DNA of 64,000 nt from Flavobacteriales bacterium. Its GTDB lineage: Bacteria; Bacteroidota; Bacteroidia; Flavobacteriales_F; PHOS-HE28. Positions 1 to 64,000 of this stretch are shown here, in pieces. Where the stretch lies: NCBI GenBank assembly GCA_016788295.1, contig JAEUSY010000012.1:1-64000 (forward strand). The letters are read 5' to 3'. The notes beneath the pieces were generated by a model. The model saw only the letters and a list, made by a program, of their open reading frames with translations. It was not told the DNA's origin and searched no databases. The translations under genes and the position numbers were made by a program. How positions within the stretch are numbered: the first letter of the stretch is position 1; each line of letters starts with the position of its first letter.

Positions 1-150
1 TTCCGCAGGCCCACTATCCGGCAGGTCCTGCATGGCGGCCGGGACGCGGCTGAAGAGGTTGTGCCCGGTACGGGCCCGGATGCGGCGTATACGCCGTGCG
101 CCCTGCACGTCCGCGCCATGATCCCGCTCCGTGATGATCCCGTGATACAT
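1..150 (-). CDS. 5' end of an unidentified gene, cut by the window edge
   Basis: An open frame of 50 codons starts at an ATG whose first base is 150 and runs leftwards off the window without a stop. Third codon positions are mostly G or C, as in the neighbouring real genes, which supports coding. The product begins MYHGIITERDHGADVQG and then becomes Arg-rich. I do not recognise the family from so short a piece. It would be divergent from the Omp28-like gene starting at 186, leaving only 35 bases for two promoters. It could also be a chance open frame. Confidence 0.4.
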   Translation of the reverse strand, partial: MYHGIITERDHGADVQGARRIRRIRARTGHNLFSRVPAAMQDLPDSGPAE

Positions 151-156
151 GGTGCC

Positions 157-164
157 TAGGTTCG
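157..164 (+). promoter_or_regulatory. putative -7 box (TAGGTTCG) for the Omp28-like gene
   Basis: TAGGTTCG fits the Bacteroidota sigma-A -7 form TAnnTTTG with a C at the seventh position, a variant seen upstream of several genes in this window. It lies 21 bases before the ATG at 186. No clear -33 TTG element is visible. Confidence 0.35.
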
Positions 165-185
165 CGTTCAAATACAGCTTCCGCC

Positions 186-1217
186 ATGCGCACCGCCCTG
201 CTTGCCTGCCTGCTCTCGCCCGCCTTGATGGCGCAGACCCTGGTATCCACCGAGCCCACTAACCGCCGCGGCGTGCTGGAGGAGTTCACCGCCGTGAACT
301 GCGGCGTATGCCCACAAGGCCATGCGGTGGCCACCAGCCTGCTCGCGGCCAACCCCGGGGAGCTCATCGTGGTGGCCGTGCATGGTGGCGGCCTTGCCAC
401 CCCTTCCGGCAACCAGCCCGACTTCCGCACCACCGCAGGTACCTCGATATGGTCGCAGTTCGGCGTCAGCTCGCAGCCCACCGGCCTCATGAACCGCACG
501 GCGCACAACGGGCAGCTGGTGATGAGCCGCACCCAATGGGCGAGCGCATTGGCCGCCAACCTGGCCACGCCCGCTCCGGTGAACATCGGTGCCGCCACCC
601 AGTTCGATGAGGACACTCGCCTGCTCACCGTAACGGTGGAGGTGTACAACACCGCCGCTGGCACGGGCGGCTACGACCGTGTGCATGTGTTGCTGACGGA
701 AAGCAACATCATCGGCTACCAACAGAACTACCAGACCGGCGCCCAGTCCGCCTATGTGCACCAACATGTGCTGCGCACGTATGTGTCGCCGCTGTGGGGC
801 GATGAACTGGCCAGTAACGAGCAAGGCGCACTGGACCAGCGCACCTACACCTTTACCGTGCCCACCGGCTGGAACATCAACAACTGCCATGTGGTGGCCT
901 TTGTGGGCGAATACCAGGGCGCCATACACAACGCCGTGGAGCTGGGTGCGAACAACTTCGCAACCAACACGGTGGAGCAGCCCACCAGCGAGCGCATGCT
1001 GCTGTTCCCGCAACCCACCAGCGATGTGCTGCTGGTGCGCCGCGAGGCGAACAGCGCCCCCACCACCTTCGTGGTGCGCGACCTCGCCGGCCGCACGGTG
1101 CTGGAGCTTCCGTACAGTAGCGGAGACATCGTGTCCGTGGATGTGAGCGCGCTTTCCAGCGGCACCTATGTGCTCACCGCCCCCGGTGTGGCACAGCGTT
1201 TCATGGTGGCCCGATGA
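186..1217 (+). CDS. Omp28-like secreted protein with T9SS type A sorting domain
   Basis: The 343-residue product starts with a signal peptide (about residues 1-16, ending LMAQ). Residues 30-60 carry EEFTAVNCGVCPQGH, a thioredoxin-fold-like segment with a CxxC pair, and the body resembles Omp28-related outer membrane proteins of Bacteroidota. The last 80 residues (LLFPQPTSDVLLVRR to MVAR) form a T9SS sorting domain, so the protein should be exported to the periplasm and then to the cell surface. Substrate and partner are unknown; the CxxC could mean redox activity or only a structural disulfide. The stop codon overlaps the start of the next gene (ATGA), implying translational coupling. Confidence 0.8.
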   Translation: MRTALLACLLSPALMAQTLVSTEPTNRRGVLEEFTAVNCGVCPQGHAVATSLLAANPGELIVVAVHGGGLATPSGNQPDFRTTAGTSIWSQFGVSSQPTGLMNRTAHNGQLVMSRTQWASALAANLATPAPVNIGAATQFDEDTRLLTVTVEVYNTAAGTGGYDRVHVLLTESNIIGYQQNYQTGAQSAYVHQHVLRTYVSPLWGDELASNEQGALDQRTYTFTVPTGWNINNCHVVAFVGEYQGAIHNAVELGANNFATNTVEQPTSERMLLFPQPTSDVLLVRREANSAPTTFVVRDLAGRTVLELPYSSGDIVSVDVSALSSGTYVLTAPGVAQRFMVAR

Positions 1218-1942
1218 ACAAGGACACCACGACCGGTGGCGAGGGGCACCAAGGCAACCAGTTGGGAACACGGCATGCCGGAACGTACCGCACTGTGCGC
1301 TACGCACCGGAACGGTACTCCCCGGAGCGGACCGCGGCCCGGGCCGCTGACTTCCACGCCTTGCTGGACGGACGGCGCAGCGTGCGCCATTTCAGCCCCG
1401 AACCCATCGCGGATGCCGTGATCGATGACCTGGTGCGCGCGGCCAGCACGGCGCCCAGCGGCGCACACAAACAGCCATGGACCTTCTGCGTGGTGACCGA
1501 CCCCGCGCTGAAGAAGGCCATCCGTGAAGCGGCTGAAGAAGAGGAACGGGAGAACTACAGCGGCCGCATGACACCCGAGTGGCTGGAGGACCTCGCTCCA
1601 TTGGGCACCGACTGGCGCAAGGAATTCCTGGAGGTGGCGCCCTGCCTGATCGTGGTGTTCAAGCGCGCCTACGAGACCAAGCCCGATGGGACACGGCGGA
1701 AGAACTACTACGTGGAGGAGAGCGTGGGCCTCGCCAGCGGCTTCCTGCTCGCTGCCGCGCGCAACGCCGGCCTCGTAACGCTCACACACACGCCCAGCCC
1801 GATGAACTTCCTGCTGCGCCTGTTGCAACGGCCGGAGAACGAAAGGCCCTTCCTGCTCATCCCCATCGGCTACCCCGCGGTGGACTGCGAAGTGCCGGAC
1901 CTTGTGCGCAAGCCGCTGGAGGAGGTGATGGTGCGGTACTGA
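1214..1942 (+). CDS. Nitroreductase family protein
   Basis: The 242-residue protein has the FMN-binding nitroreductase pattern: GRRSVRHFSPEPI near residue 55, then a helix with AASTAPSGAHKQPWTF, and YVEESVGLASGFLLAAARNAGL near residue 175. The sequence is close in style to the iodotyrosine deiodinase-like branch (Arg-Ser near the N-terminus, APSGAHKQPW). It probably reduces a small aromatic or halogenated substrate with NAD(P)H; the actual substrate cannot be read. It is cytoplasmic (no signal peptide), although coupled by a 4-base ATGA overlap to a secreted Omp28-like protein. A start further in, near the conserved RYAPERYSPERT segment, is possible but the overlap favours 1214. Confidence 0.88.
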   Translation: MNKDTTTGGEGHQGNQLGTRHAGTYRTVRYAPERYSPERTAARAADFHALLDGRRSVRHFSPEPIADAVIDDLVRAASTAPSGAHKQPWTFCVVTDPALKKAIREAAEEEERENYSGRMTPEWLEDLAPLGTDWRKEFLEVAPCLIVVFKRAYETKPDGTRRKNYYVEESVGLASGFLLAAARNAGLVTLTHTPSPMNFLLRLLQRPENERPFLLIPIGYPAVDCEVPDLVRKPLEEVMVRY

Positions 1943-1969
1943 GCTTATGACAACGCCCTGGAGAGCGCT

Positions 1970-3838
1970 TCAGGTACCGCTCTTGATCCACACCGTGGAC
2001 CGAACGGCAACACCTGAGAGGACCCGCACATGGTAGCTGCCCAAAGGCAAATGCGAGACATCCAACGTGATCGCACCCTCTTCGTTGTTCAGTGTCTGCA
2101 TGAGCACCATGCGCCCATCGGCTGATAGCACCTCCACGTGCGCGCTGCCATCTGCGGCCGCGTAGCGCACGGTGAGCCTATCGTTACCGGGGTTTGGGTA
2201 TACGACCAACGATCCGGCCTCCGGAGCACGCACCACCGCCACCACCCCGCTGAAGGCCATGGACCCGTCCTGGTCCACTTGGCGCAAGCGATAGTAGGCC
2301 CGTTCCAATGGCCTCCTGTCCACAGCCCGATAGTTGACCAGCTGCAGGCTTGTGCCCGCCGCGGGCACGGTGGCCAATGGTTCCCAGTTGGCCGCATCCG
2401 CGCTGCGTTCGAGCTCGAAGCGATCACTGTTCTGTTCAGTGGCCGTGGTCCACAGCAGTACGTTGTGCGGGCCATCCGCAAACCCTCCGAAGGACAGCAG
2501 CTCCACCGGCAGTATGACCTCCACGGAACAGCTTGTGCTCATGGGTAACACGGACCGAATGGACGGGCTCACTGGACTGCTGGTGCCGCCCGTGTTGAGC
2601 GTAAAGCCCGTAAGGACGGTGGGGGTGTGCGCACTGCTGGTATACACCACGTTCATGGAATCGCAGCCCGGGCAATGGCCACCGGGCGTGGTGCGCATGA
2701 GCAGAGCTTGGAAGTCGCTCATCGGACACCCGGACACCTCGCCAGCGATCAGCAGTCCACCGTCGGGTGCAATGATCATGGAATTGGCGCGCTCGGTGCG
2801 TGTGGGGCTGCCGAACTCCTGTGCGGAAAGCAGCGCACCGTTCTTGTTGGTATGGATGAGGAGGATGTTCGGGTTGCCGAACCCGCCGGTGCTGCTGCTA
2901 CCGGTGATCCAGTAGGTGGAATCGGGCAGCTGCACCAGGTCGCGGGTGAACTGGTAGCGCGCATCGCCGTAGCGCCGGAACCAACTGATGGCACCAGTAG
3001 CCGTGAGCTTCATCAGGAACGCGTCACCGCTGGTGGCCCCGTAGCCGAAGGTGTAACCGGTCACCGCGTAGCCTCCATCCAGCGTTGGCACCACGCTCGT
3101 GCCATGGTCCTCGCCGTTGGTGGCATACACCTGCCGCCAGGTGACCGTGCCATCGGAAGCCAGTTTCGCAACGAAGATGTGCGGACCGTTCGCGCCATAC
3201 GCTTCCGCTTCGCCGCACAGGATAAAACCGTTGTCGGGTGTCCGTTCGATCGCGAAGCCGAAGTCGAAGCTCGGGGCACGGATCAAGCGGGTCCACACCA
3301 GCGCACCTGCGCCGCTGACCTTCACGATGAAATGATCGTAGTTCGTTGCCGTGATGCCTTGATAGCCATAGATGACGATACCCCCATCGTGCGTCAGGGC
3401 GGTCCCCAAGGGAAGGTCATCCTGTGCCGCACCGATGCGCGTGCTCCAGAGCACGTTGTTGTTCTTGTCCAACCGCGACACGTGGTAGTCCAGGAAATTG
3501 GCACCGTAACCGCTGGTGTAGCCCACCACGAACACACCGCTGTCGGGCAGGGCTTCCACATTGGTGAACGCATCGTTCTGCGGCGATCCGATCGATACGG
3601 CATCGGCCACGACGCCGTTCAGGGTCGTGCGTAACAGGAACCCGTCCGCGCTGCCGAAAGTGAAGCCAGGGGACTGCGTGGACCCGGCCAGCCGCACCGT
3701 GCCGTCCGCACCGAGCACCAGATCATCGCCCGTATCCGAAGTGCTGCCGCCATAGCTGCGCATGAAGGAGGATTGCCCGGAACCCTGAACGGACAACCCT
3801 CCAACAAGTAGCAGTGCGATAATGCGGACAAGAATCAT
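1970..3838 (-). CDS. Propeller-repeat T9SS surface protein
   Basis: From the ATG at 3838 the product is 622 residues and opens with a signal peptide (MILVRIIALLLVGGLSVQGSGQ). An upstream in-frame start at 3868 exists but would bury the signal peptide. Residues about 25-400 consist of repeated units of roughly 50 residues with patterns such as GxxxDxFLxKLxxxGxxxWxRxxG and PDSGVFVVGYTSG, typical of SBBP/delta-60-type beta-propeller repeats. Next comes an FN3-like module (LPVELLSFGGF, then YYRLRQVDQDG) that commonly precedes T9SS signals, and the C-terminus (VVYPNPGNDRLTVRY onward) is a type A sorting domain. Likely a surface adhesin or binding protein. It is convergent with the nitroreductase gene and resembles the protein at 8415-9956. 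Confidence 0.82.
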   Translation of the reverse strand: MILVRIIALLLVGGLSVQGSGQSSFMRSYGGSTSDTGDDLVLGADGTVRLAGSTQSPGFTFGSADGFLLRTTLNGVVADAVSIGSPQNDAFTNVEALPDSGVFVVGYTSGYGANFLDYHVSRLDKNNNVLWSTRIGAAQDDLPLGTALTHDGGIVIYGYQGITATNYDHFIVKVSGAGALVWTRLIRAPSFDFGFAIERTPDNGFILCGEAEAYGANGPHIFVAKLASDGTVTWRQVYATNGEDHGTSVVPTLDGGYAVTGYTFGYGATSGDAFLMKLTATGAISWFRRYGDARYQFTRDLVQLPDSTYWITGSSSTGGFGNPNILLIHTNKNGALLSAQEFGSPTRTERANSMIIAPDGGLLIAGEVSGCPMSDFQALLMRTTPGGHCPGCDSMNVVYTSSAHTPTVLTGFTLNTGGTSSPVSPSIRSVLPMSTSCSVEVILPVELLSFGGFADGPHNVLLWTTATEQNSDRFELERSADAANWEPLATVPAAGTSLQLVNYRAVDRRPLERAYYRLRQVDQDGSMAFSGVVAVVRAPEAGSLVVYPNPGNDRLTVRYAAADGSAHVEVLSADGRMVLMQTLNNEEGAITLDVSHLPLGSYHVRVLSGVAVRSTVWIKSGT

Positions 3839-3978
3839 GACAGTTGCAAGGAAATCACCGATCATCACGGAACTATCACGTCGGTCGAAGAGTTCATTCC
3901 TGACATGCCCCGGTCATGTTTGTGATACTTCCGTGAGGGATGTCCTATTGCTTTACACCCCGACCCCACGCTTCCTTC

Positions 3979-4953
3979 ATGCCATTGACCACCATGTGCT
4001 CCAAGAACGTGTTACGCCCCATCTACATCACCGCGCTCCTGATCGGTCCCCTGCTGGACGTACAGGGCCAGGGTTGCAGCGACGCCGGTGTCTGTACCGC
4101 CGGTCCGATCGGTGAAGTGACCCTCCACACCGATAGCAGTACCACAGCGGAACCGCGGCATTTCGCCCGCCTCACCTTCAGTTACGCCATCGGTGAGCGC
4201 AGCACGACCATCCTGCAGGTTGTCCCCGAGGTGAGCATCGGTGCCACGGAGCGCCTGTCGTTCCAAGTGAAAGTACCCAGCATCAGCGTGAGCGGTGACC
4301 TCGGCAGCAACAGTGGGCTGGGCGACCCGGTGCTCACGGCTTCCTACCAGTTCATCAGGAAGGACCAGGAACGGCTCGATGGCCTGGTGGGCGTGAAGCT
4401 CAACTCCGGCGATGCGAACACACAGCTGGATGGCCGACCGTTGCCCATGCCCTACCAGACCAGCCTGGGCACCACGGACCTGTTGCTCGGGATCAGCTAC
4501 CGATGGAAGCGGTGGAGCGCCGCCGTGGCCTACCAGCACGTGCTGGTGCAGGATAACAGGAACGGGTTCTTTCCAAGCTCTTGGGCCGGCAGCGCGGACA
4601 GTACGGCAGCGGCGGGCTACTTCGGGTCGCTTTTGCTGGAGCGCGCGAACGATGCTGTGGTGCGCGCGCAGTATGCCGTTCCACTGGGAAGGCTGATCCT
4701 TCAACCCGGGCTGCTCGCCATCATGCACCTCGGCGAGGATACGCAACTGAACTCGGCGGACCTGACCCAGCGCGTTGCCATCAGCGGTTCTGAAGGGCTC
4801 ACCCTGAACCTGACGGTGGACGCGCGGTACAAGCTGTCCGACAGCTGGGCCATCGAGGCTGCCTATGGTTCACCGCTGGTGGTGCGCGAAGTGCGTCCCG
4901 ACGGCCTTACCCGCGCCATGGTGCTGAACCTGGGCCTGCGCTATTCGTTCTGA
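3979..4953 (+). CDS. Outer-membrane beta-barrel protein, transporter-like (MetA-pathway/phenol-type)
   Basis: Reading from ATG 3979 (ATG 3994 is an alternative; 3940 would add residues before the signal peptide) gives about 324 residues. A signal sequence (YITALLIGPLLDVQGQ) is followed by alternating amphipathic strands, with phrases such as SGLGDPVLTASYQFI, LGTTDLLLGISYRW and AAVAYQHVLVQDN, and the chain ends in Phe (LGLRYSF), all features of an outer-membrane barrel. The overall layout resembles the putative MetA-pathway family of uncharacterised transporters. It is followed after five bases by a two-component system, suggesting one transcript in which the kinase could sense the compound or stress the barrel deals with; this is inference. 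Confidence 0.65.
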   Translation: MPLTTMCSKNVLRPIYITALLIGPLLDVQGQGCSDAGVCTAGPIGEVTLHTDSSTTAEPRHFARLTFSYAIGERSTTILQVVPEVSIGATERLSFQVKVPSISVSGDLGSNSGLGDPVLTASYQFIRKDQERLDGLVGVKLNSGDANTQLDGRPLPMPYQTSLGTTDLLLGISYRWKRWSAAVAYQHVLVQDNRNGFFPSSWAGSADSTAAAGYFGSLLLERANDAVVRAQYAVPLGRLILQPGLLAIMHLGEDTQLNSADLTQRVAISGSEGLTLNLTVDARYKLSDSWAIEAAYGSPLVVREVRPDGLTRAMVLNLGLRYSF

Positions 4954-4958
4954 AGGCC

Positions 4959-5651
<693 letters not shown>

Positions 5652-5656
5652 CCACC

Positions 5657-7117
5657 ATGCTGAACAGCCTCTTCTGGAAGGTCTCCGCTATTTTCCTGGC
5701 GCTGCTGCTGGTCTTCACGGCCATCGTCCTCCGCATCCACATCACCGCCTCCAGCAACCATGCGTTGGAGGTCACGCAACGGCTGAACCACGACCTGGCG
5801 CAGCATACCGTGGGCGAGATCAAGCCCTTCCTGAACGGTGAAGTAACGGACGATGCGATCGGCACGCTCATGCACAGCATGATGGCCGTTAACCCCGGCA
5901 TCGAGGTATACGTGCTGGATACCACCGGCACCATCCTGAAGTACGTGGCGTTCGAGGGTGAAGTGAAGACCGACCGGGTGGACCTTGCACCCGTTCGCGC
6001 GTTCATGTCCACCACCGAACATGACGGCCTGTTGGTGGGCGACGATCCGCGTGCACCCGGAGAGCGGAAGATCTTCAGTGCAGCGCCCGTGCTGGAGAAC
6101 GGCGTGCCACAGGGGTATGTGTACATCATCCTTGCCGGTCAGGAATACGTGGGCGCCACCGAGACCCTCTTCGGCAGCTACTTCCTGCGCTTGAGCGGTC
6201 GCTCCGTGCTCATCGCCCTCGCCTTCACCCTGCTGTTCGGCTTGCTCGCCATCTGGTCCATCACCCACAACAGCGAGCGCCTACTGGATGGCATACGCCG
6301 CTTCCGGGCCGGTGAACGCAATGTGCGCATCGCCCACACCGGCAATGGTCAGTTCGCCCAGGTGGCCACCACCTTCAACGACATGGCGGCCACCATCGAG
6401 CGCAACATGGATGAGTTGAAGGGCTTGGACAAGTTGCGCAAGGAGCTGATCGCGAACGTGAGCCACGACCTGCGTACGCCGATCGCGTCCGTCCAGGGCT
6501 ATGCGGAAACATTGCTCTTGAAGGAAGGTGCACTGTCTCCGGAAGAGCGACGGGAACACCTTGGCGTCATCGTGAAGAACGCGGACAGGCTGAAAGACCT
6601 CGTGGATGACCTCTTCACCTTGAGCAAACTGGAGTCCGGCCAATTGAAGCTGGACCTGGAACCGATCTCGCTGGGCGAACTGGTGCACGACGTGGTGAAC
6701 AAGCTGCGGCTGCATGCGCAGGAGAAGAACGTGGGCATCAACATCATCATGACCAAGGACCTCCCCATCGTGCAGGTGGATGTGAAGAAGATCGATCGCG
6801 TGCTGCAGAACATCATCCAGAACAGCATCAAGTTCTGCACCGCCGGTGACCGCATCACGGTGGAACTGGATGGACATGACGCCGCAGTGGAAGTGCGCAT
6901 CAGCGACACCGGACCGGGCATACCGGCCGACGAACTGCCCTTCATCTTCGATCGCTACTACCGTGGCATGCGGTCGAACAACTCCGAGGGTTCCGGACTG
7001 GGCCTGGCCATCGTGAAGCGCATCGTGGAACTGCACGGCAGCACGGTGAACGTCACCAGTCGCGCGAACGAAGGGGCGCAGTTCAGCTTCCGACTACGCG
7101 CTTGGCAGGCAGCCTAG
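5657..7117 (+). CDS. Sensor histidine kinase with HAMP domain
   Basis: The 486-residue protein has a transmembrane helix at about residues 8-28, a periplasmic sensor segment, a second helix near 175-200, and a HAMP linker (RFRAGERNVRIAHTGNGQF). The HisKA box ANVSHDLRTPIASVQGYAE places the phosphorylated His at residue 270. The ATPase core shows the N box (NIIQNSIKF, near 385), G1 (DTGPGIP, near 417) and G2 (GSGLGLAIVKRIVE). It is the partner of the OmpR-type regulator just upstream; the signal is unknown. All catalytic motifs look intact. Confidence 0.95.
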   Translation: MLNSLFWKVSAIFLALLLVFTAIVLRIHITASSNHALEVTQRLNHDLAQHTVGEIKPFLNGEVTDDAIGTLMHSMMAVNPGIEVYVLDTTGTILKYVAFEGEVKTDRVDLAPVRAFMSTTEHDGLLVGDDPRAPGERKIFSAAPVLENGVPQGYVYIILAGQEYVGATETLFGSYFLRLSGRSVLIALAFTLLFGLLAIWSITHNSERLLDGIRRFRAGERNVRIAHTGNGQFAQVATTFNDMAATIERNMDELKGLDKLRKELIANVSHDLRTPIASVQGYAETLLLKEGALSPEERREHLGVIVKNADRLKDLVDDLFTLSKLESGQLKLDLEPISLGELVHDVVNKLRLHAQEKNVGINIIMTKDLPIVQVDVKKIDRVLQNIIQNSIKFCTAGDRITVELDGHDAAVEVRISDTGPGIPADELPFIFDRYYRGMRSNNSEGSGLGLAIVKRIVELHGSTVNVTSRANEGAQFSFRLRAWQAA

Positions 7118-7287
7118 AACAGCAACGCTTTACACGATAGAGCATCAACCAGTTGTTCGTGCATTGAAGCGTAAAGCCCGTGCCGTCCCTTGTGCTAACG
7201 TTCGTCGTGCTGAGATGAACATGTGATCCCTGCGTGATACCGCCGTGACCGGATGCGCGGTGCTTTGTCGGCACAACCTATTTGCAC

Positions 7288-8235
7288 ATGCGCACAACAT
7301 CCCTGTTCACCACCACCGTGTTGATGGCCCTGGCCTTCACCGGCTGCAAGAAGGAAGAAGCGGAGACACCAGCTCCCTCGCCCACAACCCCAACGGTTTA
7401 CGACCCCGCCACCGCACAGCGCATCGTGGTGGACCGCTTCGCCGCGGGCACCGGCACGCTCATGGTGCGCGATGGCAGCAACGGTCTGCCCGCCGCCAAT
7501 GCCCCCATCAACTTCGACGCCGCCCCCTTCATCACCCGAGGCTTTGGTCCGCAAGGACAGGCCGTGGAGTACTACAACTTCGATGTGCAGCCCACTGCGG
7601 CCATTCCCATCTTCGTCTGCTTTAAGCCCGGACAAAGTTCCCCGGTGAGCGGGCAGCTCAACATCATCGGCAAGATCCCCGGCGATGTGGGCTACAACGA
7701 CTTCTGGGAGGTGGTGAAGGTGAACGTGCCGGAGAGCTACGTAGCCAACACGTTGGCCAGCCAGAGCGATGTGTTCAACAGCGGGTACGCGCTGGACTAC
7801 ACGGGCATGATCGTGAACTGTCCCGTGGTACCGGAGGGAAGCACCGCCACCAAACGGCTGAACGGCGCCAGCAGCAGCCTCGTACAATGCTGGTACGAGC
7901 GCAAAGTGGGCTTCTACTTCGACTTCCAGGAAGCGCCCTTGAACGAGGTGGCGAACGCCGTACCCACCTCGCCCATCTACGTGCTCTTCAACATCAACCC
8001 CGACCAGCCCAACGGCGGACCACCCAGCGGCTTCGTCACCGAACCGGGCACCGACCAGACGCACAACGTGCTGGCCACCGTTCCCGGCCAGGCGGGCTAC
8101 TCTCCGCTCTGGCGCGTGTCCGTGATCAACAACAGCAGCTTCGCTCAAGTAAGCGACCTGGCCTCAGCGCAGAGCGCGAACATCATGGCCATGAACGTGA
8201 TGAACGTGAACTGCCCGGTGGTCGCGTTCCCGTAA
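7288..8235 (+). CDS. Putative lipoprotein of unknown function
   Basis: ATG 7288 gives 315 residues beginning MRTTSLFTTTVLMALAFTG followed by Cys, a clear lipobox (LAFTGC) with KKEE after the Cys, so the mature protein should be a lipoprotein starting CKKEE. The body is a secreted beta-rich domain with no family I recognise. Phrases NVPESYVANTLASQSDVFNSGY and SVINNSSFAQVSDLASAQ look like two related halves, each ending near INCPVV, hinting at an internal duplication. It stands alone, 170 bases after the kinase gene, and is followed by a good terminator hairpin. Confidence 0.75.
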   Translation: MRTTSLFTTTVLMALAFTGCKKEEAETPAPSPTTPTVYDPATAQRIVVDRFAAGTGTLMVRDGSNGLPAANAPINFDAAPFITRGFGPQGQAVEYYNFDVQPTAAIPIFVCFKPGQSSPVSGQLNIIGKIPGDVGYNDFWEVVKVNVPESYVANTLASQSDVFNSGYALDYTGMIVNCPVVPEGSTATKRLNGASSSLVQCWYERKVGFYFDFQEAPLNEVANAVPTSPIYVLFNINPDQPNGGPPSGFVTEPGTDQTHNVLATVPGQAGYSPLWRVSVINNSSFAQVSDLASAQSANIMAMNVMNVNCPVVAFP

Positions 8236-8258
8236 GCACGACGATATGCGAACCAACG

Positions 8259-8284
8259 GACCCCGGTCATTATTGGCCGGGGTC
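8259..8284 (+). terminator. Rho-independent terminator-like hairpin after the lipoprotein gene
   Basis: GACCCCGG and CCGGGGTC form a perfect 8-bp stem around a 10-base loop, 24 bases past the lipoprotein stop codon. The T tract after it is weak (TGTTG). It also lies 130 bases downstream of the convergent minus-strand gene ending at 8415, so it may serve both strands. Confidence 0.55.
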
Positions 8285-8414
8285 TGTTGCATAGGAGCCA
8301 TGCAACTCATGCCGTGGAACATGACAGCGCGCGGATGGAACGTGTGGGTCGAGAAGGCACCCAAGGGCAAGTGTTCCCTCGGGAATGGTGGCCGCACAAG
8401 GCCGACCACGTTCG

Positions 8415-9956
8415 CTACTGCTGCACCACGCGTGCCGTGGTGGTGCGGCCTCCTGCCTGCACACCGATCATGTAGATGCCCGCATGCGATGGCAGTGGCA
8501 GGGTGTGCAGGCCGGGGGCCAGGGTGCTGCTGTGCAGCAGTCTGCCGGCCACATCGCGCACCAGGCATTGGGCTGGTCCTGTACGGGTGTCCACCTGCAC
8601 GGCAAAGCCACCGGGCACCTGGGTTATTCGCACGCCTTCCTGGTCGTCGGCCTGAGGGGCGGTAGCGGTTGAAAGCTCGGGCCCGAGACGCACCACCCAT
8701 GTATCGATGCCACCGAAGTACTGGCTCATTTCGGCATTGGGTCCCGAGGCCACCATGAGGAGCACGCAGCCCCCATCGGCCGTGAGCGCGATATCGCCCA
8801 CGGACTCTTCCTCGAAGCCACCGAAGGTGCGCTGCCACAGCAGTTCGCCTTGTTCATCCAGGCGTACCAGCCACGCATCGATGGTGCCCGCGAAGCCGGT
8901 CACATCACCATCGTTGGAATAGGCGTACGCGAAGAGCAGGTAGCCGCCATCGGGGGCCTGGCGGATGTGCCAGCCATAGTCGCCATTCGTGCCGCCCAGA
9001 TCGTGGCGCCAGATGCTCTGCCCGTTGGGCGTCAATTTCTCGATGACGACCCGCGTGCTGGGTTGCAGGCTGCCGAAGGACATCATCTCGTAGGAATAGT
9101 AGCCGGTCACCACGAAGTGGCCTTCGCTGGTCTGCAGGGCATCGCTGATCTGGTCATCGAATGCACCACCGAGCGTGCGTTGGCTGATCAGCTCGCCACT
9201 GGTGCTGACCTCCAGCAACCAACCATCACCAAGCCCCATGTAGCCTGTAACATCGCCATTGGAGGAGCGTGTGCTGCACGATGCGATGATCTTACCGCCG
9301 GGCGAGGTATTGATGCCGATACCGGAATCGTAGCCGAAGCCGCCAAAGGTCTCCACCCAGAGCACCGTGCCGGTGGCGGTCAACCGCAGCACCATCACAT
9401 CAACGTTCACGGGCCCTGCGGAGGGGTACACCAACTTGCTCCCAATGGCTGCGTAACTGCCATCATCCAGGCGTACGCACGTGGCAAGGTCCGTTTGCTC
9501 GCTGGGTCCGGCGGAAAAACGCTGTGCGATCAGGGGATCACCGTCGGCATTCAGGGTGAGCAGGAAGTAGTCGGCATTGGGCAGCGGTGCGCCCAGATCA
9601 CCATTGGGCGAAGCGGTCCGGCCGATCACGGTGATGCGGCCATCATCATGCACATCCACATACAGGGCCAGATCGTGCCCGCTGCCGCCGAAATTGCGGT
9701 GCCAGAGCGGAGCGCCATTGGCATCCAGGCGCACCACCCACACATCCAGGTCGCCCATGGTAGCGGAACTGGTGGCGCTCACTGATGCACTGCCGCCTAC
9801 CACCACCAGGCCACCATCGGCGGTGCGGGCCAGCTTTCTGCCGATATCCGTCTGGTTGCCGCCCAGAGTGCGTTCCCAAAGAAGCCCGGTGGATTGCTGG
9901 GCCGAAGCAGTGTAAGCGAGCAGGCATACCACGAACTGGGGAATGAAGCGTACCAT
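8415..9956 (-). CDS. Propeller-repeat T9SS surface protein
   Basis: ATG 9956 yields 513 residues with a signal peptide (MVRFIPQFVVCLLAYTASAQ); a longer frame to 10061 adds residues before it. Residues 25-420 hold about seven repeats of roughly 52 residues with the pattern GGLVVVGG, GDLDVWVVRLDANGxxLWxRxFGG, a beta-propeller of the delta-60/SBBP type. The C-terminus (about 430-513, ITQVPGGFAVQVDTR to TTTARVVQQ) is a T9SS-like sorting domain, somewhat divergent: the usual FPNP is missing. It has the same build as the protein at 1970-3838 but lacks the FN3-like linker. Likely displayed on the cell surface. Confidence 0.8.
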   Translation of the reverse strand: MVRFIPQFVVCLLAYTASAQQSTGLLWERTLGGNQTDIGRKLARTADGGLVVVGGSASVSATSSATMGDLDVWVVRLDANGAPLWHRNFGGSGHDLALYVDVHDDGRITVIGRTASPNGDLGAPLPNADYFLLTLNADGDPLIAQRFSAGPSEQTDLATCVRLDDGSYAAIGSKLVYPSAGPVNVDVMVLRLTATGTVLWVETFGGFGYDSGIGINTSPGGKIIASCSTRSSNGDVTGYMGLGDGWLLEVSTSGELISQRTLGGAFDDQISDALQTSEGHFVVTGYYSYEMMSFGSLQPSTRVVIEKLTPNGQSIWRHDLGGTNGDYGWHIRQAPDGGYLLFAYAYSNDGDVTGFAGTIDAWLVRLDEQGELLWQRTFGGFEEESVGDIALTADGGCVLLMVASGPNAEMSQYFGGIDTWVVRLGPELSTATAPQADDQEGVRITQVPGGFAVQVDTRTGPAQCLVRDVAGRLLHSSTLAPGLHTLPLPSHAGIYMIGVQAGGRTTTARVVQQ

Positions 9957-10195
9957 GGCCGTAAGGTTCAGGTATGTGAAAGATACATGCATCCAGCCAT
10001 GGATCCGTACCTCGGGCACACCTTTCCGCAACGGACATATACACCTCAGACCATCGGCCATGGCACCTCTTCACGGCGGCCATGGGCGACCACCGAACAG
10101 CCGGGCCAGGCAAGCGGCTTAATGAAGCGGAAGGCAAGGAGACCTGACGGCTCACCAACACATGCGCTCGCCTTTGGGTGATCCGATCGGCCCGC

Positions 10196-10684
10196 TCAGT
10201 GCGCGTGCTCCTCCCCGTGCTCCCCACCCTTGGCGGGTACGGCAGCCTCGGCACCACCGGTAACCTGTTGGAACCAGCCGGCCAGACGCTTCTGCTGCTC
10301 GGGGGTGAGCTGCGCGTGGGCGTGCATGAAGCGGTAATTGCCCGGAGGCATTTCGCCCTCCAACACCTCCTCGCTGCAATCGGGTGCGTGCTTGCTGGTG
10401 GCGTAGGTGTCCCAGCGGCTGAAGTTCATTTCGTGGCGCGCCTCGTTGATGTGGTCCTGCAACCAGTAGTTCACGGGGGTGATGGCGGCATACCACGGGT
10501 AGGTGCTCTGGTAGCTGTGGCAATCGTAGCAGGCGCCGGTCAACATGGCGCGGATATCGTCGGGGGCATTGGTCATGGCCAGCAGGTCGGTGCTGTCGTT
10601 GAAGGCGGGCACACTGCGATCGGGGCGCAGGAACTGGGCCAACAGGAAGAGGACGAGCAGGGCGAGCAGGATGCGTTTGAACAT
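10196..10684 (-). CDS. Haem-binding domain protein (cytochrome-like, CxxCH)
   Basis: ATG 10684 gives 162 residues. A membrane anchor or signal (MFKRILLALLVLFLLAQFL) precedes a domain with CYDCHSYQSTYPWYAAITPV (c-type haem attachment CxxCH near residue 53) and NYWLQDHINEARHEMNFSRWDTY, which is the pattern of the Haem_bd family found in many Bacteroidota. The C-terminus is His/Glu-rich (GGEHGEEHAH). It likely sits in the periplasm, anchored to the inner membrane, and binds a covalent haem; an electron-transfer role is inferred. A much longer open frame upstream to 11317 is an antisense artefact. Divergent from the T9SS gene at 10856. Confidence 0.85.
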   Translation of the reverse strand: MFKRILLALLVLFLLAQFLRPDRSVPAFNDSTDLLAMTNAPDDIRAMLTGACYDCHSYQSTYPWYAAITPVNYWLQDHINEARHEMNFSRWDTYATSKHAPDCSEEVLEGEMPPGNYRFMHAHAQLTPEQQKRLAGWFQQVTGGAEAAVPAKGGEHGEEHAH

Positions 10685-10855
10685 GGGGCGGTGTGTGGAG
10701 CGAATGCGGCGAAAAGGTAGGGGCTTCGGCGTTGTGGCGCTTCGTTCTCCTGTACACGACGGGACTTGTTCGGTCCCATCCCGTTCCATCCGCCAATTTG
10801 CCCGGTTCGTCGCTGTGGACCGTAGCGCACCCCGCGCACCGGGGCACATTTGACC

Positions 10856-12703
10856 ATGTGCAATACGAAGCGCCCCCGCCCATCGGTCCTGTTCCTCTTC
10901 CGCTGTGCGCTGTTGCTGCTGCTGTGGGCACAGGGCACGGCGGCCATGGCCCAGTGCGCCTTCTACACGGTGACCATGGAGGATGGCGATGGCGATACCG
11001 AGATCACGTGGACCCTGGTGGACCAGAACGGAGTGGTGTGGGCCAGTGCCGGTGCGCCCTACGAGGCCACGCTCTGCCTGCCCGATGGCTGCTACACGCT
11101 GTTGATGTTCGACAGCGGCGGCAACGGCTGGGACGGGTTGGAGTGGGACATTGATGCCGACGATGACAACTGGGACCAGCAGGCCTCGCTGGCCAATGGC
11201 ACACAAGGGCAGATCCACTTTGCCACGGGCAGCGGCACCTGCGCCAATGCGGCCGATTGTGCGCCGGGCTTCTCCCCCATCTTCATCATGGCCACGCCTG
11301 GCGGTTCGCCCAACCAAATGACGTGGACGCTGAGCTTCAACGGCGTGCAGATCAGCAGTGGCGGTTCCGACACGCGCGATACGCTGTGCCTGCCCACGGG
11401 CTGCCTGGTGCTGAACCAGTTCGACAGTGGCGGCAACGGCTGGCAGACCGGCACGGTACGCATTACCGATGCCAGCGGCACGGTGCTTTACAACGGTACG
11501 CTGGCCAGTGGCTCGCTGGGCACGGTGAACATCGGTGTGAACGGCAGCGACTGCAGCGACCCCACGGGTGGTGGTCCCGGTGGTGGTGGCACCGAACCGG
11601 GCAGCGGTCCGGGCGGCGGGTGCAGCACGGCGCTACCGGGCGGTGATTGTGCGCTGGCCGGTTGCGCCTGCGACCCCTTCACCTTCGCCATAACGCCCAG
11701 CGGATCGGGCAATGTGAGCGAGGTGCCCGCGCCCGGCACGCTCACCAACCCTTCATTCACTGTGGGTCCGCCGTGGGGTGGCACCGCGCCCTTCGGCTGC
11801 CTGCTGGCCGGCGAGCTGAACAGCACGTGGCTCGTGTTCACCGTGGGCAGCACCGGCCTTTTGCAGTTCGCCTTCGGTGCCAATGGACAACAAGCGGGCT
11901 TCTACGACTGGGCCATGTGGCCCTACACCAGCAGCGCCACCTGCGGCGCGTTGGCCAGCAACGGGCTGGCCCCGGTACGCTGCGTGTGGAACTCGGCGGC
12001 CGCGGGCGGCACAGGGCTGGCATCGCCCATACCCGCGGGCGGCAACCCGGGCAACTACGCGCCACCACTGGCCGTTACCGCCGGGCAGCAGTTCATCATC
12101 TGCCTCAGCAACTGGAGCTACGTGAACGCCAACGTTACGCTGGACTTCTTCGGCACCGCCAGCATACAATGCGGCCCCACCCTGCTGCCGGTGGAGCTGC
12201 TGGGTTTCAGCGCCTACAACGATGGGCCCGCGGTACACACCCAGTGGACCACCGCCACCGAGCTGGACAGCGACCACTTTGATGTGGAGCGCAGCGCCGA
12301 TGGCGAGCACTGGACCTACGTGGGCAGCCTGCCCGGCGCCGGCAACAGCCTGGTGCCGCAGGACTACACGCTGTACGACCCCGCCCCCCTGCGTGGCTGG
12401 AGCTACTACCGGCTGAAGCAGGTGGATGCCAACGGCTCGGCGCACATCTCGCAGACCGAGGCGGTGTTCCGCACGGCGGAGAGCGGCGTGGCGGTCTGGC
12501 CGCAACCCAGCAACGGCGCGTTCGACATTTCCGGTTTCGCGGCCGCCCCGCTCCTCTTCGATGCCACGGGCCGGCAGGTGGCCACCAGCACTTCCACCGA
12601 CCAGGACCTACAACACGTGGTGTTGCACAATGCGTCCGCCGGCATCTACCTGGCCGTGGACCCCACTGCCCGCGAACGTGCGGTGCGGGTGGTGGTGCAG
12701 TAA
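10856..12703 (+). CDS. T9SS surface protein with Gly/Asp-rich beta-sandwich repeats
   Basis: ATG 10856 gives 615 residues with a signal peptide (FRCALLLLLWAQGTAAMAQ). Two similar domains follow (about residues 30-130 and 140-235), each with DTLCLPTGCYxLxxFDSGGNGW, a motif shared with the C-terminal modules of the two giant proteins at 22.7-33.2 kb. A Gly/Pro linker and a separate domain (about 260-435) lead to an FN3-like module (LPVELLGFSAYNDGP to YYRLKQVDANG) and a T9SS sorting domain (VWPQPSNGAFDISG to VRVVVQ). Probably surface-exposed; no enzyme motif is visible. Confidence 0.78.
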   Translation: MCNTKRPRPSVLFLFRCALLLLLWAQGTAAMAQCAFYTVTMEDGDGDTEITWTLVDQNGVVWASAGAPYEATLCLPDGCYTLLMFDSGGNGWDGLEWDIDADDDNWDQQASLANGTQGQIHFATGSGTCANAADCAPGFSPIFIMATPGGSPNQMTWTLSFNGVQISSGGSDTRDTLCLPTGCLVLNQFDSGGNGWQTGTVRITDASGTVLYNGTLASGSLGTVNIGVNGSDCSDPTGGGPGGGGTEPGSGPGGGCSTALPGGDCALAGCACDPFTFAITPSGSGNVSEVPAPGTLTNPSFTVGPPWGGTAPFGCLLAGELNSTWLVFTVGSTGLLQFAFGANGQQAGFYDWAMWPYTSSATCGALASNGLAPVRCVWNSAAAGGTGLASPIPAGGNPGNYAPPLAVTAGQQFIICLSNWSYVNANVTLDFFGTASIQCGPTLLPVELLGFSAYNDGPAVHTQWTTATELDSDHFDVERSADGEHWTYVGSLPGAGNSLVPQDYTLYDPAPLRGWSYYRLKQVDANGSAHISQTEAVFRTAESGVAVWPQPSNGAFDISGFAAAPLLFDATGRQVATSTSTDQDLQHVVLHNASAGIYLAVDPTARERAVRVVVQ

Positions 12704-12814
12704 GGTGCCAGGCGCACAGGCTTCCCGCAGGTAGTGAACGGCCACTGAAAAAAGCAGCAGGGATCTTGTCCAGCGATACGGAACCTTCCCCGGGGATCGT
12801 TCACCTTCGCTGCC

Positions 12815-14605
12815 ATGCTCCTACGCCGTTGGTCCGTATTGCTCGTGTTGCCGCTGCTGTGCACGCGGCCTGCGGCAATGCATGCGCAGGAACTGGTGGT
12901 GAACGGCGGGCTGGAGACCTGGACGCGCTGCCCTGCCGGCCCGGCGGTGAAGAAGCTGAAGGTGGATGGCCGCGTGAAGGCCGCGCAGGGCGACCCCGAC
13001 CTGTATGCCGATTGCAGCGGAACGTTCGGTGTGCCCGGCAACTGGAGCGGCCACCAAGCGGCGTGGGAGGGTGAAGCGTATGCGGGCTTGGTGCTGACCA
13101 GCGACATGCCCAACGAATGCGGCATGCGGGAATATCTGCAGTTCCCACTGAGCGTGCCCTTGGAGGCCGGCAAGCGTTACCGCCTCACGTACCGCGTGAG
13201 CGCAGCGGAGAACAGCGGCTATGTGACCGACCGCGTGGCCGCACGCTTCAGCGCCGATGATGTAGGGCGAAAGGGCCTTCCGCCCGCGCTGCGTGAACGC
13301 CCCGATGTGGGCAACGCATTGGGCCGCATGCTGAACGACACGGTGGGCTGGACCACCGTTACAGGCATTTACAATGCCATGGGCGGCGAGCGGTTCGTGA
13401 TCATCGGCAACTTCCACCCGTGCAATTCCAGCACACGCGTGCGGATGCATGCCGGTGCCAAGGCCACCATGGAGCGCAAGGCCGCCGCACGGCTGGACCC
13501 CGTGGCCAAGCGCGGTGCCTGGCGCGCGTGGATGGCCCGTACCGCCTATGTGTACCTCGATGGGGTGTCGCTGGTGCCCGACACCACCACGCCCGCACAC
13601 ATCGCGGCCATTACACCAGAACAGGCCTGCCCAGCGCATGTGCCACCGGCCCAAGACACCGACCTGATCGCGGACCCCGGCTTCGACCGCAACACCCACC
13701 CCACGCCCACGAGCTGGCGCAACGCATCGGCCGGCACACCCGACCTGCTGGAAGGCGTGACCGGTATCTACCTGTACTCGGCCGGCCATCGGGACAACCG
13801 CGAACACATCCGCGCACCGCTCGCTACCACGCTGAGCCCGTGCAACACCTACCGCATAAGCATGGATGTGCGCCTGAACCCTACCTACGCCTATGCGGTG
13901 GACGCCATCGGTGTTGCCGTTACGGACACCTTTAGTACCCGGCACAACAGGCTGTTGTTGGGCCTGCCCTGGGCCTGGCGTTCGCCACCGGGCGCGCTGC
14001 TCGTACACAGCGACAGGCCCATGACCCTGTGCGGCACCTTTGTTCCGGAGGTCTGCGCGCGGCATCTGCTGGTGGGCAACTTCGGCGCGGACAGCACTAC
14101 CACCATTGTGCAGGTGGGCGCCGAGGGCGACGGGCCCTTCGCCTACGTGTTCGTGGACAACATCCACTTGACGTTGGTGGGCACCACGACCGGCTGCGTG
14201 GACCCGTGCCAGGCGCCTCTGGAACTCGTGACCGAAGACCATGAAAAACCTGCCGGAACTCCGGTTGCAGCACCGGACCACGCGGTGATCCGTTTCGACA
14301 GCGACCGCGACCGCCCGATCGCCATTGACCAAAAGCAACTGGACGACCTGGTGGCCTTGCTGAACAGCACGCCCGGTGCGCAACTGAGCGTTACGGGGCA
14401 CGCCGATGCATCGGGCACGGCAGCGCACAACCAGCAACTGGCCCTGGCACGCGCACAACGCATGCGCGATCTACTGGTGGCCCGTGGAGCACCCGCGAAC
14501 TCCATCGTGGTCAGCTCTGCCGGCAGCAGCGTGCCACTGGCCACCAACGATACCCCCGAAGGCCGCGCGCTGAACCGAAGGGTGGAGGTGGAAGTGCTGC
14601 GGTAG
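12815..14605 (+). CDS. OmpA-family protein with N-terminal secreted domains
   Basis: The 596-residue protein has a signal peptide (VLLVLPLLCTRPAAMHAQ). Residues 27-260 and 285-460 look like two related lectin-like or jellyroll domains, opening with ELVVNGGLETW and DPGFDRNTHPTPTSW. Residues 485-596 are an OmpA peptidoglycan-binding domain: IRFDSDRD, LSVTGHADASGTAAHNQQLA, ARAQRMRDLLVARG and the final LNRRVEVEVL. Such proteins tether the outer membrane to the cell wall, while the N-terminal domains may bind glycans; the latter is inference. A CACCTTCG box lies just before the start codon. Confidence 0.85.
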   Translation: MLLRRWSVLLVLPLLCTRPAAMHAQELVVNGGLETWTRCPAGPAVKKLKVDGRVKAAQGDPDLYADCSGTFGVPGNWSGHQAAWEGEAYAGLVLTSDMPNECGMREYLQFPLSVPLEAGKRYRLTYRVSAAENSGYVTDRVAARFSADDVGRKGLPPALRERPDVGNALGRMLNDTVGWTTVTGIYNAMGGERFVIIGNFHPCNSSTRVRMHAGAKATMERKAAARLDPVAKRGAWRAWMARTAYVYLDGVSLVPDTTTPAHIAAITPEQACPAHVPPAQDTDLIADPGFDRNTHPTPTSWRNASAGTPDLLEGVTGIYLYSAGHRDNREHIRAPLATTLSPCNTYRISMDVRLNPTYAYAVDAIGVAVTDTFSTRHNRLLLGLPWAWRSPPGALLVHSDRPMTLCGTFVPEVCARHLLVGNFGADSTTTIVQVGAEGDGPFAYVFVDNIHLTLVGTTTGCVDPCQAPLELVTEDHEKPAGTPVAAPDHAVIRFDSDRDRPIAIDQKQLDDLVALLNSTPGAQLSVTGHADASGTAAHNQQLALARAQRMRDLLVARGAPANSIVVSSAGSSVPLATNDTPEGRALNRRVEVEVLR

Positions 14606-14704
14606 GGTATTCTAGGCCACTTGCGCGATCCTGAAAAGCGATCCGAAGAGGCCTGGCTTCGTGAATGACCTGAAGAGAAGTCCGCCCACACCTGTCGACC
14701 GTCC

Positions 14705-14712
14705 TATCTTTG
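14705..14712 (+). promoter_or_regulatory. -7 box TATCTTTG for the toxin-antitoxin pair
   Basis: TATCTTTG is an exact match to the Bacteroidota -7 consensus TAnnTTTG and ends only seven bases before the ATG at 14720. Transcription would begin at or next to the start codon, so the mRNA may have almost no leader. No clear -33 TTG element is visible. Confidence 0.5.
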
Positions 14713-14719
14713 AAAGGTC

Positions 14720-14950
14720 ATGGACTATACCAAGCTCATCACCATCGACCCTGCGGTCCGTAGTGGAAAGCCGTGCATTCGCGGCATGCGCATCACCGTA
14801 GGGGATGTACTGGAGTATCTCGCCGGCGGTATGTCGATCCCAGAGATCCTTGAGGACTTCCCCTATCTCACTGAAGAGGACATTCGCGCTTGCCTTGCCT
14901 TCGCCGCCGACAGGGAGCGCAGGCTGCACGTGATACCGCCTGCGGCGTGA
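14720..14950 (+). CDS. DUF433 family antitoxin
   Basis: The 76-residue protein matches the DUF433 (VapB45-like) pattern nearly end to end: ITIDPAVRSGKPCIRGMRIT, VGDVLEYLAGGMSIPEIL, DFPYLTEEDIRACLAFAAD. The fold is a small winged or ribbon-helix DNA-binding unit and the family is usually the antitoxin of a PIN-like toxin. Its stop codon overlaps the GTG start of the downstream DUF5615 gene. As in similar modules it may repress its own promoter. Confidence 0.9.
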   Translation: MDYTKLITIDPAVRSGKPCIRGMRITVGDVLEYLAGGMSIPEILEDFPYLTEEDIRACLAFAADRERRLHVIPPAA

Positions 14951-15282
14951 AGTTCCTGATCGACCACAACCTTTCGCCCAAGCTCGTTCAACACTTGGCT
15001 GAGGGTTTTCCAGGGTCCGCACACACAACGGAACTTGGTTTCGACCGGACCCCTGACCATGACCTGTGGCGATATGCTGCGGAACATGGATTCCATATCC
15101 TCACCAAGGACACCGACTATGAGCAGATCAGCATGCTGAGGGGAGCGCCTCCGAAGGTGGTGTGGCTGCGCATCGGCAATGCACCTACCAGCGCGGTAGT
15201 GGCCTTGCTCAGTAAGTACAGGAGCGAAATAGTCGCCTTCCTTCTGGACGAAGAGCGCTCGCTGCTTGCCCTGAGCAATTGA
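14947..15282 (+). CDS. DUF5615 PIN-like toxin
   Basis: Starting at the GTG that overlaps the antitoxin stop (GTGA), the product is 111 residues: MKFLIDHNLSPKLVQHL, with the first catalytic-type Asp in LIDHN, then DHDLWRYAAEHGFHILTKDTDYEQI, carrying acidic residues at the positions expected for a Mut7-C/PIN-like nuclease, and PPKVVWLRIGN. A longer frame from 14890 overlaps the antitoxin and is unlikely. Probably an RNase whose activity is blocked by the DUF433 partner. All expected acidic residues appear present. Confidence 0.87.
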   Translation: MKFLIDHNLSPKLVQHLAEGFPGSAHTTELGFDRTPDHDLWRYAAEHGFHILTKDTDYEQISMLRGAPPKVVWLRIGNAPTSAVVALLSKYRSEIVAFLLDEERSLLALSN

Positions 15283-15297
15283 CCAAGACCGTCACGC

Positions 15298-17079
15298 TCA
15301 CCGCTTCATCACGCGCATCACACTGCGGCCGGTGGCGCTCTGCACCACCAGCATGTAGGTGGCCTCGGCCAGGTAGCTGATGTCGGCGAACACGCGGCGG
15401 TCGGCGTGCAGCGTGCCATTGTGCAGCAGCATCACCTCGCGGCCCGTGGCATCCAGCAGGGTCATGCGCACCGGTGCCGCACCCGCACCATCCACCGTTA
15501 CCATCAGCAACGACGATGTGGGATTGGGGAACACCTCCGCGATCACCGGTCCGGCCACATCGGGCACGGCCGTGCTGAGCCCCAGCACGCGGAACTTCCA
15601 CCAGCCCTCGGGGGCCACAATGGGGCGCACCTGCTGCTTGCCGCTGTTGGCGGTGGCGTGGATGTAGTAGAAGATCTCCGTGCCTGCGGGTTGCGCGGGA
15701 ATGGCGGCGGTCCACATGTTATCGGCACCGGCGGTCATGGGCAGCGCGGTGAAACCGGCGGTGGTATCGGTGGTCCAGTACACCTCGGCACCGCTGATGC
15801 CACTGCGGTGGCGGATGTAGGCCTCCACGGTGTAGGGTTGCACCGTCTCGTAGGTATCCACCAGACGCTGGTGCTTGATCAGCAAGGGGTCGGCCACACC
15901 AATGCCCTTGGTGATGCAGTGGATGGCACCGCTGGCGCTGATGATGTTCTGGTCGCTGTTGTCGCAATCGATGCCCACCACGTTGTAGCCGGGCAATGCT
16001 TCGCGCAGGATGCGGAGGCCGGTGGTGTCGTACTCGGTGCGGTAGGTGGGCACCAGCACGGTGCCGTTGATGAAGATGTTGTTCGCGTAGGTGCGGTAGC
16101 TGGCGTTGGGCGGGAATTGGCCGCCGGTGCTGGGCGGCATGGGGATGCGCACCAGGCGGTACGGATCGCCGAACACCGAGGGCACATCATCGATGATCAT
16201 CTGCACGTTCTGCTCGATGCGCGGCCCATCGCTGAGCCCCGTGGGGAACTGGCCCACGAGCAGTGTCTCCTCATCGATCAGCTTCATGTGCATGTCGATG
16301 TGGTTGATGTTGTCGTAGAGCAGCTGTTGCATCTTCACATAGCGGCCCGGGGTTATGCCCATGAACTGCTGCATCATGGCATCAACACCTGCAGAGGTGC
16401 GCACGGTCTGGTTGTACTCGCCATTGGGGCCGTTCTCCTCGTCCACCAGTTCGCTGCTGAACGCGGTGCCGAAGCCATCGGACATGAAGTTGCCGCCGGT
16501 GTGTACAAGGTCGTACGGCGCCTGCGTGGTGCTGTACACGGCGATGTTCTTGGCCGTGCCCAACGCATCGCTCAACGCATCGTCCTCGGGGCGTGGGCGG
16601 TTGTACAACCAGTCCAGCAGGTAGAGCGAATCCACCTCGTTCTCGTAGATGCACTCGGGGCCGAAGTCGCGCGTCCAGATGCTGTTGAAGGGCGCCACCA
16701 GGAAGGTGATGTTGTCCAGGTCGGTGAGCGGGCCTCCGTACTGGCTGTTCAGGAGGTAGTTCTGCACGGTGGTGGGGTTGCTGCACACGATCATCACCTC
16801 GCACTCGTTCTTCGCCTCGCGCACGATCTGTTTGAGGATGCCGGTGTAGCTGGTCCAGGTGATCACCAGGGTCTGGATCTCCTCCCACTCTGCCATGGTG
16901 CGCGGCGCGAAGGTGGGCGGCGTGGTGATGCCCCGCGAGGCACCGGCCCGGCTGTCGCGATACGGACGGATCAGTTCCTGTTCGTGCGGGGCCAGGGTGT
17001 GCGGCAGGCCCGTGGGTTCCTGGGCAAGGCCAGTAAGGCAGATGAACAACACACTTGCGGAAAGGAGTAGTGAACGCAT
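15298..17079 (-). CDS. Secreted agmatine deiminase-family protein with T9SS sorting domain
   Basis: ATG 17079 gives 593 residues and a signal peptide (LLLSASVLFICLTGLAQ); a frame to 17247 adds an N-terminus that does not look like a signal. Residues about 60-400 carry the porphyromonas-type peptidylarginine/agmatine deiminase motifs: IWTRDFGPE, HTGGNFMSDGFGTAFSSE, INHIDMHMKLID, and the catalytic Cys388 in SGAIHCITKGI. A beta domain (about 415-500) and a T9SS sorting domain (EVFPNPTSSLLMVTVD to MRVMKR) follow. It should act outside the cell, deiminating agmatine or peptide arginine, as the surface deiminase of Porphyromonas does; the substrate is not determined here. Confidence 0.85.
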   Translation of the reverse strand: MRSLLLSASVLFICLTGLAQEPTGLPHTLAPHEQELIRPYRDSRAGASRGITTPPTFAPRTMAEWEEIQTLVITWTSYTGILKQIVREAKNECEVMIVCSNPTTVQNYLLNSQYGGPLTDLDNITFLVAPFNSIWTRDFGPECIYENEVDSLYLLDWLYNRPRPEDDALSDALGTAKNIAVYSTTQAPYDLVHTGGNFMSDGFGTAFSSELVDEENGPNGEYNQTVRTSAGVDAMMQQFMGITPGRYVKMQQLLYDNINHIDMHMKLIDEETLLVGQFPTGLSDGPRIEQNVQMIIDDVPSVFGDPYRLVRIPMPPSTGGQFPPNASYRTYANNIFINGTVLVPTYRTEYDTTGLRILREALPGYNVVGIDCDNSDQNIISASGAIHCITKGIGVADPLLIKHQRLVDTYETVQPYTVEAYIRHRSGISGAEVYWTTDTTAGFTALPMTAGADNMWTAAIPAQPAGTEIFYYIHATANSGKQQVRPIVAPEGWWKFRVLGLSTAVPDVAGPVIAEVFPNPTSSLLMVTVDGAGAAPVRMTLLDATGREVMLLHNGTLHADRRVFADISYLAEATYMLVVQSATGRSVMRVMKR

Positions 17080-17083
17080 GAGC

Positions 17084-17091
17084 GCAAGGTA
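17084..17091 (-). promoter_or_regulatory. putative -7 box (TACCTTGC) for the deiminase gene
   Basis: On the minus strand TACCTTGC stands four bases before the ATG at 17079. It is one base pair away from the TAnnTTTG form and the same octamer precedes the acpH gene at 19775-19782. If used, the mRNA would be leaderless or nearly so. Confidence 0.35.
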
Positions 17092-17191
17092 GCGCGCCTG
17101 CAACAGCTCCACCAAGAAGCGGCAACGGCCATTCTTGGAAGCACGGAAAGGCCTTCGCACAACCTTCGCGGGAGTTGGGTGTTGCACCTGC

Positions 17192-17785
17192 ATGAACTGG
17201 TTCGATGAACTGCGCAACAAGCTGTTCGGAAGTGCGGAAGTGAGCACCGGGAAGCTGCATCACGGGCCATTGGTGCGCCCCGCCCGCTGGGCCGCGGAAC
17301 ATGCGGCTTGGCTGGCCGACGGGCGCACCGACACCCTGTTACGTGGACTGCGCATGCGCCTGTTGGACGAACGCCTTTCGGGCACCGGCGACCTGCACCT
17401 GATGAGGACGCCACAGGCCACCGGACTGCAATTGCAGCGGTCCGAGGGCACCACCGCTGACGACCTGCGCCACCTGCTGGACCTGTGGCGCGACCGCGTG
17501 CTTGCCGAAGGCTACCGCGTGCAGAACAGCGACCTGCGCATGGGCGTGGACGGCAGCGCGCGGGAGCGCCATTACTTGAAACCGCAGATCGCATCGAGCG
17601 ACCTGTCGGGACCCTTGGACCAGCGCTATGGCAACGTGCTGCTGGAGGCCTTCGGTCCGGCGGACGGTCCCTTGCACCTGCGTGCGCTCATCACCGTGTA
17701 CAGCGACCGCAATTACACCCCGGCCTTGCCCGCTTTGCCCTTGCTGGACCGCTTGTTGGAGGAGCCCCGGCGCGCTTTCAGTTGA
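17192..17785 (+). CDS. Conserved-looking hypothetical protein
   Basis: ATG 17192 gives 197 residues (MNWFDELRNKLFGSAEVSTG), with no signal peptide and no membrane segment. I do not recognise a family. The middle (LRHLLDLWRDRVLAEGYRVQNSD) and the segment KPQIASSDLSGPLDQRYGN look like an alpha/beta cytoplasmic domain. Codon use is like the neighbours. Its 3' end overlaps the 3' end of the convergent mltF gene by 73 bases. Confidence 0.68.
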   Translation: MNWFDELRNKLFGSAEVSTGKLHHGPLVRPARWAAEHAAWLADGRTDTLLRGLRMRLLDERLSGTGDLHLMRTPQATGLQLQRSEGTTADDLRHLLDLWRDRVLAEGYRVQNSDLRMGVDGSARERHYLKPQIASSDLSGPLDQRYGNVLLEAFGPADGPLHLRALITVYSDRNYTPALPALPLLDRLLEEPRRAFS

Positions 17786-19191
17786 ACATACATGCCCACC
17801 ACATCGCGCACATAGTGGAACACCTGGCTTCCCTTGCAGTAGCCGTTCCGCATTTCGGGTCGCATGTAATAGGCGGGCATGGCCTTCAGCAGGATGGTGC
17901 GCTCCACGTTATGCTCCCAGCGTTCGGGATCGAGGCCCAACTGCTCGGCCAGGCGCTGCGCATCGATGATGTGGCCCGGGCCTGCATTGTAGGAGGCCAG
18001 CACGAAGCGCAGGCGTTGTTCGCGATCGGGCACGGCACGCATCCACAGCGTGTCCAACTTGGAGAGGTAGCGCACCGCAGCACGAATATGGTCGTCCATG
18101 GCGTGCGAGCTGTCCAGGCCAAGGCGTGCGGCGGTGCGCGGCATCAATTGCATGATGCCCATGGCCCCCTTGCGCGAAGTGACCGTGCTATCGAAGCGTG
18201 ATTCCTTGTAGGCCATAACGGCCAGCAGTTCCCAATCCCACGCCATGCCATCGGCATGCTGCCTGAACCAGTTGTCGTACGGGCTGATGCTGTCGCCCAC
18301 CACGGGCACGCCGCGTTTGGTGCGCAGGGGGCCGCCGCGTGGCATTGCGGTACCATAGGCCTTGGCCAGTTGGGCCTGAGCGGCTTGCTCGTCGGGATCG
18401 CCCAGCCAGGTGTCCAATGCCTTGGACAGGCGCGGTGCATTGCGGCGCACAGCGAAACACTGGGGCTGTGCCGGACCCACCGGCCCATCGAACTCCAGCA
18501 CAGGGAACACCTCGGGCATGTAGGCCGCACGCGCATCGCTCACCACCGTGGCCCGGTGGCGTCCGAGCACCACTTCCACGAGCAGTTCCTCGGGCGTGAG
18601 CGCAGGCTCTGCATGCGGCACCACGAAACGCGCCGCTCCTTTCTCGAACTGATAGGACGCATCCGCAAAGGGCGACCATGGGCTCAGCAGCACACTGTCC
18701 AAGGGCGCGTCCACGGCCGGTGCGCCTGGCACATCACGCAGGGGATCGGTGCGTAGGCGGGCCACCATGGGCCGCACCTGTCGATACGGCTTGGTGAACC
18801 GCACCCAGGCTTTCTCCTTTGAACGGGGGGCCAGCTGGGCCACCAGCACATCGGCCCTGCCCTGCTGCAACCAAAGGAACAGGCTGTCGCGGTGCGCAGC
18901 CACGTTCACTTTCACCGGTATGCCCTGCTCGCGGGCGAAGCGCTCGATGAGTTCATACTCCAGTCCGCTCTCCACCTTGGGCCGTTGTTCCCACGTGAGC
19001 GGGTCCTGCATCACCAATAAGCGCAGGGTGTCGCCCTTGATCACGTCCAGATCGCGCTCCACCAGCGGCGCGGACCAGGGCACGGGTGCTTGGTCCAGCT
19101 TGGGCAGGCGTAGTTTCCAGTAGAGCACCGCCAAGGCGATCAACAGCGTGATCACGACCAACACGGTGGTATGTGCACGGGTCCACTTCAT
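17713..19191 (-). CDS. mltF: MltF-type membrane-bound lytic murein transglycosylase
   Basis: The 492-residue protein has an N-terminal membrane anchor (TTVLVVITLLIALAVLYW), a solute-binding-protein-like domain (about 45-290, LRLLVMQDPLTWEQ, EYELIERFAREQGIPV), and a C-terminal SLT lysozyme-like domain (about 310-450). The catalytic Glu330 sits in AYKESRFDSTVTSRKGAMGIMQ, with MPRTAARLGL and SYNAGPGHI following as usual. It cleaves peptidoglycan glycan strands. The tail is Lys/Ser-rich. The start codon overlaps the stop of acpH (ATGA), so the two are coupled. The 3' end overlaps the plus-strand gene ending at 17785. Confidence 0.92.
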   Translation of the reverse strand: MKWTRAHTTVLVVITLLIALAVLYWKLRLPKLDQAPVPWSAPLVERDLDVIKGDTLRLLVMQDPLTWEQRPKVESGLEYELIERFAREQGIPVKVNVAAHRDSLFLWLQQGRADVLVAQLAPRSKEKAWVRFTKPYRQVRPMVARLRTDPLRDVPGAPAVDAPLDSVLLSPWSPFADASYQFEKGAARFVVPHAEPALTPEELLVEVVLGRHRATVVSDARAAYMPEVFPVLEFDGPVGPAQPQCFAVRRNAPRLSKALDTWLGDPDEQAAQAQLAKAYGTAMPRGGPLRTKRGVPVVGDSISPYDNWFRQHADGMAWDWELLAVMAYKESRFDSTVTSRKGAMGIMQLMPRTAARLGLDSSHAMDDHIRAAVRYLSKLDTLWMRAVPDREQRLRFVLASYNAGPGHIIDAQRLAEQLGLDPERWEHNVERTILLKAMPAYYMRPEMRNGYCKGSQVFHYVRDVVGMYVQLKARRGSSNKRSSKGKAGKAGV

Positions 19192-19763
19192 GGAAGGTCC
19201 TGCAGGTGTACGGAAATGGCAGGCAGGAAGATGCCGAACTCGTTGCGATAGACCTCCATGTGCTGCACCAGCACCCGCTCGGCGCCACGCATGGCATCAC
19301 CGGCCGGTGCCCTTCGCGAAAGCCCATGCAAGGCCCTTGCCAGACCTTCGGTGGTGGCGTAGGAGGTCAACCAATCGCCCTGCACCATGTAGGGCAGCAT
19401 CTGGCGCGTTCGTTCGGGCAGCAGGTGCTCATGCGCGTGCAGCAAGGCATACATGCGCTGCGCGAAATCGGCCAGCGGTTCGGCATGCCAGCGCGACCAT
19501 TCCACGGCCAGCAGGTGATCGTAGAACAGGTCCATCACCACGCCTGCATAGCGGCCCGCATGGGCACGCACGCGTTCGCGGCCCGCACGCTGCAAGGGAT
19601 GCTCATCCGTGAACGCATCGATGGCGCGGTGCCTGCGGATGCCCTGTTCCACGGCGGCCGGAAAGCGGGACAGATCGCGCCCCTTCACGGCATCGGCCAT
19701 GAAGTTTCCCACGATGGCCAGCGGTTCGTTGCCCGCCAGGTAAAGGTGTCCCAGAAAGTTCAT
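19188..19763 (-). CDS. acpH: Acyl carrier protein phosphodiesterase (ACP hydrolase)
   Basis: ATG 19763 gives 191 residues starting MNFLGHLYLAGNEPLAIVGN, a hallmark of ACP phosphodiesterases, followed by FMADAVKG, QGIRRHRAIDAFTDEHP, MDLFYDHLLAVEW and LPYMVQGDWLTSY. The enzyme removes the 4'-phosphopantetheine arm from ACP. The His/Asp residues of the HD-like metal site are present. A start at 19778 is possible but the shorter one matches the family N-terminus. Overlaps mltF by four bases. Confidence 0.9.
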   Translation of the reverse strand: MNFLGHLYLAGNEPLAIVGNFMADAVKGRDLSRFPAAVEQGIRRHRAIDAFTDEHPLQRAGRERVRAHAGRYAGVVMDLFYDHLLAVEWSRWHAEPLADFAQRMYALLHAHEHLLPERTRQMLPYMVQGDWLTSYATTEGLARALHGLSRRAPAGDAMRGAERVLVQHMEVYRNEFGIFLPAISVHLQDLP

Positions 19764-19774
19764 GCCTACGAAGC

Positions 19775-19782
19775 GCAAGGTA
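19775..19782 (-). promoter_or_regulatory. putative -7 box (TACCTTGC) for acpH-mltF
   Basis: TACCTTGC on the minus strand lies 11 bases before the acpH ATG and repeats the octamer found before the deiminase gene. Confidence 0.35.
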
Positions 19783-19850
19783 GTCGCGGCCGCTGGTCAT
19801 CGCTGCGGTGCCGTTCGTGTGATCGCCGCCCGCGGCTCCCTGCGCATCGG

Positions 19851-19858
19851 TACTTTCG
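19851..19858 (+). promoter_or_regulatory. putative -7 box (TACTTTCG) for the LytS-type kinase gene
   Basis: TACTTTCG fits TAnnTTTG/TAnnTTCG and ends 13 bases before the ATG at 19872. The region between the divergent acpH and kinase starts is only about 108 bases and must hold both promoters. Confidence 0.42.
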
Positions 19859-19871
19859 TCGGGCACACGGT

Positions 19872-20966
19872 ATGCAGCGTCCGTTCAAAGCCTCCATCTG
19901 GTCGCGCGATCCGCGGCTGCTCTACTGGGCCACCCAGATCGGCGGCTGGGGCGCCTTCGTGGGCGGTTTCGCCGCATGGACCCTGCTCACCGACCGCTGG
20001 GTGTACGGCCTGGAGCAGGTGATCCTGCTGGAGTTCCTGATCGGTGTGGGTAGCAGCCACCTGTACCGCCATGTGGTGTTACAACGCGGCTGGCTGAAAC
20101 GCGACATCGGCTTTGTGCTTCCCCGCCTCAGTGCGCTGGCCCTGCTACTGGCCTTTGCGGCCTTCGGGGCCGAAGTGCTCGTGCACGACCTGGTGCTCAC
20201 CGGCTTCGAACACCTTTCCGACCAACCCGCGCAGGACCTGTTCGTGCGCCTGCTGAACTGGGCCGTGCTGCTCTTCATCTGGTCGCTGCTCTACTTCGCC
20301 TACAGCTGGTTCATGCGCGGACGGCGTGAGGAGATCCGCAACCTGCGCCTGGAGACCGCCAACCGCGAGAACCAGTTGAACACCCTGCGCGCACAGCTGA
20401 ACCCGCACTTCATGTTCAACGCGCTCAACGGCATCCGCGCGCTGGTGGACGAGGACCCTGAACAGGCCAAGCGTGCCATCACGCACCTCAGCGCCATCCT
20501 CCGCAACGCCATGAACAGCGTGAAGCGCCGCACGGTACCCTTGGGCGAAGAGCTCGATATCGTGAAGGCCTACCTCGCCCTTGAGGCCATGCGGTATGAG
20601 GAACGCCTGCGCACCGCCATTGAAATACAACCCGACCTGGAGCGCATACCGGTGCCGCCCATGCTGTTGCAAACGCTGGTGGAGAACGCCGTGCGCCATG
20701 GCATTGCCAACCTGCCCGGCGGCGGCGATCTGCACATTGCCGCCACGCGCACCGATGGGCACCTGGTGGTGACCGTGCGCAACAGCGGACACTATGAGCC
20801 GGGGCAGGTGAAAGGCAACGGCATCGGCCTGCGCAACACACGCAAACGGTTGGAGCTCATCTATGGGAACAACGCCCGCATCACCATCGGCAACAAGAAC
20901 GGCATGGTGGAAACGCAGGTGGAATTCCCCATCAACGAACTGATCGAAGGCCGGACCATGGCCTGA
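19872..20966 (+). CDS. LytS/YehU-type sensor histidine kinase
   Basis: ATG 19872 gives 364 residues; a far longer open frame from 19173 runs antisense to acpH and is not used. Four hydrophobic segments in residues 20-150 form a membrane domain. The His_kinase motif LRAQLNPHFMFNALNGIRAL places the phosphorylated His at 179, and an HATPase core follows (LVENAVRHGI, then GNGIGLRNTRKRLELIYG). This class pairs with LytTR regulators, and one is encoded 17 bases downstream. The signal is unknown. Confidence 0.93.
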   Translation: MQRPFKASIWSRDPRLLYWATQIGGWGAFVGGFAAWTLLTDRWVYGLEQVILLEFLIGVGSSHLYRHVVLQRGWLKRDIGFVLPRLSALALLLAFAAFGAEVLVHDLVLTGFEHLSDQPAQDLFVRLLNWAVLLFIWSLLYFAYSWFMRGRREEIRNLRLETANRENQLNTLRAQLNPHFMFNALNGIRALVDEDPEQAKRAITHLSAILRNAMNSVKRRTVPLGEELDIVKAYLALEAMRYEERLRTAIEIQPDLERIPVPPMLLQTLVENAVRHGIANLPGGGDLHIAATRTDGHLVVTVRNSGHYEPGQVKGNGIGLRNTRKRLELIYGNNARITIGNKNGMVETQVEFPINELIEGRTMA

Positions 20967-20983
20967 ACAACACCCCGCACACC

Positions 20984-21718
20984 ATGAAAGCGCTGATCAT
21001 TGACGACGAACGTTTGGCCCGCAAGGAACTGGCCTCGCTGCTGGAGAAGCACGACAGCATCGAGATCGTGGGCGAGGCTGCCAATGCCGACGAGGCCGAG
21101 GCCCTTATTGCCGAGAAGCGTCCCGACCTGCTGTTCCTGGACATCAACATGCCGGGTCGCACGGGCTTTGAACTGCTGGAGAGCCTGGACCATGCGCCCC
21201 AGGTGATCTTCGTTACGGCCTATGATGAGCATGCACTGAAAGCCTTCCAGGTGAACGCACTGGACTACCTGCTGAAGCCGATCGATCCCGAGCGGCTGGA
21301 AGCGGCCTTGAACAAGCTGGCCTCCGCATCGGCCGAAAGCGCAGGGCTTCCGCAGCGCGAGATCCTGCGCGAGAGCGACCAGATCTTCCTGAAGGACGGT
21401 GAGAAATGCTGGTTCGTAACGCTGAAGGACGTACGCTACCTGGAGAGCGAAGGCAATTATGTGCGTGTACGGTTCGACGACCAGAAGCCCTTGGTGCTAC
21501 GCTCGCTGAACAAGCTCGAAGAGAAGCTGGACCCCTTGGTGTTCTTCCGTGCCAACCGCAAGCACATCATCAACCTGCGCTGGGTGGAGAGCATTGAGCC
21601 CTGGTTCAGCGGCGGGCTGATGGTGAAGCTGAAGCACAAAGGCAAGGACGGCCAGCCGGAGACCATTGAGGTGAGCCGCAGACAGGCCGCACGCTTCAAG
21701 GAACTGCTCAGTTTGTGA
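20984..21718 (+). CDS. LytTR-family response regulator
   Basis: The 244-residue protein has a receiver domain (MKALIIDDERLARKEL, phosphoacceptor Asp53 in LFLDINMPG, Lys near LLKPID) and a LytTR DNA-binding domain (about 135-244, VRYLESEGNYVRV, LVLRSLNKLEEKL, FFRANRKHIINLRWV). It is the partner of the LytS-type kinase just upstream. No target operator could be identified. Confidence 0.94.
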   Translation: MKALIIDDERLARKELASLLEKHDSIEIVGEAANADEAEALIAEKRPDLLFLDINMPGRTGFELLESLDHAPQVIFVTAYDEHALKAFQVNALDYLLKPIDPERLEAALNKLASASAESAGLPQREILRESDQIFLKDGEKCWFVTLKDVRYLESEGNYVRVRFDDQKPLVLRSLNKLEEKLDPLVFFRANRKHIINLRWVESIEPWFSGGLMVKLKHKGKDGQPETIEVSRRQAARFKELLSL

Positions 21719-22114
21719 CCAGGTGTATGGGCCGCACCAGAGCGGAGGTGAAAAAATCACAAGAAGGAGCACCCACGTCGAGCCGGCACCTTACCTTGGT
21801 TACATGACCACGCGCAGACCTGCCCGCGCAAGGCAGCCCCGAAGGTTGCCTGCCCGCCCCCAGTTGGACCACCCCATGATGCGGATGGACCGTCGGCGAA
21901 GCACCGTTAGCTTCCAGTGGCAGGACGGTGCGGGCGAACTGCACATCGCAGAGCTCTCGCATGCACAGAGCTGGCCCTACCTGCACGACCAGGAAAAGCG
22001 CCATGGACCCGTAAGGCGCATTGCCCGTTCATAATGGTGCTCTGCAGGACCAGCGGATGAACCACTTTCCAACGAACCTAAAGGCCGCACCAGCTGCCTG
22101 AACAACCGATACCA
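21719..22114. other. Intergenic stretch without a convincing gene
   Basis: Nearly 400 bases separate the LytTR gene from the small gene at 22115. Open frames on both strands (for example 21804-22034 plus, starting MTTRRPARAR) are Arg-rich or biased like antisense frames and match nothing I know. The plus frame might be a remnant or a small orphan protein. No clear terminator follows the LytTR gene. Confidence 0.4.
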
Positions 22115-22453
22115 ATGGCCAAGACAAAGAAGAGCAAACCCACCACGAAGAAGAGCGGAAAAGCCAGTACACAAGCCGCGGACAGGTCCTACCCGATCAT
22201 TCATAGCCAATGCTTGGTGAGCACGGATCCGCCGGGCAATGGCACCGGAGCTACTTACCTCATTGAACTGCACTACCAATGCAACGAGGATGTGGAGTAT
22301 GTGGAATTGCCGCTTGATACTGCCCAGGAGTTCATTGCTGTGACCACCCTGATACAGACCGGACGAGCCGTGTACTACCCTGCACATAAGAAGGTGGCCG
22401 TGGAGCGCTGGGACCTGGAGCCCATCATGCCCATGGGTTTCGGTGGCCGCTGA
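22115..22453 (+). CDS. Small hypothetical protein with Lys-rich N-terminus
   Basis: The 112-residue product begins MAKTKKSKPTTKKSGKAS, a Lys/Thr-rich tail, followed by a compact domain (YPIIHSQCLVSTDPPGNG, YLIELHYQCNEDVEYVELPL, AVYYPAHKKVAVERWDLEP). No signal peptide. I do not recognise the family; the basic tail could bind nucleic acid. It stands alone and is followed by a strong terminator, which supports it being a real transcribed gene. Confidence 0.62.
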   Translation: MAKTKKSKPTTKKSGKASTQAADRSYPIIHSQCLVSTDPPGNGTGATYLIELHYQCNEDVEYVELPLDTAQEFIAVTTLIQTGRAVYYPAHKKVAVERWDLEPIMPMGFGGR

Positions 22454-22490
22454 TACGTCCACACCGCACCTGTTCTTCCTACCCCAACAG

Positions 22491-22531
22491 AACGCCCCGT
22501 TCATCGGTCGATGAGCGGGGCGTTCCCTTTT
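22491..22531 (+). terminator. Strong intrinsic terminator
   Basis: AACGCCCCG, a T, TCATCG, a two-base loop (GT), then CGATGA, G, CGGGGCGTT make a nearly perfect 16-bp hairpin followed by CCCTTTT, 38 bases after the stop of the small gene. Confidence 0.85.
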
Positions 22532-22618
22532 CATTCCTTCACTGTTGCAAGATGCTCCTGACCACTGTTCCCGAGCGTGAGAAAGGACACTGGCGGTCAT
22601 CGAATGTGCCCACGAACG

Positions 22619-22673
22619 CGAGCGCCCCGCCCACCATCCGGTCTTCACCGGGGTGAGCAGGGCGCTCGTTTTT
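22619..22673 (+). terminator. Second terminator hairpin facing the giant minus-strand gene
   Basis: CGAGCGCCC (22619-22627) pairs with GGGCGCTCG (22660-22668), with further pairing inside (CCGG/CCGG), and TTTTT follows on the plus strand. It lies 23 bases beyond the stop of the minus-strand gene ending at 22696 and, as a GC-rich stem flanked by an A tract on that strand, can serve both directions. Confidence 0.75.
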
Positions 22674-22695
22674 CAGTTCGTATCCGAACGACGTA

Positions 22696-24020
22696 CTAGT
22701 CGATCACCAGACGCTCGGTGAAGCGCTTGCTACCGGCGGTGATGTTCACCATGTAGAGGCCGCTGGCCATCTCGTTCAGTTCGATCACTTGGTACACCAT
22801 GCCATCATTCACCGCAAGGGTACGGGTGTTGACCAAGGCACCGGTCAGATCGTAGATGTCCACGCTCACCGTGTTCACGCCTTCTTCCACAGCGCTCAGG
22901 CTCACGGTGAGCATATCGCCGCGGTTCGGGTTGGGGAACATGCTCAGCTGAGCATCATCAGCGGCAACAGCAGGCTCAAGCAGCATGCCCGCGGAGCCGG
23001 CAGGACTTCCTGTGATGGTGACATTGCACTCATCGCCCCAGGGCAGGCTGGTAACGCACCATGCACCGTTCTTGAAGGCACGTACCTGCACCTGGTAGAC
23101 ACCGTTGGGCAGCGCAGGGCTCCAGTTGAGCTGCAACACCGGGGTAGTGGTGGTGCGTACCACTGGCGCGGCCAGTTCGGAGTTATTCCAGCGGAACTGA
23201 TACTGGGTAGCACCGTCCACGGCCTTGGCAACCACCTTGCTCAGCGAACTGCCACCCCATGTGCGGGTAACACCGCAGCTGAACTGGGCATTGCCTGGAA
23301 TGTCCATCAGCTTGGTAAAGGGGCATGCGGCACGCGCGGGATCGATCCTGAAGCGGCACACGGGACCCCAGGCGCTGTTCACTCCGTTCACACGACCACG
23401 CACCTTGACGTTCATCAAGACGTTCGCGGGGATCTGGTTGGGGCTCCAGTTGTTGATCCGAGCATGGCAGGCACGGGTGGCGCCCGTACCGGTCCCATCG
23501 CTGGTGGCATGGCTGCGGAACTTGGCGTAACCATAGCTGCCATTGGGATCGAACCACCAGAACTGGTAGCCATCATCCGTTTGGTTGCCTACACCGAACT
23601 GCGCGCTGACCGCGGGGTTCTCTGCGGCAACGATGAACTGGTTGTTCACCCAATCGAGCTTGTCACAGCTGGTGAAGATCAGCTTGTCCGTTCCCAAAGG
23701 CAGGCAGAAACCACCGTTGCCGAGCACAGCGCTCAGGCTGCCTGAAGAGAAGTTATTGCGGTTGTCGATGATGCGATCGCCTGTTGCGGTCCGCAGGATA
23801 TAACCACCACCTGCAATGCCATCACCGCCCGCATCGAACACACGGAGCACATAGCACCCATTGGGTACACAAGCCAGGTCAGTTACGGTCGCGTTGGAGG
23901 GATAAGCACCACCGCCACCCTGCACCAGCAAATTGTCGCTCTGCCTGCGGATCTCCCAGGTGATCTGAGAGCCATTCGCATCCGTGCGGACCTCAAAGAC
24001 GAGGTTATGGACACAGGGCA
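22696..24020 (-). repeat. Shared C-terminal module, copy 1
   Basis: The last 440 codons of the 2195-residue protein match, almost base for base in places, the last 440 codons of the protein at 29478-33194. Example: the final 80 bases next to each stop differ at about one position. It makes a direct repeat of about 1.3 kb, 6.8 kb from its partner. Confidence 0.85.
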
Positions 24021-27000
24021 GACCGGTATCCAGGATGTCGTCCACACGATCGTTCACCTCTTCGATGCGTGCATCGAGGCTGGCAGGGGTCTCGGCCAAC
24101 GCATAGGCATTGGTCGTGTGGAAGCTCTTCATGAACTCCGCGAAGGCATCCTGCTCGCTTCCGGGAATGGCGAAGGCGGCAACACCAGGACCGGCAGGTG
24201 GCAGGGTGTTCAGGTCAACACGACCGGTACCCAGGGTGTTGAAGGGATAGCCATCACCACCACCTGCGAGGAAGTTCAGCGTCACCACCCGGAAGGTGCG
24301 GGCAGGGTTGCCGTGCAGCATGCCGTTCATCACCAGGGTATCCACAGTGAAGCCTGCGCTGTCCGTGATCACGGCGTTGAGGATACGTGCGTTGGCAGGC
24401 AAGGTCTCGTTGTAGCTGAAGCGCACACCGCTCACTTGCGGGAAGCGACCCTGTGTCTGGCCCGGACCGCTGGCGGCCACACCGTGCTCAAGGATGGTGC
24501 GCAGGTTGGCGGCCGTGAGGGTGAGGGTGCTGAGCAGGTTGTTGAAGCGGAGGGAGTTCTCGATGTCCAGTTGGCTGATATCGCCCTGCTGTTTGCCTGC
24601 GGAAGGGTTGGCCGCCGGAGGATCGAGGCTCACGTTGCTGCCCACAGCGTTCACCACACCGATGGCGCTGCGAATGCCACCGCCGTTCTTGATGCTGATG
24701 GTGACGGCGGGATCATAACGTCGGGCCATCCACTTGTTGGCATCGGCGCTCACGTTGCCAAGGTTGGTCTCTTCGGTGCGTACGAAGTTGCGGCGACCTT
24801 CGAGGAACACATCGGTACGTCCGAAGATGTTGCCGTCCTTGGCGATGATCACGTTCTCCACCGCATCGCAGAGGTTCTTCACCTCCTGGCCCTTGCTGCC
24901 GGGGGTGAAGGCGTCGGCGTAGTCGCCCCACACCTCCACTACACCGAGGCTGTCGGCCGGGTAGGCGCCGCTCACGAGGGGGTCGATGCTGGCGGGGATG
25001 ATATCACCGTTGGCATCGAACTGCAGGACGAGACGGCCCACATACTTGTAGTTGCCATCGGTATTGACGATCGCCACAGGCTTGCCATCCACGTCGGTGG
25101 TGAGGAAGGGATAGCTCTCAGCGGCCACATCACCAGCACGCAGGCGGTCCGTGGCACCGGCCATCAGGGTATTGCTACCACCGCCGATGATCACGTCCAC
25201 ACCGCTGAGCAAGGGTGCCAGCTGCTTCTCCAAGGTGAGCTGCTGCAGGTGGCTGAGCAGAACGATCTTGTCGATGTTCTCAAGGTTGCGCAGATCGTCG
25301 ATCACGGGTTGCACGACGGCAGCAAGTGCTGGCATGTCGTTGCTGCTGGGACCGATGATCGTGGTGGCACCGGGCGAAGAGATGCTCGCCAGGATCTGGG
25401 TGGTGATACCGACCACACCGATGCGCTCACCGTTCACCGTGATGATGGTGCTCGGCGCAAGTTTACGCGTAGCGGCGATGGCCGAAGCGGCTTGTGTGGG
25501 GTTGCTCTGGAAGAAGGTGTACTCCTCACGCGTGTTGGTGAACAGCGCACTGAGGTTCGGGTCAGCACTGAAGTTGAGGTTGCTGCTGAGGTAGGGGAAC
25601 TGCGCACCGAACCAACGGATATTGGCGCTGCTGTTCTGACCTCCGATGATGTTGCGCAGTTCACTGGTACCAAGATCGAACTCGTGGTTGCCCAGCACAG
25701 CGGCCTGCACGCCTAGAATGTTCATGATGGTGATGTCCACGCGACCGATGCCAGCGCGCAGGTCATTGTTCGCGAAGGGCGTACCGCCATAGTAGTTGAT
25801 ATAGGCGTTCCGCAGCGGGGTCTGCAAGCTGGGGTCCTCACCGGCGCTCATGAAGGGGCCCGGCAGGAAGTTGTCGCCACTGCTCAGGGTGATGGAGTTG
25901 GCGAAGGTGTGCTCCAGGCTGTCCACGATGGCGGCGAAGCGCGGCGCATCCTCAGTGGCTTGCACGGATGCCTCGAAGTCACTGGCGTGGAGGATCTGCA
26001 GTGTGAAGGGTGGCGGCGAGGTGATCACATCCGCCGTGAAGCTTACGTTGTCGAAGCGCCAGGTGCCACCGGTCGCCACCGTACCCACGTTGTTCGCTGT
26101 GCGGAACTGGCCGGTTGTGCTGTAGTGCGCAGCAAGGATGCGGATGCCGAAGTTGGGGTTGTTGTTGGCGCCGGTGATGCCGGAAAGGTTGATCACACGA
26201 CGTCCCCATGAGTCGGACACGTTTCCGCCGACGGGATCCGATGCATCGATGCGACCATCGTCGATCCCACCGCGGTTGGCGCAGGCGCTGTTGTCGTAGT
26301 TGCTCGCGTTCAGGTCCAGGTTGATCCACGTGGTTCCGTCCAAGGTGTACTGGATGCGGGCGGTACGCGTGGCCGAGTTCGAGAGGCGATGGTCATATGA
26401 GAAGATGATGTTCTCATGGCCGACGGTGGATGTGCGGAACTCAACACCCGAAGACTCGTTGGTGGCACCGGGGCTGGCTGTGCCGATGGCCCACGCAGTG
26501 GTGCCTGTGACCTGTGCGCAACCGGTGGTGCTTCCCGTGGAAGTACCTGCACCGCTCATGCTGCCCACGATGGCCGATGAGCCGCTACCGATGTTCGGCG
26601 TCGGTGCAGTGGCCGTTCCCTGCAATGGTTCAAAGGTCCACACGGCGAGCACACCCGGCACCGGTGGCGCGATGACCTGTCCTTCCACGCTCACCTGCTG
26701 GCTCGTTGCGCCGGTGCTGGCAATGGTGATGTTGCCGGTGTAGGTACCTGCCGTGCTACCGTCGAGGCGCACTTCGATGGTGGCGTTCACGGTGGGGCCG
26801 GTCAGGTTGAGCGACGCACCGTAGTTACCGACACCTTGTGCCCGCAGCTCGAATCCGGCAGGCGCAGTGAACACCAGGTCGGCGGTGAGGTCGCTCGCCG
26901 TGACGGTGAAGGTCTGTGCGGCACTGGCCGTGCCTTCATCGGTGGTAAAGCCTGTGAGACTGGTGGGTACGGGGGCATCGATGGTAGCGGTGTTCACCTG

Positions 27001-29283
27001 CGCAGCGATGCCGGCGAACGTGACGTTATCGAAGCGCCAGGTACCAGCCGTGGCTGTGGCGCTCACATTGTTCGCCTGGCGGAACTGACCGGTTGCTGCA
27101 TAGTGCGCAGCGAGGATGCGCACGCCGAAGTCAGGGTTGTTGTTGGCGCCGGAGATCGCAGAGAAGTCGATGGTGCGACGCCCCCAGGAGTCGGAGACGT
27201 TGGTGCCTGTCGGATCGGAGGCATCGATACGGCCGTTATCCAAGCCGCCGCGGTTGCTGCAGGCGCTGTTGTCGTAGTTGCCCGTGTTCAGGTCGAAGTT
27301 GATCCAGTTGGTACCATCCAGGGTGTACTGGATGCGCGCCGTACGCGTGGCCGTGTTGGAGAGGCGATGATCGTAGGAGAAGGTGATGTTCTCGTAGCCC
27401 ACCGTGGAGGTGCGGTACTCCACACCGGAGGACTCGTTGGTGGTCCCGGGGTTGGCCGTACCGATGGCCCATGCCGTATTGCCGGTGGTCTGCGCGCAGC
27501 CGGTGGCACTGCCGGTGGCTGTCGCGGTGCCCGTCATGCTACCGACCACTGCAGAGGTACCTGAGCCGATGTTCGGCGTGGGGGTGGCGGCGGCACCTTG
27601 CAGGGGCTCATAGGTCCACACCGCGATGTTCTCCGGCGTTGGTGGCGGGTTGATGCGGAAGAGGCTCACGGTGCCACTGATCTCGTTACCGACGATCAGG
27701 AACGGCATGCCATCGGGGCTATCGGAAGCGCTCACGAACTTGATGTCCTCAGGACCGAGGTCGAGCGCGGTACCGGCGGCGGCATCACCGCTGAAGTTGC
27801 GGTTGTTCAAGTACTGGATGAAGACGGGCGCGGAAGGCACGCTCACATCATACACCATGATCCCACCGATACGCTCGAGACCGATGAACGCACAGGTGCT
27901 ACCATACACGTTGGCCACAACGATGGCCTCCGGCTCGGGGCCCTTGTCATCGCTGCGGTTGTCGAAGGTGTTGTTGGCGCTATTGTTGGAGTTGAAGTTC
28001 GTGGGGAAGGTGGCCGATGTTATCTGCTCAAATTGATCGCCACTGTCCCACACCACAGCACCGTTGGCATCGCGAATGGTGAAGGAGCGTGAACCGAACA
28101 CATGGATCTCGTCGTAGTCGCCATCGTTGTCCAGATCACCGGTGGCGATGCTGGCGTTCAAGCGGCCCAGGTTGGCGTTCTGTTTGAGCGTGCTGGCATT
28201 GGGGAATACCGTTGGATCCAGCAAGTAGGCGGCATTGCCGATCCGGCGCGGCTCAACGTAGCTACCCCACTCGCGGGCATCACCTTCGTTGGCACAAGCC
28301 ACGTAGGTCTGGCCGCCGATGGTGAACGCGTCGATGGCATCGGGCATGTACATCCCCTTCACCGGCCAGTTCTGGATGTTGATGCCGGCAGGGCTGTCAC
28401 TGGCGTCGAGACCGTTCCCGGGCAGGCTATGGTCCTTCAACCCGAGGCTCGTGATCTGCTCGATGGTGTTCGTGGCGAGATCGATGCGAACGATGGCGTT
28501 GTTCTCCTGGCAGGCCACGAAGGCCTTTTGCGAATCATCACTGATGGTGATGAACTCGGGCTCCATGTGCTGGGCCACCGTACCGGCCGGGCCGAAGATG
28601 CGCACACCGGGCAGCATGGCCGGAGTGTAGGCACCGAAGCCCAACGTGGTCACGTTCGTATTCGAAAGCGATGCCAGACCACCGCTGATATCGATGATGC
28701 TGATGGAACCTTCGGGATCGATGCTGTAAGTGTCGTTCGGTTCGCCTTCGTTGGCGGAAAGCACCCGCTGACCATTGGGGCTGACGGTCACGTGATCGGG
28801 TTGTGCGCCCACGGTCACCTGGCTTAGGAATGTGCCGTTGGCATCGAAGAAGACCACCTTGCCTGCATCGGTCTTCGGGCTGGCCTCCGCCGCCACAGCG
28901 ATCCCTCCAGGAACAACGCAAATGCTATTGGCCACGCCACCATACAATGACATATCGATGGTGAAGGCGAGCGTCAACGAAGCCGGGTTGCTGGCGTTCA
29001 AGGCCACCACCTGATTGAGCTGTGCGTTCACGAAGAAGATGCGATCGCTCACCGGATCAAAGCTCACCACCTCTGCCGCGCTGGTGTTGTAGCTACCTGT
29101 GGCGTAGGTACCAAGGTGGGTGATGCTCACTTGGCCAAAGGCGAGTGCGGCCAGGCTCAGCAGACCCAAGGCCAAGCCGAGACCGAGGGTGCGATCCTGC
29201 ATGCGCAAGGAAGCGGCAGGTGCCTCGTGCACATCACGGACCTCAGTGGTCCATGATCGAAGGAAGCGGTCAAGAAAGTTCAT
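22696..29283 (-). CDS. Giant T9SS protein: choice-of-anchor I domain, duplicated jellyroll domain, 5'-nucleotidase
   Basis: The 2195-residue protein starts with MNFLDRFLRSW; a signal peptide lies at about residues 28-51, so a start at residue 28 is possible. Residues 52-540 are a choice-of-anchor I propeller (GQVSITHLGTYATGSYNTSA, SANEGEPNDTY, KDHSLPGNGLDASD). Two copies of a domain of about 210 residues follow (548-759, 873-1084), separated by a sandwich module. Residues 1095-1754 form a metallophosphoesterase plus 5'-nucleotidase C-domain (LQILHASDFEA, SSGDNFLPGPF, LGNHEFDLG, IRSAIGVVNAVGSN). Residues 1755-2195 are a Gly/Asp-rich module and the T9SS sorting domain, shared with the next gene. 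It likely hydrolyses phosphomonoesters or nucleotides on the cell surface. Two usual metal ligands are altered (see findings). Confidence 0.86.
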   Translation of the reverse strand: MNFLDRFLRSWTTEVRDVHEAPAASLRMQDRTLGLGLALGLLSLAALAFGQVSITHLGTYATGSYNTSAAEVVSFDPVSDRIFFVNAQLNQVVALNASNPASLTLAFTIDMSLYGGVANSICVVPGGIAVAAEASPKTDAGKVVFFDANGTFLSQVTVGAQPDHVTVSPNGQRVLSANEGEPNDTYSIDPEGSISIIDISGGLASLSNTNVTTLGFGAYTPAMLPGVRIFGPAGTVAQHMEPEFITISDDSQKAFVACQENNAIVRIDLATNTIEQITSLGLKDHSLPGNGLDASDSPAGINIQNWPVKGMYMPDAIDAFTIGGQTYVACANEGDAREWGSYVEPRRIGNAAYLLDPTVFPNASTLKQNANLGRLNASIATGDLDNDGDYDEIHVFGSRSFTIRDANGAVVWDSGDQFEQITSATFPTNFNSNNSANNTFDNRSDDKGPEPEAIVVANVYGSTCAFIGLERIGGIMVYDVSVPSAPVFIQYLNNRNFSGDAAAGTALDLGPEDIKFVSASDSPDGMPFLIVGNEISGTVSLFRINPPPTPENIAVWTYEPLQGAAATPTPNIGSGTSAVVGSMTGTATATGSATGCAQTTGNTAWAIGTANPGTTNESSGVEYRTSTVGYENITFSYDHRLSNTATRTARIQYTLDGTNWINFDLNTGNYDNSACSNRGGLDNGRIDASDPTGTNVSDSWGRRTIDFSAISGANNNPDFGVRILAAHYAATGQFRQANNVSATATAGTWRFDNVTFAGIAAQVNTATIDAPVPTSLTGFTTDEGTASAAQTFTVTASDLTADLVFTAPAGFELRAQGVGNYGASLNLTGPTVNATIEVRLDGSTAGTYTGNITIASTGATSQQVSVEGQVIAPPVPGVLAVWTFEPLQGTATAPTPNIGSGSSAIVGSMSGAGTSTGSTTGCAQVTGTTAWAIGTASPGATNESSGVEFRTSTVGHENIIFSYDHRLSNSATRTARIQYTLDGTTWINLDLNASNYDNSACANRGGIDDGRIDASDPVGGNVSDSWGRRVINLSGITGANNNPNFGIRILAAHYSTTGQFRTANNVGTVATGGTWRFDNVSFTADVITSPPPFTLQILHASDFEASVQATEDAPRFAAIVDSLEHTFANSITLSSGDNFLPGPFMSAGEDPSLQTPLRNAYINYYGGTPFANNDLRAGIGRVDITIMNILGVQAAVLGNHEFDLGTSELRNIIGGQNSSANIRWFGAQFPYLSSNLNFSADPNLSALFTNTREEYTFFQSNPTQAASAIAATRKLAPSTIITVNGERIGVVGITTQILASISSPGATTIIGPSSNDMPALAAVVQPVIDDLRNLENIDKIVLLSHLQQLTLEKQLAPLLSGVDVIIGGGSNTLMAGATDRLRAGDVAAESYPFLTTDVDGKPVAIVNTDGNYKYVGRLVLQFDANGDIIPASIDPLVSGAYPADSLGVVEVWGDYADAFTPGSKGQEVKNLCDAVENVIIAKDGNIFGRTDVFLEGRRNFVRTEETNLGNVSADANKWMARRYDPAVTISIKNGGGIRSAIGVVNAVGSNVSLDPPAANPSAGKQQGDISQLDIENSLRFNNLLSTLTLTAANLRTILEHGVAASGPGQTQGRFPQVSGVRFSYNETLPANARILNAVITDSAGFTVDTLVMNGMLHGNPARTFRVVTLNFLAGGGDGYPFNTLGTGRVDLNTLPPAGPGVAAFAIPGSEQDAFAEFMKSFHTTNAYALAETPASLDARIEEVNDRVDDILDTGLPCVHNLVFEVRTDANGSQITWEIRRQSDNLLVQGGGGAYPSNATVTDLACVPNGCYVLRVFDAGGDGIAGGGYILRTATGDRIIDNRNNFSSGSLSAVLGNGGFCLPLGTDKLIFTSCDKLDWVNNQFIVAAENPAVSAQFGVGNQTDDGYQFWWFDPNGSYGYAKFRSHATSDGTGTGATRACHARINNWSPNQIPANVLMNVKVRGRVNGVNSAWGPVCRFRIDPARAACPFTKLMDIPGNAQFSCGVTRTWGGSSLSKVVAKAVDGATQYQFRWNNSELAAPVVRTTTTPVLQLNWSPALPNGVYQVQVRAFKNGAWCVTSLPWGDECNVTITGSPAGSAGMLLEPAVAADDAQLSMFPNPNRGDMLTVSLSAVEEGVNTVSVDIYDLTGALVNTRTLAVNDGMVYQVIELNEMASGLYMVNITAGSKRFTERLVID
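26030..26665 (-). repeat. Duplicated domain inside the giant protein, copy B
   Basis: This stretch encodes VLAVWTFEPLQGTATAPTPN through TWRFDNVSF and closely matches copy A at 27005-27640 (protein similarity by eye well above half, with runs of identical residues such as TARIQYTLDGT and NNPxFGxRILAAHY). Confidence 0.8.
27005..27640 (-). repeat. Duplicated domain inside the giant protein, copy A
   Basis: Encodes IAVWTYEPLQGAAATPTPN through TWRFDNVTF. It is the upstream (N-terminal) copy of the same domain as 26030-26665; the two lie 975 bases apart in direct orientation. Confidence 0.8.
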
Positions 29284-29424
29284 GTCAGGGGGTTATGGGG
29301 TTCTTCGGCTGCGAAGCTCAGGTGTGCTTCTTACGCGCATAAGGTGCCTATGCTATGATTGGGCGAAATGATCGTTCGGTCCGTATTTCCTCAATATGAC
29401 CGCAATGATCCTTCCCCAAAAAGG

Positions 29425-29452
29425 AAAGCGCCCGCCAAATGGCGGGCGCTTT
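29425..29452 (-). terminator. Strong intrinsic terminator for the repeat-protein gene
   Basis: AAAGCGCCCGCC and GGCGGGCGCTTT form a perfect 12-bp stem around a 4-base loop. On the minus strand it follows the gene stop at 29478 by 25 bases and is followed by CCTTTTTGGGG. It separates this gene from the next giant gene. Confidence 0.85.
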
Positions 29453-29477
29453 CGCTATGGACGTCCTAAAGGACGGA

Positions 29478-30813
29478 TCACTTGTTGATCACCAGACGCT
29501 CGGTGTAGCGCTTGCTACCGGCGGTGATGTTCACCATGTAGAGGCCGCTGGCCATCTCGTTCAGTTCCAGCACCTGGTACACCATGCCATCGTTCACAGC
29601 GATGGTACGGCTGCTTACCACAGCACCGGTCAGATCGTAGATATCGATGCTCACCGTGTTCACACCTTCTTCAACAGCGCTCAGGCTCATGGTGAGCAGA
29701 TCGCCGCGGTTCGGGTTGGGGAACATGCTCAGCTGTGCATCAACAGCGGCAACAGCAGGCTCAACCGGCATGCTGGACATGCTGGCAGGGCTGTTGGCGA
29801 TGGTCACGTTGCACACATCACCCCAAGGCAGGTTGGTGGCGCACCACTGTCCATTCACGAAGGCACGTACCTGCACTTGGTAAGTGCCATTGGGCAGAGC
29901 AGGGCTCCAGTTGAGCTGCAACACTTGCGTGGTGGTGGTACGCACTACAGGCGTTGCCATCTCGCTGCTGGTGAAGCGGAACTGGTACTGGGTGGCACCC
30001 GAAACGGCGCGGGCCCACAGACGGTTGCTTCCGCCCCAATTGCGGGTCACACCGCAGCTGAAGGTGGCCACGCCAGGCTGGTCGACCAGTTTGGTGCTGG
30101 GGCAGGCAGCTGCCACAGGGTCGATCTTGAAGCGGCAGGTGGGGCCCCAGGCGCTGTTCACACCGTTCACGCGGCTGCGAACACGCACGTTCATGAGCAC
30201 ACCGGTCGGGATCTGGTTCGGGCTCCAGTTGTTGATCCTCATGTGCGTTGCACGCAGGGGACCAGGAGCAGGGTAACCTTCGCCCGTGGCGTGGTTGCGG
30301 AAACGAGCGTAACCGTAGGTACCGTTCGGATCGAAGATCCAGAACTCGTAGCCATCATCGGTCTGGTCGCCAATGCCCCACTGTGCGCTCACAGCAGCGT
30401 TCTCTTCAGCAGCCAGGAACTGACCGCTCACCCAATCCAGCTTATCGCAGCTGGTGAAGATGGGTTTGTTGGTGCCCAAGGGCAGGCAGAAACCACCGTT
30501 GCCAATGATGGCGCTGGTGCTTCCGAAGTTGCCATTGTTGCTGTTGTCGATGATACGCACGCCGTTGGAGCCGCTGGTACGCAGCACGTAGCCACCACCG
30601 TTGATACCATCTCCACCGGCATCGCTCACCACCAAACGGTAGCAACCAGCGGGAACACACAGTTCCTCAACGATCACGGCACCAGCGATGCCGTCGATGT
30701 AGGGACCACCCTGCTCAACCACGGTGTTCGTGCCCTGCTGCAGCAACGACCAGGTGGTCTGGCTGCCGAAGGCATCGAGCGTGATGTTCAAGGTGATGTT
30801 CTCGGTGCAACCC
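29478..30813 (-). repeat. Shared C-terminal module, copy 2
   Basis: Partner of 22696-24020. Encodes CTENITLNITLDAFGSQTTW onward, with GNGGFCLPLGT, FTSCDKLDW, RINNWSPNQIP, VNGVNSAWGP, LQLNWSPALPNG, and the sorting domain MFPNPNRGDLL to TERLVINK. Confidence 0.85.
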
Positions 30814-33194
30814 GTGGGTACACCAACGCACTGGCAGTTCGCGCTCCAGGTATCGTTGATCGTACCGGCGTTGGCATCGTTGCAGGGCGTTCCGGGCAGG
30901 GCGCTACCACCGGCAACTCCCAGGCAGTCGATCAATTGACCCACGCACTGGCAGTTGGCATCCAGTTGATCATTGCCCGTGTTCGGGTTGTTGTCGTTGC
31001 AGGCCGTGCCGGGGATGGACACCGTGAGCACAAGGGTCTCGGTAGCGCAACCGTTCACGCTCGTGTAGGTACCGCTCTGGGTGTAGGTGGTTCCGTTAAC
31101 AGCCCAGGTGTAGCTGCCGCAGGCGTTCTCCGTGGTGGTGTTGTTCGTGCTCGGGGTGATCGTCAGAACGAGGATCTCCGTGCTGCAACCCGTTACGCTC
31201 GTGTAGGTGCCGCTCTGCGTGTAGGTGGTGCCGTTCACGCTCCAGGTGTAGCTATCGCAAGCGCTCTCCGTGGTGGTGTTGGTTCCGCTGGTGAGGATCG
31301 TCAGCACCAGGGTCTCCGTGGCGCAACCGTTCACGCTGGTATAGGTACCGCTCTGCGTGTAGGTGGTGCCGTTCACGGCCCAGGTGTAGCTATTGCACTC
31401 GCTCACCGTGGTGGTGTTGTTCGTGCTCGGGGTGATCGTCAGCACCAAGGTCTCCGTAGCGCAACCCGTTACACTGGTGTAGGTGCCGCTCTGTGTGTAG
31501 GTCGTTCCGTTCACGGCCCAAGTATAGCTTTCGCACTCGCTCACCGTAGTGGTGTTGTTCGTGCTCGGGATGATCGTAAGAACGAGGATCTCCGTGCTGC
31601 AACCCGTCACGCTGGTGTAGGTACCGCTCTGCGTGTAGGTCGTTCCGTTCACGGCCCAGGTGTAGCTGTCGCACTCGCTCACCGTGGTGGTATTGGTTCC
31701 GCTGGTGAGGATCGTCAGCACCAGGGTCTCGGTGGCGCAACCGTTCACGCTGGTGTAGGTACCGCTCTGCGTGTAGGTGGTGCCGTTCACGGCCCAGGTG
31801 TAGCTGTCGCACTCGCTCACCGTGGTGGTGTTGTTGGTGCTTGGCGTGATCGTCAGCACCAAGGTCTCCGTAGCGCAACCCGTTACACTGGTGTAGGTAC
31901 CGCTCTGCGTGTAGGTCGTTCCGTTCACGGCCCAGGTGTAGCTATCGCACTCGCTCACCGTGGTGGTGTTGTTCGAGCTCGGGGTGATCGTCAGAACCAG
32001 GGTCTCCGTGGCGCAACCGTTCACGCTCGTGTAGGTACCGCTCTGCGTGTAGGTGGTGCCGTTCACGGCCCAAGTGTAGCTGTCGCACTCGCTCACCGTG
32101 GTGGTGTTATTGGAGGAAGGGTTCACCACAACGTTCACAGTAGCCGTGGCGTCAGGTGCGCAACCGTTCGATGCCGTCACAGTGTATGTACCGGTAGCCG
32201 CTACAGTGGCAGCAGGGATGGAAGGGTTCTGTTGGGTGGAGCTGAACGAGTTCGGACCGCTCCAGCTGTAGGTGATCGTGGCGTCACCGGTTGCAGCGGC
32301 GCTCAGGTTAAGCGTTGCACCGGAGCAGATCGGACCGTTGCTGGTGGCGCTGGTGATCACGGGAGCCACGCAGGTCTGCACCTGGGGGTAGGTCAGGAAA
32401 GGGCTTACCTGCTGACCAGCGCCAGCCGTGGTGTGCACGTATTCCTCGATGTTCTGGCTCGGGTCACTGATGGCCACGTTGATCTGGAAGCTGAAATCAC
32501 CACTTGTAGTGAATTGAGCGATCAACACGCGGTTGGAACCAGCACCGTCAACACCAGTGGATGCGGGCAGGATGGCCCAGGCATCGTTGATGAACGTGAA
32601 CGAACTCCCGTTGGCGGTGAGCGCATCGAAGTTCATCAGACCACCGAGATTGTAGGTCAGTGCGGGCAGGGTGCCGGGGATGTTGCCATCGTTTCCTGTG
32701 AATCCAGGATATACCCCACATGTGGTCAGGTCACCGTTGGTATCGGCCGAACGAAGTACACCCACCTGTTGGGTGTTCGTGCCGCAACCAGCAACTCCAC
32801 CTGAAATACCAGTGGTACCCACGGTAATGTAGGAGTCGAACAACGTTCCTTCGTCGAATCGACGGGTCTGGCCGGGAAGTTCGCTCCCATAGTTATCGTC
32901 ATTCCAGAACGTGGTCGTGGTCTGGAAATTGACCGGGTTCGAATTGTCCACGCTTCCGAAAACATTGAGGAAGCGGTAGTTCGGAGCCATATCCACATAA
33001 ACGCGGTACACTTTCATACCGGCCGCCAAGGGATAGGAACCACCACCGAAGTCGGTGTTGTAGGCATCAGCGTCCTGTTGGGTCACCGTGTGATACTCTT
33101 CCACGATGATGCCCTCCAGACCCTGTGCTTGGGCTGTGAGGCCTCCGAGCAGGGCGACGCCTGCAAGCAGAGATGTTATGCTTGGGAATTTCAT
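29478..33194 (-). CDS. 1238-residue T9SS surface protein with 8 tandem 46-residue repeats
   Basis: A signal peptide (ITSLLAGVALLGGLTAQAQ) precedes a domain (residues 20-265) related to the N-termini of the three proteins at 35088-38732: LEGIIVEEYHTV, YRVYVDMAPNYRF, NDAWAILP, NRVLIAQFTTSGDFSFQINV. A PKD/Ig-like domain (270-355) follows, then eight 46-residue repeats (360-727) built on TVSECDSYTWAVNGTTYTQS, two Cys-rich linkers (CNDNNPNTGND, GGSALPGTPCNDANAGT), and a module of about 440 residues plus T9SS sorting domain almost identical to that of the giant protein downstream. No catalytic motif; probably an adhesin or surface fibre. Repeat number may vary between strains. Confidence 0.85.
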   Translation of the reverse strand: MKFPSITSLLAGVALLGGLTAQAQGLEGIIVEEYHTVTQQDADAYNTDFGGGSYPLAAGMKVYRVYVDMAPNYRFLNVFGSVDNSNPVNFQTTTTFWNDDNYGSELPGQTRRFDEGTLFDSYITVGTTGISGGVAGCGTNTQQVGVLRSADTNGDLTTCGVYPGFTGNDGNIPGTLPALTYNLGGLMNFDALTANGSSFTFINDAWAILPASTGVDGAGSNRVLIAQFTTSGDFSFQINVAISDPSQNIEEYVHTTAGAGQQVSPFLTYPQVQTCVAPVITSATSNGPICSGATLNLSAAATGDATITYSWSGPNSFSSTQQNPSIPAATVAATGTYTVTASNGCAPDATATVNVVVNPSSNNTTTVSECDSYTWAVNGTTYTQSGTYTSVNGCATETLVLTITPSSNNTTTVSECDSYTWAVNGTTYTQSGTYTSVTGCATETLVLTITPSTNNTTTVSECDSYTWAVNGTTYTQSGTYTSVNGCATETLVLTILTSGTNTTTVSECDSYTWAVNGTTYTQSGTYTSVTGCSTEILVLTIIPSTNNTTTVSECESYTWAVNGTTYTQSGTYTSVTGCATETLVLTITPSTNNTTTVSECNSYTWAVNGTTYTQSGTYTSVNGCATETLVLTILTSGTNTTTESACDSYTWSVNGTTYTQSGTYTSVTGCSTEILVLTITPSTNNTTTENACGSYTWAVNGTTYTQSGTYTSVNGCATETLVLTVSIPGTACNDNNPNTGNDQLDANCQCVGQLIDCLGVAGGSALPGTPCNDANAGTINDTWSANCQCVGVPTGCTENITLNITLDAFGSQTTWSLLQQGTNTVVEQGGPYIDGIAGAVIVEELCVPAGCYRLVVSDAGGDGINGGGYVLRTSGSNGVRIIDNSNNGNFGSTSAIIGNGGFCLPLGTNKPIFTSCDKLDWVSGQFLAAEENAAVSAQWGIGDQTDDGYEFWIFDPNGTYGYARFRNHATGEGYPAPGPLRATHMRINNWSPNQIPTGVLMNVRVRSRVNGVNSAWGPTCRFKIDPVAAACPSTKLVDQPGVATFSCGVTRNWGGSNRLWARAVSGATQYQFRFTSSEMATPVVRTTTTQVLQLNWSPALPNGTYQVQVRAFVNGQWCATNLPWGDVCNVTIANSPASMSSMPVEPAVAAVDAQLSMFPNPNRGDLLTMSLSAVEEGVNTVSIDIYDLTGAVVSSRTIAVNDGMVYQVLELNEMASGLYMVNITAGSKRYTERLVINK
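31014..32117 (-). repeat. Eight in-frame tandem repeats of 138 bp
   Basis: Exactly eight 138-bp units (1104 bp) encode 46 residues each. Each unit has NTTT, SYTWxVNGTTYTQSGTYTSV, then GCxTExLVLT and two Cys. Units 3-4 and 6-7 share private variants (junction ILTSGTN and the GCSTEILVLTI form), so the array also has a 3-unit higher-order period. Confidence 0.92.
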
Positions 33195-33222
33195 GTTCTT
33201 GGGTTGTTGCGTTCGCTTCGCA

Positions 33223-33255
33223 TGAACGGGCCGGCACCAGTACCGGACCCGTTCA
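33223..33255 (-). terminator. Hairpin between the dockerin-protein gene and the repeat-protein gene
   Basis: TGAACGGG-CCGG pairs with CCGG-A-CCCGTTCA (12 bp, one bulged A, 8-base loop), 18 bases past the stop at 33274 on the minus strand. No T tract follows, so it may be a weak terminator or an RNA-stabilising hairpin. Confidence 0.5.
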
Positions 33256-33273
33256 CGCTCAGCAGGGGATCTC

Positions 33274-34851
33274 TTAGAAGCAGTTACCGCCGAAGGCGTT
33301 CACGAAGAGGGTGAAGTCGGCAGCGTTGATCTGGCCATCACGGTTCAGATCACCCGTGCAACCAGCGGCAGCAGCGGCGTCGAGACCGATCTGGGCAGCC
33401 AGGGTCCAACCTTGGGTCCAGGGCTCGGCACCGGGCTGGAAGGCTCCACGGTACTTGGCTCCGGTGAAGAAACCATCAACAGGGGCGTTCAGCGTGCTGG
33501 TGGCGGCACCGGCAGCAGGCACGGGGTTAACACGGTCGGTGAGCACGTTACCCGGCTGGGTCATGACATAGGTGTAGTCGATCAGGCCCGAAGCGATGGC
33601 CAAGTTGCCATCGGTCAGCGTGAAACGATCCCAGTTGGCACCTGAGGTCGTGTTCACGCCATTGATGCGAAGCGGGTTGGAGCAATCCACGAACGTGCAG
33701 TTCTTCACATTCAGGAGACCACCCTCCCACTTGCCCGTGGCATTGGTACCGGTGGCACCCACCAGGTTCAGGCCCGAGCGGAAACGGGTGAAGATGGAGT
33801 TCACGATGGTTCCCTCGGTGCGCTCTTTCGCCTCGATGCCTTCATCGGCCTGAGCGATGGTCTGCGTGCGAGCGATGAACGTGGCATTGTACACCGTGGG
33901 GTTGGAAGGAATACCTCCGTTGGCGGCATTGGTCGCTGCGTCATCCGCATCGGCCTCAATGCCGTTGTCGCCTTGGTTCAATGCACCGCCACCGTTATCG
34001 GGACCTTGCACACCATAGAAGAACTGGATCTTTCCGCTGTAGCCCTGGTCCCAATCGATGTAGTCATCATCGCAATGCATGGCCACCAGGTACTTGGCGT
34101 TCACCGTTCCACCGAAGAACTCGAACGCATCGTCGAGGTTGGCGATCACTTCAACGTGGTCGATCGTGGTTCCGCGACCAACACCACCAAGGGTCAGACC
34201 GTTGATCTCGTTGTTGGCACCGATCACCTCGCCTCCATGGCGCAGGCTCACGTAACGCAACACACCGCTGTTGTCATCGTTCATCTCCTGACCAACCGGC
34301 ATGCCATAGAAGTGGCGGGTATCGCCAGCGTCCAAGCCTTCGATCGTACCAACGCCGTTGGTGGCGGTAGCGGTGGGATCACCATCGGCGGAACGCTTGT
34401 TCGTATAGGCACGACCCAGCACGATCAGGCTTCCCCACTGACCACGGTTCTGCACACTGTAGCTACCGTCCAAGGGATCGGCCGCCGCGGTCATGATAAT
34501 CGGGCAACTCTCACTGCCGTTCGCCCAGATCTGGCCACCACGGGCAACGATGATTGCATGCGCAAGACCAGCGTTGTTATTGGCCTTTACTACCGTGCCG
34601 GGTTCCACGAAAAGGTCCTGACCATCATTCACGTACATCCTTGTATCGAGAACGTACAGGTTGTTGCAGGTAAGGGTGGTATTGGCGTTCAACAGGTTCT
34701 TGGTAACAGGATCCACCAGCGTGGACATCAGTACCTGCGTTCGCGCCGAAACAGCCGGACAGCCGCAGGACGCACCGATGCTCTGGGCTTGAGCACCGGC
34801 TGCAGCGACCGTAAGACCGGCCGCCAAGGTCATTCTTGTCAAGGTTTTCAT
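33274..34851 (-). CDS. Secreted beta-helix-like protein with dockerin-like C-terminus
   Basis: ATG 34851 gives 525 residues with a signal peptide (RMTLAAGLTVAAAGAQAQ). The body (about 60-460) looks like a right-handed beta-helix: IVARGGQIWANGSESCPIIM, GRGTTIDHVEVIANLDDAFE, FFGGTVNAKYLVAMHCDDDY, ADEGIEAKERTEGTIVNSIF. Its relatives in Bacteroidota, as I remember them, sit near TonB receptors and carry T9SS signals. Here the C-terminus is instead GDLNRDGQINAADFTLFVNA, a dockerin-type calcium-binding loop-helix, followed by FGGNCF. Only one clear half of the duplicated dockerin is visible. It may bind a cohesin-like partner or be a different sorting tag. Function unknown. Confidence 0.75.
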   Translation of the reverse strand: MKTLTRMTLAAGLTVAAAGAQAQSIGASCGCPAVSARTQVLMSTLVDPVTKNLLNANTTLTCNNLYVLDTRMYVNDGQDLFVEPGTVVKANNNAGLAHAIIVARGGQIWANGSESCPIIMTAAADPLDGSYSVQNRGQWGSLIVLGRAYTNKRSADGDPTATATNGVGTIEGLDAGDTRHFYGMPVGQEMNDDNSGVLRYVSLRHGGEVIGANNEINGLTLGGVGRGTTIDHVEVIANLDDAFEFFGGTVNAKYLVAMHCDDDYIDWDQGYSGKIQFFYGVQGPDNGGGALNQGDNGIEADADDAATNAANGGIPSNPTVYNATFIARTQTIAQADEGIEAKERTEGTIVNSIFTRFRSGLNLVGATGTNATGKWEGGLLNVKNCTFVDCSNPLRINGVNTTSGANWDRFTLTDGNLAIASGLIDYTYVMTQPGNVLTDRVNPVPAAGAATSTLNAPVDGFFTGAKYRGAFQPGAEPWTQGWTLAAQIGLDAAAAAGCTGDLNRDGQINAADFTLFVNAFGGNCF

Positions 34852-35087
34852 TGATAGGGTTTTTGGGGTTCGAGAGTTTCGTTCAGGGTGCTTCTTTGAG
34901 CACGGCAAAACTGCCACAACCCTTGTCCATCAATGGTTACAGAATGACTATGCTTTCATCATGTTTGATCGAAGTACAGTTTACCGATCTAACATGGCAC
35001 CTTAAGCCATAACCGTTACGTAAGGCCTTGAACAGGTCAGCCTAACAATGATCTAACGCCGGTTCACCACGGGGGGATGGACAATGC

Positions 35088-35858
35088 TCAATTCCTGTAC
35101 TTGCCGTAGAGCAGGCCAGGGAGTACCACCTCGTTCTCCGAGGGGCGGGCATATACATACTTGATGGCCACACGATCAGTGGTCGCGACCTGTATGTTCA
35201 ACTTGTAGGACAGTTCACCTGATGTGGTGATCTGGGCGATGAGTATCTGGTTCTGCTCCGTAACGCCGGGGGTTCCACCAAGTACAGCCCATGCACCATC
35301 CATGGTGTGAATGACACTGCCGCGGATCTCCCCCAAATAGCCCGGCTCGAACCGCCAATTGACCACGGCCTTGACCGAGTCCGCAGCAAGCAATCCATCC
35401 CTACGACAAAGCGATCTCTTCTTTTCAGTGCGACCGGCGGGCTTTGGGAATGGTGGACACTTCAGGAGCGAACCGTTCTTATCAAGATGCAACGGCACTG
35501 CCATATACTTCTTCGAGACCGCACCAATAGTGAACCATGAATCGAGGGCCAACGGATAGGTGAGCACATCCTTCGCGCCGAGCTGATCCGCATACTTCAC
35601 GCTGCCATCAGGAACATTGTAGAACTCCGTTGTGGTGGAGATCTCCAGATCGTGGGCGTTGTCACCATAGACCACCTGCATCAGGTACCCTGGCGCCATA
35701 TCCACCCAGATCCTGTATGTGACCAACGGCTTGCCGTTCGAACCGAGCGTGTCCCAAACATGGTAGACCTCCACCCAGACACTATCGACACCTTGAGCGA
35801 CAACGGCACCGGTGGCCACGAACAGCGCGACCAACAACGACAACCACCTCCCCAGCAT
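35088..35858 (-). CDS. Secreted single-domain protein of a local paralogous family
   Basis: The 256-residue protein has a signal peptide (LSLLVALFVATGAVVAQ) and then only the domain shared with the three neighbours: DSVWVEVYHVWDTLG, YRIWVDMAPGYLMQVVYGDN, ISTTTEFYN, DGAWAVLGG, NQILIAQITTSGELSYKLNI. It ends straight after that domain, without the Cys-rich linker or T9SS sorting domain of the others, so it may stay in the periplasm. The gene starts two bases after the stop of the preceding paralogue, indicating one transcript. I do not recognise the family. Confidence 0.72.
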   Translation of the reverse strand: MLGRWLSLLVALFVATGAVVAQGVDSVWVEVYHVWDTLGSNGKPLVTYRIWVDMAPGYLMQVVYGDNAHDLEISTTTEFYNVPDGSVKYADQLGAKDVLTYPLALDSWFTIGAVSKKYMAVPLHLDKNGSLLKCPPFPKPAGRTEKKRSLCRRDGLLAADSVKAVVNWRFEPGYLGEIRGSVIHTMDGAWAVLGGTPGVTEQNQILIAQITTSGELSYKLNIQVATTDRVAIKYVYARPSENEVVLPGLLYGKYRN

Positions 35859-35860
35859 GT

Positions 35861-37255
35861 TCAGTACCTGATGATGCGTCCGGAACGCAGGGAATCACCG
35901 ATGCGCACCTCGAGCACATACACACCGGGCACCACATGCGCCAGATCGATCATACCGGACCAGTCGCCACTGCGAATGCCGAGGTCAGCACCGGCAACAC
36001 GCTGCCCGAGCATATCGGATACCGTATAGGTCACGCGTTCACCCTGGAGACCATAGAGCTCCAAACGGGTCTGTTCTTTCGTTGGGTTCGGGAAAAGGGA
36101 CAATGAGGCCGGACCAGCGTTCTCATGAATACCGACCACACCCTGACACAAGCAGCCGCTCTGCCAGGTATCATTGCCCGTCAAGGGATCTCCATCATCA
36201 CAAGGTTGCCCAGGCAATGCAGTGCCGCCAAGAACTCCTTCACAATCCTCACCAGTACAGGAGCAGTCATTCGCATACACATCGTTCGTCGTCTCTTCAA
36301 TGCCATCATCACATGGTGAACCGGGGAGCGCAGTTCCGCCGGGCTGTCCTTCACAATCAACCACCTGGGCCGATGAATTGAAACAGAGCGTAGGATGCGA
36401 GAACTTGTTCTGCGCAGCAGTACCGCCGTTGGCCGTGTCGGAAGGCATCAAATTCCAATAGAATTCCATGAACTCATGGCAGCTGGGATCGTCGCATACG
36501 AGATCGGCAGGGAGTTTCACCGTGATATTGAAGCAAAGCTCCAGGACTCCATCCGTCGTGAACTGGCCCAGCAGAACGCGGTTGGCCGTATCCGGCACAG
36601 CGAAATCGCCGAGGATGGCCCAAGCGAAATTGTCGTTGCTGTAGCTGTTGCTTCCGCCCCCGTCGAACAGGTCAGGTGCCTCACCAACAAAGGTGATCGA
36701 AGGCGGCGCGGTGCCTGTGCTCCAAAGACCATCGGCCTCTGTAAGCGGCAAACCAATGACAGGCACGCTGTTCACCAGAAGACCATTGTCGTTGTTCGCA
36801 CCACCAACAACCGATCCGTCCGGATCGGCGCTTTTCAACACGCCCCAATGCTGTGTGGAGGCCGAACCCAGGGCCAGCCATGAATCGATGGCCACTGTGT
36901 TCTTGTTGAGGTGTTGTGCAGGGATATTACGACCCCATGCCTCGCCGCGGTCCTCGTTGTTGAAGAAGGCCGTACTGGTGGACATGTTCAGCGGGTGTCC
37001 GGGAAAACCGCCAACGGTCAGTACCCGATAGCCGGGCTTCAAGTCCGCATACACACGGTAAACCACACTTCCAGCAGGCAGCACACCACCACCATCCTGA
37101 TCGGCCGCATCGTTCTCGTCAGCCACATAGTACGTCTCCACGATCAGCCCTTGGAAACCGGAAGGATCAGGAGGTGCATATTGGCCGAAACCCAAGGAGG
37201 CGAGGAAAGTGCTGGCGACAACAGCAATAGCGGGCAAGTAGCGAAGCATGGTCAT
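35861..37255 (-). CDS. T9SS protein of the local paralogous family
   Basis: The 464-residue protein (ATG 37249 is an alternative start) has a signal peptide (LPAIAVVASTFLASLGFGQ). The family domain covers about 28-300: GLIVETYYVADENDA, VVYRVYADLKPGYRV, AFFNNEDRGEAWG, DSWLALGSASTQHWGVLKSA, NFAWAILGD, NRVLLGQFTTDGVLELCFNI. Two copies of a Cys-rich linker follow (GGTALPGSPCDDG, GGTALPGQPCDDGDPLTGND), then the T9SS sorting domain (LFPNPTKEQTRLELYG to GRIIRY). Surface-exposed. Member of a tandem set with the genes on either side. Confidence 0.78.
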   Translation of the reverse strand: MTMLRYLPAIAVVASTFLASLGFGQYAPPDPSGFQGLIVETYYVADENDAADQDGGGVLPAGSVVYRVYADLKPGYRVLTVGGFPGHPLNMSTSTAFFNNEDRGEAWGRNIPAQHLNKNTVAIDSWLALGSASTQHWGVLKSADPDGSVVGGANNDNGLLVNSVPVIGLPLTEADGLWSTGTAPPSITFVGEAPDLFDGGGSNSYSNDNFAWAILGDFAVPDTANRVLLGQFTTDGVLELCFNITVKLPADLVCDDPSCHEFMEFYWNLMPSDTANGGTAAQNKFSHPTLCFNSSAQVVDCEGQPGGTALPGSPCDDGIEETTNDVYANDCSCTGEDCEGVLGGTALPGQPCDDGDPLTGNDTWQSGCLCQGVVGIHENAGPASLSLFPNPTKEQTRLELYGLQGERVTYTVSDMLGQRVAGADLGIRSGDWSGMIDLAHVVPGVYVLEVRIGDSLRSGRIIRY

Positions 37256-37370
37256 TTCGTTGTAATGCGCGGCGAAACTACCAGCAGGGAAAGCGGAGCT
37301 TCTTTACGGACCATGAAGGTTGTATTACCCGACCGTTACCGATCGTAAGATCTCCGGTCATGGCGAACGA

Positions 37371-38732
37371 TCAGTCCTTGACGATCACGACCGAACGAAC
37401 AGCATTGCGCTCTTCCACCCTGAGGAAATAGACACCAGTTGCGATGTCCGCGAGCCCAAGGGTCCAACCTTCCTGTCCGGAAAGCACAACTCCACCAGAG
37501 CGGATCGTCCTTCCCGTGCGATCCACGAGCACATACCCGATCGCACCGGCCGCAGGTTGACCGAAGTCAATGAACACCGCATCACTGAACGGGTTCGGCC
37601 GAGCAGTGATCTGCACAAGGTCGCTATCCTGGTCATGAACGCCCACCGTGGGGCATACCAGCGACACATCAAGACCGTTGCAATTCGTGGGGCCATAGCA
37701 GCACAACTGGCTCACATTGAAATTGGCCGTGGGATCATAATTGCAAGCCAGTGAATCCAAGCAGCCGAACACGATCGCGGTCAGGCAGCTTCCATCATCG
37801 CAGCCGGCCGTGGGGTCATACTCAAGGAAATCCGGGTCCGTACAACCACACTGTGGCGGGTAGGCCAGAAGGCCGTTGGCCGTTTCATCAGGCAACAACA
37901 CATCATCAGAGCAAACGAATTTCGCCACAGTACCGTTCGGCAGTTGGATCTCCACGTTCAGGCAGAAGCTCAGTTCACCCAAGGTGGTCAGCTGGGCCAC
38001 CAATACCCTGTTCTCGTCAGTCGCACCCACAACACCTGGCACCGAACAGGCCATGCGCATATTGAACGAGGTGAATGACCCGGAAACCGTGGTATTGTCG
38101 AAGACAGTGGCAGGATCGTCCCCGGCCACATTGAAGTTGGGTGGAGCAGCGGTACCTCCAGCGGCGAGCGCCACAAGGCCATCGCGTTCCACCAAAGGCA
38201 CGCCGGCGGCGGCATCGGCATTCACAAGAAGACCTCCCGGCACCAGGGCGCTTCCACCATCGTTGTTGCTCCCTCCCACAATGCTTCCATCGGTGTCATC
38301 CACCTTCAGCACACCGCGCTTCTGGTTGGATGCAGCGCCCATGGCCAACCACGAGTCAACGGCGGTAGTGCCTTCGTCGAGCGCTCCGTTCTGCACCAAG
38401 TGCCCGAAGGTCCTACCACGGTCCGCATGGTTGAAGAAGGGTTCCGTACTGGTGATCTTGATCTCATGGTTATCATCACCATAGACCGCCCGAAGCGAAC
38501 ATCCATCGCAGAGGTCGATGTACACACGATAGGTCTTGGAGCCTGTGGGCAATCCACCACCGGTCTCATCGGAGGCATCGTTCGCATCACTTACATAATA
38601 GACCTCCACCACCACGTTCTCAATGGCGTTCTGGGCCATTCCCGTGAGCGAGCACAGCAACAACAGTGCACTGAACAATTTCCTGTACATGCCGTGCAGT
38701 TGGGAAAGATGGGACAAGCGGCGCATGTTCAT
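37371..38732 (-). CDS. T9SS protein of the local paralogous family
   Basis: The first ATG (38732) overlaps the TonB receptor stop as ATGA; an ATG at 38690 gives a cleaner signal peptide (KLFSALLLLCSLTGMAQ). The family domain (about 35-315) shows ENVVVEVYYVSDANDA, YRVYIDLCDGC, FFNHADRGRTFG, DSWLAMGAASNQKRGVLKVD, NRVLVAQLTTLGELSFCLNV. A Cys-rich stretch with CTDPDFLEYDPTAGCDDGSC and GCLDSLACNYDPTANF, seen in many Bacteroidota surface proteins, leads to a T9SS sorting domain (ARPNPFSDAVFIDFG to SVVIVKD). The coupling to the receptor suggests a surface partner of it. Confidence 0.78.
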   Translation of the reverse strand: MNMRRLSHLSQLHGMYRKLFSALLLLCSLTGMAQNAIENVVVEVYYVSDANDASDETGGGLPTGSKTYRVYIDLCDGCSLRAVYGDDNHEIKITSTEPFFNHADRGRTFGHLVQNGALDEGTTAVDSWLAMGAASNQKRGVLKVDDTDGSIVGGSNNDGGSALVPGGLLVNADAAAGVPLVERDGLVALAAGGTAAPPNFNVAGDDPATVFDNTTVSGSFTSFNMRMACSVPGVVGATDENRVLVAQLTTLGELSFCLNVEIQLPNGTVAKFVCSDDVLLPDETANGLLAYPPQCGCTDPDFLEYDPTAGCDDGSCLTAIVFGCLDSLACNYDPTANFNVSQLCCYGPTNCNGLDVSLVCPTVGVHDQDSDLVQITARPNPFSDAVFIDFGQPAAGAIGYVLVDRTGRTIRSGGVVLSGQEGWTLGLADIATGVYFLRVEERNAVRSVVIVKD

Positions 38733-41700
38733 CGGATGGTATAGGCCAGTGTAAGCAGGTATTCGGTACCAAAGGCGAAGCGATCGAAATCACCCACGTA
38801 TCCCTGCTCGAACCGATAGGTTCGTCGCTGGGGAGAGTTCAGCAGGTCCCTCACGCGGAACATGGCGCTCCAATGGTCCCCGAACCGTTTGCGGACCGTA
38901 AGATCTATCAAATGGCGCGGCATTTCGTAGGCCCGGATACCCGTTGGATCGAGCTCTGCATTGGTAACGGCAAGTTTGGGCCCTTGGACGTTGTAGGAGG
39001 CACTGAAGCTCAAGCCGATGCTGTCCATGGAATAGGTGAGCGTTGTGTTCACGATGTATGGGGCCTGGCCGAACATGGGTGTTTCGTAGCGCACCTCTTC
39101 GCCGTCCAATACGGTGATCAGTTCGGAGCGGGAGTCCATCAGGGTGAGATTACCCCTGAACTCCAGGTTGCGCGTTACTGCGAACCGCCCTTCGAGCTCA
39201 AGACCATAGACCTCGCTGTATTCCGCGTTCCGCCAGGTGAACCCACCTTGGGCTGTTTGAAGGAGCTCGATATGGTCTTTGAACGCCTTATAGAAACCAC
39301 TAACGCTTACGTTATCACCACCGGCAAAGAACCGCTCGATCCGCAGGTCATAGTTATCGATGCGGGTCATGCGCAGATCGGGGTTACCGTAAACCGGTGC
39401 CTGCAGCAGGTAATCATAGAGCTGCACCACGCTGAACTCCCTGAAGCTCGGACGGCTCAGCGATCGGAAATAGCTCAGGCGCAGGTTCACCGGCCGTTTT
39501 TCCGCCTCTCGCAATTTGAAGATCATGCTGGCACTTGGCAACAGGTCCCACTGCTCGATGGTGCCAGGCACAGCAGGCTTGGGCTCCGGGGCGCCAGCAC
39601 CACCGATGGCCAGATCACCCACCGTACCACGAACAGGGTCGTCCGCTGCCACCCCCTGCTCCCAAAACTCATAGATATCGGACACCAGGTCGGTATGCTC
39701 TGCACGAAGACCACCGGCGAACCTGATCCGCTCCGTGAAGCTGTGATCGACCATGGCAAATGCGGCGGCCACGTTCAGGATACCGATGTCATTATCCTTG
39801 AAGCTTCCGAAGGGCGTGTAGAGACTGGTGAACCGTCCATCCTCGCGCATGCGGAACCGCGAAGCATCCTCCCATTGTGAAGGACCGGGGGCACCAAGTA
39901 CCTGGTAATACTTTTGGTCATTCCTGCGTTGGTTCCAACGGTAGGCACCGCCGAACTTCAGTTTACGCACCTTGTTCTCCCGGTCGCTGTAGGGCAGCTC
40001 AAAGGCCAACCGCGTATCCAAGAGTTGCTCGCTCAGGTAGCGGAAGATCCGCGCAGGTGGACGCAGCGCCCCATCCACGTTATCGATACTGCCGCCATCT
40101 GCGGGAAGGATGTACTGTACGACCTTCAGGTCAAGGATATCACGATCCCCGTCGCTGTAAGATGCATCCGCATTCACCGTGAGGTTGAGCGCAGGAATGA
40201 AGTGTTTGCTGCCATACTGGTACACCCACATGCGACGCTGCTCCCAATATTGGTCCTCGCTCACGAAGGTCTCGCCGCTCACCGTTGGATCAAGGAAAAC
40301 AAGGTAGCGGGCATTGTTCTGGCCAAGCACGTTGCCCATGGCCATCAGCGAGAAGTTGTTGTTGCGGTTCAGCTTGAATGACACGTTGCCCAGGGCGTTC
40401 CAACCACTGCTCACAACGCTGACCCGCTGATCCCCCTTCCTGTTGAACGTGTCGCCGGGGTTCTCGTCCTCGTATCGCTCTATGGTACGGAGTATCGTGC
40501 TGTGCTCATCGTTCTGTGTATCACTGGAATACCTGAAACCGAGCAGGTAGCCGAGCTGTTTCGGGTTCTTCTTCTTGAAGAGGTCGATCTGGTTACCGAT
40601 GCTCAGGTTCACATTGTAGTTGGGCGAACCCGTTGTTTCAGCGACACGCCAACGGCTATTGTCCCAGCTGGTGTTCAACTGCTCCAGTCCACCGTTCAGG
40701 ATCGGGGAGAAATACGCAAGGTTATACGTGCTGTTATACAACGCGACGCCACCTTGCACGGCATTCGCATCATACAACAGAGCAGGCGCCAGCATGCCCA
40801 ACTGGGTCAGTGCGAGATGCTGTTGCGTGTTGCCCAAGGTCATGATCCCCCCTTGTGTATTGAACCCTGGGGTGTTCGCGGTAATACCGTAGCCGTTCAG
40901 ATAGGAGCCAAGACCGAGGAGCGAAAGCTGCTGATACAGACTTGGGTCGATGAACGTTGGATAATCCTCCACGCGATCCGGCACTCCGTCAGGTATTGCC
41001 CGCAGCCCATCGTCACGCCCGAGCCAGTCCGTGCCACTTGAAGCGGAACTAACAATGGACCGACCAGTACTGTTGGGATTGAAGCCTATCGTAGTGGCAA
41101 CGGTGACCTGGAGCCTGTCCGGGAAATCACTGGTGTTCATGCTCATGTATGCACCGGCCCAATCACCAGGGAGGTCGGGCGTGAGGGTCTTGGTGATCAC
41201 TATGTTGTCCATAAGACCCGTGGGGAAGAGGTCCAAGCGAAGGTTGTTCGTGTAAGGATCCAGTGTCGGCACTCGTCCGCCATTGACCGTGGTGACCAGG
41301 TACCTGTCAGCAAGGCCGCGGACAGTAACGAACGCACCGACCGTGCTTACACCGGAGATACGCTTGACAGCCGCTGCCGCATCCGCATCACCGGTCTTCA
41401 ACATCGCATCTCGCGAAATGAAATCCAATGCGGCGGGTGCATTGCTCTTCATGCGGTCCAGGTAACTATCGCTTCCCCTGCGCGCCTTGGCTTCCACCTC
41501 GAACTCCTTGATCAATACGCTCTTTTCACCGAGCACCACGTTCTGAACGACCACCTCTCCCGGCTTGGCGTTCACCGTCACCTCTTTCGGCTCGAACCCA
41601 ACGAACGAATACACCAGTACAACAGGCTCACCTGATGGCACCGAAAGGCTGTATCGACCATCCAGGTCCGTTACAACACCCTTGCTTGGATCGGACTTCT

Positions 41701-41821
41701 GCACTACAGTGGCACCGATCAATGTCTCTCCTTTGGGGTCGCTGACCACGCCACGAACGGTCCCCTGCGCCCAACTGGCGAAAGATGCAAGGACAAGTAT
41801 CAGGGTCAGGATCGTCCTCAT
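38729..41821 (-). CDS. TonB-dependent outer-membrane receptor
   Basis: ATG 41821 gives 1030 residues. After the signal peptide (LTLILVLASFASWAQ) comes a carboxypeptidase-D-like regulatory domain (GTVRGVVSDPKGETLIGATV, about 20-100), a plug domain (about 120-240; DAAAAVKRISGVSTVGAFVTVRG, RVPTLDPYTNN), and a large beta-barrel ending FAFGTEYLLTLAYTIR. It imports a substrate across the outer membrane using TonB energy. No SusD homologue is nearby, so it is not a classical SusCD glycan system. The last codons overlap the start of a T9SS protein, the first of a set that may catch or process its substrate. Confidence 0.92.
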   Translation of the reverse strand: MRTILTLILVLASFASWAQGTVRGVVSDPKGETLIGATVVQKSDPSKGVVTDLDGRYSLSVPSGEPVVLVYSFVGFEPKEVTVNAKPGEVVVQNVVLGEKSVLIKEFEVEAKARRGSDSYLDRMKSNAPAALDFISRDAMLKTGDADAAAAVKRISGVSTVGAFVTVRGLADRYLVTTVNGGRVPTLDPYTNNLRLDLFPTGLMDNIVITKTLTPDLPGDWAGAYMSMNTSDFPDRLQVTVATTIGFNPNSTGRSIVSSASSGTDWLGRDDGLRAIPDGVPDRVEDYPTFIDPSLYQQLSLLGLGSYLNGYGITANTPGFNTQGGIMTLGNTQQHLALTQLGMLAPALLYDANAVQGGVALYNSTYNLAYFSPILNGGLEQLNTSWDNSRWRVAETTGSPNYNVNLSIGNQIDLFKKKNPKQLGYLLGFRYSSDTQNDEHSTILRTIERYEDENPGDTFNRKGDQRVSVVSSGWNALGNVSFKLNRNNNFSLMAMGNVLGQNNARYLVFLDPTVSGETFVSEDQYWEQRRMWVYQYGSKHFIPALNLTVNADASYSDGDRDILDLKVVQYILPADGGSIDNVDGALRPPARIFRYLSEQLLDTRLAFELPYSDRENKVRKLKFGGAYRWNQRRNDQKYYQVLGAPGPSQWEDASRFRMREDGRFTSLYTPFGSFKDNDIGILNVAAAFAMVDHSFTERIRFAGGLRAEHTDLVSDIYEFWEQGVAADDPVRGTVGDLAIGGAGAPEPKPAVPGTIEQWDLLPSASMIFKLREAEKRPVNLRLSYFRSLSRPSFREFSVVQLYDYLLQAPVYGNPDLRMTRIDNYDLRIERFFAGGDNVSVSGFYKAFKDHIELLQTAQGGFTWRNAEYSEVYGLELEGRFAVTRNLEFRGNLTLMDSRSELITVLDGEEVRYETPMFGQAPYIVNTTLTYSMDSIGLSFSASYNVQGPKLAVTNAELDPTGIRAYEMPRHLIDLTVRKRFGDHWSAMFRVRDLLNSPQRRTYRFEQGYVGDFDRFAFGTEYLLTLAYTIR

Positions 41822-42002
41822 GGCCACACTGCTTATTTAGGGTCCGCGAAAGTGGCCGGGCCTGGAACTCCACATGTTAGCAAGGCCTTAAGAATGATCT
41901 ACCCCGAGCGTACCGCATGTAAAGGGATCATGAGCCCGTTAAGCCTGATCTATCACTTCCTTATCTGTTCCACGACCCACCCGACCGGACCGTACGTCGG
42001 GA

Positions 42003-42010
42003 TAGTTTCG
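42003..42010 (+). promoter_or_regulatory. putative -7 box (TAGTTTCG) for the HNH gene
   Basis: TAGTTTCG fits TAnnTTCG and ends 34 bases before ATG 42045. The flanking 180 bases up to the divergent TonB gene are comparatively AT-rich, as expected for a promoter region. Confidence 0.4.
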
Positions 42011-42044
42011 CCAGCCCTTGCCCCTTTTCCTCCGGAATCAGGCC

Positions 42045-42743
42045 ATGTCCGAAATGACCATCCACGTTTTCGACAGCAGTGACGCGGACTATCTCCAGTG
42101 GATGAAAGACCATCCCCGCGGGTTCGTACTCAACACGAAGCGCCCTACGAACCAGGCCTACGCGATGCTCCATCGAAGCAACTGCTCACATATCCGCAGC
42201 CTTCGCAACGGCGAAGTACAAAGCAGTTTCACGGAGCACGGTTGGATAAAGATCTGTAGCGAGGACCTCCAAACCTTGTTGGCGTCGATGATCAACCACA
42301 AGACCGCTCCGCTTATCCCCGTTGCACGATGTAAAGCCTGCAATGTGCTTGAACAGGATGTGGTGATCGAAAGGCACGCATTGCACTTTAGTGGCCAAGA
42401 TGATAAGGTATCCACGTTGTCCATCGACCCATTGGAGCATGACCCCCTGGCCCGCGCGCTATGCATTCAACGCCACGGATCGAACTGTTCCGTTTGCAAT
42501 ACCGATATGAGCGTCAGGTACGGGAACATTGGTTCCGGCTTTATTGAAATACACCATCAACGTTCATCTGCGATCAAAGAACTGGGTCATGGACCAGATC
42601 CATTAAGGGACCTTTACCCGGTCTGCCCGAATTGCCATGCGATGCTCCATCGCGGCCGAGAAATGCCGCTGACCGTGAACGAGCTCAAAGCCGCCATGCG
42701 AAAGATCAGCGCACGGCGTAACGATATGCTCATGGACCTCTGA
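42045..42743 (+). CDS. HNH endonuclease-like protein with an N-terminal domain of unknown role
   Basis: ATG 42045 gives 232 residues. Residues 5-85 (DADYLQWMKDHPRGFVLNTK, YAMLHRSNCSHI, WIKICSEDLQTL) form a small domain I recall from other bacterial nuclease-associated proteins but cannot name. Residues 100-232 carry an HNH core: LCIQRHGSNCSVCNTDMSV, GFIEIHHQRS (the HH pair), DLYPVCPNCHAMLHRGREMP, with two CxxC pairs for zinc. Probably a DNA nuclease, as in McrA-like restriction enzymes. It stands alone with no methyltransferase beside it. Codon use is a little less GC-rich than its neighbours, which may mean transfer. Confidence 0.85.
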   Translation: MSEMTIHVFDSSDADYLQWMKDHPRGFVLNTKRPTNQAYAMLHRSNCSHIRSLRNGEVQSSFTEHGWIKICSEDLQTLLASMINHKTAPLIPVARCKACNVLEQDVVIERHALHFSGQDDKVSTLSIDPLEHDPLARALCIQRHGSNCSVCNTDMSVRYGNIGSGFIEIHHQRSSAIKELGHGPDPLRDLYPVCPNCHAMLHRGREMPLTVNELKAAMRKISARRNDMLMDL

Positions 42744-42901
42744 GTCCCGGCCTTCCCCTGCAATCGCTTGCGTTGCCCGGTTCAAGAACGTAGGGACCAG
42801 ATCGACCTTGTGCGGACCATGGCATATCAAGCACTTGTCAATTAAGCCCATTCTTGTGGAAGGTTGATTACATTGGTACTCACCACCAAACCCCAACCTC
42901 C

Positions 42902-45010
42902 ATGATGCGGAACCTTACCCTGCTCCTGGCCTGTGCCCTTGCAACACACCTGATGGCTGCCACGGGAGGGCCCGATGCTTACGGCTACCTCTGGAAGGAC
43001 AGCAACGAGCCGGACGGCCCGGTGTTCGATTGGATAGACATCACCTCCACCGGCACGCTCGTCACCGGTCTCGGTGATGACAACCGCGTGGGGCCGTTCG
43101 TGATGGAAACGGACATGCCCTTCTACTGGTACGGACGCAAGCTGGTGTGGATCGGCAGCAACGGCTACATCGCCTTCAATGGCGTTGGCAATCTCGCGTC
43201 GCCGTTCCCCGCCATTCCAACAGCCGGAGGTGTGAACGACCACCTTGCCGCCTTGGGCAGCGACCTCAACTTCGCGGGCCTTGGGAACATCGGTCGTTGC
43301 TATTGGCAGGACGAGACCGACCGGACCATCATCTCATGGGTGGATGTCCCTTTCTGGTCGCCCGTGGCTCCCAGTTACACCGGCGCGAACAGCTTCCAGA
43401 TCATCCTGAGCAAGACGGACAGCACCATCACCTTCCAATACCTTACACAGACCGGGCTTACGCAGAACAACGACATGGTGATCGGCATCGAGAGCGTGGC
43501 GGGCAGCATTGGCCTACAGCACAGCAACGATGTGTATCCGGCCACCAACTATGCCGTGCGCTTCTACATGCCACCAGCAAGTACGTTGGAGGTGAAGGAC
43601 GCCACGGTGAACTGGAGCACCGCAGTGGGAAGCGCAGGTGTGTTCCGCACGCGTAATGGCGCCCCCTTCGCCATGATCGCCAACGTATCCAACATCGGCA
43701 ACACGGCTGTCGGTGGGTTCAATGTGCAAGGGCAACTACTGAACGCGGGAGGCGCGGTGCAGGTTACCGGCCAGATGCCCATTGGCAATATTCTCCCCGG
43801 ACTGGACACCAGCTTCACCTACCCTACGTTCTTCAACCCCACCGCCGCTGGCATCTACCGCTACCGCAACACCATCAGCGGTATTGCTGGCGAACTGGTG
43901 ACCACCAACAACGAGCGCATACAGGAACTGGTGGTCGTGGATACCACTACGGCAACGCACGACCTGAACTTCCACGGCGCCACGGACGATGGCATCGGCC
44001 TGGGCTGGAACGGTGGCAATGGCGGTGTGGGCGTGCGCATTGCCCCGCCCTACTACCCGGCCTATGTAACACACTACACCGTGCGTATTGCCAGCAATAC
44101 CGGCAATGTGGGCTACACCCTGAAGGTGTACGACGATGACGGACCAGGTGGACGACCCGGCACCCTGCTCGACTCGATCAACATTGCGCCCTCGCAGGCC
44201 GTTGCAGGCAGCCAGGTGTTCGCGCTCAACACGCCCCTCACTGTGACCAGTGGTGCCGTTTACGTGCAGTGGTACATGCTCGGCGCCAACATCAACATCG
44301 CGCAGGACATCACGCCGCCCTTCAGCCTGCAGAGCTATGAGGTGCTGGACAATACCTGGGCGGATTACCGTGACCGTGAGGTGGCCGACTTCTTCCTCGG
44401 CCTTCGCCTCTCGCAAGTGCCCGTGTTCGATGTGGGGTGCACCGGTTTCTTCGGTCTGACGGACGGACAGGAGATCGGCAGCCAGACAGCAGTGCGCGCC
44501 TGGGTGACCAACTTCGGCAATCAACCGGTGAGCAGCTTCGCCGTGAAATACCGCTTCGGCAATGGACCCATCAGCACACAGAACTACAGCGGCACGCCCG
44601 TGAACCCCGGTGCGCAGACCTTGGTCACCTTCAGCACCTACTTCATTCCCACGGCCGACGCCAATGATGCGCTTTGCGCCTGGAGCGAAATGCCCAACGA
44701 TGCGTCAGCGACCAACGACACCACCTGCGTGCAACTGCAGACCTGGGTGGGCCTGGCAGAGAACACCTTGGAACGCGTGACGTTGGCACCCAACCCGGCC
44801 ACGGAAGGCACCCTGATCATGGGCCTGCCCAATGGCACCTGGGACCTGCGCCTGTTCGATGCCACCGGCCGCGTGGTGTTGCAGCACAAGGCCACTACCG
44901 CCGGAGCCCCGCTGCACGTAGCGCTGAGCGGCCTGTCCGAGGGCACCTATCGCCTGCTGCTTACGGGCGACGCCGGGCAGTGGAACAGCACCGTAGTGGT
45001 GCGTCGCTGA
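42902..45010 (+). CDS. T9SS surface protein with nidogen/CARDB-like domains
   Basis: ATG 42902 or 42905 gives about 702 residues with a signal peptide (LTLLLACALATHLMAA). The N-terminal domain (about 20-240) with GSNGYIAFNGVGNLASPFPA, DRTIISWVDVPFW and IGIESVAGSIGLQHSNDVYP resembles nidogen-like or WG-type surface domains. CARDB-like segments (ANVSNIGNTAVGGFNVQGQL, AWVTNFGNQPVSSFAVKYRF) flank a central beta domain. The C-terminus is a T9SS sorting domain (LAPNPATEGTLIMGL to STVVVRR). No catalytic motif is visible. Confidence 0.8.
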   Translation: MMRNLTLLLACALATHLMAATGGPDAYGYLWKDSNEPDGPVFDWIDITSTGTLVTGLGDDNRVGPFVMETDMPFYWYGRKLVWIGSNGYIAFNGVGNLASPFPAIPTAGGVNDHLAALGSDLNFAGLGNIGRCYWQDETDRTIISWVDVPFWSPVAPSYTGANSFQIILSKTDSTITFQYLTQTGLTQNNDMVIGIESVAGSIGLQHSNDVYPATNYAVRFYMPPASTLEVKDATVNWSTAVGSAGVFRTRNGAPFAMIANVSNIGNTAVGGFNVQGQLLNAGGAVQVTGQMPIGNILPGLDTSFTYPTFFNPTAAGIYRYRNTISGIAGELVTTNNERIQELVVVDTTTATHDLNFHGATDDGIGLGWNGGNGGVGVRIAPPYYPAYVTHYTVRIASNTGNVGYTLKVYDDDGPGGRPGTLLDSINIAPSQAVAGSQVFALNTPLTVTSGAVYVQWYMLGANINIAQDITPPFSLQSYEVLDNTWADYRDREVADFFLGLRLSQVPVFDVGCTGFFGLTDGQEIGSQTAVRAWVTNFGNQPVSSFAVKYRFGNGPISTQNYSGTPVNPGAQTLVTFSTYFIPTADANDALCAWSEMPNDASATNDTTCVQLQTWVGLAENTLERVTLAPNPATEGTLIMGLPNGTWDLRLFDATGRVVLQHKATTAGAPLHVALSGLSEGTYRLLLTGDAGQWNSTVVVRR

Positions 45011-45030
45011 GGCACGCCACGGCCAACGGT

Positions 45031-45038
45031 TACCTTTG
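45031..45038 (+). promoter_or_regulatory. -7 box TACCTTTG before the ompH operon
   Basis: Exact match to TAnnTTTG, 50 bases before ATG 45089. A stable hairpin begins just downstream, within the expected leader. Confidence 0.5.
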
Positions 45039-45040
45039 TG

Positions 45041-45074
45041 CGCCCCTTCCCCCTTTCTGAAGGTGGAAGGGGCG
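45041..45074 (+). terminator. Hairpin between the T9SS gene and ompH
   Basis: CGCCCCTTCC pairs perfectly with GGAAGGGGCG, and an inner CCTT/AAGG stem extends it. There is no T tract. It could end the transcript from the upstream gene or shape the 5' leader of the ompH mRNA. Confidence 0.55.
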
Positions 45075-45088
45075 CTTCAGTTACACCC

Positions 45089-45754
45089 ATGACCCGGAAC
45101 ACCTCCCTCCTGCTGATCATCTGGAACGTGCTGCTCACCGTCCTGTTGGTATGGGCATTGATGCGCTCACCAGCCACCACCTCCTCCTCCACCACAAATG
45201 ATATGACCATCGACGAGGATGGTGAAACGGACGTGGTGGTACCCAGCGTGATCCGCGACAGCAGCGCCCTGAAGGATGCCAAGATCGCCTACTTCCGCAT
45301 GGACACCCTGCAGCGCAAGTTCGAGCTGGTGAAGGAGAAGGACAACAGCTTCCGCAATGAGGGCAAACGGCTGGAGGACAATCTGAAAAAAGAGCTGGAG
45401 AAGGCCCAACAGCGCTATGAGGAGCTGATGACCAAGGACCACACCTACAGCACCAACGAGGAGAAGCGCCGCGATGAGGCCGAGCTGCAGCAACTGGCCA
45501 TGCGCGTGCAGCAATTACAGGCACAGGGTGAAGACCAGCTCGCCCGGTTGGAAGCGAGCATGTTGCAGGAGATCAGCGATGAGCTGAAGGGCTTCCTGGA
45601 GGAATACAACAAGGTGGCGGGCTTCGACTACATCTTCAGCGTGCAGAACGGTGGACAGGTGTGGGTGGGCAATGAGAACCTCGACATCACCAACGACCTG
45701 GTGAACGGACTGAACGCACGGCACCGGGCTCGCAAAGGCGCAAAGAAGAAATGA
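45089..45754 (+). CDS. OmpH/Skp-family periplasmic chaperone
   Basis: ATG 45089 gives 221 residues with an N-terminal hydrophobic segment (SLLLIIWNVLLTVLLVWAL) acting as signal or anchor. Residues 60-221 have the OmpH pattern: KIAYFRMDTLQRKFELVKEK, a long charged coiled coil (EKAQQRYEELM, EAELQQLAMRVQQLQ), and DYIFSVQNGGQVWVGNENLDIT at the end. Skp-like proteins hold unfolded outer-membrane proteins in the periplasm. Coupled by an ATGA overlap to the DUF4924 gene and placed with an OstA-like gene. Confidence 0.88.
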   Translation: MTRNTSLLLIIWNVLLTVLLVWALMRSPATTSSSTTNDMTIDEDGETDVVVPSVIRDSSALKDAKIAYFRMDTLQRKFELVKEKDNSFRNEGKRLEDNLKKELEKAQQRYEELMTKDHTYSTNEEKRRDEAELQQLAMRVQQLQAQGEDQLARLEASMLQEISDELKGFLEEYNKVAGFDYIFSVQNGGQVWVGNENLDITNDLVNGLNARHRARKGAKKK

Positions 45755-46305
45755 CCAAGGACCTGCTGGCCGACAAGAAGCGCGACAACATCGCGGCCTA
45801 TGTGATCAGCATGTGGCACATTGAGGACCTGGTGCGCGCCAGCGGCTTCAACATGGACGTGCTCGCCGAACGCCTGATCGACCCGATGAACGTGGATGCC
45901 GAGGAGGCCGCTGAAGTGCGCGGTTGGTACGCGGGCATCATGACCCGCATGCGCGAACAGGGCCTTGAGCGCAGCGGACACCTGACCGAGGTGGAGGAAG
46001 TGCTGAACGAACTGGAATTCCTGCACCGATCGCTGGTGGACGTGTTGAACGACGAGGCCTACGACCGTTTGTACGAAGCGGCCCGGCCCGGCATCACCAC
46101 CCTGCAACAGCAGGCCGGTGAAGAGGCCAAAGGCATTGTGGAGACCTGTTTCACGGCGGTCTATGGCGTGATGTTGTTGCGCGCACAGGGAAGTGCGGTA
46201 AGCGAGGCCACCGCCCAGGCCGAGGGCGCAATCCGCCAGGTACTTGAGCGCTTGAGCCAGCACTACCGCCAGATGCGCAAATTGCCCGGCGTGAGCATGA
46301 ACTGA
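45751..46305 (+). CDS. DUF4924 family protein
   Basis: The 184-residue protein is an all-alpha cytoplasmic protein typical of DUF4924 (NIAAYVISMWHIEDLVRA, GWYAGIMTRMREQGL, GHLTEVEEVLNELEFLHRSL). Function unknown. The start overlaps the ompH stop and the OstA-like gene begins a few bases after its stop, so it belongs to the outer-membrane biogenesis operon. Confidence 0.85.
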   Translation: MTKDLLADKKRDNIAAYVISMWHIEDLVRASGFNMDVLAERLIDPMNVDAEEAAEVRGWYAGIMTRMREQGLERSGHLTEVEEVLNELEFLHRSLVDVLNDEAYDRLYEAARPGITTLQQQAGEEAKGIVETCFTAVYGVMLLRAQGSAVSEATAQAEGAIRQVLERLSQHYRQMRKLPGVSMN

Positions 46306-46317
46306 CAGGTGCCGCTG

Positions 46318-47877
46318 ATGGTACGGCCTTTGCTCCTCCCGCATCCCATGATGAGCCCGGTGTTCCGCGCCATGCTGTGCCTCTTGATGGTGATGCTGTC
46401 GACAGCGGTCGTGGCACAATCCGCTGTGCAGGTCGGTGGTGGGCGGGTGGAGATCCTGAACGCCGATGCGCTGCGCTTCGACCAGCAGAGCGGCGGCGCA
46501 CAACGCCTGAACGGCAATGTGCGCCTGAAGCACGGCAACGCCCTGATGTTCTGCGATAGCGCCCATGTGTTCCCCGACCAGCGGGTGAACGCCTATGGCC
46601 AGGTGCGCATTGAACAGGGCGACAGTCTGCGAATGACCGGCGACCGACTGGCCTACAACGGGACCGATCGCATGGCACGAATGGAAGGTAACGTGCGCCT
46701 GAACGACCGCAGCATGGAACTGACCACGCCCGCGCTGGACTACGACCTTCGGGCACGCGTTGGGGTGTACACGGCCGGTGGCCGCATTGTGGACCTGCGC
46801 GAGAACAACGTGCTCACCAGCGGCAGCGGCAAGTACCTGGCGAACGCGCACCGGTTCATCTTCAGTCGCAATGTGCGCCTGGACCATCCCGAGCGCACGG
46901 TGACCTGCGACACCATGCACTACGTGACCACCACCGGAATCACCGAGTTCATGGGGCCTACGACCATTACGCAGGGCACCACGGTGATCAACACTACACG
47001 TGGCACCTACGACACCCGCAATGAACGCACGCGCTTCTCGCGCCGCTCCAGCATTCTCGCCAACAGCCGTGTGCTGGAAGGGGACAGCCTGCGCTATGAC
47101 CGCCGTACGGGCATCGGTCAGGCCTGGGGCCATGTGGAACTGGTGGACAGTGGCGGCGACCTCCGCGTGCATGGTGATCTGGCCAACTATCGCTCATTGG
47201 AACAGAAGGCCTACGTGACCGGGCATGCCGAGCTGGTGCTCCGCATGGGGGCCGATACGCTCTACCTCCATGGCGACACCGTGTTCACCGCAACCGACAG
47301 TACGGGCAAGCACATCACTGCCCGGCGTAACGTCCGCTTCTTCCGCAGCGACCTGCAGGGCGTTTGTGACACGCTGTTGTACGCCGATGTGGACAGCACC
47401 ATTCATATGCACCACCGACCGGCCTTGTGGAGCGGGAACGACCAGATAACCGGTGATCGGGTGAGCATCGCACTGCGGAACGGGCAGGCACACCGGCTTT
47501 TCGTGGATGGCAATGCGTTCCTGATCTCCGAGGCGGACAGCATCCATTTGGACCAAGTGACCGGCCTGAAAATGACCGGCTACTTTGAGGAGAACGAACT
47601 GCGCAGACTGGTGGCCGAGGGCAACACCCGCACCGTGTACTTCGCCCGGGAAACACAAGCGGACGGTATAGAACGGATCATTGGTGTGAACCGTGCGGAT
47701 TGCAGCAGCATCATGGTCGGCATGGAGAACGGCGCCATTGCCACCGTGAGCTTCGTGCAACGGCCCGATGCCGTGCTGTACCCACTGGAAAAGGCACCGC
47801 CCGAGGAGTTGCGCATGAAAGGCACGGAACTGCGCACTAATGAGCGCCCTATGGACCGGGCCGCGATCTTCCACTGA
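46318..47877 (+). CDS. OstA-like protein (LptA/LptD N-domain type)
   Basis: The start is uncertain: GTG 46309, ATG 46318, or ATG 46348/46351 with the best signal peptide (MLCLLMVMLSTAVVAQ). The roughly 510-residue protein consists of repeated OstA-type beta-jellyroll strands: RLNGNVRLKHGNALMFCDSA, NAYGQVRIEQGDSLRMTGD, RMEGNVRLNDRSMEL, then further ADTLYLHGDTVF units. OstA domains bind LPS during its transfer across the periplasm; the protein should work with LptD, encoded at 61734. It ends one base before the convergent beta-helix gene. Confidence 0.85.
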   Translation: MVRPLLLPHPMMSPVFRAMLCLLMVMLSTAVVAQSAVQVGGGRVEILNADALRFDQQSGGAQRLNGNVRLKHGNALMFCDSAHVFPDQRVNAYGQVRIEQGDSLRMTGDRLAYNGTDRMARMEGNVRLNDRSMELTTPALDYDLRARVGVYTAGGRIVDLRENNVLTSGSGKYLANAHRFIFSRNVRLDHPERTVTCDTMHYVTTTGITEFMGPTTITQGTTVINTTRGTYDTRNERTRFSRRSSILANSRVLEGDSLRYDRRTGIGQAWGHVELVDSGGDLRVHGDLANYRSLEQKAYVTGHAELVLRMGADTLYLHGDTVFTATDSTGKHITARRNVRFFRSDLQGVCDTLLYADVDSTIHMHHRPALWSGNDQITGDRVSIALRNGQAHRLFVDGNAFLISEADSIHLDQVTGLKMTGYFEENELRRLVAEGNTRTVYFARETQADGIERIIGVNRADCSSIMVGMENGAIATVSFVQRPDAVLYPLEKAPPEELRMKGTELRTNERPMDRAAIFH

Positions 47878-47878
47878 G

Positions 47879-50059
47879 CTACTCGGCCGCAAAGATCCGC
47901 AGCACCTTCTCGTCCATCCGTTCCACCGAGGTCACCTCACTGAACGCATCGACCTCCTGCTGGCGTTGATCGCCGTTGTACACGTTCGGGTACCGCATCA
48001 ACCGTGCACCGCCGTAGATGGGTTTCTTCCGGTAAGCCGCGAACACCAGTCCATTGTCCGTGAACACATTGTCGATGACATGCGCAATGGAAAGGTCTTT
48101 CGCCACCACGCCATGTGCGTTGCCATCGAACTGCGATGTACGCACCAACAGTTGGCTGGCCTCCCCTACACTGATGGCCTTGTCCATCATGCCTTGGAAA
48201 CGGCAGGCCTCCACCAGCACACGCGCACCGCTCACATCAAGGCCATCACCATTGCTGTCCTTGCGGCCACTTCGGAAGGTGCAGCGCAGCACCCGACCCG
48301 TGCACAGGTCCAGGTCCACGAGATCGGCCATACCGTTCTCGAAGATGCAGTCCTGAAGCAGTACACGACCTCCTTTCACGTTCACCGCATCCTCGCCTGC
48401 GTTCGCACCGATCACGCAATCCACCAGTGCGGTGTAGGCGGCGCCATGCACAGCGAACTGCCCGGAGAAGTAGGCCCCGCAGATGCGCGCCTCACTTCCA
48501 CCATCCAACTGCAGGCCACGGATGCTGCACGAGATCCGTTTGTCGCCCAGCACTGCGAACACACCGAACGGCGCACCGGCCCGCAAGGCGCGCACAAAGA
48601 CCGGGTTCCGCTTGGTGCCACGCACCTGCAGTGACCCTTGGCAGATCACGCTGACGCCCGGTGCCAGCTCGAAACGTGCGCCTTGCAACAGCACCACATG
48701 CTTGCCGAAAGGGAACACCAGGTCCTCGTCCACTTGGTAGCGTCCGCGAGGGAAGATGATGGTATCGCCCAGCACCGATGCCTTGTAGCGTTGCACGATA
48801 CGCTGCACCGATCGGGCATCATCCAACGCGGGCCAGTAACGTTGGACCGCCGTTGTATCCTGCTCGAAAGATGCCCTTCCGGGGCCGTCCACCAGTTGAT
48901 GATCGAGCACCTTCAACGGATCCAACGCCGCCACACCAGAGCCAAGCAGTTCATCGTGCATACGCGCGGTACGCGCACGAGCCATGGCCAGACCTCCGGG
49001 TGGCGCAAGCAAAGGAAGCCACGCACGGTCCATGGTGAGGAATCGTTCGCGGAGGCGCCAACGCTCCTCCAGCAGCTTTTCCCAACGCGCACGCAAGGCC
49101 TCACGCACACGCACATCGGAAAGCAATGCCAGCAGGGGATCCCACGTCAACGGCCCATCGTTCACTCCGACATCGGTGGCGTTCCTTGCGGATCGGTACA
49201 ACGGCACCAGACGCCCCTCGGACCACCGGTAGGCGAACACATCCTCTTCCTGGAACCCATCACGCTCAAGCACGTGCATCAACAAACGGCCGACCGCTGC
49301 ATCGCGGTCAACCACATGGTACAACGCGTTGGTGTGACCAGCGGCCATGTCCGCGCGTGCCAGTCGCAATGTGGATCGAAGCATGGCGGCCGCCGTGGTA
49401 TCGTCATCGAACGCGGGAAACAGATGGTCCGGACGCCGGGCATCGTATCCCTGCTCGAACAATGCACCGTCGGCCATGCGCTGCTTCTCCAACAGATCGG
49501 CATCAATGCGCTCTTCTTTGCGAAAGAGCCCGAGGTCGCGGCCACACGCGATCACACGCACGAATGAGACCTCGGGCGTAACGAGCCCCAGTTCACCGGC
49601 GAGCACTTCGAGGTACTTGGCGCGCATGCTTTCCACCGACGCGGGCATGAGCACGATATGCCGCTGCGCCCGGAACGGTTCTGCCCGTTTGAACTTCACC
49701 ACAAAGCCACCCTCCACCGTTCGAAGGCGGCGCACCTCCACCGAATCGCCATAACCGTCGGCCTCGAACCAGCGGTCCGTCCAACCAGGGCCCGTGTGGT
49801 CCATCAAGCAGGCAGCGTCCTTCTTCGAGCCGCCAAAACGATAGATCTCCGCGCGTGCCTCGCCACGGTCCTCCGGACGCAGATCAAGCAACGCTGCATA
49901 AGCGTCCACTTCGGCGTTGGAGATACTGAACGGCCAACGACCGGCCAACAGCCTATGATCGGCAACGGAGAAGACCAGCACCAACAACGCCAGCGGCACA
50001 AGCATACCGCCGAGCAGTGGCCAAAGACCGATGGCAGTTCGCTTAGCGGGCCTCCTCAT
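47879..50059 (-). CDS. CotH-like domain fused to a right-handed beta-helix
   Basis: Start uncertain: ATG 50059 (726 residues) overlaps the CotH gene by 17 bases, ATG 50071 is also possible. One membrane segment (LLGGMLVPLALLVLVFSVAD) anchors it. Residues 60-400 look like a distant CotH kinase (FVVKFKRAEPFRAQRHIVLM, YLEVLAGELGLVTPEVSFVR, CGRDLGLFRKEERID). Residues 430-726 form a parallel beta-helix: DTIIFPRGRYQVDEDLVFPF, LVDCVIGANAGEDAVNVKGG, LVEACRFQGMMDKAISVGEA, VIDNVFTDNGLVFAAY. It would sit in the periplasm or outside. The fusion with the neighbouring CotH suggests a joint task on a polysaccharide or spore-coat-like protein; this is inference. Confidence 0.72.
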   Translation of the reverse strand: MRRPAKRTAIGLWPLLGGMLVPLALLVLVFSVADHRLLAGRWPFSISNAEVDAYAALLDLRPEDRGEARAEIYRFGGSKKDAACLMDHTGPGWTDRWFEADGYGDSVEVRRLRTVEGGFVVKFKRAEPFRAQRHIVLMPASVESMRAKYLEVLAGELGLVTPEVSFVRVIACGRDLGLFRKEERIDADLLEKQRMADGALFEQGYDARRPDHLFPAFDDDTTAAAMLRSTLRLARADMAAGHTNALYHVVDRDAAVGRLLMHVLERDGFQEEDVFAYRWSEGRLVPLYRSARNATDVGVNDGPLTWDPLLALLSDVRVREALRARWEKLLEERWRLRERFLTMDRAWLPLLAPPGGLAMARARTARMHDELLGSGVAALDPLKVLDHQLVDGPGRASFEQDTTAVQRYWPALDDARSVQRIVQRYKASVLGDTIIFPRGRYQVDEDLVFPFGKHVVLLQGARFELAPGVSVICQGSLQVRGTKRNPVFVRALRAGAPFGVFAVLGDKRISCSIRGLQLDGGSEARICGAYFSGQFAVHGAAYTALVDCVIGANAGEDAVNVKGGRVLLQDCIFENGMADLVDLDLCTGRVLRCTFRSGRKDSNGDGLDVSGARVLVEACRFQGMMDKAISVGEASQLLVRTSQFDGNAHGVVAKDLSIAHVIDNVFTDNGLVFAAYRKKPIYGGARLMRYPNVYNGDQRQQEVDAFSEVTSVERMDEKVLRIFAAE

Positions 50060-51647
50060 CGGTAATGGCATTGGTGATGCGCAATGTGGTCGGCACTCCT
50101 TTCGCAAAGCGGACCCAACTATCGAGCGGAGCCACATCAAAATGGCGTTTGTCCGCGTACGGATGATCCCCGGAGCCTTCCGGCGCTACCAAGGTCCGAT
50201 GCACGACCACTGACCATCCTCCTTCCGAAGCGACCGGAACGACAGGCACACCGTTCACATGAACCAGCTCCGGCACAGCCTCTGTTCCTTTCCACCACAA
50301 GCGCAGTGGCGCTGCGGCAGAAGAGACGAGGTGCAGACTGTCCGCACGGGTGATCTCCACGGCATTCGCCTGCAAACGCTCCTTCGTGATGTTCCACCAA
50401 CGACGCGTGCCATCACGCAGCCCGGCAATGGACGAGATCACATGCACCAGCGAAAAGCGATGCACATCCTCGGCAAAGAGCGTGACGTTACCATACTTGT
50501 TCCTGTCGGCGAGCACCGATGGACGGATGCGTTCCAACACGCGGTCCAGTTCCGCCTCGAAGGCACCTTCCACATGCAGACGCTGCAATGCCTGCCACGC
50601 GTAGCGATCGCGCTGCAGCCGCCATTCGGGCACACGCAACATCCAATAGGCCAGTGCATCGTGCACGTAGTACAATGGTTCACCGTGCTGCGCGAAGAGC
50701 AACAACGCATCCCAGAGCACCGGGTAGAAACGTTGTGTGCGCGGATCGAGCACCAACCACTGGTTGTGATACTGATCGATATGTTGTGTGTTCAACAATA
50801 GAATGGAGGCCTGGTAACGCAGGAAGGCGTCCACGTCCACCAACCGCGCAATGGAGTCGCGTCGCGCGGTCAATGGTCGGTCGTCGGGACGAAGCGCTTC
50901 CACCAGTGCCTTCAAGCGGGCATGGGCCAACGTACTGTCAGCGTCGGATGCATACTCCCAATGTGCAGTGTTCGTCCAAAGGCTGCGTCCCTTGGTGAGC
51001 GCGCGACCCGTGATGGGGGGATAATCACCCTTGTAAACCGGCACTTCATGATCCACCAGGTGACGGTGGCGCTCGAAGTCGCCGTCCACTTGCTCGAAAA
51101 GTTCCATCACCCCTTGATCGCGACCGTTGATGCGGACGAACACCAGCTCGTTCCACGGTACGGCAACTCCCATGGTGCCACCAACGAAGGCCGCCATGTG
51201 ATCGTTCACCATGTTGAAGGCCTTCGGGTTGATCACGTTCACCTTTCGATAAGGCGCGAATGGTCCGCTGCGTTTCAACGAAAGCCGGAACGACCGCTTA
51301 CCACCGAGAAAGTGTGAAGTGGCATACACGCCCCGATACCGGAAGCGCACCTTGTGATCGGCACCGTTGTGATGCAGTATCGCTGGCACATTGCGCCCAC
51401 CGCTCCATGGCAGATCAGCGGAAAGGCTGTCCAACCTCGCCTGATCAACGGTAAGATCCAGTACCGGTATGCGATGCTTCGGCGTTACTTCTGCAAGCCC
51501 ATCCACTGCCGTGGAAAGGAAGGCCGCTGCAGCGATATGCACAGCACGCATGGGACCCAACACAGCAGCGAACACGATCAGCGACACGGCGACCGCACCG
51601 GCCAGCACGGCCCACACGACAACCTGTCCTTTTCGTTTCACGCTCAT
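50043..51647 (-). CDS. CotH kinase family protein
   Basis: ATG 51647 gives 534 residues and overlaps the upstream gene's stop (ATGA). One membrane helix (VVVWAVLAGAVAVSLIVFAA) anchors the protein. Residues 60-480 match CotH: ILHHNGADHKVRFRYRGVY, KRSFRLSLKRSGPF, VFVRINGRDQGVMELFEQVD, and a core with LLNTQHIDQYHNQWLVLD and FYPVLWDALLLF. CotH proteins are atypical protein kinases that phosphorylate secreted proteins in spore formers; the role in Bacteroidota is unclear. In other genomes CotH sits with VTC and DUF4956 genes; the small membrane protein upstream may be the DUF4956-like partner, while no VTC gene is present. Confidence 0.88.
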   Translation of the reverse strand: MSVKRKGQVVVWAVLAGAVAVSLIVFAAVLGPMRAVHIAAAAFLSTAVDGLAEVTPKHRIPVLDLTVDQARLDSLSADLPWSGGRNVPAILHHNGADHKVRFRYRGVYATSHFLGGKRSFRLSLKRSGPFAPYRKVNVINPKAFNMVNDHMAAFVGGTMGVAVPWNELVFVRINGRDQGVMELFEQVDGDFERHRHLVDHEVPVYKGDYPPITGRALTKGRSLWTNTAHWEYASDADSTLAHARLKALVEALRPDDRPLTARRDSIARLVDVDAFLRYQASILLLNTQHIDQYHNQWLVLDPRTQRFYPVLWDALLLFAQHGEPLYYVHDALAYWMLRVPEWRLQRDRYAWQALQRLHVEGAFEAELDRVLERIRPSVLADRNKYGNVTLFAEDVHRFSLVHVISSIAGLRDGTRRWWNITKERLQANAVEITRADSLHLVSSAAAPLRLWWKGTEAVPELVHVNGVPVVPVASEGGWSVVVHRTLVAPEGSGDHPYADKRHFDVAPLDSWVRFAKGVPTTLRITNAITDEEAR

Positions 51648-52048
51648 CGTGATCGGGTGCTGAACAAGAGGACCAACACCAGGATGGCGGAGAGCACCAA
51701 AGCGCTCATCACCAGCCCAAGACCCAACAAGGCGGCAATGAGAAGCACAGGGATGATGAGCCCACGCGGTTCGATGGCACGACCCAGCAACCCGCCTATG
51801 ACCAGGCCGCCGGAAATGATGAACGATGCTGCCAACCCCTGATCGAAATGCCGCAAAAGGAGCACGAGACCGAAGGAGGATACCAACAACGACCACGATA
51901 CCAACGGACCGCGATCTGCCGGACGGAATCCCCGGTTCCAGGCCCAGCCCACCAGGGCCAGCACCACCACCAGCAGCAGGAACAGTGTGAGCACTTCCAC
52001 CCAACCGTGGAGCAATGCCCCTACCCATCTATCGGCCTCGGTCCGCAT
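51644..52048 (-). CDS. Small multi-pass membrane protein (DUF4956-like?)
   Basis: The 134-residue protein has three or four hydrophobic helices (VLTLFLLLVVVLALVGWAW, LVSWSLLVSSFGLVLLL, FIISGGLVIGGLLG, LIIPVLLIAALLGLGLVMSA). The order and the Gly-rich ends resemble DUF4956 proteins that accompany CotH and VTC, but a match cannot be claimed by eye. It overlaps the CotH start by four bases. Confidence 0.7.
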   Translation of the reverse strand: MRTEADRWVGALLHGWVEVLTLFLLLVVVLALVGWAWNRGFRPADRGPLVSWSLLVSSFGLVLLLRHFDQGLAASFIISGGLVIGGLLGRAIEPRGLIIPVLLIAALLGLGLVMSALVLSAILVLVLLFSTRSR

Positions 52049-52091
52049 ATGCGTTGCTTTGAGCCTCTAAATTGAGCCCCGCTACCGCAGA

Positions 52092-52613
52092 ATGAACATG
52101 GACCGCCGGGGAGTTTTCAAGATCGCATTGGTGTTCGTGGCTGCATTAGTGGCCTGGGCGCTGCTGCGGCGGCAACACGCACCATACTTACAACGCGTTA
52201 CGGATGAACAGGTGCCAGCGCAGAGCAAGGCCGTGAACACCGCAACCTATGAAGGTGACAGAACATTCCTGTGGACGGACAGGGATTACCATACCACGAC
52301 ACGTGTAGGCCGATTGAGCGGCAAGGTGTTCACCCGCATTGGGCGGCGCGAACATGCGCCTTACTATCTGCGGGTGTTACGAAGTACAAGGCTGTATACG
52401 CTGGCCAATGGTGACCGGCTGGAAGGACTCAAGGAATGGACCGTGCTGGAGGACAGCGTGCTGGTGCTTGATGCCTACGCGCCGCGGACCTTCGATCGTG
52501 TGTTGATGTTGGTGGTTGAGGTCGGCACATACCGCATGGCCAACCCCACGAAAGGGCCAAGCCATCCCCTCTTCTTCGACCCTGCGGACGTGCAGGTAAT
52601 TGGCACGCCCTAA
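52092..52613 (+). CDS. Hypothetical membrane-anchored protein
   Basis: The 173-residue product starts MNMDRRGVFKIALVFVAALVAWALL, a single N-terminal membrane helix, followed by a beta-rich domain (TYEGDRTFLWTDRDYHTTTR, RLSGKVFTRIGRREHAPYYL) facing the periplasm. No family recognised. Its stop codon shares two bases with the stop of the convergent gene. Confidence 0.68.
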   Translation: MNMDRRGVFKIALVFVAALVAWALLRRQHAPYLQRVTDEQVPAQSKAVNTATYEGDRTFLWTDRDYHTTTRVGRLSGKVFTRIGRREHAPYYLRVLRSTRLYTLANGDRLEGLKEWTVLEDSVLVLDAYAPRTFDRVLMLVVEVGTYRMANPTKGPSHPLFFDPADVQVIGTP

Positions 52614-53071
52614 AGGAAGCGTTCCATCCAACTGGCGCGCAGGGGCACCCGGAAACGCTCGCGCAGCTCGCCTACGGTGGAGACCAGATCGTCGAATACG
52701 ATGGTGTCACCCGTGATCACGCCGCTCTTCACCAGTTCAGGCAGCTCCTGCAACCGGCAACTGCGCACCTGGCCATCCTGTTCGAACACCACCACCATAC
52801 GGTCGGTGAGCATCAGTTTCAGGTCATGCTCCAAGCGCTTCACGAAGGCCACGCTCTTGTCGATACTGCAGCCGCTGGCCAGCGCCTGCTCCTCGTCAAC
52901 AGCGATCACCACGAAGCGGTCGTGCAGCACGTCAACACAGGCATCCAAGGGCGTACCGTGAGCGGCCCAACCCTCGGTGAACTCAGCACCCCGTTCGCGC
53001 ACCAAGCGCTGTTCCGCCTGCCCCAACGCACGTGGCGACTTGTAGATCCATGTGCGGGCATGAGCGGGCAT
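52610..53071 (-). CDS. Conserved Bacteroidota hypothetical protein (sometimes called ABC transporter ATPase)
   Basis: ATG 53071 gives 153 residues. The family is distinctive: RTWIYKSPRALGQAEQ, FVVIAVDEEQALASGCSIDK, VVVFEQDGQVRSCRLQELPE, SGVITGDTIVFDDLVSTVGE and ASWMERFL. The name ABC transporter ATPase in databases is not supported by any Walker motif here. Function unknown; cytoplasmic. As I remember, relatives often lie near Fe-S oxidoreductase genes, and this one is 4 kb from such a pair. The stop overlaps the convergent stop (CTAA). Confidence 0.78.
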   Translation of the reverse strand: MPAHARTWIYKSPRALGQAEQRLVRERGAEFTEGWAAHGTPLDACVDVLHDRFVVIAVDEEQALASGCSIDKSVAFVKRLEHDLKLMLTDRMVVVFEQDGQVRSCRLQELPELVKSGVITGDTIVFDDLVSTVGELRERFRVPLRASWMERFL

Positions 53072-53190
53072 GGTGCCGAGGGTGCGATTGGCGTGCTGCG
53101 TCTGCATGGTACAAAGTTGGTGATCCTATGCATATGACCGAACGTTCCATCACGCCACGAAAACCGGCGGCGATCCGTTTACTTCGCCGC

Positions 53191-56100
53191 ATGACCAAAC
53201 GCTCGAACCTTCTTCTGCCCGCCTTTGCCTTGATCGGAGCGCTTCAGGCCCAACAGGCCGATCGCTGGCTGAGGCAGCCCGCCATTTCCCCTGACGGCAG
53301 CACGATCGCCTTCTGCTACCAGGGCGACATCTGGCGCGTGCCCGCAAGTGGTGGCGAGGCCACGGTATTGACCACCAATGAGGCCTATGATCACACACCG
53401 GTGTGGAGCCCCGATGGCACACAGATCGCCTTCGCCAGCACCCGGCACGGTAACAACGATGTGTTCGTGATGCCAGCCACTGGTGGTCCCGCCACCCGCT
53501 TGACCTTCCACAGCAGCACCGAAACGCCGAGCGGTTTCACGCCCGATGGGGCCAACATTCTCTTCTATGGCCATCGCCAGGACGATGTGCGCCACCAACA
53601 GTTCCCGGTGGGCGGACTGGGGGAACTGTACAGTGTGCCCGCAAAGGGTGGCCGACCCGTGCAAGTGAGCACCATTGCCATGCAGAACGCACGCTACAAT
53701 GCAGCGGGCACATTGATCGTATACCACGACCGCAAAGGCTATGAGGACAACTACCGCAAGCACCACACCAGCAGCGTTACGCGCGACATTTGGACCTTCG
53801 ACCCGAAGACCAAGGCCTACAAGCAACTGACCACATTCGCCGGCGAGGACCGCGATCCCGTGTTCAACCGCGATGGAACCACCATCTATTACCTAACGGA
53901 AGAGAAGGGATCATACAATGTGCACAAGATGCCCAGCACGGGCGGTGCCAGCACGCAGGTGAGCTTCCTGAAGGACCACCCCGTGCGCTCACTGAGCCTG
54001 AGCAATACGGGTACGCTCTGCTTCAACTACCGGGGCGAGATCTACTCGCTCAGCGATGGCGGCACACCCGTGAAAGTGGAGATCCGCACCCATAGTGATG
54101 GTCGATACCTCCCCGAGCGCACGGTGTCGGTGAACGACGATATCTCTGAAGTGATGCCTTCGCCGAACGGCAAGGAAGTGGCCTTCATCCATCGCGGTGA
54201 AGTATTCGTGAGCTCATTGGAAGGCACCACACGGCGTGTGACGAACACACCGGAACAGGAACGATCGGTGAGCTGGAGCCCCGATGGACGCACCCTGCTC
54301 TACGCCACCGAGCGCGGCGGAAGCTGGGACCTCTACATCACCACGATCGTGCGCAAGGAAGAGCCCTACTTCTTCAACGCCACATTGCTGAAAGAGGAAG
54401 CGCTGTTGGCCACGCCCGCCGAGGAATTCCAAGCCAACTACTCACCTGACGGAAAGGAAGTGGCCTACCTCGAGGAGCGCACCACCCTGAAGGTGTTCAA
54501 CGTCGCCACCAAACAGACGCGGACCGTATTGCCCGCCGTGCGCAACTACAGCTATGCCGATGGCGACCAATGGTACAGCTGGAGCCCGGACAGCAAGTGG
54601 TTCCTGGTGGAGTTCCTGAACAAGGAACAATGGATCAACCAGGTGGGCATCATCAACGCCGACGGCAAGCAGGAAGTGATCGACCTGACACGCAGCGGCT
54701 ATGGCGGCTATCATCCGGAATGGTCGGCCGATGGTTCGGCAGTGTACTTCTACAGTTCGCGCGATGGCATGAAGAACCACGCCAGCTGGGGCGGACAGTC
54801 CAACGTGTATGCCCTCTTCCTTACCCGCGAGGCCTACGATCGTTACAAGCTGAACAAGGAGGAACTGGAACTGGCCAAGGAAGCGGAGAAGAAGACCGAG
54901 GAAGGTGACAAAGGGGCCAAGGACAAGAAGGACGACAAGGGCAAGAAGGATGACAAGGCCGAAAAGAAGGAGGACGTGAAGCCGGTGAAGATCGAGATGG
55001 AAGGCCTTTACGACCGCAAAGTGCGCCTCACCGTACACTCCAGCAACCTCAGTGCGGCCGTGCTGAGCAAGGATGCCGAGAAGCTCTACTACCTCACGCC
55101 GTTCGAGAAAGGCTTCGACCTGTGGCAGACCGAACTGCGCACCCGCGAGACCAAGATCATCAGCAAGCTCGGTGCTGGTTGGGCCGGCGACCTGAAGATC
55201 GACAAGGAAGGCAAGAACCTTTACTTCATCAGCAATGGCAGCATTTCGCGCTACGACATCGAGAAGAGCGAAATGAAAGGCGTGGGCGTGAACGGAGAAA
55301 TGACCTTGAACGAAAATGCAGAGCGGGCCTATCTCTTCGAGCACGTATGGCGCCAGGTGAAGAAGAAGTTCTACCGCGTTGACCTCCAGGGCGTGGACTG
55401 GGACCTCTACAAGCAGGAATACCAGCGCTTCGTGCCGGACATCAACAACAACTACGACATGGCCGAACTGCTCAGCGAAATGCTGGGCGAACTGAACGCT
55501 TCGCACACAGGCGCCGGTTACCGCCATTGGGAACCTACGGACGACCAGACCGCGGCACTGGGCCTGCTGTACGCGCCACACGATGGTACCGGGCTACTGG
55601 TGGCCGAACTGCTGCCGCGCAGCCCGGTGCTGAAAGAGGGTAGCAAAGTGCGCCCCGGTATTGTGATCGAGCAGATCGATGGGACCGCACTAACGCCGGA
55701 CATCGACCCCGCACGCCTGCTGAACCGCAAGGCCGGCAAACCCACGTTGCTTGCGCTGCTTGACCCCAAGACCAACACGCGCTGGGAAGAGATCGTGAAG
55801 CCCATTGGCCTCGGCATGGAAATGGATCTTCTGTACCAGCGCTGGGTGGAACGCAGCCGCCACATCGTGGACAGCCTGAGCAACGGCCAACTGGGCTATG
55901 TACACGTGGAAGGCATGGACGACCAGAGCTTCCGCGTGGTGTATGAGGAAGCACTGGGTCGCTACCATGATCGCAAAGGCCTTGTGGTGGATACACGTTT
56001 CAACGGCGGCGGATGGCTGCATGATGACCTGGCCACCTTCCTGAACGGCAAGACCTATATGCGGTTCGAGCCACGTGGCCAGAACTTGGGAACAGAGCCG

Positions 56101-56430
56101 CAGTTCAAGTGGCAGAAGCCCAGTGTGGTGGTGATGAGCGAGGGCAACTACAGCGATGCGCACATGTTCCCGGTGACCTACCGCGCGCTCGGCATCGGCA
56201 AGCTGGTAGGCATGCCCGTGGCCGGCACCGGCACAGCCGTGTGGTGGGAAGGCCTGCAGAACGGCATGTGGTTCGGTATCCCCCAGGTGGGCATGATCGA
56301 CAACAACGGCAATTACCTGGAGAACCAGCAACTGGACCCCGATGTGAAGCAGCCCCTGGACCCGGGTGCTGTGAGCACCGGTCGCGACCAACAGTTGGAA
56401 CAAGCGGTGAAAGTGCTGCTGGGGCAATAG
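53191..56430 (+). CDS. Tricorn-like S41 protease with WD40-like propeller and PDZ domain
   Basis: ATG 53191 gives 1079 residues with a signal peptide (NLLLPAFALIGALQAQ). Residues 30-550 are PD40/WD40-like propeller repeats (AISPDGSTIAFCYQGDIWRV, WSPDGTQIAFASTRHGNNDV). A Lys/Glu/Asp-rich linker (about 553-600) separates them from the catalytic part: core domain with His772 in NASHTG, PDZ (DGTGLLVAELLPRSPVLKEG), and the S41 domain with Ser988-Asp989 in EGNYSDAHMFPVTYRALG. It is an exported peptide-degrading enzyme, as tricorn is in archaea. Position of the catalytic residues matches the family. Confidence 0.93.
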   Translation: MTKRSNLLLPAFALIGALQAQQADRWLRQPAISPDGSTIAFCYQGDIWRVPASGGEATVLTTNEAYDHTPVWSPDGTQIAFASTRHGNNDVFVMPATGGPATRLTFHSSTETPSGFTPDGANILFYGHRQDDVRHQQFPVGGLGELYSVPAKGGRPVQVSTIAMQNARYNAAGTLIVYHDRKGYEDNYRKHHTSSVTRDIWTFDPKTKAYKQLTTFAGEDRDPVFNRDGTTIYYLTEEKGSYNVHKMPSTGGASTQVSFLKDHPVRSLSLSNTGTLCFNYRGEIYSLSDGGTPVKVEIRTHSDGRYLPERTVSVNDDISEVMPSPNGKEVAFIHRGEVFVSSLEGTTRRVTNTPEQERSVSWSPDGRTLLYATERGGSWDLYITTIVRKEEPYFFNATLLKEEALLATPAEEFQANYSPDGKEVAYLEERTTLKVFNVATKQTRTVLPAVRNYSYADGDQWYSWSPDSKWFLVEFLNKEQWINQVGIINADGKQEVIDLTRSGYGGYHPEWSADGSAVYFYSSRDGMKNHASWGGQSNVYALFLTREAYDRYKLNKEELELAKEAEKKTEEGDKGAKDKKDDKGKKDDKAEKKEDVKPVKIEMEGLYDRKVRLTVHSSNLSAAVLSKDAEKLYYLTPFEKGFDLWQTELRTRETKIISKLGAGWAGDLKIDKEGKNLYFISNGSISRYDIEKSEMKGVGVNGEMTLNENAERAYLFEHVWRQVKKKFYRVDLQGVDWDLYKQEYQRFVPDINNNYDMAELLSEMLGELNASHTGAGYRHWEPTDDQTAALGLLYAPHDGTGLLVAELLPRSPVLKEGSKVRPGIVIEQIDGTALTPDIDPARLLNRKAGKPTLLALLDPKTNTRWEEIVKPIGLGMEMDLLYQRWVERSRHIVDSLSNGQLGYVHVEGMDDQSFRVVYEEALGRYHDRKGLVVDTRFNGGGWLHDDLATFLNGKTYMRFEPRGQNLGTEPQFKWQKPSVVVMSEGNYSDAHMFPVTYRALGIGKLVGMPVAGTGTAVWWEGLQNGMWFGIPQVGMIDNNGNYLENQQLDPDVKQPLDPGAVSTGRDQQLEQAVKVLLGQ

Positions 56431-56448
56431 CCTTGAGCAGTGCGTGTT

Positions 56449-56481
56449 CAAGGGCCGTGATCATGGCGATCGCGGCCCTTG
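56449..56481 (+). terminator. Terminator-like hairpin after the tricorn gene
   Basis: CAAGGGCCG pairs with CGGCCCTTG (9 bp) with a partly self-pairing loop, 18 bases past the stop, followed by TTGTTACC. It also lies between convergent genes, next to the HD gene end at 56498. Confidence 0.6.
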
Positions 56482-56497
56482 TTGTTACCAGGTATTG

Positions 56498-57121
56498 TTA
56501 GCCGCCCAGTGCCTCAAGTTCATGGGCCAGGTTCCTGCGCGCAGCGCTCTCGAACTGTTCCCTGAACGCGGGAGTGCGATAGATGACAGGCATCCCCAGG
56601 AAATGACGCAGCACCTTGCGCCGTCCGGGCTTGTAGAGCAGATCGGGGTAACGCCGGTACTCCTTGCGCACGGCCGCGGCATACATGGCATACGCCTCCG
56701 GCGAAGCCCCCAGAACGGACAGGTCGGCATCGCACAGATAGGCCGTATCCGGATCAGCAGTTGGTCCGTGGGTCTTGGTGGCGAGGATGTGGTCCTCCAC
56801 TCGCTGCACGCGTTCCATGGTCATGCCCATTGGCTTCAGTCTCGCGCGCATCAGGTCAGCACTGCGTTGTTCATTGTCCGAGCGCGTCACCTTGTAGATG
56901 ATGTCGTGGTAGGCGATGGCAAGCACCACCGCATCCGCATCCTCCATCTTGTACATATGCGGTAAAAGGACCCGTGCCATGTGCTCCAGATGATCGAGCG
57001 TGTGGTAATGACGGTCTTTGCTCGAACACTCACGGACCACCTCGGCCCAAAGGATGGTGATCATTTCCGGTTTGGCACCGATGGTTATCAACGCCTTCCG
57101 GAAGAGTTCCTCGATCAGCAT
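56498..57121 (-). CDS. HD-superfamily metal-dependent phosphohydrolase-like protein
   Basis: The 207-residue protein carries HD-type metal ligands: DRHYHTLDHLEHM, VLAIAYHDIIY (the His-Asp pair) and CDADLSVLGASPEAYAMYA. It resembles the predicted metal-dependent HD phosphohydrolases that are common in Bacteroidota; the substrate is unknown. It is the last gene of a minus-strand run with the Fe-S proteins, 25 bases after the preceding stop. Confidence 0.82.
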   Translation of the reverse strand: MLIEELFRKALITIGAKPEMITILWAEVVRECSSKDRHYHTLDHLEHMARVLLPHMYKMEDADAVVLAIAYHDIIYKVTRSDNEQRSADLMRARLKPMGMTMERVQRVEDHILATKTHGPTADPDTAYLCDADLSVLGASPEAYAMYAAAVRKEYRRYPDLLYKPGRRKVLRHFLGMPVIYRTPAFREQFESAARRNLAHELEALGG

Positions 57122-57146
57122 GGCGAGGATGGAATGAATGGGTTGA

Positions 57147-57935
57147 TCAGAGCTCCCCTGCCTCCGCGATCAGCTCGGCCACATCCTTCACCACCACTTC
57201 GCCCTCCTTGTTGAAGTGCTTGACCCCATCGGTGAGCATGGTGTTGCAGAAAGGGCAACCAGCGGCGATGATGTCGGGCTTGACGCCCAAGGCCTCCTCA
57301 CTCCGTTCGTGGTTCACCTCGCGGTTGCCCGGTTCGGCCTCCTTGAACATCTGTGCACCTCCGGCACCGCAGCACAGGCCGTTCTGTTTGCTGCGCTTTA
57401 ACTCGACAAGGGCGGCATCCAGCTTCAACAGCACTTCGCGCGGGGCCTCGTACTCATTGTTCCCGCGCCCCAAATAGCACGGATCGTGGAAGGTGATCCG
57501 CTTACCCTTGAAGTCGCCACCCTCCACCTTGATGCGCCCCTCCTTCAGCAGCGCATTGATGAACTGGGTGTGATGAAGTACCTCATATGTGCCACCCAAT
57601 GCGGGATACTCGTTCTTCAACGTATTGAAGCAATGCGGGCATGCGGTAACGATGCGCTTCACACCATAACCGTTCAGCACGGTGACGTTCTGAAGGGCCT
57701 GCATCTGAAAGAGGAACTCGTTCCCGGCGCGCCGTGCGGGATCCCCGGTGCAGGTCTCTTCCTGGCCAAGCACCGCGAACTTCACCTTGGCAGCGTTCAG
57801 GATACGCACGAACGCCTTGGTGATCTTGCGAGCACGATCATCAAACGACCCGGCACAGCCGACCCAGAAGAGTACTTCAGGCACTTCGCCGGATGCGGCG
57901 AACTCGGCCATTGTGGGGACGCGCAATGCTTCCAT
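57147..57935 (-). CDS. Cysteine-rich CCG-domain Fe-S oxidoreductase (HdrB/LutA-like)
   Basis: The 262-residue protein has two CCG-type Cys-rich repeats: VGCAGSFDDRARK with EETCTGDPARRAG and TACPHCFNTLKNEYP, then HDPCYLGRGNNEYEAPREVL, GLCCGAGGAQMF and AAGCPFCNTMLTDG. These bind a noncubane or 4Fe-4S cluster in HdrB- and LutA-like enzymes. It forms a pair with the membrane Fe-S protein encoded upstream, separated by a 153-base spacer with a heptamer repeat. Confidence 0.9.
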   Translation of the reverse strand: MEALRVPTMAEFAASGEVPEVLFWVGCAGSFDDRARKITKAFVRILNAAKVKFAVLGQEETCTGDPARRAGNEFLFQMQALQNVTVLNGYGVKRIVTACPHCFNTLKNEYPALGGTYEVLHHTQFINALLKEGRIKVEGGDFKGKRITFHDPCYLGRGNNEYEAPREVLLKLDAALVELKRSKQNGLCCGAGGAQMFKEAEPGNREVNHERSEEALGVKPDIIAAGCPFCNTMLTDGVKHFNKEGEVVVKDVAELIAEAGEL

Positions 57936-57957
57936 CCTAGAGATCCTGGTTGAAGTT

Positions 57958-58027
57958 GAAGACGCAAAGCGAAAGCGTCAAGACACAAGTCTCAAGACCC
58001 AAGACACAAGACCCAAACTTCAAGACA
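57958..58027. repeat. Degenerate 7-bp tandem repeat (CAAGACM)
   Basis: Six copies of AAGAC start at 57959, 57980, 57994, 58001, 58008 and 58022, with spacings of 21, 14, 7, 7 and 14, all multiples of seven. In the 7-base register from 57979 the units read caagaca, caagtct, caagacc, caagaca, caagacc, caaactt, caagaca. It fills part of the spacer between two Fe-S genes. Confidence 0.75.
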
Positions 58028-58088
58028 TAGGCTCCAACAGAGACCATAACTGGGGTTTGACCCATGAGCATTATGTCTTGCGGCTTGA

Positions 58089-59414
58089 TCATTCCTGCGC
58101 CCATTCCATGCGGCGGTCCGGTCCATAGGCCCAGGGTGCGCCATTGTTCTCCACGTTGTTGAACATACCGGTAAGCGATGGGCGCGTGCTGCTCTCCTCC
58201 ATCACCTTGTACCGGCGCATCTCCATGATGATGTTCACCGGATCGATGTTCACCGGGCAGGCCTGTGTACACGCGTTGCAGGTGGTGCAGGCCCACAGCT
58301 CCTCCTCGCTGATGCGGCTGTGCAGGCTGTTGCCATCATCCTCCCACTTCCCTTTCGCGTCGATGACCTTGCCCACTTCCTCCAAACGGTCGCGCGTGTC
58401 CATCATGATCTTGCGCGGGCTCAAGAGCTTACCGGTGAGGTTGGCCGGACATTCACTGGTGCAGCGGCCGCACTCGGTGCAGCTGTAGGCATCCATCAGG
58501 CTCTTCCAACTCAGGTCGAACACGTCCTTGGCCCCGAAACGCTCGGGCATATCAACACCGGCAACAGTGCGGGCCGGGGCGGGTGTGGGTGGTGGCACCG
58601 AGGGATCGAGCATGCTCTTCACCTCGCCGGTGATGCGGGGCATGTTGGATACCTGCGTACGCGGCTCCAATTTGCTGTACCACGTGTTCGGGAAGGCAAG
58701 AATGATGTGGAAGTGCTTGCTGTAGGGCAGGTAGTTGAGGAAGGCGAGAATACCCAGGATGTGGAACCACCACATGAAGCGCTCGAAGAACAGCACCGTT
58801 CCGTCGCTCATACCCGCAAAGAAGGGCTGCAGCAGGCTGCTCACGGGATAGCTTCCAGCCGTTGTGTAGTGCTCCATGCCGCGCTGGGCCAGCACCTGAT
58901 CGGCCGCGTTCATCTTCAGGAAGGCACCCATCAGCGCGATCTCGGTGATCAGGATGATCATGGCGTCCTTCGAGGGCCAGCCTTTCATCTCGGGCTTGTG
59001 GAAGCGCGGCAATTGCAGCACGGCGCGCCGGGCAATGAAGACCACGCACGCCAGCAGCACGCCCACCGCAAGGATCTCGAAGCTTCCGATGAGGAAGTCG
59101 TAGAGGCGGCCAAGGAAGGAGCCGATCCGGTGCGTGCCGAAAATGCCGTCGATGATGATCTCGAGGACCTCGATGTTGATGATGATGAAGCCCACATAGA
59201 TGAGGATGTGCATGATACCGGCCACCGGGCGCACCACCATTTTGCTCTGGCCCAGAGCCACACGGGCCATTACGCCCCAACGCTCAGCCTTTCGGTCGCT
59301 GATGTCCTCATCGCGGCCCAGCCTGATGTTGCGGACCACACGGCCCAGGTTCCGGGCGAACAGGGCCACGGCACCGGCAAGCAGCAGCAGGAAAAGGATG
59401 TTGGCGATGCTCAT
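58089..59414 (-). CDS. Membrane 4Fe-4S dicluster oxidoreductase subunit (HdrC/GlpC-like)
   Basis: The 441-residue protein has five or six membrane helices in residues 1-260 (IANILFLLLLAGAVALFARN, AGIMHILIYVGFIIINIEVL, FHILGILAFLNYLPYSKHFH) and a C-terminal ferredoxin-type domain with two CxxCxxCxxxCP clusters: YSCTECGRCTSECPANLTGK and CTTCNACTQACPVNIDPVN. It should take electrons through the membrane together with the CCG-domain protein downstream. The start overlaps the mlaD-like gene's stop (ATGA). Confidence 0.93.
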   Translation of the reverse strand: MSIANILFLLLLAGAVALFARNLGRVVRNIRLGRDEDISDRKAERWGVMARVALGQSKMVVRPVAGIMHILIYVGFIIINIEVLEIIIDGIFGTHRIGSFLGRLYDFLIGSFEILAVGVLLACVVFIARRAVLQLPRFHKPEMKGWPSKDAMIILITEIALMGAFLKMNAADQVLAQRGMEHYTTAGSYPVSSLLQPFFAGMSDGTVLFFERFMWWFHILGILAFLNYLPYSKHFHIILAFPNTWYSKLEPRTQVSNMPRITGEVKSMLDPSVPPPTPAPARTVAGVDMPERFGAKDVFDLSWKSLMDAYSCTECGRCTSECPANLTGKLLSPRKIMMDTRDRLEEVGKVIDAKGKWEDDGNSLHSRISEEELWACTTCNACTQACPVNIDPVNIIMEMRRYKVMEESSTRPSLTGMFNNVENNGAPWAYGPDRRMEWAQE

Positions 59415-60439
59415 GGTTTGTTGGCTTCGCGCAAGGCCTTCGCGATGCGGTCGATGTCGCTGTCGCTCAGCTTGGGCTGTTTGTCCTTCTTACCGAACAA
59501 CGAAAAATGGACATATCTGTTCGGATTCAAGCGCATATCCTCCAACAACAGGTCCAGCTCATGCGTGGCCGCCTCGAGGTTGGCATACAGCGTATCGTTC
59601 TTCATCAACTGGCCCAGCGAACCCTGCCCGGCCTCCAGCCCTTCCATGAGGCCTTTCAACTTGGCGGAGCTGGCGTTCAGATCGGCCACCATTTGTTTCA
59701 CCTCGGCGCCGCTTAGCGTACCACTGAGGGTATCCATGTTCTGCAGGATACTGGCGATGTGGGTGTTGTATGCCACCAGGTTCTCCGACACTTTCCGCAA
59801 GTTCTCCAGTGTGCTGTGAACGGCCTGCGATTCCACCGCGATCATGGCATCAAGCCTACGGCTGGTGGCGTTGAAGGTCTCCAAAGTGCTGCGTATGCTG
59901 GAGAAGCTGGCATCGATGTCGCCGATGGCCGAATCGTTCAACACCCTGTTAAGGCCCGAAAGCACCGAATCCACGTTGGCCAGCATGTGCTCGGCCTTGC
60001 GCTTCAGGGGGTCGATCTGTTCGCCTACGGCATCAGTAAGGCTCAGTTGTGCATCGCCCACAAGGGTATCGCCCTTGGAGGCCAGGTCCTTGCTCATACC
60101 TGGAATGATCTGGAGGGCGCGGGAGAAGAGATCTGCGCTGTAGATCTCCACTTTCGAGTCGCGCGGCACCTTCAGGTCATCATTATCGATCTGGAAGCTC
60201 ACGACAATTCGGCCACTGCCATCGGGCATCAATTGGGTGCGGATCACCTGGCCCACCTTCAGGCCGCGGTAAAAAACAGGGCTGGAACCGGTGACCCCGG
60301 ACACATCGCCATACACGGCGTGGTACACGTTACGCCGCTCCAACAGGTCGATACCCTTGAGGAAATTGATGCCGAAGATCAACAGTCCCAGACTTCCCAG
60401 GACCACCAAGGCAATGCTGTACTCGCGCTTGATTTTCAT
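59411..60439 (-). CDS. MlaD/MCE-family protein
   Basis: The 342-residue protein has an N-terminal membrane helix (YSIALVVLGSLGLLIFGINF) and an MCE domain (about 38-115: YHAVYGDVSGVTGSSPVFYR, GLKVGQVIRTQLM, VSFQIDNDDLKVPRDSKVEI). Residues 130-310 form a long coiled-coil region with Leu/Ala-rich heptads. MCE proteins bind phospholipids for transport between membranes. Only this component is seen; the permease and ATPase (MlaE/MlaF type) are not in the window. Confidence 0.92.
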   Translation of the reverse strand: MKIKREYSIALVVLGSLGLLIFGINFLKGIDLLERRNVYHAVYGDVSGVTGSSPVFYRGLKVGQVIRTQLMPDGSGRIVVSFQIDNDDLKVPRDSKVEIYSADLFSRALQIIPGMSKDLASKGDTLVGDAQLSLTDAVGEQIDPLKRKAEHMLANVDSVLSGLNRVLNDSAIGDIDASFSSIRSTLETFNATSRRLDAMIAVESQAVHSTLENLRKVSENLVAYNTHIASILQNMDTLSGTLSGAEVKQMVADLNASSAKLKGLMEGLEAGQGSLGQLMKNDTLYANLEAATHELDLLLEDMRLNPNRYVHFSLFGKKDKQPKLSDSDIDRIAKALREANKP

Positions 60440-60441
60440 CC

Positions 60442-60474
60442 AAAAAAATGGCCGCGTTCAGCGAGCCCCGGCCA
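60442..60474 (-). terminator. Intrinsic terminator-like hairpin between the amidase and mlaD-like genes
   Basis: On the minus strand TGGCCG pairs with CGGCCA around a 14-base loop and is followed by TTTTTTT, directly before the mlaD-like start codon at 60439. The stem overlaps the last codons and stop of the amidase gene. It could thin out read-through from the amidase into the downstream genes. Confidence 0.6.
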
Positions 60475-61624
60475 ATTTAAGGGCTTCCTGCAGATCGATC
60501 CGTTGTCCATCCTTGAACGCCACGATGAACGCCCCGTCGAAACCCTTGTCCCTGCAGCGTTTCTGCACTTCGCGTGCCTTCTCAAGGGAAGGCTCGTTCC
60601 CCACCGTATAGCGGTACACGCCGGCGCCCTTCTGCTCCTCCACGCCTTCCAGTCCGTTGAAGTTGGCGGGCTTCGTTTCGATGCGTTTGTTGCTGGTGAC
60701 CACCTGCACCTTGAAGACCACGGCAGGAGCAGGAGCAGGCTTGGTGCTGTTGTCCGGGATGGCCACATGTGTGCTGTCCGGGCGTGCAGGCTTGGGTTCC
60801 GGGGCGGGTACCGAAACGCCTTCAACGATGCCTTTGTACTCCTTGAAGGCCCGGTAGATGGCGCTGGCCATGTAATCCTGACCCTCGGCCTCCTGGAGGA
60901 AATCCTCCTCCTTGGGATTGGTAAGGAAGCCCAGCTCGATGAGCACGGCAGGCATGGTGGTGTAACTGATCACCAGGAACCCGGCCTGTTTCACGCCGCG
61001 GTCCGGTCGGCCCACCCGCTCGCGGAACTGCTTCTGGATGAGCGAACTGAGCAACAGGCTCTGCTCCAAGTGCACGTTCTGGCGCAAGCTCAGCGCGATC
61101 TGGCTCTCGGGGTCCTTGGGGTCGTAGCCGTCGTACTTCAGCTCGTGGCCGTCCTCCAACAGGATGGCCGCGTTCTCTTTCTGAGCCACCCGCATGTTCG
61201 CCTCTGTCTTGTGCAGGCCCATCACGTAGGTCTCGCAGCCGTGGGGGTCCTTGCTGTCATTCGCGTTGCAGTGGATGCTGATGAACACGTCCGCTTTGGC
61301 CCGGTTGGCGATCTGGGTACGCTCCATCAGTTCAATGAAACGGTCGTCCTCGCGGGTATACACCACCTTGATGTCCGGATAGGCCTCGTTGAGGTACTTG
61401 CCCACCAGCTTGGCCACGTTCAGCGAAACGTGCTTCTCGGTGGTCTTGTAGCGGCCGGTACCCAGGTTGCCGGGGTCCTTGCCCCCATGGCCGGCGTCGA
61501 GCACCACGGTGCGGATGCGGTGGGGGTCGCGCCCCTGCTGGGCCTGTGCGAGCGCACTACCGCAGACCGTAAGCAGGACGGCCAGCGAGAGGACATACTT
61601 CAGCACACGTGGTGTTCGTTCCAT
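60458..61624 (-). CDS. N-acetylmuramoyl-L-alanine amidase with SPOR-like C-terminus
   Basis: ATG 61624 gives 388 residues with a signal peptide (VLKYVLSLAVLLTVCGSALAQ); upstream in-frame ATGs to 61774 overlap the lptD start and are unlikely. Residues 35-270 are an Amidase_3 domain: VVLDAGHGGKDPGNLGTG, the zinc-ligand Glu in EKHVSLNVAKLVGKYL, FISIHCNANDSKDP, and the catalytic Glu in LIELGFLTNPKEEDFL. Residues 310-388 are SPOR-like (FKVQVVTSNKRIETKP, AFIVAFKDGQRIDLQEALKL). It cuts the peptide from peptidoglycan glycan chains, probably during cell division. Confidence 0.94.
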   Translation of the reverse strand: MERTPRVLKYVLSLAVLLTVCGSALAQAQQGRDPHRIRTVVLDAGHGGKDPGNLGTGRYKTTEKHVSLNVAKLVGKYLNEAYPDIKVVYTREDDRFIELMERTQIANRAKADVFISIHCNANDSKDPHGCETYVMGLHKTEANMRVAQKENAAILLEDGHELKYDGYDPKDPESQIALSLRQNVHLEQSLLLSSLIQKQFRERVGRPDRGVKQAGFLVISYTTMPAVLIELGFLTNPKEEDFLQEAEGQDYMASAIYRAFKEYKGIVEGVSVPAPEPKPARPDSTHVAIPDNSTKPAPAPAVVFKVQVVTSNKRIETKPANFNGLEGVEEQKGAGVYRYTVGNEPSLEKAREVQKRCRDKGFDGAFIVAFKDGQRIDLQEALKLAGAR

Positions 61625-61645
61625 GGCACGCGGAACGCGATCCGT

Positions 61646-61653
61646 TAATTTCG
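61646..61653 (+). promoter_or_regulatory. putative -7 box (TAATTTCG) for lptD
   Basis: TAATTTCG fits TAnnTTCG in the 109-base gap between divergent amidase and lptD genes, 80 bases before ATG 61734. Confidence 0.38.
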
Positions 61654-61733
61654 GCCCGCTTTTCCGTGGGAAAGGCTGGACCATGACGTTACCGCCACGC
61701 ATCCGGCCTTTCAGGGGCGAAACTACCGGCCCC

Positions 61734-64000
61734 ATGCGGCGGACCCCGATGCGAACAAGTGCAGTTTTCATCACGGCTGTGTTGATGTGTGTGGTGCTTC
61801 CGCTCCGCGGTCAGGTACTTCAGAGCGAAGTGCGGTACGAGGCACGGGACAGTATCCGCTACGACCTGAAGGAGCAAACCGTGTACCTCTTTGGCGCAGC
61901 CACGGTGAAGTACCAAGGCATCCAGCTCACCGCGGACCGCATCGCCTTCAGCTTCAAGAACGAAGAGGCCAGTGCTTTTGGTGCCCCGGACAGTACCGGG
62001 GCGGTGGTGGGCAAACCCCAGTTCGCGCAGGACGGGCATACCATCGACGCGGACAGCATCCGCTACAACTTCCGCACGAAGACCGGCATGATCCGCGAGG
62101 TGCGCACCGAAGAGCAGACCGCGTGGCTGAGCGCAAGCCTGAGCAAACGCCACCCCAGCGGCGAGGTACATGGCAAAGGAGGCATGCTCACCACCTGCGA
62201 CCGGCCGCATCCGCACTACCACTTCAAGGTGAGCCGCATGATCGTGGTGCCCGATGACAAGATCGTGGCCGGACCTGCGTACATGAAGGTGGGCAACGTA
62301 CCCACCCCATTGGCGCTGCCCTTCGCCACCTTCCCCAACCGCAAGGGCGGTAGCGGCGGTGTGCTCATCCCCACCTGGGGCGACAATGCGAACCTGGGCT
62401 TCTTTCTGCTGAACGGCGGCTACTACCTGCCCGTGAACGACCACTTCGACCTGCAACTGACCGGCGATATCTACAGCAAGGGCAGTTGGGCGGCGCGTGC
62501 ACTGGCCAGGTACCGCACACGCTACCGGTATACCGGCAACCTCAACCTCAGCCATAGCACCCTGCTGAACAGCGACCCCGACTTCCCAGATTTCAGCAAG
62601 CAGCAGAACTTCTTCGTGCGGTGGAACCACCAAATGGACCCCAAGGCCAGCCTCACCGACCGTTTCAGTGCCAGCTTGAACGTGGGTACCAGCAACAACT
62701 TCACGAACAACTTCAACAGCAGCTTCAACGATTACATCAGCAACACCTTCCAGAGCAACGTGCAGTGGACGCACCTCTGGACCGGTAAGCCCTACAACCT
62801 GGCGGTAAGCATGCGGCACAGCCAGAACACGTTGAACCGCACCTTCGACATCACGCTGCCCTCGGCCACCTTCAACCTGCAGCGCATACTGCCCATACAG
62901 ATGCTGCGGCCCGCAGGTGCACCCAGCCGCTGGTACGATCAGCTGGCCGTGAACTACACCGCACAGTTCGACAATCGCCTCAGCACCACCGAGGACCAGA
63001 TCTACCTGGGCAACATCTCGCGCCTTGCGAAGCAAATGCAGAACGGTGTACGCCAGGCCACCGCGGTGACCACCACCTTCAAGAGCCGCTTCTTCACGTT
63101 CAATCCCGAGTTCCGCTTCACGGAGCGCTGGTACACCGAAACGCTGCGCAAGACCTACTTCCCCGATGCGGACACCACCATTACCGACACGGTGCCGGGC
63201 TTCAGCCGGGTGGGCGAATGGGGCGCGGGGGCCACGCTTACCAGCAAGCTATACGGCATGTACATCTTCAGGGGTGAACGCCTGAAGGCCATCCGCCACA
63301 CATTGACGCCGAGCGTGGGCCTCACCTACCGGCCCGACCAGAGCACAGAGGTGTTCGGCCCCTATGGACCCAATGGTGCTTTGGGCAGCTACTCCCCTTA
63401 CGACATCGGCATTTACGGCAAGCCGGCAGCGGGCGAGAGCGGCACACTGAACCTGGGCCTGATCCAGAACGTGGAGGCTAAGGTGCGCGATGGCAAAGCG
63501 AGCCGCGACAGTGTGAGCACCCAGTTCAAGAAGATGAAGCTGATCGACTTCCTGGGGATCAACAGCAGCTACGATATGCTGCGCGATTCGGTGCGGTGGT
63601 CGCCGGTGAACATCTCGGCACGCACCGCCCTCTTCAACCTGGTGAACGTGAACCTGGTGAGCATCTGGGACCCCTATGCCGTGAACACCAGCGGCCAACG
63701 TATTGATCGCAGTGAACGTTCGGTGAGCGGCAAGCTGGCGCGCATGGTATACACCAACGTGGCCGTGGGCTTCGACCTGAAGAGCAAGCGCTACGGGCAA
63801 CCGTTGAGCAGCACCGACACCGGCACCGAACGCGTGGTGGAGGACAGCGATCCCACGAAAGGTTCACGCCAGAGCTTCAACATGCCTTGGCGACTTGGAG
63901 TGAACTATAGCTATGACATCAACCGGTCGTACCTGAACGACACGTACATCGACAGCGAGCGGCAGAGCGTGCTCTTCAACGGCGATGTGACCGTGCTGAA
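61734..64000 (+). CDS. lptD: LPS assembly protein LptD, 3' end beyond the window
   Basis: ATG 61734 opens a frame that stays open to the last base (755 codons seen). A signal peptide (AVFITAVLMCVVLPLRG) precedes an OstA/LptD N-terminal domain (VRYEARDSIRYDLKEQTVYL, GIQLTADRIAFSFKNEEASA, HTIDADSIRYNFRTKTGMI) and a large beta-barrel region (VGNVPTPLALPFATFPNRKG, GVLIPTWGDNANLGFFLLNG, GYYLPVNDHFDLQLTGDIYS). LptD is the outer-membrane pore that places LPS on the cell surface; it would take LPS from the OstA-like protein at 46.3 kb. Divergent from the amidase gene. Confidence 0.9.
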   Translation, partial: MRRTPMRTSAVFITAVLMCVVLPLRGQVLQSEVRYEARDSIRYDLKEQTVYLFGAATVKYQGIQLTADRIAFSFKNEEASAFGAPDSTGAVVGKPQFAQDGHTIDADSIRYNFRTKTGMIREVRTEEQTAWLSASLSKRHPSGEVHGKGGMLTTCDRPHPHYHFKVSRMIVVPDDKIVAGPAYMKVGNVPTPLALPFATFPNRKGGSGGVLIPTWGDNANLGFFLLNGGYYLPVNDHFDLQLTGDIYSKGSWAARALARYRTRYRYTGNLNLSHSTLLNSDPDFPDFSKQQNFFVRWNHQMDPKASLTDRFSASLNVGTSNNFTNNFNSSFNDYISNTFQSNVQWTHLWTGKPYNLAVSMRHSQNTLNRTFDITLPSATFNLQRILPIQMLRPAGAPSRWYDQLAVNYTAQFDNRLSTTEDQIYLGNISRLAKQMQNGVRQATAVTTTFKSRFFTFNPEFRFTERWYTETLRKTYFPDADTTITDTVPGFSRVGEWGAGATLTSKLYGMYIFRGERLKAIRHTLTPSVGLTYRPDQSTEVFGPYGPNGALGSYSPYDIGIYGKPAAGESGTLNLGLIQNVEAKVRDGKASRDSVSTQFKKMKLIDFLGINSSYDMLRDSVRWSPVNISARTALFNLVNVNLVSIWDPYAVNTSGQRIDRSERSVSGKLARMVYTNVAVGFDLKSKRYGQPLSSTDTGTERVVEDSDPTKGSRQSFNMPWRLGVNYSYDINRSYLNDTYIDSERQSVLFNGDVTVL

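Follow-up and report, generated by a model that had tools for sequence, protein, structure and literature searches.

An operon of overlapping genes that combines a predicted CotH kinase with a beta-helix-fused CotH-like putative pseudokinase in a Flavobacteriales bacterium

A number of gene sets containing CotH have been described in bacteria. In Gram-positive Pel loci, the accessory genes encode CotH, a polyphosphate polymerase and a DUF4956 protein (PMC7112168), and in a Clostridium perfringens locus a VTC-domain gene and a CotH gene are found close together (PMC2879425). The effect of such genes is illustrated by Streptococcus intermedius, in which deletion of the CotH gene lowers Pel, deletion of its MgtC/ACT membrane neighbour raises Pel, and in one medium either deletion takes away over 50% of the aggregation (PMC12345266). 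From the accessory genes, the abstract of that study names just the CotH and MgtC/ACT genes as reducing aggregation, and the three-gene arrangement is reported there as not found outside Pel loci (PMC12345266). CotH of Bacillus subtilis is inactive when D228 or D251 is changed (PMC7821199). The mechanism by which the co-occurring CotH, DUF4956 and VTC genes act is left to be determined in the sections of these papers that are drawn on here.

The locus described here lies in a window of 64,000 nucleotides, i.e., positions 1 to 64,000 of contig JAEUSY010000012.1 from a Flavobacteriales bacterium (assembly GCA_016788295.1, 3.78 Mb in 61 contigs). Three genes on the minus strand, on which all their features given below lie as well, make up the locus: gene A (51644-52048), identified by its ORF and translation, encodes a predicted multi-pass membrane protein of 134 aa; gene B (50043-51647), identified by its ORF, Pfam and a structural model, encodes a CotH protein of 534 aa; and gene C (47879-50059), identified in the same way as B, encodes a protein of 726 aa consisting of a membrane anchor, a CotH-like domain and a right-handed beta-helix. 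The stop codon of A overlaps the start codon of B by four bases (ATGA, 51644-51647), and B and C overlap by 17 bases (50043-50059). A first, sequence-only reading of the window had reported these three ORFs and their overlaps; all are present and the overlaps are conserved. In the genomes with a readable junction, window included, the length of the A/B overlap is exactly 4 bases in 20/20, and that of the B/C overlap ranges over 4-26 bases in 21/21, with 17 as the commonest value, a uniformity that is perhaps slightly flattered because the genes of the relatives come from a simple ORF caller and their starts were fitted to homologues. Given this conservation across genomes, the overlaps are not due to chance. 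Gene order and overlaps are fixed even among C members that are as low as 23% identical, and A, B and C are a real operon. The absence of VTC from the operon, noted earlier, is confirmed: the only VTC match of the genome is on another contig, adjacent to the sole DUF4956 match (C57:127861-129149). A Pfam scan of seven genes neighbouring the window operon found neither a glycosyltransferase nor a linkage to a polysaccharide synthesis locus, and no Pfam family for the upstream gene at 52610-53107.

Gene B is a CotH gene, as the sequence-only reading had proposed. It matches Pfam CotH (PF08757) with 61.9 bits against a cut-off of 23.8, and Bacillus cereus CotH in phmmer with an E-value of 5.1e-8. 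Structural alignment of its model, the confidence of which is moderate (mean pLDDT 71.8), to 5jda gives a Z of 27.1 over 329 residues at 20% identity and places the CotH kinase fold at residues 58-427 (50367-51476). The model has hydrophobic helices at the N-terminal end and a beta-sandwich at the C-terminal end. On the 5jd9 alignment, D291 (50775-50777) corresponds to D228 and D313 (50709-50711) to D251, the 23-residue spacing pointing to D251 as the first Asp of the WD motif. D291 and D313 are invariant in 16/16 aligned proteins, as are K117 and E185, in an alignment from which the near copy G002, the three genomes with a degenerate B (G013, G023 and G037) and one partial B copy were excluded. 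B is accordingly a predicted active CotH kinase on the basis of its residues and modelled fold. Relatives of B are present in 16 named public loci, all from MAGs and several of them not independent of the genomes searched here; 11 of these are assigned to Flavobacteriales, 4 to Bacteroidota/Bacteroidetes and 1 to Chryseobacterium gleum.

The protein encoded by C has a predicted N-terminal membrane helix at residues 11-32 (49964-50029; residues 12-32 in the model), preceded by basic residues. This is followed by a putative CotH-like pseudokinase domain at residues 69-386 (48902-49855) and by the right-handed beta-helix at residues 418-713 (47921-48808; Pfam Beta_helix, 34.9 bits). Beta_helix is above its Pfam cut-off, and CotH, at 15.8 bits, is below the cut-off of 23.8. 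For the 29 of 34 rows that make up the C alignment, a Beta_helix match at E<=1 is seen in 29/29 and a CotH match at E<=1 in 15/29, the best at 1.7e-5. A search of PDB sequences with C returned nothing at E<=1. A failure of the fusion's N-terminal part to match CotH by profile had been named in the sequence-only reading as refuting; this part does match CotH in two other ways, i.e., by profile-profile comparison of C with B (E 6.7e-10 over 268 columns) and by the fold of its model (mean pLDDT 86.4), in which residues 69-386 align to B. cereus CotH 5jd9 with a Z of 23.1 (VIA-align; 307 residues aligned, rmsd 3.2, 11% identity). An N-terminus unrelated to CotH was rejected on these grounds. The D251-type position of C (P286+4) holds neither Asp nor Glu in 29/29 aligned proteins; close to it, a Glu precedes the position by one residue in one member and an Asp follows it by one residue in two, and the D228 stretch is not placeable in the C alignment. 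Since the D251-type Asp is missing in 29/29, C is probably not a second kinase, and a second active CotH kinase was rejected as a candidate. Of the two CotH-type domains claimed for the operon, both therefore have the CotH fold, but the one of C lacks the D251-type Asp; from its residues and model it is a predicted pseudokinase.

The best structural match of the C beta-helix is AlgG (4ozz/4nk6; Z 26.5 over 265 residues, 9% identity), and AlgE-type epimerases and alginate lyases are among its nearest folds as well. Polar residues that are invariant in this region, D432, R438, R462 and R490, lie near the start of the helix, and the nearly invariant N669, N692 and N697 near its end. As the middle coils have no invariant charged residue in the alignment, the helix is read as probably binding rather than catalytic.

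Gene A has 30 homologues in the fetched relatives and no match in Pfam or NCBIfam searches; PF16316 (DUF4956) is listed for 0/24 members at E<=10, the A alignment comprising 24 of 31 rows. When 412 neighbourhood proteins were searched with the A profile (hmmsearch), five of the top six were DUF4956 proteins, collinear with A at E-values of 0.001-0.74, and the remaining 6 of 11 full DUF4956 proteins ranked tenth or lower. An hhalign comparison of A with DUF4956 does not reach significance (E 0.2 and 0.6). The C-terminal soluble domain of DUF4956 is absent from A, which stops after the membrane part. The same is true for its 132-aa counterpart in the paralogous locus of this genome, whose homology to the DUF4956 membrane half is supported by hhalign (E 7.7e-9). 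A is thus probably a shortened DUF4956/MgtC-like membrane protein without the C-terminal soluble domain, its homology to DUF4956 being likely on weak sequence support. In the sequence-only reading, A had been said to stand in the place of DUF4956, which is an apt description.

Genes related to C are not restricted to this operon. A search of 395 genomes of the class, presumably Bacteroidia, with the C profile (E<=1e-10) gave matches in 55 genomes from 23/196 genera, own genus included, several of these matches being to the helix only. Thirty-two neighbourhoods were fetched, seven from the own genus (L009 and L145-L150) and 25 from outside, some of them cut by contig ends (e.g., L133 and L134). 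According to local profiles, partly confirmed by Pfam, 10/32 neighbourhoods have a full DUF4956 gene at a distance of up to six called genes, and in five further ones a short gene is called in the DUF4956 position. A VTC gene is found within five called genes in 11/32. The parallel that had been drawn with CotH genes accompanied by VTC and DUF4956 genes thus holds for relatives of C in other genera; the idea that the fusion is a peculiarity of this operon does not, as it recurs in other genera. In 12/32 neighbourhoods, a Wzy polymerase is flanked by the fusion on one side and by a separate CotH gene on the other. In these Wzy-type loci the fusion adjoins the Wzy_C protein and sugar-polymer genes. 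One of them is the paralogous locus of this genome (L009), flanked by a glycosyltransferase, an NAD-dependent epimerase and an asparagine synthase. Another locus, L140, has the set of DUF4956, VTC, CotH, Wzy and fusion genes, flanked by glycosyltransferases and hexapeptide transferases; it is an instance of the three-gene arrangement, and no Pel-specific family was found among the 11 of 16 called genes that were scanned with Pfam. L144 has a different architecture, with the helix first, then CotH and then a type IX tail. The presence of related sets in surface-polysaccharide clusters suggests that extracytoplasmic phosphorylation helps to control the bacterial coat. The phosphorylation of coat proteins, named for CotH in the sequence-only reading, finds no direct support in this analysis; surface polysaccharide is what the neighbourhoods of the relatives point to. 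Among the open-licence matches listed, neither a pseudokinase of the CotH type nor a fusion of CotH with a beta-helix is described in a title or abstract opening.

The pattern of catalytic residues differs between the separate CotH proteins and the fusions. Both Asp are present in 11/11 aligned separate CotH proteins from the 12 Wzy clusters, L148 being left out. From the proteins examined that have a helix and a long N-terminal part, 0/27 show both. In the fusions of the Wzy clusters, the D251 position holds a Glu in 12/12, and an Asp is retained near the D228 position. The other 15 fusions show the reverse: 12 keep the D251-type Asp, and 0/12 of these have an Asp at the D228 position, which holds a Glu in one and a gap in one. 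The fusions L125, L138 and L153 diverge too far to be placed, and Pfam did not recognise CotH in L138. This pattern indicates that an apparently intact kinase is paired with an impaired helix-fused one in two settings. The proposal that a fusion remains catalytic wherever a partner kinase is missing was rejected, as 0/27 show both Asp. The CotH tree, with a split at 79 and long branches, gives no answer as to whether B originated from a fusion.

Within the genus, C matches at E<=0.001 are found in 39/45 genomes, a part of which match through the beta-helix alone or through a paralogue, and matches to the C profile at E<=1e-20 in 35/45; the genus-, family- and order-level searches cover the same 45 genomes. 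Eleven genomes keep A and C without B, and a search of these with the B profile at E<=1e-5 was positive in 0/11. C therefore does something without B. On the tree of A and C, which has 32 rows after exclusion of G004b and of G036 (partial C), 11 rows are B-less, 18 have a full B and 3 a degenerate one. The B-less rows form one side of a single branch with an SH-aLRT of 99, and the presence of B needs two changes, one of them forced by starred branches; the tree does not tell gain from loss. Conservation of C was compared between the groups with G004, G004b, G036, G039 and the three degenerate-B genomes excluded, in pairs that are not independent. At matched helix divergence, residues 65-300 look less conserved and more gapped without B, with an identity of 0.427 at a helix identity of 0.582 and gaps of 0.071 (31 pairs), compared to 0.458 at 0.500 and gaps of 0.024 with B (35 pairs). 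In contrast, residues 300-390 have a mean identity of 0.568 in the B-less group versus 0.288 with B, and the membrane helix 0.685 versus 0.378, in a B-less group that is closer related overall (beta-helix 0.572 versus 0.441). The evidence on relaxation of C without B is mixed.

The reading that we prefer, to which we give somewhat less than an even chance, is that A, B and C are a periplasm-facing kinase/pseudokinase module that tunes surface polysaccharide or matrix. The three proteins would form a single translationally coupled envelope module. B would be an inner-membrane-anchored CotH-type kinase, the catalytic domain of which faces the periplasm, an orientation suggested by the basic residues before the first hydrophobic stretch. 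C would be a membrane-anchored pseudokinase paired with B, its non-catalytic CotH-like domain binding, positioning or activating B while its beta-helix docks to polysaccharide or another surface polymer. A would be their small membrane partner, a multi-pass protein of the DUF4956/MgtC type. By phosphorylating a synthesis or export component or a matrix protein, the module would adjust production or assembly of surface polysaccharide or matrix. Kinase activity, contact between B and C and the substrate are what we infer for such a module; a polysaccharide role of this operon is suggested by its relatives and by one genetic study in another phylum. Counted for the module were the conserved overlaps, the Asp pair kept in B, the fold kept in C without the D251-type Asp, the split between kinase and impaired fusion repeated in Wzy clusters, the AlgG-like helix, the weaker conservation of residues 65-300 of C without B and the S. 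intermedius deletions. Counted against it were the 11 B-less genomes, the degenerate B in three, the lack of a polysaccharide cluster at the window operon, the better conservation of residues 300-390 and the membrane helix of C without B, and the non-significant hhalign of A to DUF4956. Weighing the result for residues 300-390 of C lowered our confidence in the module slightly. Periplasmic ATP supply is a general difficulty. A more specific version, speculative and built on analogy, is that the beta-helix CotH pseudokinase activates the CotH kinase and directs it to a surface polymer, as a bacterial counterpart of Fam20C/Fam20A, and that DUF4956-type proteins, here A, pass or gate a phosphoryl donor across the inner membrane; we regard it as unlikely.

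B and C may instead not cooperate at all, C binding polysaccharide or the surface with a CotH-like domain that is structural, and B phosphorylating other envelope proteins, so that the coupling merely sets expression. The A-C pairs without B in 11 genomes on one side of a well-supported branch, with no B found elsewhere in these genomes by the B profile, fit this explanation, as do the good conservation of residues 300-390 of C without B and the beta-helix, the conservation of which exceeds that of residues 65-300 with B as well as without. It leaves aside that the B/C overlap is kept in 21/21 and that the pairing of CotH and fusion recurs in 12 Wzy-type loci, and we consider it doubtful, while taking it as the strongest competitor of the module. 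A locally expanded, ordinary family of CotH surface proteins with no specific system behind it would account for the nine CotH matches of this genome, counted as eight genes. The fixed order and overlaps across C members down to 23% identity and the repeated linkage with DUF4956/VTC or Wzy make such an expansion very improbable.

Two further explanations concern the polysaccharide itself. B could be a glycan kinase acting on the sugars of a surface polysaccharide, the chain of which is presented by the beta-helix of C. Fusions and CotH genes do occur in Wzy-type clusters, the beta-helix resembles polysaccharide-acting folds, and within the Fam20 family Fam20B is reported to phosphorylate xylose (PMC5865150). 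Bacillus CotH, however, is described as acting on proteins (PMC7821199), sugar specificity is not readable from sequence and no polysaccharide cluster is seen around the window operon, so a sugar substrate appears rather improbable to us. That C itself acts on polysaccharide as an epimerase or lyase, by way of its beta-helix, is suggested by its closest folds, i.e., AlgG, AlgE-type epimerases and alginate lyases; with the conserved polar residues at the helix start and end and none that is both invariant and charged in the middle coils, we give this little credence.

If true, the kinase/pseudokinase module would show that the CotH/DUF4956 set has separable parts, VTC and the soluble domain of DUF4956 being dispensable, and would extend it by a component made up of pseudokinase and beta-helix, which is found again in other genera. 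The set would be placed in Wzy-type polysaccharide clusters as well as in Pel loci. The operon would also offer a testable kinase/pseudokinase pair outside the Gram-negative cytoplasm, where the source of ATP is itself a question. Should the Fam20-like version be true, CotH domains fused to a beta-helix would represent a class of extracytoplasmic pseudokinases that is general in Bacteroidia.

Compared to known systems, the operon is predicted to be a variant of the CotH/DUF4956 kind with a kinase/pseudokinase split. With the Pel accessory genes (PMC7112168; SIR_1592-1594, PMC12345266), as far as these are described in the sections cited, it shares a CotH protein, secreted there and here predicted to face the periplasm, beside a small multi-pass membrane protein, SIR_1592 having four TM segments in residues 22-143 (PMC12345266). 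It differs from them in that VTC is missing, that A has no C-terminal soluble domain, that a pseudokinase-like CotH fused to a beta-helix is added and that no pel genes are seen beside it. The spore-coat kinase CotH from Bacillus (5jd9/5jda) has the fold and both catalytic Asp in common with B; a membrane anchor and a C-terminal beta-sandwich are added in B, and C is without the catalytic residues. The periplasmic alginate epimerase AlgG (4ozz, 4nk6) shares the right-handed beta-helix with C, albeit at 9% identity and with a catalytic cluster that is not apparent among the invariant residues of C. Fam20C and Fam20A, in the account cited, combine an extracytoplasmic atypical kinase with a related pseudokinase (PMC4421793), as is predicted here, and the fold of B is distantly similar to the Golgi casein kinase 4kqa (Z 7.2). 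Unlike Fam20A, the putative pseudokinase C carries a beta-helix, and a complex of B and C would be an analogy, for which Fam20A/Fam20C may serve as the nearest working example.

The genome of 3.8 Mb that contains the window gives nine CotH matches, counted as eight genes. It also holds a second set (contig C5, locus L009, 5063-10971), which comprises a short DUF4956-type gene, an intact CotH gene, a Wzy_C polymerase gene and a CotH/beta-helix fusion, and which sits inside a polysaccharide cluster. In three relatives of the same genus (G013, G023 and G037; loci L051, L052 and L059), the CotH kinase of the operon, B, is cut to 386-403 aa and its catalytic Asp residues are gone. Despite this degeneration, the overlaps of B with the membrane protein gene A and with the fusion gene C are retained.

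Elsewhere in the window, on the + strand, a DUF433 and a DUF5615 gene adjoin with a 4-base overlap (14720-15282), which we take to be a toxin-antitoxin-like arrangement.

Among the neighbourhoods of C-profile matches in other genomes, the order can also be reversed: in L144 (8725-12315), the beta-helix is N-terminal to CotH and the protein has a type IX secretion tail, and L152 and L155 encode proteins of similar size. Calcineurin-like phosphoesterase genes lie near fusions in L132 (2590-4860), L136 (8532-9404) and L009 (11166-12008, slightly below the Pfam cut-off), and are possible phosphatase partners.

With local profiles, DUF4956 and VTC, families often found beside CotH, co-occur with a separate CotH in L140, L141, L143 and L154, and with a CotH/beta-helix fusion in L127, L132, L135 and L136. 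Both forms contrast with a Streptococcus intermedius Pel study, which reports that no three-gene DUF4956/VTC/CotH arrangement was found outside Pel loci (PMC12345266).
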